In this document: positions 1 through 27,410 of the stretch, piece by piece
How positions within the stretch are numbered: the stretch's first letter is position 1
Layout: each line of letters opens with the position of its first letter
Origin: a virus
Virus record (IMG/VR): IMGVR_UViG_3300025927_000423
Coordinates: 1-27,410 of that record
Reading direction: 5' to 3' (one strand)
DNA: 27,410 bases
Notes under the pieces: generated by a model
Told to the model about the DNA's origin: nothing
The model's database searches: none
What the model saw: the letters and a program-made list of their open reading frames with translations, nothing else
Made by a program: the position numbers and the translations under genes

Positions 1-53
1 ATGCTGGGTCAGATATTAGATCAATACAGCAAAAACAGCACCGATGAGAATAT

Positions 54-90
54 AGAAAAGACGCCGCCCAAGGGGGACAAGGGCGGCGCC
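54..90 (-). terminator. Rho-independent terminator of the 158-592 gene
   Basis: Read leftward, an 8-bp GC-only stem (62-69 pairing with 81-88, CGCCGCCC/GGGCGGCG) with an 11-nt loop is followed by the U-rich tail TTTTCT. It lies about 70 nt beyond the stop of the leftward winged-helix gene and probably ends that transcript. I see no gene in 1-53. Confidence 0.7.
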
Positions 91-157
91 TGTGCCGCGG
101 GTAGCTACTTCCCAACCGTTGTTAAAGACGGATGGCCGCAGCAGGATCAGGATACTT

Positions 158-592
158 CTACTCGGCCGCTTCCCGCAACCCCTCGGTCGCAGAAGCCGCC
201 CAGCGACCGCTATCCAGGTGTACGACTCGACCGGCCTTCCGCATCGCATTGAGAGCGTTCGAGACGGACATCTCCCCGGCCTTGTCGCCCTTGACTCCAA
301 GCGCATCAAGCAGCTCCCCGCGCTTCATGCCGTTGGGTGATTGGCTGAGCTGGGTCATTATCCCTTCACGCCGGCTGCCGCGGCGGGCATGCGTCGTCGC
401 GCTGCCGCGAGCAGGTTGCACCGCCTTTCCGGTTTTGACTGCCTCGTAGGCGGCGATTGCGGCGAACTCAGTATCGATCATATCGATTCTGTATTGCCAC
501 TGCGCCAATTCATGATGAGCAGCCGCGCGCTTCTCTGTGAGGCGGGCGCGCTCGCTCTCGATGTACTCTGCGAAATTCACGCTGTCGGACAT
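158..592 (-). CDS. Winged-helix-like DNA-binding protein with N-terminal coiled coil
   Basis: A 144-residue protein. Residues 1-50 are charged and helical with heptad character. A basic, Ala/Thr-rich linker follows. The last 60 residues look like a compact winged helix (GMKRGELLDALGV, then SVSNALNAMRKAGRVVHLDSG, then W), the pattern of small MarR- or replication-type wHTH domains. I chose the ATG at 592 because AGGAG lies 6 nt upstream; the longer frame back to 652 runs through the promoter. It is a one-gene leftward unit, divergent from the lysis genes, with its own promoter and terminator, so it may be a regulator or moron expressed independently. The target is unknown. Confidence 0.75.
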   Translation of the reverse strand: MSDSVNFAEYIESERARLTEKRAAAHHELAQWQYRIDMIDTEFAAIAAYEAVKTGKAVQPARGSATTHARRGSRREGIMTQLSQSPNGMKRGELLDALGVKGDKAGEMSVSNALNAMRKAGRVVHLDSGRWAASATEGLREAAE

Positions 593-620
593 GATCGCTC
601 CTATGGTTGTGTGCCGCTGC

Positions 621-649
621 AATATGTTACCATCCATCATGCAAAACAA
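621..649 (-). promoter_or_regulatory. Sigma-70-like promoter for the 158-592 gene
   Basis: On the minus strand TTGTTT (644-649) is separated by 17 nt from CATATT (621-626). This predicts a leader of about 20 nt before the AGGAG-preceded ATG at 592. Both hexamers deviate from consensus, so it is a candidate. Confidence 0.45.
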
Positions 650-665
650 CACCGAAAGACATCAA

Positions 666-1295
666 ATGAAGACAAGTGCCGCCGGAAAAGCCCTCATCGA
701 CAGGAATGAGGGTGACAAGCTAGTCGCCTACTTAGATCGAATTGCCGACCCGCCGGTCTGGACAATCGGACGGGGATGCACCGGGCCTGAAATTTACGAG
801 GGCTTAGAGATAACGCAGGCGGAGTCCGATCGGATGTTCGACGGCCGGCTGGCCCGTGAATTTGAGCCCGGAGTGATGGCAGCTATCGGTGACTCGCCGA
901 CCACTCAGGCGCAATTCGACGCAATGATCAGCCTGGCATGGAATATCGGTATCGGCGGCTTTGCGAGATCGAGTGTCGCCAGGCTACATAAGGCGGGTGA
1001 TTATATGGCGGCGGCTTCTTTCTTCGCGCTATGGAACAAAAGCGGCGGCAAGGTGATCGACGGGCTCGTGCGAAGACGCAAGGAAGAGGCGGATCTATAT
1101 CTATCAGGAGGAACTGGACTGGCTCCGGCACCATCGCCAGAACCCGCACCATCATCGCCCATCAGCCATGATTACCTCCTTGTCCTGCAGGCGTTCATGC
1201 GAGCCAGCGGCGACTACATCGGCGAAATCGACGGGATTGATGGGCCGCTAACATGGGCCGCTGTCGATGCCGTTCGACAGAGGACTACGCAATGA
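666..1295 (+). CDS. Phage endolysin: GH24 lysozyme with C-terminal peptidoglycan-binding domain
   Basis: Cleaves the glycan of host peptidoglycan to release progeny. The protein has 209 residues. Residues 4-150 match T4-type GH24 lysozymes, with Glu15 and Asp24 at the family spacing of nine residues and Thr33 in WTIGRG as the catalytic triad; the fold continues with a QFDAMISLAWNIG-type helix. After a Pro-rich linker (about 152-168), the last 45 residues resemble a PG_binding_1 repeat (LQAFMRASGDY, IDGIDGPLTWAAV). There is no signal peptide or SAR anchor, so export should need a holin, and a holin-like gene follows with an ATGA overlap. The start at 666 follows GAAAGA; ATG 639 is an alternative. 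Confidence 0.92.
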   Translation: MKTSAAGKALIDRNEGDKLVAYLDRIADPPVWTIGRGCTGPEIYEGLEITQAESDRMFDGRLAREFEPGVMAAIGDSPTTQAQFDAMISLAWNIGIGGFARSSVARLHKAGDYMAAASFFALWNKSGGKVIDGLVRRRKEEADLYLSGGTGLAPAPSPEPAPSSPISHDYLLVLQAFMRASGDYIGEIDGIDGPLTWAAVDAVRQRTTQ

Positions 1296-1633
1296 GCGAC
1301 CCACTACCTCCGAACCCTGGGCCATGGTGGGCGCCGCCTGATCGATCACCCCCGACGCCTATGCCGTGGTGGGTGCTACCTGGACTCGCTCTGATTGCGG
1401 AAATAATTTTTTCTGCCGGCCTGGCGCTAGCCTTCATTCGCGGGAATGAGACGCAGCAGACGACCATGCTCACTGCCGCGATCGGACTATCCGCGACGGC
1501 ATTTGGGTTTTTTTATCAATCGTCTCTCGGCAGCAAGCAGGCAGCGGCGACGATTGCCGAGAAACTCAACGGCGCCTCGCAAGATAAACCTGTCGCGATT
1601 GCGGTTAGTGGTGTGAACGAAGATAGAAAATAA
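1292..1633 (+). CDS. Holin-like small membrane protein
   Basis: A 113-residue protein that begins inside the lysozyme stop (ATGA), so it is translationally coupled. After a Pro/Trp-rich cytoplasmic-type N-terminus (about 1-27) come two predicted membrane helices (about 28-50 and 60-78, the second ending FGFFYQSS). The stretch FYQSSLGSKQ resembles the F-G-S-S-x-G-S-x-x-K pattern of alphaproteobacterial phage holin-like proteins. The C-terminus is hydrophilic. Position directly after an endolysin lacking its own export signal supports a holin role. Another small membrane protein of the lysis cassette, such as a spanin component, cannot be excluded. Confidence 0.7.
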   Translation: MSDPLPPNPGPWWAPPDRSPPTPMPWWVLPGLALIAEIIFSAGLALAFIRGNETQQTTMLTAAIGLSATAFGFFYQSSLGSKQAAATIAEKLNGASQDKPVAIAVSGVNEDRK

Positions 1634-1648
1634 GCATGAGGAATATTT

Positions 1649-2206
1649 TTATGCGGAATCCGAATTATCGATGACAATTCCGGCGCGCTCAAGGTCCTCA
1701 AGACTGACGAGATCGTTCGGAAGATCGGATAAAGCTACCATGGTGTAATAAATGGTTCCGTCTTTCACAAATGTAGAAACAATCACATGAGTATCCCGAA
1801 TCTCTTTTCCAATACAACGTGTTATAGTCATCTCGTTTTTTGGAATCCGATACATATTAAGTAATGCGCGGAGACGTGGGGATAGGTCAGACGACGCCAA
1901 AATCTCCCGAACATTCGTAAGGATTTGCCCTATTCGACTCATACCGCGCCGAAGTTCTTTCACATCATCAGTCAACCTAGAATTTATTTCTTTCTGATCA
2001 GGGTCAGAAATGTGACCTATCGATCTACACTCTACCATGGCTTTATAAACAGACCGGACAAGGCTCCAATGGTCAGAATCCAAAGACAAACCGTCTTCCA
2101 AGGCGGCCACGCCAGACTCGATCATCTCCCGCGTGATCTCAATCTCGCAATTCTCCCTGTCGTCGTCGCGCTCGCAATTTCTTGCGGAGTCTATCGGCGA
2201 TGCCAT
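1649..2206 (-). CDS. Hypothetical protein (185 aa)
   Basis: I do not recognise a family. The protein is acidic at its N-terminus (DDDREN cluster), has a helical middle (residues 25-110) and a C-terminal part with alternating beta-like strands. It has no membrane segment or Cys cluster. It is convergent with the holin gene (15 nt between stops) and has a good sigma-70 promoter immediately upstream. The DNA is visibly AT-richer than the lysis genes, which suggests separate acquisition. The ATG at 2206 follows a weak AAGG. Confidence 0.6.
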   Translation of the reverse strand: MASPIDSARNCERDDDRENCEIEITREMIESGVAALEDGLSLDSDHWSLVRSVYKAMVECRSIGHISDPDQKEINSRLTDDVKELRRGMSRIGQILTNVREILASSDLSPRLRALLNMYRIPKNEMTITRCIGKEIRDTHVIVSTFVKDGTIYYTMVALSDLPNDLVSLEDLERAGIVIDNSDSA

Positions 2207-2242
2207 GCTATGTAAACCTTACAATTCCCGTTATTTCATACG

Positions 2243-2271
2243 AGCATAAGTCTGCTTAATGTGTTTCGCAA
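2243..2271 (-). promoter_or_regulatory. Sigma-70 promoter for the 1649-2206 gene
   Basis: On the minus strand TTGCGA (2266-2271), a 17-nt spacer and TATGCT (2243-2248) form a good promoter about 37 nt upstream of the ATG at 2206. It explains the 87-nt gap between 2206 and 2294. Confidence 0.55.
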
Positions 2272-2293
2272 CCTCTAAATCGGATAATTCCGC

Positions 2294-2623
2294 TTAATTC
2301 TCTGTCTGCGGCACAATCGTCATTCCAGCCTCCGAAAGTGCCGCCGTATAGACCGCCATCGCTGCGCGAGCCTCGCGGTCACACTGCCGGAAGCAATAAC
2401 AATCGCCGTCCGCACACTCTCCCTGTGGAACGGTATCTGGCCGGAAGCAGCCGCCAACTTCCGCCGCCCGCATCCTGCTGATCTCTGTACGAACCGCATC
2501 AACGATCTTCTCGTCCATCATCCCATTCTCGCCCGAATTGGTGGCTAGAAATATCTCTCCGTCTAGCTCCCGGCTTCCCTCAGTCGCGGACTCCAATCGC
2601 ACGATCAATTCGTTGATGCTCAT
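2294..2623 (-). CDS. Conserved phage hypothetical protein with Cys cluster
   Basis: A 109-residue protein. The N-terminus (LIVRLESATEGSRELDGEI) matches a motif I know from many short alphaproteobacterial phage proteins of unknown function, usually written ELIARLEAATGPSRELDAEI. The middle carries six Cys in about 25 residues (GGCF, GECADGDCYCFRQC), suggesting metal binding or a disulfide-rich patch. The start overlaps the stop of the preceding ORF by 4 nt (ATGA), which indicates coupling. Function unknown. Confidence 0.65.
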   Translation of the reverse strand: MSINELIVRLESATEGSRELDGEIFLATNSGENGMMDEKIVDAVRTEISRMRAAEVGGCFRPDTVPQGECADGDCYCFRQCDREARAAMAVYTAALSEAGMTIVPQTEN

Positions 2624-2874
2624 CGCGCGATCCCGTGATGCACCAGCCGACGCGGGGGCAGGCGGGCCTTGGGCGTCACCTCCGTCATGGCCCGCCGCGC
2701 CGGCTGGTTGGGGTTCCGGCGTTGAGAAGACACGCGTCGCCTGGGTGTCAGGGCAGTTGTGGTCTCGCTCATCGCCGGAAGCTGTTTCCGATGTCGGGGA
2801 GGCATTCGAATTATGGGTGCCAAATCCCTAATGGCCTCGCCGGCATCGGAATTGATATACGCATACGTCATCAT
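2620..2874 (-). CDS. Doubtful small basic ORF
   Basis: An open frame of 84 codons (ATG 2874) or 50 codons (ATG 2772). It ends with an ATGA overlap onto the 2294-2623 gene, the junction style of this genome. The product is Arg/Pro-rich with no fold I recognise, and neither start has a convincing ribosome binding site. The upstream half reads like a helical segment (TYAYINSDAGEAIRDL) and the downstream half like linker. It may be a decayed gene. Confidence 0.35.
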   Translation of the reverse strand: MMTYAYINSDAGEAIRDLAPIIRMPPRHRKQLPAMSETTTALTPRRRVSSQRRNPNQPARRAMTEVTPKARLPPRRLVHHGIAR

Positions 2875-2926
2875 CGCCGCTGCTGTTGCGGTGCATCGAG
2901 CACGGCAATCGTCACTATGCTTGCCA

Positions 2927-3292
2927 TCACTCTGGATGAAGTAGCGGTATGCGCCAAATAGCTGAATAACTCATATATTTGAACTGTATATTTCTTCTCT
3001 GGAGCGTCTCTTCGCATCGCATTTCTAGAATATCGTCAAGAGTCCTAACATCATAGATGCTGCTCTTAATTTTGTCACGCCCGTGACCCGTAACAGTCCA
3101 TATCTGTTCGACGACCCATGTTGTTGGATGCCCCTTTATGGTGCGGCCATAGAACTGAAATCTGGAGCCACAATGGACCTGCGTTTTGTGGAAGAACACA
3201 GGGTCCGTTATGACAACCGGCTCCGCCGTGCCTGTATAGACCGCGCGCGGCAGATTGTGAACTATATCAAGTTTACGTTTTGGCATTGCCAT
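2927..3292 (-). CDS. Hypothetical protein (121 aa)
   Basis: Not recognised. It is a basic, mostly beta-strand-like protein (PVVITDPVFFHKTQVHCGSR and TTWVVEQIWTV are strand-like) with aromatic residues throughout. The ATG at 3292 is preceded by AGGAG at 8 nt; a second in-frame ATG lies two codons later. It sits just downstream of the 3322-3353 hairpin, which probably insulates it from the HTH gene. Base composition is AT-rich like its neighbours. Confidence 0.6.
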   Translation of the reverse strand: MAMPKRKLDIVHNLPRAVYTGTAEPVVITDPVFFHKTQVHCGSRFQFYGRTIKGHPTTWVVEQIWTVTGHGRDKIKSSIYDVRTLDDILEMRCEETLQRRNIQFKYMSYSAIWRIPLLHPE

Positions 3293-3321
3293 CTTGCATA
3301 CTCCTAGATGCTAGGTGGTAA

Positions 3322-3353
3322 GAGACGGCACCTGTTGACGCGGGTGCCGTCTC
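3322..3353 (-). terminator. Perfect 11-bp hairpin between leftward genes
   Basis: GAGACGGCACC (3322-3332) pairs perfectly with GGTGCCGTCTC (3343-3353) around a 10-nt loop. It starts 9 nt after the stop of the leftward HTH frame (3362) and lies 30 nt upstream of the next leftward ATG. There is no real U-tract on either strand (TTACC leftward, AGGGGTTTT rightward), so it could be a weak terminator, an RNA-stabilising hairpin or a leader structure. Confidence 0.45.
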
Positions 3354-3361
3354 AGGGGTTT

Positions 3362-3560
3362 TCAGCCTTGTTTAGATAGTTTATCTGAGCGTTTCTCGTG
3401 AATTGCCTGATAATTCCGCCATCTTCCAAATCTGTGATATATTTCCCTTACTGTTTCTCTCGAAAGATTAAGGACTCTACCGATCTTGGAAAATGTTTCA
3501 CCATTATCTCGTCCTCTCGAAAAGAAGCCTTCTTAGGCGAAAGATTTGACGCCGTGACAT
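3362..3560 (-). pseudogene. Frameshifted small HTH protein (sigma-70 region-4-like)
   Basis: Two overlapping leftward frames together give one plausible small DNA-binding protein. From the ATG at 3560 (AAGG upstream), frame 1 reads MSRRQIFRLRRLLFERTR and stops at 3504. The next frame, open from about 3525 to a TGA at 3362-3364 but lacking a start codon, reads DNGETFSKIGRVLNLSRETV and continues REIYHRFGRWRNY, a clear helix-turn-helix of the type TFxxIGxxLxxSRExVRxIY. A one-base shift near 3506-3512 joins them. It could be a genuine frameshift mutation, a sequencing error or, less likely, programmed frameshifting. The reading frame 3504-3866 upstream of 3560 is antisense to the rightward ORF and is not counted. 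Confidence 0.5.
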
Positions 3561-3629
3561 TAAAACTGCAACCTTGAATCCGACAAGAAAAGCCACCCCA
3601 GCAACGAATATTGTCTGGAAGATCCAACC

Positions 3630-3854
3630 ATGGCGTGGTTCCCTAGATTGGAGACAGTCGAGAGCACTCATTGGTGGAGAAATTTCTATTTTGGAGCCAG
3701 TATCATAGCTCTCATTATGCTGGGAGTTTTTGAGGTTATCTCCCATCGCCATTCGGAGCGGGAGGGCGATTTGGCCGCCGACCAATTGGCTAAGGCTCAA
3801 CAGCGCTACGATACAGAGATAGCCCAGCTTCATCTGACATCCCCCTTCGCTTGA
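3630..3854 (+). CDS. Short membrane protein with C-terminal coiled coil, probably truncated
   Basis: A 74-residue ORF with GGAAGA 8-10 nt before the ATG. One membrane helix (about 20-41, FGASIIALIMLGVFEVI) is followed by an alpha-helical charged segment (EREGDLAADQLAKAQQRYDT, then EIAQLHL). This resembles larger phage and bacterial membrane proteins whose coiled coil runs on well past this point, so the stop at 3854, just after a CCCCC run, probably marks a truncation or frameshift. The antisense ORF 3504-3866 overlaps it; I favour this strand because of the RBS and familiar motif. Confidence 0.5.
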   Translation: MAWFPRLETVESTHWWRNFYFGASIIALIMLGVFEVISHRHSEREGDLAADQLAKAQQRYDTEIAQLHLTSPFA

Positions 3855-4285
3855 GTGCAGTCTCATGGGTTAATTACGTGGAAATTGGAATCGCACAGAA
3901 AGATAAGGCGTCGCCGGATCTGGCCAAAACACAGCGTCAATGGCCGCGACAAGAATACCGGCCCCCTGTCGTCGGCGCAGAGAATAGCGCGAGCGGTAGA
4001 ATCGACCTTCACGCAGAGTCACGCAATAGCCTCGAATCGTCATTGCTCTGCCCAGAGAATTGCGCAACCATACGCACAGCGCCCGCGCGGTGCGAGCGCC
4101 GTTCGCGGGAGATCGCGAGCCATGAAATAGCAAAGCCGCCTGTCCCGTGGGGGAAGGCGGCTCGCATACCGGCCGAAGCCAGAGAAAAGAGATCGATTGC
4201 TTGGCGGCATCGATCCTCTGACATCGGACGGCCAAAAGCAAGCCTTGATTCTTGCCACGGGGTGGGTGTGCCCGGAGACAACCCC
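3855..4285. other. 431-nt stretch without a convincing gene
   Basis: Open frames run through this stretch on both strands, including the upstream part of the frame used by 4286-4816, but their translations are Arg/Ser/Pro-rich with no domain-like patterns and no good ribosome binding sites. The only clear structure is the hairpin at 4134-4162. It looks like spacer or degraded gene remains between two accessory genes. Confidence 0.5.
4134..4162 (-). terminator. Hairpin, possible leftward terminator
   Basis: AGCCGCCT (4134-4141) pairs with AGGCGGCT (4155-4162) around a 13-nt loop. Read leftward it is followed by TTGCTATTT, a loose U-rich tail. It is the first terminator-like element downstream of the three-gene operon that ends at 4735, although about 570 nt away. 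Confidence 0.4.
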
Positions 4286-4816
4286 ATGCCGTTCGCCACA
4301 GTCGCCGTTCCTTTCGACGTATACCGCGAATTGCCATCACCGCAGCACCGTTGGCTGCTGATATGCCTAGCCCGCTACGCTGATCGCGACGGGCGGTGCT
4401 GGCCGTCGATGCGCCAGCTTGCCAAAGATGCTCGGTTGTCGAAATCATCTGTCCAGCGGTATCTCGCGGACCTGTCCCGGCTCGAATGTTTCAGCCGGTC
4501 CCGGCGTCCTGGGGGGCGATACGTATATCAGCTCGCCATCGAATATCGCCCCGGTTTGCATGGTCGCCGTACAGGTGTCCCGACATCGAGCGGCCCTGTC
4601 CCGCAGAAAGAGACACAGAAAGCAGTACCTATTAAGCATCAAGAAATATCCGATGATTCAGGCAAGTGGGAAGCCCGGCTGCGCGGGTGGCAGAAGCGGC
4701 GTATGTGGCTGGAATGGTGGGGGCCACGACCGAATCAACCCGGCTGCTGGGCGCCAGCGTCGGCGATCTCGGTGATGATCGCGAGCGTTGCCGCAACAGG
4801 GTCAGGGGCCGCGTAG
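4286..4816 (+). CDS. Helix-turn-helix domain protein (replication-initiator-like)
   Basis: A 176-residue protein. Residues 1-95 form a winged HTH of the HTH_36 kind: VYRELPSPQHRWLLICLARY, then DGRCWPSMRQLAKDARLSKS, then SVQRYLADL and a wing (RRPGGRYVYQL). The C-terminal block KWEARLRGWQ...WGPRPNQPGCWAP matches the tail I know from proteins common on plasmids and phages of Acetobacteraceae, often annotated as replication proteins. The final 20 residues lie in an 82-nt convergent overlap with the OMP-decarboxylase-like gene and may be read-through. The ATG at 4286 begins the conserved part; the frame is open to 3851 but upstream sequence is not protein-like. No strong RBS is visible. Confidence 0.75.
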   Translation: MPFATVAVPFDVYRELPSPQHRWLLICLARYADRDGRCWPSMRQLAKDARLSKSSVQRYLADLSRLECFSRSRRPGGRYVYQLAIEYRPGLHGRRTGVPTSSGPVPQKETQKAVPIKHQEISDDSGKWEARLRGWQKRRMWLEWWGPRPNQPGCWAPASAISVMIASVAATGSGAA

Positions 4817-5391
4817 ATCGGTCTGCCGATCACGATATAATCTGCGCCATTGCGGATCGCGTCACCGGGCGTGCTCGGGGCGACGTGATTGTTGGATTCC
4901 GCACCTGCCGGGCGGATGCCGGGGCAGACGAGTATCTTTTTCGTTGCGGGTCGCAGTTCTTCTAAATACGCTGGAGGACAGATAAGTCCATCACATATTT
5001 TTTCATCGGAAAGCGAAAATCCGCTTGTTTCATTAAGCCATACGCTTGGCCTGACTCCATCCGTCAGACGGCGTACAGATAATATCTCCGGCCTGAACCC
5101 AAGCGCATACTCCACGCAATCGGCATGCACCGTTACCATCGAGGCGCCGAGCCTATCGACGATTTCCATCGTGCGCCGCACTGTGTCACGCGTATCGTAC
5201 AGTTTCAGATCCGCCATAAAATGGGCTCTCTCGGATACAATGAATTTTGCAAGAAATCGCCCATCAATAAGCATGAATGTTCCCACGCCGAGCTTGAATT
5301 TGTTTACATAAGGGAGAAGTTTTTTTACGATAGCGATTGCTTCGTCCGCCGGCAAATCGAGCGCAACGATCAGGCGATCAGCGGGGTTCAT
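4735..5391 (-). CDS. pyrF-like: Orotidine 5'-phosphate decarboxylase-like protein
   Basis: Family role: OMP to UMP plus CO2, the last step of pyrimidine synthesis. The 218 residues contain the family landmarks: Asp12 in IVALDLP; Lys33 in KFKLGV; the D-x-K-x-x-D catalytic signature as Asp61, Lys63, Asp66 (DLKLYD); VTVHA; CPGIRP; and the phosphate-binding end TPGDAIRNGADYIVIGRPI followed by YAAPDP. The usual HDIPNTV after the signature is YDTRDTV here, so it is a divergent member and substrate could differ. The start is preceded by GGAGAC. It is third in a leftward operon, 22 nt after the truncated transposase. Phage copies of this enzyme are unusual in my experience. Confidence 0.88.
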   Translation of the reverse strand: MNPADRLIVALDLPADEAIAIVKKLLPYVNKFKLGVGTFMLIDGRFLAKFIVSERAHFMADLKLYDTRDTVRRTMEIVDRLGASMVTVHADCVEYALGFRPEILSVRRLTDGVRPSVWLNETSGFSLSDEKICDGLICPPAYLEELRPATKKILVCPGIRPAGAESNNHVAPSTPGDAIRNGADYIVIGRPIYAAPDPVAATLAIITEIADAGAQQPG

Positions 5392-5412
5392 GAGCGTCTC
5401 CGTTTTGGGGGC

Positions 5413-5889
5413 CTAAGCCGAGCGAGCCGGGGTGCGCCGGTTCTTACGGCGCGGCTTTCCGCCGACATAGGCTTCGTCCATCTCCACGATCCCGCGCAGC
5501 AACTCGGTTCCGTTGTCGGCCATCGCTTTGCGGATGCGGTGCATCATGCTCCACACCGTAGGGCGGCGCATTTCAAGATCGCGCGCCGCTTGCATCGCAG
5601 ACAACCCTTTCTTGGCCGACAGCATCAGCGAGATCAGTAGGAACCAGCGCTGCAAATCGACGTGCGTGTTGTGGAAGATCGTGCCTACGGTCACGCTGAA
5701 CGACCGCATACACCGCTGGCACTTCCAGCGTGCCGCCGTCATCTCCCGGCTGCTGTCGCGGTTGTGAGAGACGCGATCGGCACCGCAATACGGGCAGATG
5801 GGGCTTTCGCCCCACCGTACCTGTTCCAGGTGCGCGATGCAGTCGTCTTTGGTCGGCCAGCGCCGGTAAACCTCAACGATGCTGGTCAT
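5413..5889 (-). CDS. C-terminally truncated IS1595-family transposase
   Basis: A 158-residue protein, about half the family length. It keeps the N-terminal zinc ribbon (Cys32, Cys35, Cys57, Cys60), the helical RWFLLISLMLSAKKGLSAMQ region, the HTH (AARDLEMRRPTVWSMMHRIR) and the first catalytic Asp (Asp138, in VEMDEAYVGGKPR), then stops after a basic tail. The second Asp and the final Glu/His region are absent, so it cannot be a working transposase. Its ATG at 5889 overlaps the stop of the PP-loop gene (ATGA), and the OMP-decarboxylase-like gene follows by 22 nt. I see no terminal inverted repeats. It may be a domesticated DNA-binding fragment or a relic that happens to be translated. ATG 5907 is an alternative start. 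Confidence 0.85.
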   Translation of the reverse strand: MTSIVEVYRRWPTKDDCIAHLEQVRWGESPICPYCGADRVSHNRDSSREMTAARWKCQRCMRSFSVTVGTIFHNTHVDLQRWFLLISLMLSAKKGLSAMQAARDLEMRRPTVWSMMHRIRKAMADNGTELLRGIVEMDEAYVGGKPRRKNRRTPARSA

Positions 5890-6602
5890 CCCCGACAGAT
5901 CCGACATTGCATTTCGTTGATGGGGTCGCGCGTATCACGCGGTATCCAGCCAGTCTCGAATTTCTCCCGCAAACCCTTGAGCGAGGTCGGCTGTGTGTCG
6001 CGGCGTTCCGACCGAAAAGTGTGTCCGGTCATCTCTTCCCAAGCCTCTCCTTCAAGATAACTGGGAAGATTTGTGTTCCACAACTCCCACCACTCGATTA
6101 GTCTTTGAAAGAAGCATTTCATGCAATCGGTACGACGCGGTATGCTGATGCCGCGCTCAGCGTTGAACCGGATAACGTCGGATTTTCCCATTCCGGCTTC
6201 CCGCAGCGGGAACATCATCTCGACGTTGGGAACCTGCTGGTAGTCGCCGCCTTCCCGCGCTTCCTCGTCGGCCCGCAACCCGACATAGAAACGCGCTGGC
6301 GAGTGTTGAGTCAGGTAAGCCGCGAACGGCTCGATCTTGAGTACACGGGTACACCAACGCTGCCGCCAATTTGGCAATGCGTTCCACTGCTTAACAAGCC
6401 CTGCCAAACCGCCAGGATGCATGACCGGAATAATTGGCCCGATCCGCTCGCGGAGCGAACGCATGTGAGCGAACCATTCTGCCGGCTCGTCGCCGGTCGG
6501 CGTGCAGACCCACTTGAAATTTATGTCCGGCCGCGTCTCTTTGAGCAGGACGGCCATGCATACGCTGTCTTTGCCGCCTGAGATGGCCCCGATGTGGTTC
6601 AT
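5886..6602 (-). CDS. PAPS-reductase / PP-loop ATPase family protein
   Basis: A 238-residue adenine-nucleotide alpha-hydrolase-fold protein. The PP-loop is SGGKDS (residues 8-13). Other family landmarks are WCTRVLKIEPF, the YVGLRADEEAREGG segment, and Cys pairs CMKC (about 160) and CRIC near the C-terminus. The E-C-G-x-H type motif of true CysH sulfate-assimilation enzymes is absent, so tRNA or DNA thiolation, or another nucleotidyl activation, is at least as likely as PAPS reduction. Such genes are common in phages and generally uncharacterised. It is first in its operon, with TTGACA-17-TATATT upstream and GAGG 8-9 nt before the ATG, and is coupled by ATGA to the next gene. Confidence 0.85.
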   Translation of the reverse strand: MNHIGAISGGKDSVCMAVLLKETRPDINFKWVCTPTGDEPAEWFAHMRSLRERIGPIIPVMHPGGLAGLVKQWNALPNWRQRWCTRVLKIEPFAAYLTQHSPARFYVGLRADEEAREGGDYQQVPNVEMMFPLREAGMGKSDVIRFNAERGISIPRRTDCMKCFFQRLIEWWELWNTNLPSYLEGEAWEEMTGHTFRSERRDTQPTSLKGLREKFETGWIPRDTRDPINEMQCRICRG

Positions 6603-6665
6603 GTTTAAGTCCTCACTACCTTCGCCGCGCGCCGTCTGCGCGTCTTTGGCGGGTTTAGTGCGGCT

Positions 6666-6694
6666 AATATACGGAACCTAGACCTAGATGTCAA
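6666..6694 (-). promoter_or_regulatory. Near-consensus sigma-70 promoter of the PP-loop/OMPDC operon
   Basis: On the minus strand TTGACA (6689-6694), exactly 17 nt, then TATATT (6666-6671). It is the strongest promoter I can see in the window and should give a leader of about 58 nt. The spacer contains a tandem CTAGGTCTAGGT, a possible regulator site. A housekeeping-type promoter suggests expression from the prophage state. Confidence 0.8.
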
Positions 6695-6728
6695 CCCCTA
6701 AAGCGGACAATTCCGGTTTCTTGGGTCA

Positions 6729-6744
6729 TGTTCCACGTGAAACA
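6729..6744. promoter_or_regulatory. parS: parS-type ParB binding site
   Basis: TGTTCCACGTGAAACA matches the bacterial chromosomal parS consensus TGTTNCACGTGAAACA at every defined position; the TGTTCC variant is used by alphaproteobacteria. It lies 34 bp upstream of the -35 box of the PP-loop operon, in a 311-nt gap (6603-6913) otherwise without a convincing gene. The window also encodes a ParB-like protein (11221-12138), but this sequence is the host-type site. Confidence 0.8.
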
Positions 6745-6913
6745 TTGTTCATGAGATATGACCTTTTAATGCCCGTCGCGGCTGCTCGAAAGGAGGCAAT
6801 TACAGCCCACGGGCGCTCGGTGTTTGACCCGACTTGCCGAGTTCGGGTTCCGCCGGTATGCTTGTGCGGCGAAAGGAATTTCGTCATCGCGTTATTCCCA
6901 GAGACATAGCGTA

Positions 6914-7189
6914 TCACGCATTGTATTCTTCCTTCAGCGCCGCAATCCTCTCGTTCGCCCGGCAGATCATCTCCTCGCATTCCGGCGTGCGGTGCTCCGA
7001 GTAGCATCCAACCAACCACCGCCCGCAGTTATTATGAAATTTTCCTCCGAACCCGAGCGAACCTTGAAAGCGCCATTCGTGCCCAGACCAAATATCAGTG
7101 GCGAGGTAGTACATAAAGCTATGTTTCGCGCGAAGATCGTCACGGCATCCGCAATCCTCGACCAGCACGCGCCAGATGCGTTCGGACAT
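6914..7189 (-). CDS. Conserved phage hypothetical protein
   Basis: A 91-residue protein (from ATG 7189) matching a family I recall from alphaproteobacterial phages: SERIWRVLVEDCG, then WRFQGSLGFGGKFHNN, then GRWLVGCYSEHRTPE and a C-terminal helix. Function unknown. Conserved-looking residues VNRITPD lie upstream, so the true start may be GTG 7210 or TTG 7243; TTG 7243 overlaps the stop of the preceding small membrane gene (TTGA), the junction type used elsewhere here. It is the last gene of the long leftward operon. Confidence 0.7.
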   Translation of the reverse strand: MSERIWRVLVEDCGCRDDLRAKHSFMYYLATDIWSGHEWRFQGSLGFGGKFHNNCGRWLVGCYSEHRTPECEEMICRANERIAALKEEYNA

Positions 7190-7239
7190 ATCGGGTGTTA
7201 TCCGGTTCACGCGGCCCGCACCGTCGCTGGTCGTGGCGG

Positions 7240-7386
7240 TCAATAACGGCGACTCGATGTGGCGATGATAATAGCCGCAATGACGTATGGGGCGGCAAAC
7301 ACCAGGGCAACCCCGAGCGCGACCCACATGCTCCACCACCAGAGCATCTCAGCGATCTCCAACAGGAGCGGCAGAAACTCGGTCAC
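7240..7386 (-). CDS. 48-aa single-pass membrane protein (GTG start)
   Basis: A GTG at 7386 preceded by GAGGGAGG opens a 48-codon frame: a short helical N-terminus (TEFLPLLLEIAEMLWWWSMW), one long hydrophobic helix (about 21-43), and a basic tail SSRRY, so probably Nin-Cout or a hairpin. Its stop overlaps a TTG that could start the next gene. Too short to classify; small membrane proteins in phage early operons sometimes act in exclusion or envelope modulation. Confidence 0.65.
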   Translation of the reverse strand: MTEFLPLLLEIAEMLWWWSMWVALGVALVFAAPYVIAAIIIATSSRRY

Positions 7387-7402
7387 TTCTTGTTTTCCTC
7401 CC

Positions 7403-7477
7403 TCATATGAGGCGGCGAAATGCGAAGTTACCCTCTGAGGTGCCGATGTGCCGGTGGCCGCCGGCCGCGTCGATCAC
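7403..7477 (-). CDS. Possible 24-aa ORF
   Basis: GTG 7477 overlaps the TGA of the upstream gene (GTGA) and the frame runs 24 codons to 7403. It fills most of the only gap between neighbouring operon genes. No recognised motif. It may be the readable remnant of a longer gene. Confidence 0.3.
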   Translation of the reverse strand: MIDAAGGHRHIGTSEGNFAFRRLI

Positions 7478-7731
7478 TCCCCACCATCCCGCCGCGCCAG
7501 ATCGACCTGGGCGTACTCGCCGCGCTCGATCTGGCCGGCGATGTGCTCGCGCATTATAGCGCTCAGATTCGGGTGATTCCGCAGCCACGCTGCGATCATG
7601 GCCACAGTGCTGGCGCGTTCGGCCGCGGCTCCTTCCGCGCGCAAATCGCACTTGCGCCGCACGACTCGCCGGCCGGCTTCCGGCCTCCCGCCAGGCAGCA
7701 ATCCATCGGGAGGTCTACCGGGCAATACCAT
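7474..7731 (-). CDS. Hypothetical protein, paralogue of the adjacent gene
   Basis: An 85-residue protein. Its middle (LRAEGAAAERASTVAMIAAW) is nearly identical to that of the neighbouring 7715-7966 product (LRAEGAAAERASMVAW), followed in both by a helix and an EYAQ/DHAQ-like motif, so the pair arose by duplication. Residues 1-25 overlap the upstream gene and may not be translated. Helical; function unknown. Confidence 0.6.
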   Translation of the reverse strand: MVLPGRPPDGLLPGGRPEAGRRVVRRKCDLRAEGAAAERASTVAMIAAWLRNHPNLSAIMREHIAGQIERGEYAQVDLARRDGGE

Positions 7732-7966
7732 CCTCCCGCCGCACCGGCTCGGGCTGGGCGTGATCGCCGCGCTCGACCATCATCGCCACAAGACGAAAGA
7801 GCGCTGCATCATTCAGATTTTGGCCGGCTACGCGGATCAGACCCGTGCGCAGCCAAGCCACCATGCTGGCGCGCTCGGCAGCGGCGCCTTCCGCGCGCAG
7901 ATAGCGTCGCGTCTCTTCCACCGATTGCTCAAGCGCCCGAGCGACTCTCCCGCCGTCATCATCCAT
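7715..7966 (-). CDS. Hypothetical helical protein, paralogue of the adjacent gene
   Basis: An 83-residue, mostly alpha-helical, acidic N-terminus (MDDDGGRVARALEQSVEETR), then the LRAEGAAAERAS block shared with the next gene. The ATG at 7966 overlaps the upstream stop (ATGGATGA region), consistent with coupling. The longer frame to 8164 is a shadow of the upstream gene. Function unknown. Confidence 0.65.
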   Translation of the reverse strand: MDDDGGRVARALEQSVEETRRYLRAEGAAAERASMVAWLRTGLIRVAGQNLNDAALFRLVAMMVERGDHAQPEPVRREDGIAR

Positions 7967-8219
7967 GTTCGCCCCCCTCACAGGGCACAGCGTCGAGGCG
8001 CTCGAGGGCTTCGCGCAGGCGCCGCTCAACCGGGGCGCTGATCCGAGCGAACCGATACCGCGCCTTCTGCACATCGCGCGCCGCCTCCACAACCTCGTCC
8101 AGCGCGACGCTGTGCTCGCGTGCCTCGCGCAGAGTCTCGTCGCGGCAGGCGAGAACAGGCGCAACTAGCGGCACGACAAGATCGACCAGTGTTTGGTGCG
8201 CCCACTCAGACCACCCCAT
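7959..8219 (-). CDS. Hypothetical protein (86 aa)
   Basis: The N-terminus is amphipathic or hydrophobic (WAHQTLVDLVVPLVAPVLAC) and the rest is a long charged helix rich in Arg/Glu/Ala with coiled-coil character. The ATG at 8219 overlaps the stop of the 30-aa ORF upstream. Function unknown. Confidence 0.65.
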   Translation of the reverse strand: MGWSEWAHQTLVDLVVPLVAPVLACRDETLREAREHSVALDEVVEAARDVQKARYRFARISAPVERRLREALERLDAVPCEGGEHG

Positions 8220-8298
8220 CAGCAGATATCCGCCCCTCGATCGTGCTCACAATTTCTCGGGCCAGCCGCTCCGCATCGCCCGTGTTGTTGTCAGGCAT
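8206..8298 (-). CDS. 30-aa ORF
   Basis: ATG 8298 lies inside the 3' end of the DUF4326 gene and the TGA at 8206-8208 lies inside the start of the next gene, giving a gap-free relay. The peptide AERLAREIVSTIEG is helix-like and resembles the N-terminal helices of short phage proteins. Real status rests on packing and composition only. Confidence 0.45.
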   Translation of the reverse strand: MPDNNTGDAERLAREIVSTIEGRISADGVV

Positions 8299-8644
8299 TA
8301 GCGATCTCCATCAAGACATCGGCATGGCACCGCTCACACCACGGGCAGTTGCTCCCGAGCGGCCTCCCATCCGCGTGCATATCACACAGGCCGCACCAGC
8401 AGGCCAAATCCTTGCCCGCAAGCTGCTCTCGTGCCGCAACGACTAACCGCTCGCTTTGTGGGGCAAACCCGAGATACACAGAGACGGCGTGTCGGTTGTC
8501 TTGCGTGATCGTTCCGAATGGATTACGCGCGCCAACCTTGAACGGATTCGCCCATGCTGTTGGGTGTCCGACATAGACCGCGCCTTGGGGCATCTTCCAA
8601 CCCTTCGTGCGCTTACGCTGAATGCGCTTGGGCGTTTCAGCCAC
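8291..8644 (-). CDS. DUF4326 domain protein
   Basis: A 117-residue protein with the DUF4326 hallmarks: PKRIQRKRTKGWKMP, VYVGHPTAWANPFKVG, then LAGKDLACWC and a C-terminal CHADVLMEIAN. The Cys/His positions suggest a metal site. The family is frequent in phages and uncharacterised. GTG 8644 is preceded by GGGGAGG. The insertion between ACWC and CHAD is somewhat Cys-rich (SNCPWCERC). Confidence 0.85.
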   Translation of the reverse strand: MAETPKRIQRKRTKGWKMPQGAVYVGHPTAWANPFKVGARNPFGTITQDNRHAVSVYLGFAPQSERLVVAAREQLAGKDLACWCGLCDMHADGRPLGSNCPWCERCHADVLMEIANA

Positions 8645-8692
8645 CGCTCAACCTCCCCTGCACCGTGTCCTATATACCCGCAACAATCAGCG

Positions 8693-8887
8693 TCACGGCG
8701 TGATCGCAAAATAGCCGTAGACGACGGCAAGAATGCCTACCGCCAACAACGCGTATAGGAATCTGTAAAACCACGCAAGTAGCCGATCGCTATAGCGCTC
8801 GTCCGGCACGTTGATTGTACCGCCATATGCTAGCCGCGTGGCGTCTAGTCCAGGATCGTCATGATTACGGCCCAGATCAAATGGCAT
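8693..8887 (-). CDS. Small C-tail-anchored membrane protein
   Basis: A 64-residue protein: hydrophilic, charged N-terminal 36 residues, then one hydrophobic helix (about 38-60, AWFYRFLYALLAVGILAVVY) near the C-terminus. Its start overlaps the stop of the upstream gene. No family recognised. Confidence 0.65.
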   Translation of the reverse strand: MPFDLGRNHDDPGLDATRLAYGGTINVPDERYSDRLLAWFYRFLYALLAVGILAVVYGYFAITP

Positions 8888-9122
8888 TATTCTCTCCCTT
8901 CACCTGATCGACTATAAACAATGCCGCTAATGCATAGCGTTTTGCTGTTGGGCAGTCGCTATGACTAATTATCTGGACGAGTGCATGCCGGTAGCGTTTA
9001 GCCATATCTTCGGTGGCTTTCAGTTTCGCGGCGAAATCCGGAGCGGTTTCATGAAACCCCGGTTTCGTGACACTGCCGGGACTGAATGGGGCGGGCAGCG
9101 CGGAATCAGATGTGGCGCTCAT
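8877..9122 (-). CDS. Hypothetical protein (81 aa)
   Basis: Disordered Ser/Pro-rich first 25 residues, then a helical part (FAAKLKATEDMAKRYRHALV) and a hydrophobic C-terminal helix (KRYALAALFIVDQV). The ATG at 9122 overlaps the upstream stop (ATGA). Function unknown; typical early-operon filler gene. Confidence 0.65.
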   Translation of the reverse strand: MSATSDSALPAPFSPGSVTKPGFHETAPDFAAKLKATEDMAKRYRHALVQIISHSDCPTAKRYALAALFIVDQVKGENNAI

Positions 9123-9358
9123 GAATCAGCTCCTGCCAACTCGAAGACGATTTTTTTCTCGGGGCCGCAATGACGCGTATGGGCGAAAGCATCCTCAAAC
9201 GTATAGATACCGGCCTCCTCTATTTTGCTAGTGTATCCCGCGTAATGTGGGCGCCACCACAAGCGATGTTCACCTGACCATATAAACACTGCCCGACCCC
9301 GCATTACCTTGTAAGGATCAGAAGGGACTAACCGGACGCGGACTATTCTAGCGCTCAT
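9119..9358 (-). CDS. Conserved phage hypothetical protein (79 aa)
   Basis: A compact beta-rich small protein (RIVRVRLVPSD, AVFIWSGEHRLWWRPHYAGY) followed by an IYTFEDAFAHT helix and HCGPEKKIVFEL strand. The aromatic motif WWRPHYAGYT recalls small phage proteins of unknown role. Coupled at both ends by ATGA overlaps. Confidence 0.65.
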   Translation of the reverse strand: MSARIVRVRLVPSDPYKVMRGRAVFIWSGEHRLWWRPHYAGYTSKIEEAGIYTFEDAFAHTRHCGPEKKIVFELAGADS

Positions 9359-9708
9359 GGATGCTGAGCCTTGCCGTGGGGCGAGTCAACAATCCTGTAT
9401 GCGAATTTTCCCGGAACCGGACAAACCAAACCTTTCTTACACATACGATATATTTTGTTTTGAAGAAACCGGCGTTTTTGAACCGTCCCATATTTTCGGT
9501 AGAGGTCGATGAGTATTTGATCAAGGGTGAAGGCGCCGTAACAGGAGCGCATTACCTCCAAGATTTGAGTTTCAAGATCGTCGGCGCGGACGCCCGACAA
9601 CTGCTGTAGCACCTCCTCGGGAAGATCGGACAGATCGCCCAAAATCAACGACAGATGCTCGCGCCGCGCTGCCGCTGCTTGCTCTGCGGGGTTGTCCTGG
9701 GCGCTCAT
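9355..9708 (-). CDS. Winged-helix-like small protein
   Basis: A 117-residue protein. The C-terminal half looks like a winged helix: LETQILEVMRSCYGAFTLDQ, then a basic recognition-like helix (KRRFLQNKIYRMCKKGLV), then a strand CPVPGKFAYRI as the wing. The N-terminal half is helical and acidic. A DNA-binding role is an inference. ATG 9708 overlaps the upstream TGA. Confidence 0.6.
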   Translation of the reverse strand: MSAQDNPAEQAAAARREHLSLILGDLSDLPEEVLQQLSGVRADDLETQILEVMRSCYGAFTLDQILIDLYRKYGTVQKRRFLQNKIYRMCKKGLVCPVPGKFAYRIVDSPHGKAQHP

Positions 9709-9914
9709 GATCCGGTCAACTCGGAAAGCTGGCGATCGATCGTCGCAAGGGCGCGGGTAGCTGCGTCGTAATCGATATCTGCCGCCCGCGCCGCGCCGTC
9801 GTCCTCAGTATTCCATGCCATGTTCGCAGCACCGCCAGCCGCCATCAGCAGCTTGAACGCGACCTCTTGCGCCGCGTGCAATTCATCGATGGGATCAGTC
9901 ACCGCTATCACCAT
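9705..9914 (-). CDS. Hypothetical helical protein (65-69 aa)
   Basis: An all-helical acidic small protein (DELHAAQEVAFKLLMAAGGA; DAATRALATIDRQLSELTG). Two starts are possible: ATG 9914, or GTG 9902, which forms a GTGA-type overlap with the upstream gene and is more like the other junctions. Function unknown. Confidence 0.55.
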   Translation of the reverse strand: MVIAVTDPIDELHAAQEVAFKLLMAAGGAANMAWNTEDDGAARAADIDYDAATRALATIDRQLSELTGS

Positions 9915-10206
9915 CCGGCAAAGGCGGAACCCACACCCGGCGCCAAATCACGCTATTAGGGTCTCCATTCTTTAGGATCGAATCAGGCTTGCGTTCCAGG
10001 CTCCAATACCGGCCGGCGTCATCCCGCGAGATGTACGCAAGCGCTGGCCTAGACTCCCAGCCGCAAAGAGACAGCAGGCGCTCGGCAGCCTCCGCGTCGA
10101 GATCCTGAACGATGCGCGGGGCGGTGTGTACCTCGGCGCGGACATCCTGAATACGGATAACCCTCGCTTCATTGTCCGGGCGGGTAATAAGATCGGTGTC
10201 GGTCAA
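9895..10206 (-). CDS. Hypothetical protein (103 aa, TTG start)
   Basis: TTG 10206 sits 4-5 nt behind GGAGGG in a 27-nt cassette that is copied at the start of the next upstream gene, which fixes the start. The first residues TDTDL are shared with that neighbour through the cassette; the remainder differs. Acidic N-terminal half; C-terminal Trp-rich strands (RYWSLERKPDS, IWRRVWVPPLP). Function unknown. Confidence 0.65.
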   Translation of the reverse strand: MTDTDLITRPDNEARVIRIQDVRAEVHTAPRIVQDLDAEAAERLLSLCGWESRPALAYISRDDAGRYWSLERKPDSILKNGDPNSVIWRRVWVPPLPDGDSGD

Positions 10207-10216
10207 AGCACCCTCC

Positions 10217-10453
10217 TTACTGTTTGTCCGTCATGCAATAAACGCCGACCAGATAGCCGTCGTCATTAAGTTGTCCGTCAAGGTTATGGCCGCCCTGAGA
10301 GCACGCAATATAAAGTCTGCCATATGATTGCTTTACGGTGCGCAGGCCCCAGGGTTCGATGCAGGTAAAATCGCCATCAATTTGTATTTTGTCGCCTGCC
10401 TTTAACTCGCTAAGTCGAGCATAGGAGCGGCCGTTCAGATCGGTGTCGGTCAA
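10217..10453 (-). CDS. Conserved phage hypothetical protein (78 aa, TTG start)
   Basis: Matches a small family I recall from alphaproteobacterial phages: DLNGRSYARLSELKAGDKIQ, then DGDFTCI, a beta segment GRLYIACSQGGHNLDGQL and a VGVY end. It looks like a small all-beta fold with conserved Cys/His; role unknown. I place the start at TTG 10453 inside the repeated GGAGGGTGCTTTGA cassette, overlapping the upstream TGA. GTG 10468 is the alternative. Confidence 0.7.
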   Translation of the reverse strand: MTDTDLNGRSYARLSELKAGDKIQIDGDFTCIEPWGLRTVKQSYGRLYIACSQGGHNLDGQLNDDGYLVGVYCMTDKQ

Positions 10454-10695
10454 AGCACCCTCCCGCACACGTCGGCATCCTCTGCCGCTCGGTAAGCCGC
10501 CAATGCAACCGCCCTCGCCGCTTCGTACTCTTCATCGATTTTTCTGCGGCGTTTGGTAATGACTCGCTGAAGCGTCTCCCACTGGCGCTCACGCCTGGCG
10601 TGGGCAGCATTGATTGCTTTATTAAGCGCAATCGTGGCCGCTCTCTGCGCTGGCGGCATCGCGTCCAGAACAGCCTGATGATCGAGAGCGCTCAA
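10450..10695 (-). CDS. Hypothetical helical protein (81 aa, TTG start)
   Basis: Long basic/acidic amphipathic helices (AQRAATIALNKAINAAHARR; RKIDEEYEAARAVALAAYRA), probably coiled coil. It starts at TTG 10695 in the third copy of the cassette (GGAGAGTGCTTTGA) and ends RVL-stop, exactly like the gene upstream, because the cassette also encodes the end of the preceding gene. Function unknown. Confidence 0.65.
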   Translation of the reverse strand: MSALDHQAVLDAMPPAQRAATIALNKAINAAHARRERQWETLQRVITKRRRKIDEEYEAARAVALAAYRAAEDADVCGRVL

Positions 10696-10901
10696 AGCAC
10701 TCTCCTCATCACATCGACAGCGCGCGGTAACGCGTCGTCGTCGGCACTGCGCCTGTCTTCAGCGGCCTCCGGTGAGTCGTGGCCAAGGCTTCGCGCGATG
10801 GTATGGGCAATCTCGCGGTCGCGACCGCACCAGCGGACGTATCCGCCAACCCTAACGGATATTCGACCGTCGTTGGGGTCTTCATGGATTTCGACGTTCA
10901 T
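10692..10901 (-). CDS. Hypothetical protein (69 aa)
   Basis: ATG 10901 follows GGAGG by 6 nt. A beta-strand start (NVEIHEDPNDGRISVRVGGY) with a helical C-terminus (REIAHTIARSLGHDSPEAAE). It overlaps the upstream membrane ORF by ATGA and ends in the RVL-stop cassette. Function unknown. Confidence 0.65.
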   Translation of the reverse strand: MNVEIHEDPNDGRISVRVGGYVRWCGRDREIAHTIARSLGHDSPEAAEDRRSADDDALPRAVDVMRRVL

Positions 10902-11029
10902 GCAATCCTCCATAGCAACAGGATGATGACGCTCCAGATCGGAGCTGAGATTGACAGCCCGATCACCAGGCCACGAAAGAACCGGCTGTGGTCGTTCTCT
11001 TGCTCTGCGGCACTTGGAGGCGCACTAAT
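10898..11029 (-). CDS. 43-aa single-pass membrane protein with apparent ATT start
   Basis: This frame has no ATG/GTG/TTG at a sensible position but is otherwise convincing. A GGAGGG lies 6 nt before ATT 11027-11029. The product begins (M)SAPPSAAEQENDHSRFFRG, then one hydrophobic helix (LVIGLSISAPIWSVIILLLW) and RIA, resembling small membrane proteins of related phages. It ends with an ATGA overlap onto the 69-aa gene. ATT is a rare but known initiator codon (infC). A single change from ATGA to ATTA explains both this start and the extended upstream gene. If ATT is not used, the gene is silent. Confidence 0.5.
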   Translation of the reverse strand: MSAPPSAAEQENDHSRFFRGLVIGLSISAPIWSVIILLLWRIA

Positions 11030-11205
11030 GAACCACCCTCCATCCGCGCCGACGCCAGCGCCCCGAGCGCCGCCCGGATGCGCGCTAGTGTTGGATTGCT
11101 GAAAACGCCCATAATATCGAGCAGAGCTTCGGTTTGTTCATGAGCGTCGCAAAGCCAAATGGCAATGTCGTTCTCGCGACGACGAATATCGATATCGTCT
11201 TGCAT
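10963..11205 (-). CDS. Hypothetical protein (80 aa) with probable C-terminal read-through extension
   Basis: A helical acidic small protein (RRRENDIAIWLCDAHEQTEA; NPTLARIRAALGALASARME). ATG 11205 follows GGGGGAGC. The natural end is probably MEGGS, where TCA-TGA would have closed the gene; here TGA is TTA, adding about 21 residues (LVRLQVPQSKRTTTAGSFVA) that are in the shadow of the membrane ORF. Function unknown. Confidence 0.6.
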   Translation of the reverse strand: MQDDIDIRRRENDIAIWLCDAHEQTEALLDIMGVFSNPTLARIRAALGALASARMEGGSLVRLQVPQSKRTTTAGSFVAW

Positions 11206-11220
11206 CTGTCGATGCTCCCC

Positions 11221-12138
11221 CTATGCCGCCTCACGCCGCTTTAACTCATCGCAAAAAGCATAAAGCCAATCAGTAGCAATTTCGACCTCAGTCGAACGCC
11301 TCGTTCCGAAGGCCGCGGCCATTGCTTTTGCGCCTATGCCACGACTTTCTATATCCATTATGGCGGCAATAGCCTGCTCGAGACGGGCCATATCATTTTG
11401 CGATTTTCCAGCATCCCTATTGTGGTCTGCCATGCGTTGCATGTTACGCTGCTCGACAGCATAAGGATCGGAGTTTCCGGGCGGCTTCACGTCCTTCATG
11501 CTGGCACGGGACTTACCGCGCTTTTTGGCGGCGTCCTTAATGTCCGTTAGCTTAGCCGCTGCTCCGTCTCCGTGCTGGCGCACCAGCTCCACAGCGGTGC
11601 TCGGTGCCACATCGCCTTGCCTAATCGCTTCGCGGACCTGCTCGGGAGCGGCCAACAGAAATTCGAAATTAGCTATAGATTGCGGGGTCTTATAGCCCAG
11701 CCTCCGGGCGATTTTCTCGCGGGACCAGCCCATATTGATTAGGCGGCGCACCCCCTCCGCCTTTTCAAGCATGGTAAGGGGCTCGCCGGAATTGTGCAGG
11801 AAAAGATTTACGACGCGTTCAGCATCGTTGGTGATCTTCGCCTCAACAATAGCGGGTACAGTCTCAATCTCGACTCCCTCGGCGATAAGCTCCATGACCG
11901 CCCGGTGCCGGCGATGCCCGCTGACGATGTGGACCTCATCACCGATCATCCGGACCTCAAGGGGAGTGATGACCCCACCCTTCTCCCGGATCTGCTCCTT
12001 TAAGACTTTAAGAGTCTCGATCGCCTGCGGCGTTGTGAAATCACGCACATTATAGCCATCCGTGACTTTCAAAAGCCTCGGATCTACCCGGAATGCGTCG
12101 TACTTAGATTTTACCGACTCGTGCTCCCGTAGCCGCAT
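11221..12138 (-). CDS. parB-like: ParB/Spo0J-like nuclease-domain protein
   Basis: A 305-residue ParB/Srx-fold protein. The N-terminal domain has the CTP-binding signature as GHRRHRA (74-80) preceded by VHIVSG. The central domain is helix-turn-helix (SREKIARRLGYKTPQSIANF, then VREAIRQGDVAPSTAVELV), the layout of ParB/KorB-like proteins. The last 100 residues are unlike the chromosomal ParB dimerisation domain. No ParA gene is in the window. It is the first gene of the leftward early operon, where lambda carries N, and follows GGGGAGAGG. Possible roles are plasmid-like partition, early regulation, or interaction with the parS at 6729. Role inferred from family only. Confidence 0.85.
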   Translation of the reverse strand: MRLREHESVKSKYDAFRVDPRLLKVTDGYNVRDFTTPQAIETLKVLKEQIREKGGVITPLEVRMIGDEVHIVSGHRRHRAVMELIAEGVEIETVPAIVEAKITNDAERVVNLFLHNSGEPLTMLEKAEGVRRLINMGWSREKIARRLGYKTPQSIANFEFLLAAPEQVREAIRQGDVAPSTAVELVRQHGDGAAAKLTDIKDAAKKRGKSRASMKDVKPPGNSDPYAVEQRNMQRMADHNRDAGKSQNDMARLEQAIAAIMDIESRGIGAKAMAAAFGTRRSTEVEIATDWLYAFCDELKRREAA

Positions 12139-12267
12139 CGCCCTCTCCCCTCAGACCGCGGTGCCGAGGCGTTACCCCGACTGTCCGCATAGCGTCCTCC
12201 CGATTGAGGGCGGCCGGTCTGATGAACCAGAGCTTACGGCGAGATTCGGAGAAGCGGAAGGATTATT

Positions 12268-12282
12268 TTCGGATTATCCGAA
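12268..12282. promoter_or_regulatory. Left operator of the CI-like repressor (candidate)
   Basis: TTCGGATTATCCGAA is a perfect 7-bp inverted repeat around one central base. It lies between the repressor gene and the ParB-like gene and matches two sites on the other side of the repressor (13001-13015 and 13035-13049). No clear promoter hexamers could be placed, but it sits where a leftward early promoter is expected. The rest of 12139-12299 holds no gene I can support. Confidence 0.7.
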
Positions 12283-12299
12283 TTTTTTTCTGCCGGGGG

Positions 12300-12902
12300 T
12301 CACGGCTTATGCCAGTCGATCTCAGCCACCGCGCGTAGCTGGACGTTGACAATTGGCGGGATTGCTGGGTTGCAGCTCAGTAGAACGTAGCGATCTGGTT
12401 CACTGCCTGGCTGGATAATTTTCAGGAGAAGGGTGCCATCCTCAGTCTCGACCACCGCATCTCTACCGATTAGATCGGCCGGGAGCGCGCCATTTGGGCG
12501 GAAGGCGATCAGGTCGCCAGGGCGGTAGCGTGGGGCCATAGAGTTGCCCGTAATCCGCACCACGATCCCATCATAGCCGGGAATCGGGCTTTCCACCTCT
12601 TCTAACGGGGCGTCGCCAGGGGGCGAGCGCAGCACGATAACGTCCTCCGACACTATTCCAGCGATTATTAAACGCCGATCGCTGTTAGGTAAATCCACAC
12701 CTAAGACGCGAAAAAGATCATCTCTCGAAATTTTCAGAAAGGAGGCCATGCGCGGCGCTTCGGCCATCTTAACCTGTCGCCGCCCTTGAAATATTTCAGT
12801 CACCGCCGACGCGGCGATCCCGAGATGGACCGCCAAATCCTGCTTCTGCTTTTCGACGCTCTTGAGAAGCGCTTTGAGCGTTGCCTGGTCAACCCCAGCC
12901 AC
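12300..12902 (-). CDS. cI-like: CI-type prophage repressor, S24 (LexA-like) family
   Basis: A 200-residue protein with an N-terminal HTH (QDLAVHLGIAASAVTEIFQG at 21-40) and a C-terminal S24 domain: Ser121 in GNSMAPRYRPGD and Lys161 in LLLKII form the Ser-Lys dyad. Ala81-Gly82 (IIAGIV) lies where LexA and CI proteins self-cleave, so RecA-stimulated autoproteolysis is plausible. It is transcribed leftward between operator sites, as in lambda. The start is GTG 12902, with no clear RBS; the leader is over 100 nt. Its HTH is visibly related to that of the divergent Cro-like gene. Confidence 0.92.
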   Translation of the reverse strand: MAGVDQATLKALLKSVEKQKQDLAVHLGIAASAVTEIFQGRRQVKMAEAPRMASFLKISRDDLFRVLGVDLPNSDRRLIIAGIVSEDVIVLRSPPGDAPLEEVESPIPGYDGIVVRITGNSMAPRYRPGDLIAFRPNGALPADLIGRDAVVETEDGTLLLKIIQPGSEPDRYVLLSCNPAIPPIVNVQLRAVAEIDWHKP

Positions 12903-13000
12903 AATGCGTCATCCAGATGATCCAGCTGCAACGCTACCCGCACAGGCGCCGCCGGAGCCAACAAAGATACCAGCGCCGCCAGTAGTCGTCAGTGCAGAAT

Positions 13001-13015
13001 TTCGGAAATCCCGAA
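13001..13015. promoter_or_regulatory. Right operator, distal site (candidate)
   Basis: TTCGGAAATCCCGAA, the same palindrome as the left operator with one mismatched arm position. Its centre is 34 bp from the next site. It lies between the divergent repressor (start 12902) and Cro-like (start 13059) genes. Confidence 0.65.
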
Positions 13016-13022
13016 TGAGCGC

Positions 13023-13051
13023 TTGACGCCACACTTCGGATTTTCCTAAGC
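13023..13051 (+). promoter_or_regulatory. Rightward early promoter with embedded operator (candidate)
   Basis: TTGACG (13023-13028) is followed by a weak -10-like CTAAGC at 17-nt spacing. The operator copy TTCGGATTTTCCTAA (13035-13049) fills the spacer and -10, so repressor binding would block polymerase. The predicted transcript would begin within a few bases of the Cro-like ATG at 13059, implying a leaderless mRNA; no Shine-Dalgarno is present before that ATG. Confidence 0.5.
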
Positions 13052-13058
13052 TGCGGCC

Positions 13059-13508
13059 ATGAACGACGCCGCCGGCGACAGGGCCGTCAACCGCCAGGAA
13101 ATCACGCGACTTCTGCGCGAACGCAATGCGCGGCAGACCGACCTGGCCCGCGCCTTGGGTACGCGAGATTCAGCGGTCTCCGATTTGCTGCGCGGCAAAC
13201 GCCGGATTCGGGACCGTGAGCTTCCCGTCTTCGCGTCCTTTCTGGGCATCGAGACCGACGCCGCTTTACGGCTGCTCGGGATCGGAACGCAAGAAACCGG
13301 GACGCCGACAGAGGTGCTGGCTAAGACGGCTCTATATGAAGCGCCGTCGAAACCTCCATCACATCCCGCCCAAGCTCGGCCGCAACTGGTCGGTCCAGAA
13401 GAAGCTGGAACCGTTGCGTCTCTCCCTCCGGAGAGTCGAGCAATAGCTCTAAGACAGCGCGTCCGTCCTTCAGCGTTCCGGTCTTCCAACCGGGCAGACC
13501 GCGCATGA
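13059..13508 (+). CDS. Cro-like HTH regulator
   Basis: Residues 10-75 are an HTH domain homologous to that of the repressor (ARQTDLARALGTRDSAVSDL, LRGKRRI, ASFLGIETDAALRLLGI). It is divergent from the repressor across two operators, the Cro position. The full ORF is 149 residues, but from about residue 88 the translation is low-quality and lies in a 188-nt convergent overlap with a leftward gene of better coding character. The working domain is the first 80-90 residues. Confidence 0.8.
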   Translation: MNDAAGDRAVNRQEITRLLRERNARQTDLARALGTRDSAVSDLLRGKRRIRDRELPVFASFLGIETDAALRLLGIGTQETGTPTEVLAKTALYEAPSKPPSHPAQARPQLVGPEEAGTVASLPPESRAIALRQRVRPSAFRSSNRADRA

Positions 13509-13686
13509 GCGCCGGGTCTAGAATGATTTCGTCGGCGTTGGCGGGGTTCGGATGCGGGGCCGTATGGCCGAGTGCTATCTGGCGGCTGGTCTCGGGCATT
13601 AGCGGGGCGGGGGCACCGTATCTGTTGAAGGATGCGTACACGACATTTGTTCGTTCGATCGGGACACGTACACCAATAGGTGTCAT
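13321..13686 (-). CDS. Hypothetical protein, antisense to the Cro-like gene's 3' end
   Basis: A 121-residue protein with good coding character: strand-like start (IGVRVPIERTNVVYASFNRY), then ILDPALMRGLPGW, and a beta hairpin (GRAVLELLLDSPEGETQRFQ) followed by LLLDRPVAAELGRDV. I do not recognise a family. It is the only leftward gene right of the immunity region. A weak promoter-like TTGCGC-18-TACGAT lies upstream on the minus strand. Its transcript would run antisense to the Cro-like mRNA. Confidence 0.6.
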   Translation of the reverse strand: MTPIGVRVPIERTNVVYASFNRYGAPAPLMPETSRQIALGHTAPHPNPANADEIILDPALMRGLPGWKTGTLKDGRAVLELLLDSPEGETQRFQLLLDRPVAAELGRDVMEVSTALHIEPS

Positions 13687-13803
13687 TAGACAAGACTTTG
13701 CATTGTGCGGCCGTCTCGGCGCGCTTGTGTACCGTATCGTACAGTTCTGTTTTCGTAAAGCGCAATTTAACTTGCGTATACCGGAGCAGTTTCAACCTAC
13801 TCA

Positions 13804-13819
13804 TAATTATACATAATTA
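13804..13819. promoter_or_regulatory. AT-rich perfect inverted repeat before the right operon
   Basis: TAATTAT, two bases, ATAATTA: a perfect 7-bp palindrome immediately before the GGGAGGA ribosome binding site of the 13831 gene. It could be an operator or a -10 region for either strand (TATAAT-like on both). The rest of 13687-13803 holds no gene I can support. Confidence 0.45.
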
Positions 13820-13830
13820 GGGAGGACGGT

Positions 13831-13989
13831 ATGACCACGCGCACTCTGACGCACGCCGACTCCACGGAGCACGGCGGGACGCGCCTGCCAGACGCCTGGG
13901 GTGCGCTCGTCATTGTCGCCATAAGCCTAGCGCTATGGGCTGTCATCGGCGCTGCCGTCGTTATCGCTTGGCTGGCGGTGTGGCCATGA
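13831..13989 (+). CDS. 52-aa membrane protein
   Basis: ATG 13831 has GGAGG at 5 nt. A hydrophilic 20-residue start (THADSTEHGGTRLPDAW) precedes one long hydrophobic helix (ALVIVAISLALWAVIGAAVV) running to the C-terminal WP. The stop overlaps the next ATG (ATGA). No family call is possible. It is the first gene after the Cro-like region in the rightward direction. Confidence 0.7.
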   Translation: MTTRTLTHADSTEHGGTRLPDAWGALVIVAISLALWAVIGAAVVIAWLAVWP

Positions 13990-14195
13990 CCGTGCCTGGC
14001 TGGGAGATCGAGGCTACGCGCCGAGCCGAGCGCTGGGCCGACAGGCTGGTGCCAGCCAATCACCCCAGACGCACGGAGCACGTCGCCCTGTGCCGCGCCC
14101 AACTGCTCGCCTTTGGCGAGTGGGTGTGCGGGCATCATCAGCCCGTCCGCAATCGGGTCACGCCGGCCGCTGCTGTCGCAGCAGGGGAGGAGTAG
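13986..14195 (+). CDS. Hypothetical protein (69 aa)
   Basis: A basic helical protein with aromatic N-terminus (VPGWEIEATRRAERWADRLV) and Cys/His residues (CRAQLL, WVCGHH). ATG 13986 overlaps the upstream TGA. The stop TAG directly abuts the next ATG, showing that TAG is an ordinary stop here. Function unknown. Confidence 0.65.
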   Translation: MTVPGWEIEATRRAERWADRLVPANHPRRTEHVALCRAQLLAFGEWVCGHHQPVRNRVTPAAAVAAGEE

Positions 14196-14336
14196 ATGAT
14201 TCGACGCCTCATCCATCGCCTCGCGCACTGGTGCATGCTCAATGCCTGCGTACCCGGCAGCGAGTTTAGGGACGGGCGGCGCGTCCAGGGTGACCGCTGC
14301 GTCGGTTGCGGCCGGTTCGTTGCGTGGGGCGATTGA
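14196..14336 (+). CDS. 46-aa protein with zinc-ribbon-like Cys residues
   Basis: ATG 14196 follows GGGGAGGAG at 4 nt. The product is basic at the N-terminus (IRRLIHRLAHWC) and carries Cys13, Cys18, Cys35 and Cys38 (DRCVGCGRF), suggesting a small zinc-binding module. It abuts the upstream stop. Role unknown. Confidence 0.6.
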   Translation: MIRRLIHRLAHWCMLNACVPGSEFRDGRRVQGDRCVGCGRFVAWGD

Positions 14337-14533
14337 ATGACACCGAGTCCCGCCCAGCCGTCTGCTGCGCATCCGTGCCTCTGCTCCGGATGCTGCGCAA
14401 CCCCCCCGGCTGGGCGGGAACAGACGGCGAGCGTGTTTCATGTTGCTAAATTTACGGACGGGCACCGCTCTCCGCCAGCGCGACGGCATGCAAAATCTTT
14501 GCAAAAACCTGCAACGACTTGCGAAGGTCTGTG
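14337..14533. other. Non-coding gap with long inverted repeat and TGCAAA palindrome
   Basis: CCCGCCCAGCCG (14349-14360) pairs perfectly with CGGCTGGGCGGG (14407-14418); inside, CATCCG (14370-14375) pairs with CGGATG (14387-14392). No U-tract follows. Further on, TGCAAA-ATC-TTTGCA (14489-14503) is a perfect palindrome, followed by more TGCAA-like words. A 65-codon ORF (14337-14534) crosses the repeat but is not protein-like. The gap looks regulatory: attenuator plus operator before the next gene. Confidence 0.5.
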
Positions 14534-14944
14534 ATGCGCTACAGCAGCGGACAGCAGGCGGCAGCCGCGCTTAACGGACTTTTGCCGCAAAAAGATCGCG
14601 TTAAGACCGTCGCTCGCCTTTTCGAATGCTCAGCTCGGATGGCGGCGTATTTGCTGGCCGGCGACCATTGGACTTCGCGGCGTTTTGCACAAGCGAGCGA
14701 GTTATTAGGCGACGCATTCGACACGGCATTCAGCAGGCCAGATAATGCATTTCTTCGTAATATAGAGGATCAACGAATAGACGCTCGTATAATGCGTCTG
14801 GAGCACCATCTTGAACAAATGGCTCGCAGGCTTGATGTTACTTTGGCATCGATTCAGGATGCTCCGCCACATGAGGAACGCCGAGACTCTCGATCAAATA
14901 TTAGACACAGACCCAAATCCACCAACTATAAGAAGGCGGATTAG
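14534..14944 (+). CDS. Hypothetical protein (136 aa), possible HTH
   Basis: The N-terminal 65 residues (DRVKTVARLFECSARMAAYL, then LAGDHWTSRRFAQASELLG) look like an HTH-containing helical domain in which resistance to Cro/CI-type fold is not excluded. Then comes a helical segment (RIMRLEHHLEQMARRLDVTL, coiled coil). The last 25 residues overlap the next ORF and are basic and disordered. ATG 14534 has GAAGG upstream; TTG 14519 is an alternative. Possibly a transcriptional regulator of the right operon (inference). Confidence 0.65.
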   Translation: MRYSSGQQAAAALNGLLPQKDRVKTVARLFECSARMAAYLLAGDHWTSRRFAQASELLGDAFDTAFSRPDNAFLRNIEDQRIDARIMRLEHHLEQMARRLDVTLASIQDAPPHEERRDSRSNIRHRPKSTNYKKAD

Positions 14945-15026
14945 TTACCATAAAGATTATGTGCGAAAGCACAAGCGTACTAAGAATGCATACGAGCAAA
15001 TATGGAAACAACAGGGCGGAAAATGA
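14871..15026 (+). CDS. Small basic protein (51 aa)
   Basis: A frame that overlaps the previous gene by 74 nt. The C-terminal half is strongly basic and helical (ISYHKDYVRKHKRTKNAYEQ) and ends QQGGK-stop, a tail also found on the next ORF. Its TGA overlaps the next ATG (ATGA), supporting translation. No strong RBS, so coupling from the upstream gene is likely. Function unknown. Confidence 0.5.
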   Translation: MRNAETLDQILDTDPNPPTIRRRISYHKDYVRKHKRTKNAYEQIWKQQGGK

Positions 15027-15241
15027 CCGAGGGCAAGTTTATGGGACGCCGAGTCTGCTCACCCAAATGCTCGAACGAAAACACAGTTGATCTGGATAAA
15101 CCACACCCGCCCTGCGCTAACGAAAGCTGCTGTGCGCCAGTGTTGCGGCGCTCCAATGAGGGATACACAAGATATCGCCTGCGGCGTTGCTGTTCACCCG
15201 AGTGCGCTAGCGCTAAATACAAACAACAGGGTGGAAAGTGA
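15023..15241 (+). CDS. Zinc-finger-like protein (72 aa), first copy of a duplicated module
   Basis: Cys-rich: a CSPKC pair near residue 12, then the module PPCANESCCAPVLRRSNEGY followed by TRYRLRRCCSPECA. The C-x(4-5)-C and C-x(3)-C pairs suit zinc binding. The module recurs in the next gene with the same LRRSNEG and LRRCCSPEC motifs. It ends QQGGK like the upstream ORF and overlaps both neighbours by 4 nt. Role unknown; nucleic-acid binding is a guess from charge. Confidence 0.65.
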   Translation: MTEGKFMGRRVCSPKCSNENTVDLDKPHPPCANESCCAPVLRRSNEGYTRYRLRRCCSPECASAKYKQQGGK

Positions 15242-15714
15242 CCGAGGACAAACATCCCCCCGGCAGGCCCCCAAAGCCAGTTGAAGAGCATCTGCCCTGC
15301 GCAAAGTGCCAGGGGCCGATGACAAAACGGGCTAAGGAATCTCATACCGGATTTGCAAGACGCCAATTCTGTTCGAATAAATGCGCAGGTAAATACAAAG
15401 TAAAGCCCGAGAGAGAACACCCACCATGTGCCTATCAAGGCTGTGGTAGGCCGGTATTACGGCGCTCCAATGAGGGCTTCACAAGATATCATTTACGGCG
15501 ATGCTGTTCGCCAGAGTGCGCCCAAGAGATTTCCGTGAAAGGCTCGTCCGAATGGTTTGCGAGGCGCCGCCAAGGGTTAGGCGAATGGCCTGACATAACC
15601 GGATCGAATATGAGCGGCCAACCGTTCGCCGCGTTCGACCGCGATCCGGGAGACGGCGGCCGGATGCGTGTACCGCGGCCCGCAACGTTCGTGGCCACCG
15701 AAGCGACTTCATAG
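15238..15714 (+). CDS. Two-module zinc-finger-like protein (158 aa, GTG start)
   Basis: GTG 15238 overlaps the upstream TGA (GTGA). Module 1: LPCAKCQGPMTKRAKESHTG with RRQFCSNKCAGKYK. Module 2: PPCAYQGCGRPVLRRSNEGF with YHLRRCCSPECAQE. Both follow a C-x(2-4)-C ... (F/C)CSxxC plan, suggesting treble-clef or ribbon zinc sites. The last 55 residues (after EWFARRRQGLGEW) are disordered. Module 2 is a near copy of the module in the previous gene. Small phage zinc-finger proteins of this type are uncharacterised. Confidence 0.7.
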   Translation: MTEDKHPPGRPPKPVEEHLPCAKCQGPMTKRAKESHTGFARRQFCSNKCAGKYKVKPEREHPPCAYQGCGRPVLRRSNEGFTRYHLRRCCSPECAQEISVKGSSEWFARRRQGLGEWPDITGSNMSGQPFAAFDRDPGDGGRMRVPRPATFVATEATS

Positions 15715-15723
15715 GAGTTTTTC

Positions 15724-16014
15724 ATGGCGGATGTAGGTGGCATTGCTGAGGACCAACTGCGCTCATTTATCGAGCGAATTGAGAAGCTGGAAGCGGAGAA
15801 AAAACAACTCGGCGACGATATTAAGGAAATCTATCTGGAAGCTAGAGGCAGCCATTTCGATGTGCCTATCATGAAAAAGATAGTTCGAGAGCGGCGCATG
15901 GACAAGGACGATCTGGACGAACAACAGAATTTACTGGAGCTTTATCGTAAGGCGCTTGGTATGTGGAAAGATACTCCGCTCGGTGAGTATGCTTTTGCGG
16001 ACGCTGCTGAGTGA
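15724..16014 (+). CDS. gapR-like: GapR-family DNA-binding domain protein (DUF2312)
   Basis: A 96-residue protein matching DUF2312/GapR: LRSFIERIEKLEAEKKQLGD, DIKEIYLEARGSHFDV, IMKKIVRERRMDKDD and LLELYRKALG. In Caulobacter, GapR is a chromosome-structuring protein that binds overtwisted AT-rich DNA ahead of replication. Phage copies are common in alphaproteobacteria and may act on phage DNA topology. AGGAG precedes the ATG. This is a strong host-clade marker. Confidence 0.92.
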   Translation: MADVGGIAEDQLRSFIERIEKLEAEKKQLGDDIKEIYLEARGSHFDVPIMKKIVRERRMDKDDLDEQQNLLELYRKALGMWKDTPLGEYAFADAAE

Positions 16015-16490
16015 AATCGACTAAGCGCCAGGTCCGTGCGCCTAAGATTACTGAGACTCAGGTGCAAAAGCAGGTCGCTGCGTATTTGGCAAAGGTCGGC
16101 GGGCTCGGTGGATATGCGATGGCGATACACATAAGAAACGAACAATCAACAGCTTGGGGGCGTATAACGGCCATCCAGATGGGAATAAAACTAAGCATAC
16201 CGGATTGGGCCATTTTGAACGGACTCGGAAGCATAGGCTTTATTGAGCAAAAGCGCCCCGGCTGGAAAGCCCGCACGGCAAAAACCGGAAACTATACCGA
16301 ACACGAACAAGCACAACTCGCATTGCACAAGCAGCTCCGGCTCGGCGGATATTGGGTGGAGATATGCGAAACGCTTGAGGAATGGCTTGAGGCGTGCCGC
16401 AAGCATAATGTCCCGCTTCGCTCCGAGAGTATCACTGCCGAGCGCATCAGGCGCGGGATTGAGAATGTTATGGCGGAGGGCGGAGAATGA
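16011..16490 (+). CDS. VRR-NUC domain nuclease
   Basis: A 159-residue PD-(D/E)xK nuclease of the VRR-NUC type. Visible landmarks are IHIRNEQSTAWGR, IPDW (Asp65), FIEQKRPG (Glu79, Lys81) and the later EHEQAQLALHKQLRLGGYWV block, matching the usual LS..Q......L...G helix-strand. In phages these enzymes are linked with recombination or resolution of branched DNA. GTG 16011 overlaps the GapR stop (GTGA). Confidence 0.85.
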   Translation: MKSTKRQVRAPKITETQVQKQVAAYLAKVGGLGGYAMAIHIRNEQSTAWGRITAIQMGIKLSIPDWAILNGLGSIGFIEQKRPGWKARTAKTGNYTEHEQAQLALHKQLRLGGYWVEICETLEEWLEACRKHNVPLRSESITAERIRRGIENVMAEGGE

Positions 16491-17077
16491 TTCCTCTTTC
16501 CGGAGATTGTCTTGAGCAACGATGGTGCGTGTCCCATCGGGCTGACCCTGCAGCGCGGGCGCTCGCCGACCGCCATTACAACCGACAAAAACATGGATCT
16601 CCACAGTTTGTTCCGCCGGGTTCTTGTGCGGTGTTTCTAACAGATTGCGGACGCGCCTTTTGGGTAACGTCGGCTCCTATTGCCAAATATGTCAAACACG
16701 CTTGGGCAGGCGCATGGGTATGCTCAGCCTTCCGTTCTGAGGGCGCCGGAACTGCCTCCGAATTGATTCGTCAAGCTGTTGCCGCAACACTCGCCCATTA
16801 TACACAAGCACCCGATCTTGGCATTATTACGTTTATTAACCGCGAAAAGGTTCGGCCTATAATCGTTCGTGGGAAACCAACTTGGGGATGGACATATAAG
16901 AAGGCTGGATTTCGTCACGTCGGTGAGACAAAAAGCGGACTAATGGCATTACAGATGATTCCAGAAGATATGCCGCCTCCATGGCCGGCAAATTCTAGAA
17001 CAATTATCGGACTGCCACTTTTTGATGGGCGCATCCGGCGCGGACCAGAGAACGCGCTGACGGAGAATAAAGAATGA
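16487..17077 (+). CDS. GNAT-fold-like phage protein (Mom-like)
   Basis: A 196-residue protein of a family common in phages: ADRHYNRQKHGSPQFVPPG, then FWVTSAPIAKYVKHAWAGAW, CSAFRSEGAGTASELIRQAV, GIITFINREKVRP and YKKAGFRHVGETKSG. The layout (strand, FRSEG-type turn, long helix, strand, AGF...G.T) is that of GNAT acyltransferases and resembles the phage Mu Mom adenine-modification protein at the level of plan. Function uncertain: DNA base modification or another acyl transfer. It is coupled to its neighbours by ATGA at both ends. Confidence 0.65.
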   Translation: MIPLSGDCLEQRWCVSHRADPAARALADRHYNRQKHGSPQFVPPGSCAVFLTDCGRAFWVTSAPIAKYVKHAWAGAWVCSAFRSEGAGTASELIRQAVAATLAHYTQAPDLGIITFINREKVRPIIVRGKPTWGWTYKKAGFRHVGETKSGLMALQMIPEDMPPPWPANSRTIIGLPLFDGRIRRGPENALTENKE

Positions 17078-17529
17078 TTTCCGATAAAGAAAGGGATGCC
17101 CTTAAGGCTGCCGCACACGCGGGTAGGGAGCGTGCGCCCCAACTGCCAGTGGATAATAGTGAGCTTCTTCTGGCTGCCGAACGCGCAGGTAGAGAACGAG
17201 CTGTCGTGGCGCCATCTCAGCTCGGGTATAATCCAGCTCTAAAAGAAAAGGAAGTCGCCCAACGCGCGGGGAAATCGCCAAACCTGCTCTGCTTCATCGA
17301 ACAGTTTCCACTCGCGATGGTTGCGATAGCAGAGTGCCATGACTACGAGCGCGGGCCGCTCGTCAAGGGTGACTATCGGCCGTCATTGTTAAGGCACCTG
17401 TTTGGGCTGGTCGGAATCGGCGAAGAGGAAGAATCACCTCTTATTCATAAGAAGAAGGCCGCATGGAATGCCATCGCTGATCTTGAGATAACGCTGCGGC
17501 AGGCGCGCGACGGCAAAAAGGGAACTTAA
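17074..17529 (+). CDS. DUF5664-like protein (possible dATP/dGTP diphosphohydrolase-related)
   Basis: A 151-residue protein. The second half, FIEQFPLAMVAIAECHDYER, SLLRHLFGLVGIGEEEESPL, IHKKKAAWNAIADLEITL, follows the helical plan (A..RH......GE....SG..H...A..NA...L) of DUF5664, a family annotated as dATP/dGTP diphosphohydrolase N-terminal domain in phages. The first 60 residues contain two related AGRERA repeats and look like linker. Family call is by pattern only; nucleotide-pool adjustment is a possible role. Confidence 0.5.
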   Translation: MISDKERDALKAAAHAGRERAPQLPVDNSELLLAAERAGRERAVVAPSQLGYNPALKEKEVAQRAGKSPNLLCFIEQFPLAMVAIAECHDYERGPLVKGDYRPSLLRHLFGLVGIGEEEESPLIHKKKAAWNAIADLEITLRQARDGKKGT

Positions 17530-17531
17530 CA

Positions 17532-17783
17532 ATGACGGATACATCCTCCGATCCGCTGACACAAGCCGAACTGGAGCGCGACGCCGTTGGCTCCTATTAC
17601 CAAGCCTGCGCCGCTCAGGCTGAGATGTACGCGGCCGGCGTTACGGGAATGGATGTGCCAATTGATCCCTGGACAAAAGCAGATGCGGCATACTGGACCG
17701 CGACGGCGCGCTATCAGCCCTGGAAGGACGTTGCTGCATTCTTTCGAGAAAGCAATTCTATGACCAGCGTAGGCGGTGAATGA
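17532..17783 (+). CDS. Hypothetical protein (83 aa)
   Basis: A helical acidic protein (LTQAELERDAVGSYYQACAA) with aromatic middle (WTKADAAYWTATARYQPW). ATG 17532 follows the previous stop by 2 nt. Overlaps the next gene by 8 nt. Function unknown. Confidence 0.65.
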   Translation: MTDTSSDPLTQAELERDAVGSYYQACAAQAEMYAAGVTGMDVPIDPWTKADAAYWTATARYQPWKDVAAFFRESNSMTSVGGE

Positions 17784-18039
17784 AATGCCGAAGCGCCCTC
17801 TCAAAAGGACACCGAAGCCTACAATTCAACAAGCCGCAATTCTGAAACAGATCGCGCGGAGCCGGCTCATCAAAACGTTGCGGCCTGATCATGCTGATCC
17901 CCTGTGGACGATCGACGGCGGCCCGGAAGTACCAAACAAATGCGCTCAGGCGCTTATTCGAAATGGCTGGCTCAAGGCTAATCGAGATGGGCTGGCGATA
18001 TTCGATACTTCACAAACTTACCAAGTTTTGAAACCATGA
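17776..18039 (+). CDS. Small winged-helix-like protein (GTG start)
   Basis: An 87-residue, very basic protein (RPLKRTPKPTIQQAAILKQI) ending in a module CAQALIRNGWLKANRDGLAI followed by SQTYQVL that resembles the recognition helix and wing of small wHTH proteins in phages. GTG 17776 or ATG 17785 may start it. Coupled to the next gene by ATGA. DNA binding is an inference. Confidence 0.6.
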   Translation: MNEMPKRPLKRTPKPTIQQAAILKQIARSRLIKTLRPDHADPLWTIDGGPEVPNKCAQALIRNGWLKANRDGLAIFDTSQTYQVLKP

Positions 18040-18224
18040 CCCGCCAGGCCGCCATGCTCGATGCTGCGATGACGATGGCTCTCTGGGACGTTGATCCGAA
18101 CCAGTCCAGACGCACGGTGATATTGGTGCATGTAGCGGCGAAGCTGAACGTCAAAGTCAACGCAAAGGCGATAGAGGCAGAGATCGTGCGGCTGCTGCTT
18201 GCTGAAGCGAGCCGATGGGAGTGA
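18036..18224 (+). CDS. Hypothetical protein (62 aa)
   Basis: A helical small protein (AAMLDAAMTMALWDVDPNQS, then a NVKVNAKAIEAEIVRLLLAE helix). ATG 18036 overlaps the upstream TGA. No family recognised. Confidence 0.65.
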   Translation: MTRQAAMLDAAMTMALWDVDPNQSRRTVILVHVAAKLNVKVNAKAIEAEIVRLLLAEASRWE

Positions 18225-18228
18225 CGAT

Positions 18229-18612
18229 GTGGTAGAGAACGACCAGCCCACCGCCGCAAACACCGCCGACGATATCGTCTGGACGCCCCAAGAGGCGTTC
18301 GCCTGCGCCCTATGCTGGGCCGGGTACTCATTTATCGCGGCCCGCGATGACACGCCAGAGCAATGCTGGCTGAGCATCACGCCACAGGCGCGCAATGACT
18401 ATCGCCGGGTTGCTAACAATCGGCTGTTGCTGTCCGTGGCTCGCAATAAGGCTGTTGCCATTCTACCGCCAGCAGATTGGTCGCCGGAACAACTCGAAAT
18501 GCTCGGTGGATTCGCAAACCTGACCGCCGAGCATCGCATTTTGCAAATCCTCATGGCGGTGTGGCGCGCCGCCAAGCTGCGGTCGGACTGCGGAAGTGGG
18601 AAACAGCCATGA
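18229..18612 (+). CDS. Hypothetical protein (127 aa, GTG start)
   Basis: GTG 18229 has GGAGTGAC upstream. A helical protein with hydrophobic Cys/Trp-containing core (FACALCWAGYSFIAARDDTP) and a C-terminal helix pair (ILQILMAVWRAAKLR). No family recognised. Its TGA overlaps the next ATG. Confidence 0.65.
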   Translation: MVENDQPTAANTADDIVWTPQEAFACALCWAGYSFIAARDDTPEQCWLSITPQARNDYRRVANNRLLLSVARNKAVAILPPADWSPEQLEMLGGFANLTAEHRILQILMAVWRAAKLRSDCGSGKQP

Positions 18613-18854
18613 TGAAGTGGCAATATAGAACAGTCCGCGCTAGCCAGATAGCCGCGCTCACCGACGAGACTCTCAATGAACTCGGCGCCGTGGGCTGGGA
18701 GCTTGTCTGTGTGATAGAAAGCGAAACCCAGTGGTTTTACACATTTAAGAGAATGGCCGAATCTGAAAATATACCATTTGACGCATCAGTCAAACCAGGC
18801 GACCCCGACCTCCGACCGCCGCCTTCCCAAGATATTGGCGGCGGGGGCAGATGA
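18609..18854 (+). CDS. DUF4177 domain protein
   Basis: An 81-residue protein. The first 45 residues match DUF4177: MKWQYRTVRA, LTDETLNELGAVGWELVCVI, then a strand ending FYTFKR. The rest is Pro/Gly-rich tail. The family is small, widespread and uncharacterised. ATG 18609 overlaps the upstream TGA. Confidence 0.8.
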   Translation: MMKWQYRTVRASQIAALTDETLNELGAVGWELVCVIESETQWFYTFKRMAESENIPFDASVKPGDPDLRPPPSQDIGGGGR

Positions 18855-18883
18855 TACCAGAGACGGAAGGGAACTGGGCATGA
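18851..18883 (+). CDS. 10-codon relay ORF (MIPETEGNWA)
   Basis: ATG 18851 overlaps the DUF4177 stop and the TGA at 18881-18883 overlaps the methyltransferase ATG, giving two 4-nt overlaps with only ten codons between. It could carry terminating ribosomes to the methyltransferase start or be a deletion remnant. GAAGGG inside it also serves as the RBS of the next gene. Confidence 0.3.
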   Translation: MIPETEGNWA

Positions 18884-19437
18884 GCCAGCTCCCAGGACTC
18901 CTACGCAGTCAGCATGCTCGCGAGCGGTGGGATAGCGACTACTATGTAGAGCCGGCTTGGTGTGTACATTTGTTATTCGATACCGTGCATTTCTATGGAT
19001 CGATCCATGATCCGTGCTGTGGCGGTGGTACAATCCCCACGGTCGCGAGAGAACGTTGGCTGGAAGCAACTGGATCTGATCTTCGCAAAAGACGGTTTGG
19101 TGAAAGCGGCATTGACTTCTTTACGGACAATCGACCGCGCCGGAACATCGTCAGCAACCCGCCGTATAAATTGCTGGAGCAATTCATTCACCACGCTCTG
19201 GCCGTAGCTGAACGCAAGGTTGCGGTCGTGGTGCGGCTGCCGTTTTTAGCGGGACAAAACAGACTGAAAACACTGTATGGGGTACACCATCCCAGGACGG
19301 TAATTGTTTTGTCCAGGCGCCCCAGCATGCCGCCCGGTGATACCGATATACCAGCACGCAATGGTACTGACGATTATTGCTGGTGTGTATGGCAGCATGG
19401 TTTTGAGGGGCCAACAGAATTACGGTGGGCGGCATGA
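18880..19437 (+). CDS. SAM-dependent DNA methyltransferase (NPPY type)
   Basis: A 185-residue protein. Motif I is DPCCGGGTIPT (44-54) for S-adenosylmethionine and motif IV is NPPY (93-96), the catalytic loop of N6-adenine or N4-cytosine amino-methyltransferases. It has the short form with no obvious target-recognition domain; such enzymes in phages protect DNA against restriction or regulate gene expression. Start ATG 18880 follows GAAGGG. The longer frame from 18778 is a shadow of the DUF4177 gene. The stop overlaps the next ATG. Specificity cannot be inferred. Confidence 0.85.
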   Translation: MSQLPGLLRSQHARERWDSDYYVEPAWCVHLLFDTVHFYGSIHDPCCGGGTIPTVARERWLEATGSDLRKRRFGESGIDFFTDNRPRRNIVSNPPYKLLEQFIHHALAVAERKVAVVVRLPFLAGQNRLKTLYGVHHPRTVIVLSRRPSMPPGDTDIPARNGTDDYCWCVWQHGFEGPTELRWAA

Positions 19438-19805
19438 TCACATCCTCCCTCGATAAAGTCACCGCCGAGCGCCACCAGCTTGATCGCAACTATCGCGCGG
19501 CCAGACAAGCGGAGTTTGCCAAGCTATGCGCCGACCCGCTGCACGGAACTCATCTCCGCAAGCTGGTGGCGACTCTTAATCACTTCGGCCCGAACGATGC
19601 AGAACGCATGATCGCCTATTGGCGAACAGAGAACGAGAAATGGCTTTGTGTTGCGTCTAATGATATTCGCGCCGCCGCGCTATCAGCCCTCGGCGAGCGC
19701 ATTGTGCGGATACGTATTAAGTCCGGACTCGTTCCATTCGACGATCCTGTTCCCGGCGAGCCGGATTGCGTGTTTAGGATATGTAAGGGAATTATAGGAA
19801 TATGA
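19434..19805 (+). CDS. Conserved phage hypothetical protein (123 aa)
   Basis: Matches a family I recall from alphaproteobacterial phages: FAKLCADPLHGTHLRKLVAT, LNHFGPNDAERMIAY, then LGERIVRIRIKSGLVPFDDP and an EPDCVFRIC end. Helical; role unknown. It sits between the methyltransferase and the exonuclease genes, all coupled by ATGA, so a role in phage DNA metabolism is plausible. Confidence 0.7.
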   Translation: MITSSLDKVTAERHQLDRNYRAARQAEFAKLCADPLHGTHLRKLVATLNHFGPNDAERMIAYWRTENEKWLCVASNDIRAAALSALGERIVRIRIKSGLVPFDDPVPGEPDCVFRICKGIIGI

Positions 19806-19996
19806 GCACGCTCACCGAATATGAAGACGCCGAGTTCGAGATGTACGCATTTCATTGGGAACAACAACTCCGTGATGCAGCCGGTCTATTTGTGCGGGCT
19901 TGTCACGATTGTGGCAAACGGCAGGCTAATCCACCAAGCAGCTTATGCCCAAGCTGTGAGGCATATCGCGCGCATATCGGGGTGCCGGCGATATGA
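19802..19996 (+). CDS. Small zinc-ribbon protein (64 aa)
   Basis: An acidic N-terminal helix followed by CHDCGKRQANPPSSLCPSCE: two C-x(2)-C knuckles separated by 12 residues, a zinc ribbon. ATGA overlaps on both sides. It may be an adaptor for the neighbouring exonuclease (inference from position). Confidence 0.65.
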   Translation: MSTLTEYEDAEFEMYAFHWEQQLRDAAGLFVRACHDCGKRQANPPSSLCPSCEAYRAHIGVPAI

Positions 19997-20994
19997 CCAT
20001 CTCGATCAGCGATAGGCTGCACCGATATGCCGCGACCCTAAACAAGACTTGGGCACATGACCGCAGCAAGACTGTCGGCGCGAGCGAGATTGGGCAATGT
20101 GCTCGAAAAACATTCTTTTCTAAACAGAATGCGCCTCGTGATGCTGATTATGAGGACGGTTTCGGAGCGCGGCTGCGCGGCAATGTGATTGAGGAGCACT
20201 ATTGGGAGCCAGGGCTGAGGGCCACTCTAGATGAGGGTGAGAGCCTTTTGTTTGCCGGCAATGATCAGAAAACATTAGAGAGAGGTTATCTTTCTGCCAC
20301 AACTGACGGATTGTTTGTAAGCAAGGCGTTTGATATCTGTATTAACCTAGACTGTAAGTCAATAGATCCGCGCGCCGACATCTCGAAAGAGAAATCTTCG
20401 CACCATTTTCAAGTACAGGCGCAGATGGGGCTGATCCGCGATTGCACCGAGTACAAACCAGACAATAGCATTCTGTCTTATGTGGATGCCTCATTCTGGG
20501 ACAAAATCACCGAATTTGTTATTCCATTCAACCCCCGCATCTACGCTGCCGCCCATGCCCGCGCCGAACGGATCATGACGGCGAGAGATGCTCTGGAATT
20601 GCCTCCGGAGGGAAAAACTGCTGGGGGCGGCGAGTGTCAGTGGTGCGCCTGGGCTTCGCATTGCGCCACCGTGACGATCACCGGGGTCCCGAAACGCTCA
20701 GATCCTATTAGCGATGACATCGCCGAGCAACTGCATGGGTTACGCGATGAAGAGCGGCGGCTTGCCGCTATCGAGGCCGAGGCAAAGGTTTCCCATGCCG
20801 AGGCATCAGAGAGTATCAAGCAATTCCTGCGGCAGATCAATGTGCGCAGGTTCGTGGGCGACGAATGGTCCGTGTCATACTCGATCGTAAATGGTCGGGC
20901 AACACTGGACATCGACGCGATCAAGGCGGCCGGCATTGATCTAGCACCGTACTACAAGACCGGCTCACAATCAGAGAGGTTGATAATTAAATGA
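19993..20994 (+). CDS. Cas4/RecB-like PD-(D/E)xK exonuclease with Fe-S-type Cys residues
   Basis: A 333-residue protein. Cys36 (GASEIGQCARK) and Cys215, Cys218, Cys224 (CQWCAWASHC) reproduce the one-plus-three Cys layout of Fe-S nucleases such as Cas4 and AddB. The nuclease core is visible as HYWE (H69-E72 region), TTDG (Asp105), LDCK (Asp120, Lys122) and the QAQ motif (141-143). The C-terminal third is a helical domain. In phages such enzymes act as 5'-3' resecting exonucleases for recombination with a DNA-annealing partner; the 22137-22874 gene is a candidate partner. Coupled to both neighbours by ATGA. Confidence 0.88.
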   Translation: MTISISDRLHRYAATLNKTWAHDRSKTVGASEIGQCARKTFFSKQNAPRDADYEDGFGARLRGNVIEEHYWEPGLRATLDEGESLLFAGNDQKTLERGYLSATTDGLFVSKAFDICINLDCKSIDPRADISKEKSSHHFQVQAQMGLIRDCTEYKPDNSILSYVDASFWDKITEFVIPFNPRIYAAAHARAERIMTARDALELPPEGKTAGGGECQWCAWASHCATVTITGVPKRSDPISDDIAEQLHGLRDEERRLAAIEAEAKVSHAEASESIKQFLRQINVRRFVGDEWSVSYSIVNGRATLDIDAIKAAGIDLAPYYKTGSQSERLIIK

Positions 20995-21260
20995 GCAACA
21001 GAGAACTTGTAATAGAACTCAAAATACCACTCGCAGGTGAGATGTTTGAAGACGCCGCTACTATTACCGCGGTGCAAGGTATATACGAGGCAATCAGCGA
21101 ACGCGCTGCGTCCGATTTGGAGGAAGGCAGCTATTCACTCCTGATCGAGACACCCACTTCTCGTAAGCCCCGCGGGCTTCGCTCCGACGCCGGCAAGCCG
21201 CGTGGGCCTCGCACCAAGAATAGCGCCAACGGGGCCGATGCGGAGACCGTGACGGCCTAA
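20991..21260 (+). CDS. Hypothetical protein with basic C-terminal tail (89 aa)
   Basis: The first 55 residues form a small alpha/beta unit (ELVIELKIPLAGEMF; a TAVQGIYEAIS helix; SYSLLIE strand). The tail is basic and disordered with two KPRG repeats. ATG 20991 overlaps the exonuclease stop. Last gene before the structured gap at 21264-21378. Function unknown. Confidence 0.65.
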   Translation: MSNRELVIELKIPLAGEMFEDAATITAVQGIYEAISERAASDLEEGSYSLLIETPTSRKPRGLRSDAGKPRGPRTKNSANGADAETVTA

Positions 21261-21263
21261 CGA

Positions 21264-21378
21264 TTATGCGGGGGAGGAGAGCTTCGGAGCACTAGCCGTC
21301 GTAGTGCTCATTTCTCGCAGCTTAGCTCTCATAAAGAAACAGGGATCTTCGACCCCTGCACGGCACTCCCCCGCATAA
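21264..21378 (+). ncRNA. Candidate structured RNA (three-way junction)
   Basis: This 147-nt gap is unusual in an operon where nearly every junction overlaps. P1: TTATGCGGGGGAG (21264-21276) pairs perfectly over 13 bp with 21366-21378. P2: GAGAGCT (21277-21283) pairs with AGCTCTC (21324-21330), continuing directly from P1. P3: GAGCACTA (21287-21294) pairs with TAGTGCTC (21302-21309), 7-nt loop GCCGTCG. P4: CAGGG (21340-21344) pairs with CCCTG (21354-21358), 9-nt loop containing TTCGA. No U-tract follows, so not a terminator. The strand is inferred from the operon. The layout recalls a tRNA-like fold but lacks a D-arm and standard T-arm spacing. It could be a phage ncRNA, a regulatory leader for the 21408 gene, or a processing site. 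Confidence 0.7.
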
Positions 21379-21407
21379 ACTGCAAATAGAAACTGGGAAA
21401 CAGGAAA

Positions 21408-22121
21408 ATGACAGAGCAAGACCTATCAGACATCTGGAGATTCGAATTACGGAAAGGGAACAGCAGTGATCCGCGTGATGGAGCGTGCCTTCTAGATGCG
21501 GTATCTTACATCGAGTACGGCGAGCTTGGCGATCACCCGCCGTGCGTCTGCCCGGTTCTGGCGGCGTTCGGGCGCGGGGTTAATGATGCCATGTCGCATG
21601 AGGGGCGGCAACGGCTCAAGATATTTATCCCGCGACTTGTCGGCACGGTCGATCCCGAAGCCGTTCAGCCACGCGCCGAATATCTGGCGTGGCAAGCGGT
21701 TCGCGTTTTCGCACCGATAGCGCTCGATGCGGCGGGGCTAACGATTATGGCCTCTGAACTGCGGCGGTTCAGAGGTTCGCTGAAAGAGGCCGCTGAGGCC
21801 GCGAGTGCCGCCGCCAACGCTGCCGCCGACGCCAATGCGGTCACCGCCGCCCTGACTGCCGCCGCCGCCAATGCGGTCACCGCCGCCCTGACTGCCGGGA
21901 CTGCCGCGACTGCCGTCAAGTGGGCCGCTGCCGCCGCCCCTATCAACGTCGCATGGGCCGCCGAGCATGCCGCCTCGAGGATCGCCGAAAGTGCCCCTGG
22001 CACTGCCGCGATTATCGCCGCGATGGAAGGCGCACTCGCGATCGGCAAGCAGGCCGAGCCCATCGAACCGACACGCATCGCTAGTGCGCAACGAACTTTT
22101 GCAGAAGCCGCAAATCTGTAA
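21408..22121 (+). CDS. Conserved hypothetical protein with Ala-rich repeat tail
   Basis: A 237-residue protein. The N-terminal 100 residues match a conserved family (DGACLLDAVSYIEYGELGDH, PPCVCPVLAAFGRGVNDAMS, then RQRLKIFIPRLVGT). The central 80 residues are Ala/Asn/Thr low-complexity, encoded partly by a 36-bp tandem duplication (21831-21896). Related phage proteins also carry Ala-rich tails. Function unknown. It follows the structured RNA, and its leader GGAAACAGGAAAATGACAG is repeated before the next gene. Confidence 0.75.
   Translation: MTEQDLSDIWRFELRKGNSSDPRDGACLLDAVSYIEYGELGDHPPCVCPVLAAFGRGVNDAMSHEGRQRLKIFIPRLVGTVDPEAVQPRAEYLAWQAVRVFAPIALDAAGLTIMASELRRFRGSLKEAAEAASAAANAAADANAVTAALTAAAANAVTAALTAGTAATAVKWAAAAAPINVAWAAEHAASRIAESAPGTAAIIAAMEGALAIGKQAEPIEPTRIASAQRTFAEAANL
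21831..21896 (+). repeat. 36-bp tandem duplication in the Ala-rich gene
   Basis: Two copies of a 30-bp identical sequence (21831-21860 and 21867-21896) are separated by GCCGCC, encoding NAVTAALTA twice. The exact DNA identity indicates a recent slippage or recombination event and a likely length polymorphism. Confidence 0.85.
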
Positions 22122-22136
22122 TTAGGAAACAGGAAA

Positions 22137-22874
22137 ATGACAGGACAAGATTTACTGGATACCAGAATCGATCCGTATGCTGCGCTGGGGGCGAAGCTTG
22201 ATGGCGGATTATTCCTTAAATTCAGCAAGGGTGAATATATCGCTGGTCAGAATAAAGAAGAATTACGGCTCGGGAAGCGCCTTGTTGTTAATATACCAGG
22301 GATGCAGCTTGGTTGGGTACGTTGGAGTGGAGGTAAGCCAGTTGAAAACCGAATGGCACTTCTCATAGAGAGGCGTCGAATAGAATCGCGTGACGAACTT
22401 AGTGATTCCGACGAAAGTCTATGGGAGCGCGACGACAGAGGTGATCCGCAAGATCCGTGGGTGCTTACGTATTCTGTGGAAATGAGCGACCCAGCAAACA
22501 GCGAGGTCTACAGCTTTTCAACAACATCAAAGGGTGGTGAGAAAGCGATCGGTAAACTGCTCAAAGCGTTCGGTCCAAAACATCGTATGGAACCGCATTT
22601 ATTGCCAATTGTCGAATTGCAGCGCGAGAGTTACGAGCACGCAAACAAGAGGTTTGGAAAAATATACAACCCATTGCTGCCGATCATAGGCTGGACAGAC
22701 GCGGATAATCCGAGCGTGGATGTCGATGACCCCAGCCTTGGGGAACCGGGCTCGCCAGCGGCGGGTCAGCGTGCAGCAAACCCTACGCAAGAGGTGGAGC
22801 CCACAACAGCCACAACAGCCTCCTCCACGAGGACGAGATCCCATTCTAGCAGCAACGACTCACCACGATTCTAG
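22137..22874 (+). CDS. Conserved phage protein, possible ssDNA-binding or recombination partner
   Basis: A 245-residue protein of a family I recall from phage replication regions: FLKFSKGEYIAGQNKEEL, GWVRWSGGKPVENRMALLIE, LSDSDESLWERDDRGDPQDP, EVYSFSTTSKGGEKAIGKLL, then PIVELQRESYEHANKRFG and an IIGWT strand. The tail (195-245) is disordered and Ser/Thr/Pro-rich. Position between the exonuclease and primase-helicase suggests a single-strand binding or recombination role, but I cannot show this from sequence. Leader repeated from the previous gene. Confidence 0.7.
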   Translation: MTGQDLLDTRIDPYAALGAKLDGGLFLKFSKGEYIAGQNKEELRLGKRLVVNIPGMQLGWVRWSGGKPVENRMALLIERRRIESRDELSDSDESLWERDDRGDPQDPWVLTYSVEMSDPANSEVYSFSTTSKGGEKAIGKLLKAFGPKHRMEPHLLPIVELQRESYEHANKRFGKIYNPLLPIIGWTDADNPSVDVDDPSLGEPGSPAAGQRAANPTQEVEPTTATTASSTRTRSHSSSNDSPRF

Positions 22875-22883
22875 AATCAATAA

Positions 22884-22914
22884 GGGCGGAGACAGGGATT
22901 ATACGTCTCCGCCC
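22884..22914 (+). other. Perfect 10-bp hairpin between operon genes
   Basis: GGGCGGAGAC (22884-22893) pairs with GTCTCCGCCC (22905-22914) around an 11-nt loop, in the 65-nt gap after 22874. No U-tract follows. It may be an attenuator, an RNase barrier or a pausing site before the nuclease-like gene. Confidence 0.6.
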
Positions 22915-22939
22915 GATTAGACTCCGCACTAGGAATCTC

Positions 22940-23521
22940 ATGAGCACCGTCGAACAACCAGTATTTCCTAATGAGGACGATGCTCATGAATATCTCCAGC
23001 AATGGATTTCTTCGTGGTTTCGACTTGAACGAGAAGTTCATCTCCGTCATGTCGAGACAGGCAATCGGCTTCGGGTTGATTTCCTGGCGACGCCCGAGCC
23101 ATGGATAAGTGGAGAGTTTCCATTCGACCTTTTCGGAATTGAGGTAAAGGCGAATACTCAAGGAATTGGTAATTTCAATAAAGCATTAAAGCAAGCGATA
23201 GATTACACATCATGTGAAATTATTGATAAGAGGCCCAGACTCGCTCCCGTATTTGGATGTCGCCTGACTCGCGCTTATGTATTCCCCGCTCCGTCTGAAG
23301 CGGCGCCGTCAGGAATAATTCAATATTCAATCAACTGGCATGGTGGGTCAGAGCGCCTCGCCGGACTATTCAGGGTTGGCCTAATATATAGGCATTGGAA
23401 CGGAGATCCGGAGTTCAGGATGTCCGCAGAACGTCAGTGGAGTACACATTTAGGTGGCCGAAGCACGCCTATACATACACGGACCCGCCTCGGTAGCGGC
23501 GTGATCAAGAGGCTGTCATGA
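22940..23521 (+). CDS. PD-(D/E)xK nuclease-like phage protein
   Basis: A 193-residue protein. A restriction-endonuclease-like core is suggested by LRVDFLATP, FDLFGIEVKA (Asp, then E-V-K) and the following helix NKALKQAIDYTSCEI, and by the later strand RAYVFPAP. This is the plan of small VRR-NUC/Hjr-like enzymes; catalytic competence is not certain. It directly precedes the primase-helicase with an ATGA overlap, so a replication or recombination role is likely. Confidence 0.6.
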   Translation: MSTVEQPVFPNEDDAHEYLQQWISSWFRLEREVHLRHVETGNRLRVDFLATPEPWISGEFPFDLFGIEVKANTQGIGNFNKALKQAIDYTSCEIIDKRPRLAPVFGCRLTRAYVFPAPSEAAPSGIIQYSINWHGGSERLAGLFRVGLIYRHWNGDPEFRMSAERQWSTHLGGRSTPIHTRTRLGSGVIKRLS

Positions 23522-25935
23522 CCACATTAGATATGTTTACAAAACTGCCACGCTGGGTCGCGTGGCGCAACGAAGAACGCAGCGGGAAAATTACGAAGGT
23601 GCCTTACAGCCCACGCGGCGACCGTAAGGCAGAGGCCAATGATCCATCGACATGGGGCACGCGGGCCGAGGCGGAAGCCAAGGCTGGCGTGATCGTCAAT
23701 GGTGCCGGGGGCGGGATAGGGATCGAGCTTGGTGATCTAGGCAACGGCGAGATCCTATGCGGTATCGATCTAGATACATGCCGCAAGGATGATGGCACCC
23801 TCGAAGAATGGGCCATCAATGTTATGCGGGAGTTCAAGTCTTACACCGAGATATCGCCCAGTCTGACTGGCGCGAAGGTGTTTTTTAGACTCCGCATCGA
23901 AGATTTGCCCAAACTGCGCGAAGCGCTCGGCATGGCGAAATTCGGACGCCAATTCAAGCGCGGCACCGGCAAGGATCATCCGCCTGCGATCGAGGTCTAT
24001 CTTGGCAATCGCTATTTTGCCGTAACCGAGGAACACATTGACTGGACGCCCAGCGATTTGACCTTGGTTAGTGTCGAAAAACTGCTGTGGCTGCTGACCG
24101 ATTACGGGCCACGGTTCGCCGGGGCAGCGGCAGAAGAAAAGGAGAGCGACAGCCCAAGGCCGCGAGGGCGGCCCAAGGATGACTCTCGGTCGGGAAAAGC
24201 CTATCGCCTGGGAGCTAGCTTGCGGAAGCGTGGCTCCACATTCGACGAAATGTGCAAGGCGCTGAGGGCTGATCCAGAAATAGAGGGATGGTATCAAGAG
24301 AAGGGCGACGCTCGGCAATTACAGCGCATCTGGGACAAGGCGCCAGCAGGGCGCGGCCTGCCCATAATCGAGATCACGGGAGGCGGTTTGTCGGATATCG
24401 TGGACCGTGTTGACATACTTATTATTGAGCATGACGCGGAAATTTTCCAACGTGGTGGCATGCTAGTTAGGCCAGTGTTTCAGCCAATCAATATCCGCAA
24501 TGGCGAAAAGAGAATGGCATGGCGTATCGTGAAAATAGGAATAATGCATCTTATTGACAGATTAACACGTATAATTGACTTTCAACAATTCAGCAAATCA
24601 AAGAAAGAATATGTTTCCGTAAACTGTCCCGAGAATATCGCTAAAGCGTATCTTGAAAGATGCGGAAACTGGAGAGTTCCAATTATATCCGGAATCACCG
24701 ATGCACCCACGTTACGCCCGGACGGGTCCGTGATAGAGACTCCAGGATATGATGCGATTACCGGGCTGTTGTATAAGCCATCATGCGAATACGCACGCTT
24801 GTTGACAAACCCAAAAAAGGAGAATGCGCAAGCCGCTCTCAAGGTGCTGTGTGATCTGATATCCGAGTTTCCTTTTGTTGATAGTGATGGGAACCAATGT
24901 AAGAATAATAAGTCTCCCAGCCGGTCTGTTGCTCTTTCTTTTATGTTGACTGCCTGCAGCCGTCATGCAATAGCGCGGGCTCCACTACACGGTTTTGATG
25001 CTCCAGTTCCAGGGTCAGGCAAGTCATTACTTGTAGACTGTGCCTCGATGATAGCGACAGGTCACGAATCTGCATCAATGGGAACGGGGCAAACGGAAGA
25101 GGAGTTCGAGAAACGTCTAGGGGCTGCATTATTGGCGGGCGATCCTATAATAAACCTCGATAATGTTGAAGGTCCATTAGGAGGAGAATTACTCTGTAGA
25201 TGTTTAACTCAAGACAGCGTACAAATACGTATTCTTGGGCGATCCGAGCAGCCAACAATACCGTGTACAGCGCTATTTTCAGCAAATGGCAACAACCTTA
25301 TTATGAAAGGTGACGTAACCAGACGAACTATCGTGGCGCGGCTGGACCCCAAAGTTGAACGACCAGAAGAACTGGATTTTAAATCAGATCCTCTTGATAC
25401 AATAAGAACGGGGCGCGCTATTTACGTGCGTGCGTGTCTTACCATTTTGCGGGCTTTTGTTGTAGCTGGTAAGCCAAATCAAGACACAAAACCACTCGGT
25501 TCGTATGAGGAATGGTCCTCGCTTATCCGCGATTCCCTGATGTGGCTAGACGAGCCAGATCCGGTCAAAACGATGGAAAAGGTCAGGAACACCGACCCAG
25601 TTTTGCTGGCTTTGGCCGAGATGCTCACGCAATGGGATAGCGCCGCGAAGGCGGAGAGCATCGCGGAAGCGACCGTCAAGCGGATTATCGAGGTCGCAAA
25701 ATCGAATTTTTCGACGCCCCAAAATGACGGATCTCCCAAGGTCGAGAGCAAATATCCGGATTTATTTGACGCGTTGCAGGCGGTCGCGGGTGATCAGAGG
25801 GGCGGAATCAACGGGGTGACGCTCGGGAAGTGGCTCGGAAAGAATAAGGGTCGTGTTGTCAACGGGTTACGGTTCGAGCATGGCTCGGGAAAGGCTATGG
25901 GAGGGGTTTTACGGTGGCGAATTTTGCAGTCTTGA
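23518..25935 (+). CDS. Primase-polymerase / helicase fusion (phage replication protein)
   Basis: An 805-residue protein. The N-terminal 200 residues look like an archaeo-eukaryotic primase domain: NDPSTWGTRAEAEAKAG, GIGIELGD, and the metal-binding D-x-D in CGIDLDT (Asp84, Asp86), then YTEISPSLTGAKV. A linker (about 205-290) includes RGRPKDDSRSGKAYRLG. The C-terminal half carries a P-loop ATPase: Walker A APVPGSGKS (about 497-504), Walker B-like PIINLDN (about 544-549), sensor ALFSANGNN and arginines TRRTIVARLDP, close to SF3/D5-type helicases. It should prime and unwind phage DNA. A GTGGGGTCA inverted-repeat region at its 3' end may be an origin. Confidence 0.88.
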   Translation: MTTLDMFTKLPRWVAWRNEERSGKITKVPYSPRGDRKAEANDPSTWGTRAEAEAKAGVIVNGAGGGIGIELGDLGNGEILCGIDLDTCRKDDGTLEEWAINVMREFKSYTEISPSLTGAKVFFRLRIEDLPKLREALGMAKFGRQFKRGTGKDHPPAIEVYLGNRYFAVTEEHIDWTPSDLTLVSVEKLLWLLTDYGPRFAGAAAEEKESDSPRPRGRPKDDSRSGKAYRLGASLRKRGSTFDEMCKALRADPEIEGWYQEKGDARQLQRIWDKAPAGRGLPIIEITGGGLSDIVDRVDILIIEHDAEIFQRGGMLVRPVFQPINIRNGEKRMAWRIVKIGIMHLIDRLTRIIDFQQFSKSKKEYVSVNCPENIAKAYLERCGNWRVPIISGITDAPTLRPDGSVIETPGYDAITGLLYKPSCEYARLLTNPKKENAQAALKVLCDLISEFPFVDSDGNQCKNNKSPSRSVALSFMLTACSRHAIARAPLHGFDAPVPGSGKSLLVDCASMIATGHESASMGTGQTEEEFEKRLGAALLAGDPIINLDNVEGPLGGELLCRCLTQDSVQIRILGRSEQPTIPCTALFSANGNNLIMKGDVTRRTIVARLDPKVERPEELDFKSDPLDTIRTGRAIYVRACLTILRAFVVAGKPNQDTKPLGSYEEWSSLIRDSLMWLDEPDPVKTMEKVRNTDPVLLALAEMLTQWDSAAKAESIAEATVKRIIEVAKSNFSTPQNDGSPKVESKYPDLFDALQAVAGDQRGGINGVTLGKWLGKNKGRVVNGLRFEHGSGKAMGGVLRWRILQS

Positions 25936-26168
25936 CCCCGAATCATAGTGGGGTCAGTGGGGTCAGTGGGGTCGTTTCAGCGCTACGCGCGAAAATTCAA
26001 AATAAATGCATGAATCCGAAAAATACACGTAAGACGTATTTCATGCGTGATTCTCTAAGAAACGGGCAGAACGACCCCACTGACCCCACTGACCCCACTA
26101 TGGGGCGGTTTGAGCCATGTTGTGGGCGCGACGGCTGCTGGAAAGATATTCTATCAGAAGTTGGGTGA
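25914..26168 (+). CDS. ORF across the iteron region, doubtful
   Basis: GTG 25914 opens an 84-codon frame that reads through both arms of the inverted repeat (SGVSGVSGV and DPTDPTDPT). The C-terminus (GRFEPCCGRDGCWKDILSEV) is Cys-rich and could be a real short coding end, but the translation across the repeats looks like a by-product. It overlaps the primase gene by 22 nt. Confidence 0.35.
   Translation: MANFAVLTPNHSGVSGVSGVVSALRAKIQNKCMNPKNTRKTYFMRDSLRNGQNDPTDPTDPTMGRFEPCCGRDGCWKDILSEVG
25946..26100. repeat. Perfect 31-bp inverted repeat of GTGGGGTCA iterons (possible origin)
   Basis: The left arm 25946-25976 (TAGTGGGGTCAGTGGGGTCA and on) is the exact reverse complement of the right arm 26070-26100. 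Each arm carries three 9-bp units GTGGGGTC(A/G). The 93-nt loop is AT-rich and has its own nested pairs GAATC/GATTC and AAATAC/GTATTT. Iterons flanking an AT-rich segment next to a primase-helicase gene are origin-like. Similar GVSGVSGV/DPTDPTDPT stretches next to such primase genes are familiar to me from other phages and prophages. Confidence 0.8.
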
Positions 26169-26183
26169 GGGAGAGACAGGCTA

Positions 26184-26705
26184 ATGCCTCAGTCATCGCG
26201 GCGTGATAATCGGGTTATTGTTGTGCCGCCGCTCTCCCTCCGCGACCGCATGCTCGCCAAGCAATCCGATGCTGCCGCCAAATTCGAGGCACGCTTCACG
26301 ATGAACGCATTGCTCCGCGAGGCGCCCGATCTGCACGAGGCATTGGAAGATCAGCGCGGCATGTTTCATGAGTCGCTCGTGACCGGCACGGATAGCGAGA
26401 TTGTTATGCACGGTGAGGCGATGTGTCGTGGGTGGGCGGCGGCGATCACGGCAATGGAGAAGTCAGGCATAACCGATGATGCAATACATATTGGTGAGTT
26501 TGGCCAGGTTATTGTTGCTATTGGGCGACAGCAGATAGCGCCGGAGTGGGTGAGGGAGAAATATGGCGACGAGGTACGATGGCTCACTCCTCGGGAGGTA
26601 GCGGCAATGTATTTCCAGATCCGCCAGGTCGATGCCGTGAAAAACCTATGGCCGGATGCGGAGATTGTTGAGGTCCGAAACAAGGAGCTGGTAAATGAGC
26701 GATAA
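26184..26705 (+). CDS. Conserved phage hypothetical protein (173 aa)
   Basis: Helical N-terminal half (RDRMLAKQSDAAAKFEARFT), a hydrophobic helix around CRGWAAAITAMEKSG, a strand EFGQVIVAIGRQQ and a C-terminal motif VRWLTPREVAAMYFQIRQVD. It is familiar as an unnamed gene next to the dATP/dGTP pyrophosphohydrolase in phage early operons. Its end overlaps the next gene by 11 nt. Confidence 0.65.
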   Translation: MPQSSRRDNRVIVVPPLSLRDRMLAKQSDAAAKFEARFTMNALLREAPDLHEALEDQRGMFHESLVTGTDSEIVMHGEAMCRGWAAAITAMEKSGITDDAIHIGEFGQVIVAIGRQQIAPEWVREKYGDEVRWLTPREVAAMYFQIRQVDAVKNLWPDAEIVEVRNKELVNER

Positions 26706-26949
26706 CCATGATCCCGGCAGCAACCTCGTTGAGTACATCGGCCGACAAATCGAATGGTCGAGTCGTACCTTCGGGCCTGGCCCGCGCACCGCTGGCTTAC
26801 TCGCTCATATTCGCAGTGAGTTGAACGAGATCGAGGCCGAGCCCGCCGATGTGACCGAGTGGATCGATGTGATTATACTCGCCATCGATGGCGCTTGGCG
26901 TGCGGGGCACTCGCCGGAGGCAATTGTCGTCGCGCTTCATGTGAAGTAG
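26695..26949 (+). CDS. dATP/dGTP pyrophosphohydrolase-type protein (DUF550), cut by an amber codon
   Basis: An 84-residue product matching the DUF550 N-terminal part: EYIGRQIEWSSRTFGPGPRT, HIRSELNEIEAEPADVTEWI, DVIILAIDGAWRAG, then EAIVVALHVK. The family continues with K.KNE...WPDWR. Here ALHVK is followed by TAG, and the same frame then reads VKNEARKWPDWRTADPNGPI and ends at 27036 with the ATGA junction to the next gene. So TAG (26947-26949) has replaced a sense codon, CAG by one base being the simplest. The C-terminal 28 residues are lost unless TAG is suppressed or GTG 26950 restarts. Confidence 0.8.
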   Translation: MSDNHDPGSNLVEYIGRQIEWSSRTFGPGPRTAGLLAHIRSELNEIEAEPADVTEWIDVIILAIDGAWRAGHSPEAIVVALHVK

Positions 26950-27036
26950 GTGAAGAACGAGGCACGTAAATGGCCTGACTGGCGCACAGCCGATCCGAAC
27001 GGGCCGATCGAGCATGATCGGGATGGAGAGCAATGA
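26950..27036 (+). pseudogene. Detached C-terminal end of the DUF550 gene
   Basis: In frame with the preceding gene and starting GTG immediately after the amber codon, these 28 codons encode the conserved KNEARKWPDW block of DUF550 proteins. The end overlaps the next ATG by the usual 4 nt, confirming that 27036 is the ancestral gene end. Reinitiation at the GTG could make it as a separate peptide. Confidence 0.65.
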
Positions 27037-27410
27037 GCGATCGCATGGTCGACCCAACTCGGCAAGGCGGCGAGGACATCGGGCCGAAGCGCGCGCAGGC
27101 TATGCCTGAGATGACCTACGAGGAGGCGGTTGAGTACCACGAGAAATTCGCCTGGCGAGCGTTGCCGACCAAGAGCGACCAAGCACGAGCCGCGTGTATT
27201 CGCGAGGTCGAGCGACTCCGTTTAGCGAATACGGAGTTAGCCCGTGAAGCACTTTCGTTCGAAGGGGAGGCTCGGGAGTCGTCAGAAAAGCTCGTTCGCT
27301 TCTATGCTGCGCTGCCTGGTATCATCGTTTGCCAGGAAGGCGACCCGACCGTATGCATGCATGACCCACCTGGCTATTGTGCGCCGTGCTGCGGGGTCCG
27401 GCGGCGGTGT
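27033..27410 (+). CDS. Hypothetical protein, 5' part only (runs off the window)
   Basis: ATG 27033 overlaps the upstream TGA; 126 codons are open to the last base. The N-terminus has an EMTYEEAVEYHEKFAWRALP helix, then a long charged coiled coil (CIREVERLRLANTELAREAL), then a Cys/His-rich part (VCMHDPPGYCAPCCGVRRRC) that may bind zinc. Incomplete at the 3' end, so no family is assigned. Confidence 0.6.
   Translation, partial: MSDRMVDPTRQGGEDIGPKRAQAMPEMTYEEAVEYHEKFAWRALPTKSDQARAACIREVERLRLANTELAREALSFEGEARESSEKLVRFYAALPGIIVCQEGDPTVCMHDPPGYCAPCCGVRRRC

Follow-up and report, generated by a model that had tools for sequence, protein, structure and literature searches.

The gap between two genes of a viral window (the whole stretch of 27,410 nucleotides analysed here) contains a strong fold at 21264-21378, which is real, falls into no described class and is confined to one phage lineage in the searches made. 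It is probably an ordinary structured operon spacer. As modelled, the element is tentatively read as an intercistronic structured segment of a phage polycistronic mRNA, a reading rated somewhat short of an even chance. The window corresponds to bases 1-27410 of the 92,132-base contig IMGVR_UViG_3300026023_000352, with the same sequence and coordinates.

The fold and its genomic setting

The MFE of 21264-21378 is -52.4 kcal/mol, compared with -33.5 +/- 4.1 for shuffled sequences (z -4.59). The whole 147-nt gap 21261-21407, with ends that are fixed by the flanking genes and independent of the fold, has an MFE of -55.7, which was equalled by 2 of 10,000 dinucleotide shuffles (z about -5.1). The predicted helices are listed in Table 1. 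A perfect 13-bp closing stem, a 7-bp continuation, an 8-bp hairpin with a 7-nt loop and a 5-bp hairpin with a TTCGA loop had been described in a sequence-only reading of this DNA, and each was recovered at the position given there.

Table 1. Predicted helices of the element and the ORFs on either side, in window coordinates
Feature	Coordinates	Strand	Basis
Gap containing the element	21261-21407	+	stop codon of ORF 20991-21260 to ATG of ORF 21408-22121
P1 5' strand, 13-bp closing stem, TTATGCGGGGGAG	21264-21276	+	predicted fold, inverted repeat
P1 3' strand, CTCCCCCGCATAA	21366-21378	+	predicted fold; perfect pairing with 21264-21276
P2 5' strand, 7-bp stem, GAGAGCT	21277-21283	+	predicted fold; stacked on P1
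P2 3' strand, AGCTCTC	21324-21330	+	predicted fold
P3 hairpin, 8 bp (21287-21294/21302-21309), 7-nt loop GCCGTCG (21295-21301)	21287-21309	+	predicted fold
P4 hairpin, 5 bp CAGGG/CCCTG (21340-21344/21354-21358), loop ATCTTCGAC with TTCGA	21340-21358	+	predicted fold
ACGGC, candidate pseudoknot partner of P3-loop GCCGT (21295-21299)	21360-21364	+	5 Watson-Crick pairs
ORF, 89 aa, function unassigned	20991-21260	+	no Pfam, PHROG, NCBIfam or PADLOC match
ORF, 237 aa, accessory gene of dissimilar phages	21408-22121	+	homologues in otherwise dissimilar phage contigs

A pseudoknot between the P3 loop and the linker is possible in the modelled structure. The chance level of the GCCGU/ACGGC pairing is 5% for the P3 loop and 12.5% across all pairs of unpaired segments. 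All of the predicted pairs (34/34) are Watson-Crick, while folds free of G-U pairs made up only 0.5-1% of the shuffles. On a 156-nt stretch, the opposite strand folds equally well (-58.5 vs -55.7). Owing to the all-Watson-Crick pairing and the equal fold of the opposite strand, an RNA structure and a DNA palindrome are indistinguishable from the fold.

P1 starts 3 nt past the stop codon of the 89-aa ORF, within a tightly packed chain of same-strand genes in which 19993-20994 matches RecE-like exonucleases (RecE/Cas4-like). The product of 21408-22121 has an alanine-rich, repetitive C-terminal part. No sigma-70-like promoter was recognisable on the + strand near the element, and no T-run follows P1 on that strand, where the stem is succeeded by ACTGCAAATAG. 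The + strand of the gap is also free of any terminator-type T-run site, in agreement with the earlier remark that the element has no poly-U tail and is not a terminator. With neither a + strand promoter nor a T-run, there is no sign that the element is transcribed as a unit of its own. When the whole gap is folded, the MFE structure leaves the Shine-Dalgarno region of 21408 essentially free of pairing.

Among windows sampled along the 92-kb contig about 1.7% reach z <= -4, so the element is one of the strongest folds and not a unique one. The window contains four separate perfect inverted repeats of at least 13 bp with spacers of 20-200 nt, against 0.08 expected per shuffled window; the remaining 65 kb of the contig showed no further repeat of this type. 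From about 15.2 kb to about 22.9 kb, every gap other than 21261-21407 measures at most 15 nt. The claim that it is the only long gap of the chain is thus valid up to about 22.9 kb and fails beyond, since structured gaps are also present at 22875-22939 and 25936-26183. The former contains a 10-bp hairpin, GGGCGGAGAC...GTCTCCGCCC (z -5.1), and is followed by an imperfect 14-bp inverted repeat (22938-22951/22976-22989) spanning the start of ORF 22940. The latter holds a 33-bp perfect inverted repeat (25944-25976/26070-26102; z -11.7), a stronger structure than the element at 21264-21378. This gap follows a primase/helicase gene, and its repeat has three AGTGGGGTC units per side with a 93-nt AT-richer spacer between them; it looks like the inverted iterons of a replication origin. 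The gap at 26950-27032 is unstructured.

Two further observations were made in the window. A minus-strand ORF (5413-5907), by eye an N-terminal fragment of an IS1595-type transposase, adjoins a PAPS-reductase-domain ORF (5886-6602). ORFs 15002-15241 and 15238-15714 have a duplicated cysteine-rich segment in common (about 56% identical).

Search for relatives

The element had been put forward as undescribed, and this was borne out: the fold is strong and no Rfam family matched it. In Rfam 15 no family reached the gathering threshold, and none appeared up to E 5 with the 241-nt stretch. ARAGORN detected no tRNA or tmRNA in the element, whose last hairpin is set seven bases apart from the closing stem; a tRNA-like reading proposed earlier was given up on these grounds. 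BLAST of the phage collection produced no match with the 1,131 bases around the element nor with the element alone, and BLAST of the plasmid collection produced no match to the element. It is present only in the 92,132-base contig and, in identical form, in a 7,659-base contig of the same phage. BLAST of 385 alphaproteobacterial genomes revealed no similar copy beyond three short matches judged to be chance, two of them 22-32 nt long and coding-looking (L215, L217) and one of 26 nt (L216).

A covariance model, R1, was built in effect from one sequence. It gave no credible match in 297 genomes from the order of a Bradyrhizobium MAG or in 398 genomes from the phylum of that MAG, and no match in 29 phage records reached via the terminase, most of them fragments. 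A match of 33 bits in one bacterial genome (L202) consisted of two adjacent ordinary intergenic hairpins with neither the closing nor the second stem. The genome samples were centred on the Bradyrhizobium MAG because of closing-stem matches there, and this may not be the lineage of the host. Moreover, filtering becomes stricter in searches of more than 40 genomes, at the cost of weak matches, and a diverged homologue could have escaped detection. Without a diverged homologue to compare for covariation, the proposal of a new structured RNA is neither supported nor refuted by these searches, and a new RNA class is not demonstrable.

What terminase relatives of 53-69% identity had in common, over the stretches read, was limited to the head module and to distant genes of the primase, nuclease and transposase-like kinds. 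Relatives sought via the helicase, RecE and the 89-aa ORF led to the same phage only. The 21408 gene was found at eight viral loci, two of which belong to the same phage; the other six are without the element. Where the region upstream of a 21408 relative could be read, the preceding gene was different and the spacer short, so the suggested cis-regulation of 21408 is not supported as a conserved trait of this gene family.

Searches with parts of the structure returned several candidates that were rejected. The exact 17-mer of the P4 hairpin occurs in viral contigs, beyond the two of the same phage, in five unrelated stretches, all lacking the closing stem. The P4-plus-junction pattern was matched by 57 other stretches, none of which scored with the model, and the closing-stem pattern in viral contigs yielded mostly palindromic repeats and coincidences. 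The closest look-alike by eye (L054) lies partly within the 5' end of an ORF, and with the model it reached only E 0.17. An integron attC site was considered on account of GCCTAAC before the stem and discarded because no GTTRRRY follows it; a retron ncRNA was set aside, as no reverse transcriptase was present among those contig proteins scanned (part of the set). Another reading set aside was a MITE derived from the IS1595-like fragment at 5413-5907, which had been recognised by eye. One viral contig (L077:163-910) carries four tandem palindromic units, GCGGGGGAG...CTCCCCCGC, about 210 bases apart.

Scanning GTDB for TGCGGGGGAG N77-105 CTCCCCCGCA identified at least 120 matches, mostly in Bradyrhizobium, Methylobacterium, Xanthobacter and Hoeflea, with a chance expectation on the order of ten as estimated from the size of the collection. 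The repeat with these arms (L082-L201) is 95-125 nt long and keeps an outer extension and an inner stem around a variable middle. Among the matches listed, a pyrimidine-rich outer extension of the CCCGCTT/AAGCGGG type is found in 114 of 119 copies and a G-rich inner stem, for example GGTGGGGG...CCCCCACC, in 102 of 119. The 10-bp core of P1 is identical to the repeat arms and lies at a spacing within 77-105 nt, a match that is not independent because the pattern was derived from the window itself. The outer extension is absent from the element, which is flanked by TAACGAT and ACTGCAAA, as is the inner G-rich stem; with both absent, the element was not filed as a member of the repeat. The common arms may be a coincidence or a distant relic. 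Among 61 genomes sampled from the order, the central Bradyrhizobium MAG was the only one with the pattern, at four places, and none had a control stem of the same composition, which indicates that the repeat family is patchy. The described Bradyrhizobium repeats Br-REP1 and Br-REP2 have other sequences (PMC5082802).

Candidate explanations

As an intercistronic mRNA segment, the element would sit where a recombination segment (the RecE-like exonuclease and the 89-aa ORF) meets the acquired gene 21408. Its GC-rich 13-bp stem could slow 3'-to-5' exonucleases or serve as a boundary for processing, and the RNA on either side of the stem would then decay or be expressed differently. Consistent with this are the strong fold and its place in a non-coding gap right after a stop codon in a packed same-strand chain. 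The site of ribosome binding for 21408 is left open in the predicted fold, two more gaps of the chain are structured, and 21408 is an acquired cassette common to otherwise dissimilar phages. The gap also provides what is expected of an mRNA-stabilising hairpin, namely a stable structure between co-directional operon genes. The puf intercistronic hairpin, as cited in PMC6238624, is a precedent, and transcribed REPs block 3'-5' decay (PMC5082802). What the analysis shows is how strong the fold is, where it lies and that no promoter or T-run is recognisable beside it on the + strand; co-transcription, an effect on decay and a biological role are inferred. Nevertheless, a barrier would not need anything as elaborate as a three-way junction, and the absence of G-U pairs together with the equal fold of the opposite strand is also compatible with a DNA palindrome.

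Such a palindrome could be a single-copy REP/MITE-like relic or a site that forms a hairpin in DNA; any action it had would be on DNA. Besides the Watson-Crick pairing and the symmetry of the two strands, the closing-stem core that equals the arms of an abundant Bradyrhizobium/Methylobacterium repeat argues for it. Nevertheless, this origin is unlikely, given a single occurrence in the 92-kb contig, none similar in the 385 genomes searched by BLAST, the missing outer extension and inner stem, and flanks that have no obvious target-site duplication. Chance folding of a GC-rich spacer is the least probable explanation, as 2 in 10,000 shuffles and helices nested inside a perfect 13-bp stem speak against it, although the 1.7% of contig windows that fold to a similar degree and a fold devoid of evolutionary support would be in keeping with it.

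The remaining explanations give the RNA a specific function. That the element is a new phage-private structured RNA (13-bp stem, three-way junction and pseudoknot), cut from the transcript or loading a phage NusG-type antiterminator, is decidedly unlikely. A discrete small RNA processed from the operon transcript and acting in trans, as a decoy, sponge or regulator, is about equally improbable: its closed, self-contained fold has sharp ends and possibly a loop-linker pseudoknot, but its strand bears no promoter or terminator motif, and neither an Rfam match nor a homologue was found. If the RNA were discrete or protein-binding, it would be a compact addition to the sparsely known phage RNAs and a possible target for the phage NusG-type antiterminator. 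The contig does encode a NusG-domain protein (30915-31442, or L025:3915-4442; PF02357, E 1e-7; PHROG antiterminator) with weak similarity to RfaH, under the NCBIfam cut-off, and the NusG paralogue LoaP uses a hairpin in the RNA (PMC12691694). That the element serves in cis for processive antitermination or attenuation, perhaps by way of this NusG/RfaH-type protein, is nevertheless quite improbable. Nothing connects the protein to the element. Proteins of the RfaH type recognise an element in DNA, and those used by LoaP sit in leaders; TTCG is present in the P4 loop without the C-G closure of a UNCG tetraloop, and no clear downstream terminator that would call for suppression was seen. A translational or riboswitch-like regulator of 21408 would be suitably placed just upstream of the start codon; it is very improbable, as the MFE structure leaves the ribosome-binding region accessible and homologues of 21408 are without the element. 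As an mRNA spacer, the element would be ordinary, yet an example of an acquired phage gene arriving with a structured junction.

Comparison with known systems

Like a tRNA or tRNA-like RNA, the element has a closing stem and a last hairpin with a TTCGA loop, but it lacks an ARAGORN call, a D-arm and CCA, and its last hairpin is joined to the closing stem by a 7-nt linker. The Bradyrhizobium/Methylobacterium repeat has the same 10-bp arms about 100 nt apart, whereas the element is single copy and without the outer extension and inner G-rich stem. With the dfn hairpin of LoaP it shares being a hairpin RNA of an operon in a genome encoding a NusG-type antiterminator; in contrast, it lies mid-operon, is much larger and has no C-G closed UNCG tetraloop, and its link to the protein is hypothetical. 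The closest parallels to the preferred mRNA spacer are the puf hairpin of Rhodobacter capsulatus and transcribed REPs. Although the element is, unlike these, a branched three-way junction, with a presumed transcription and a presumed effect on mRNA decay, it resembles them as a strong GC-rich intergenic operon structure directly after a stop codon.
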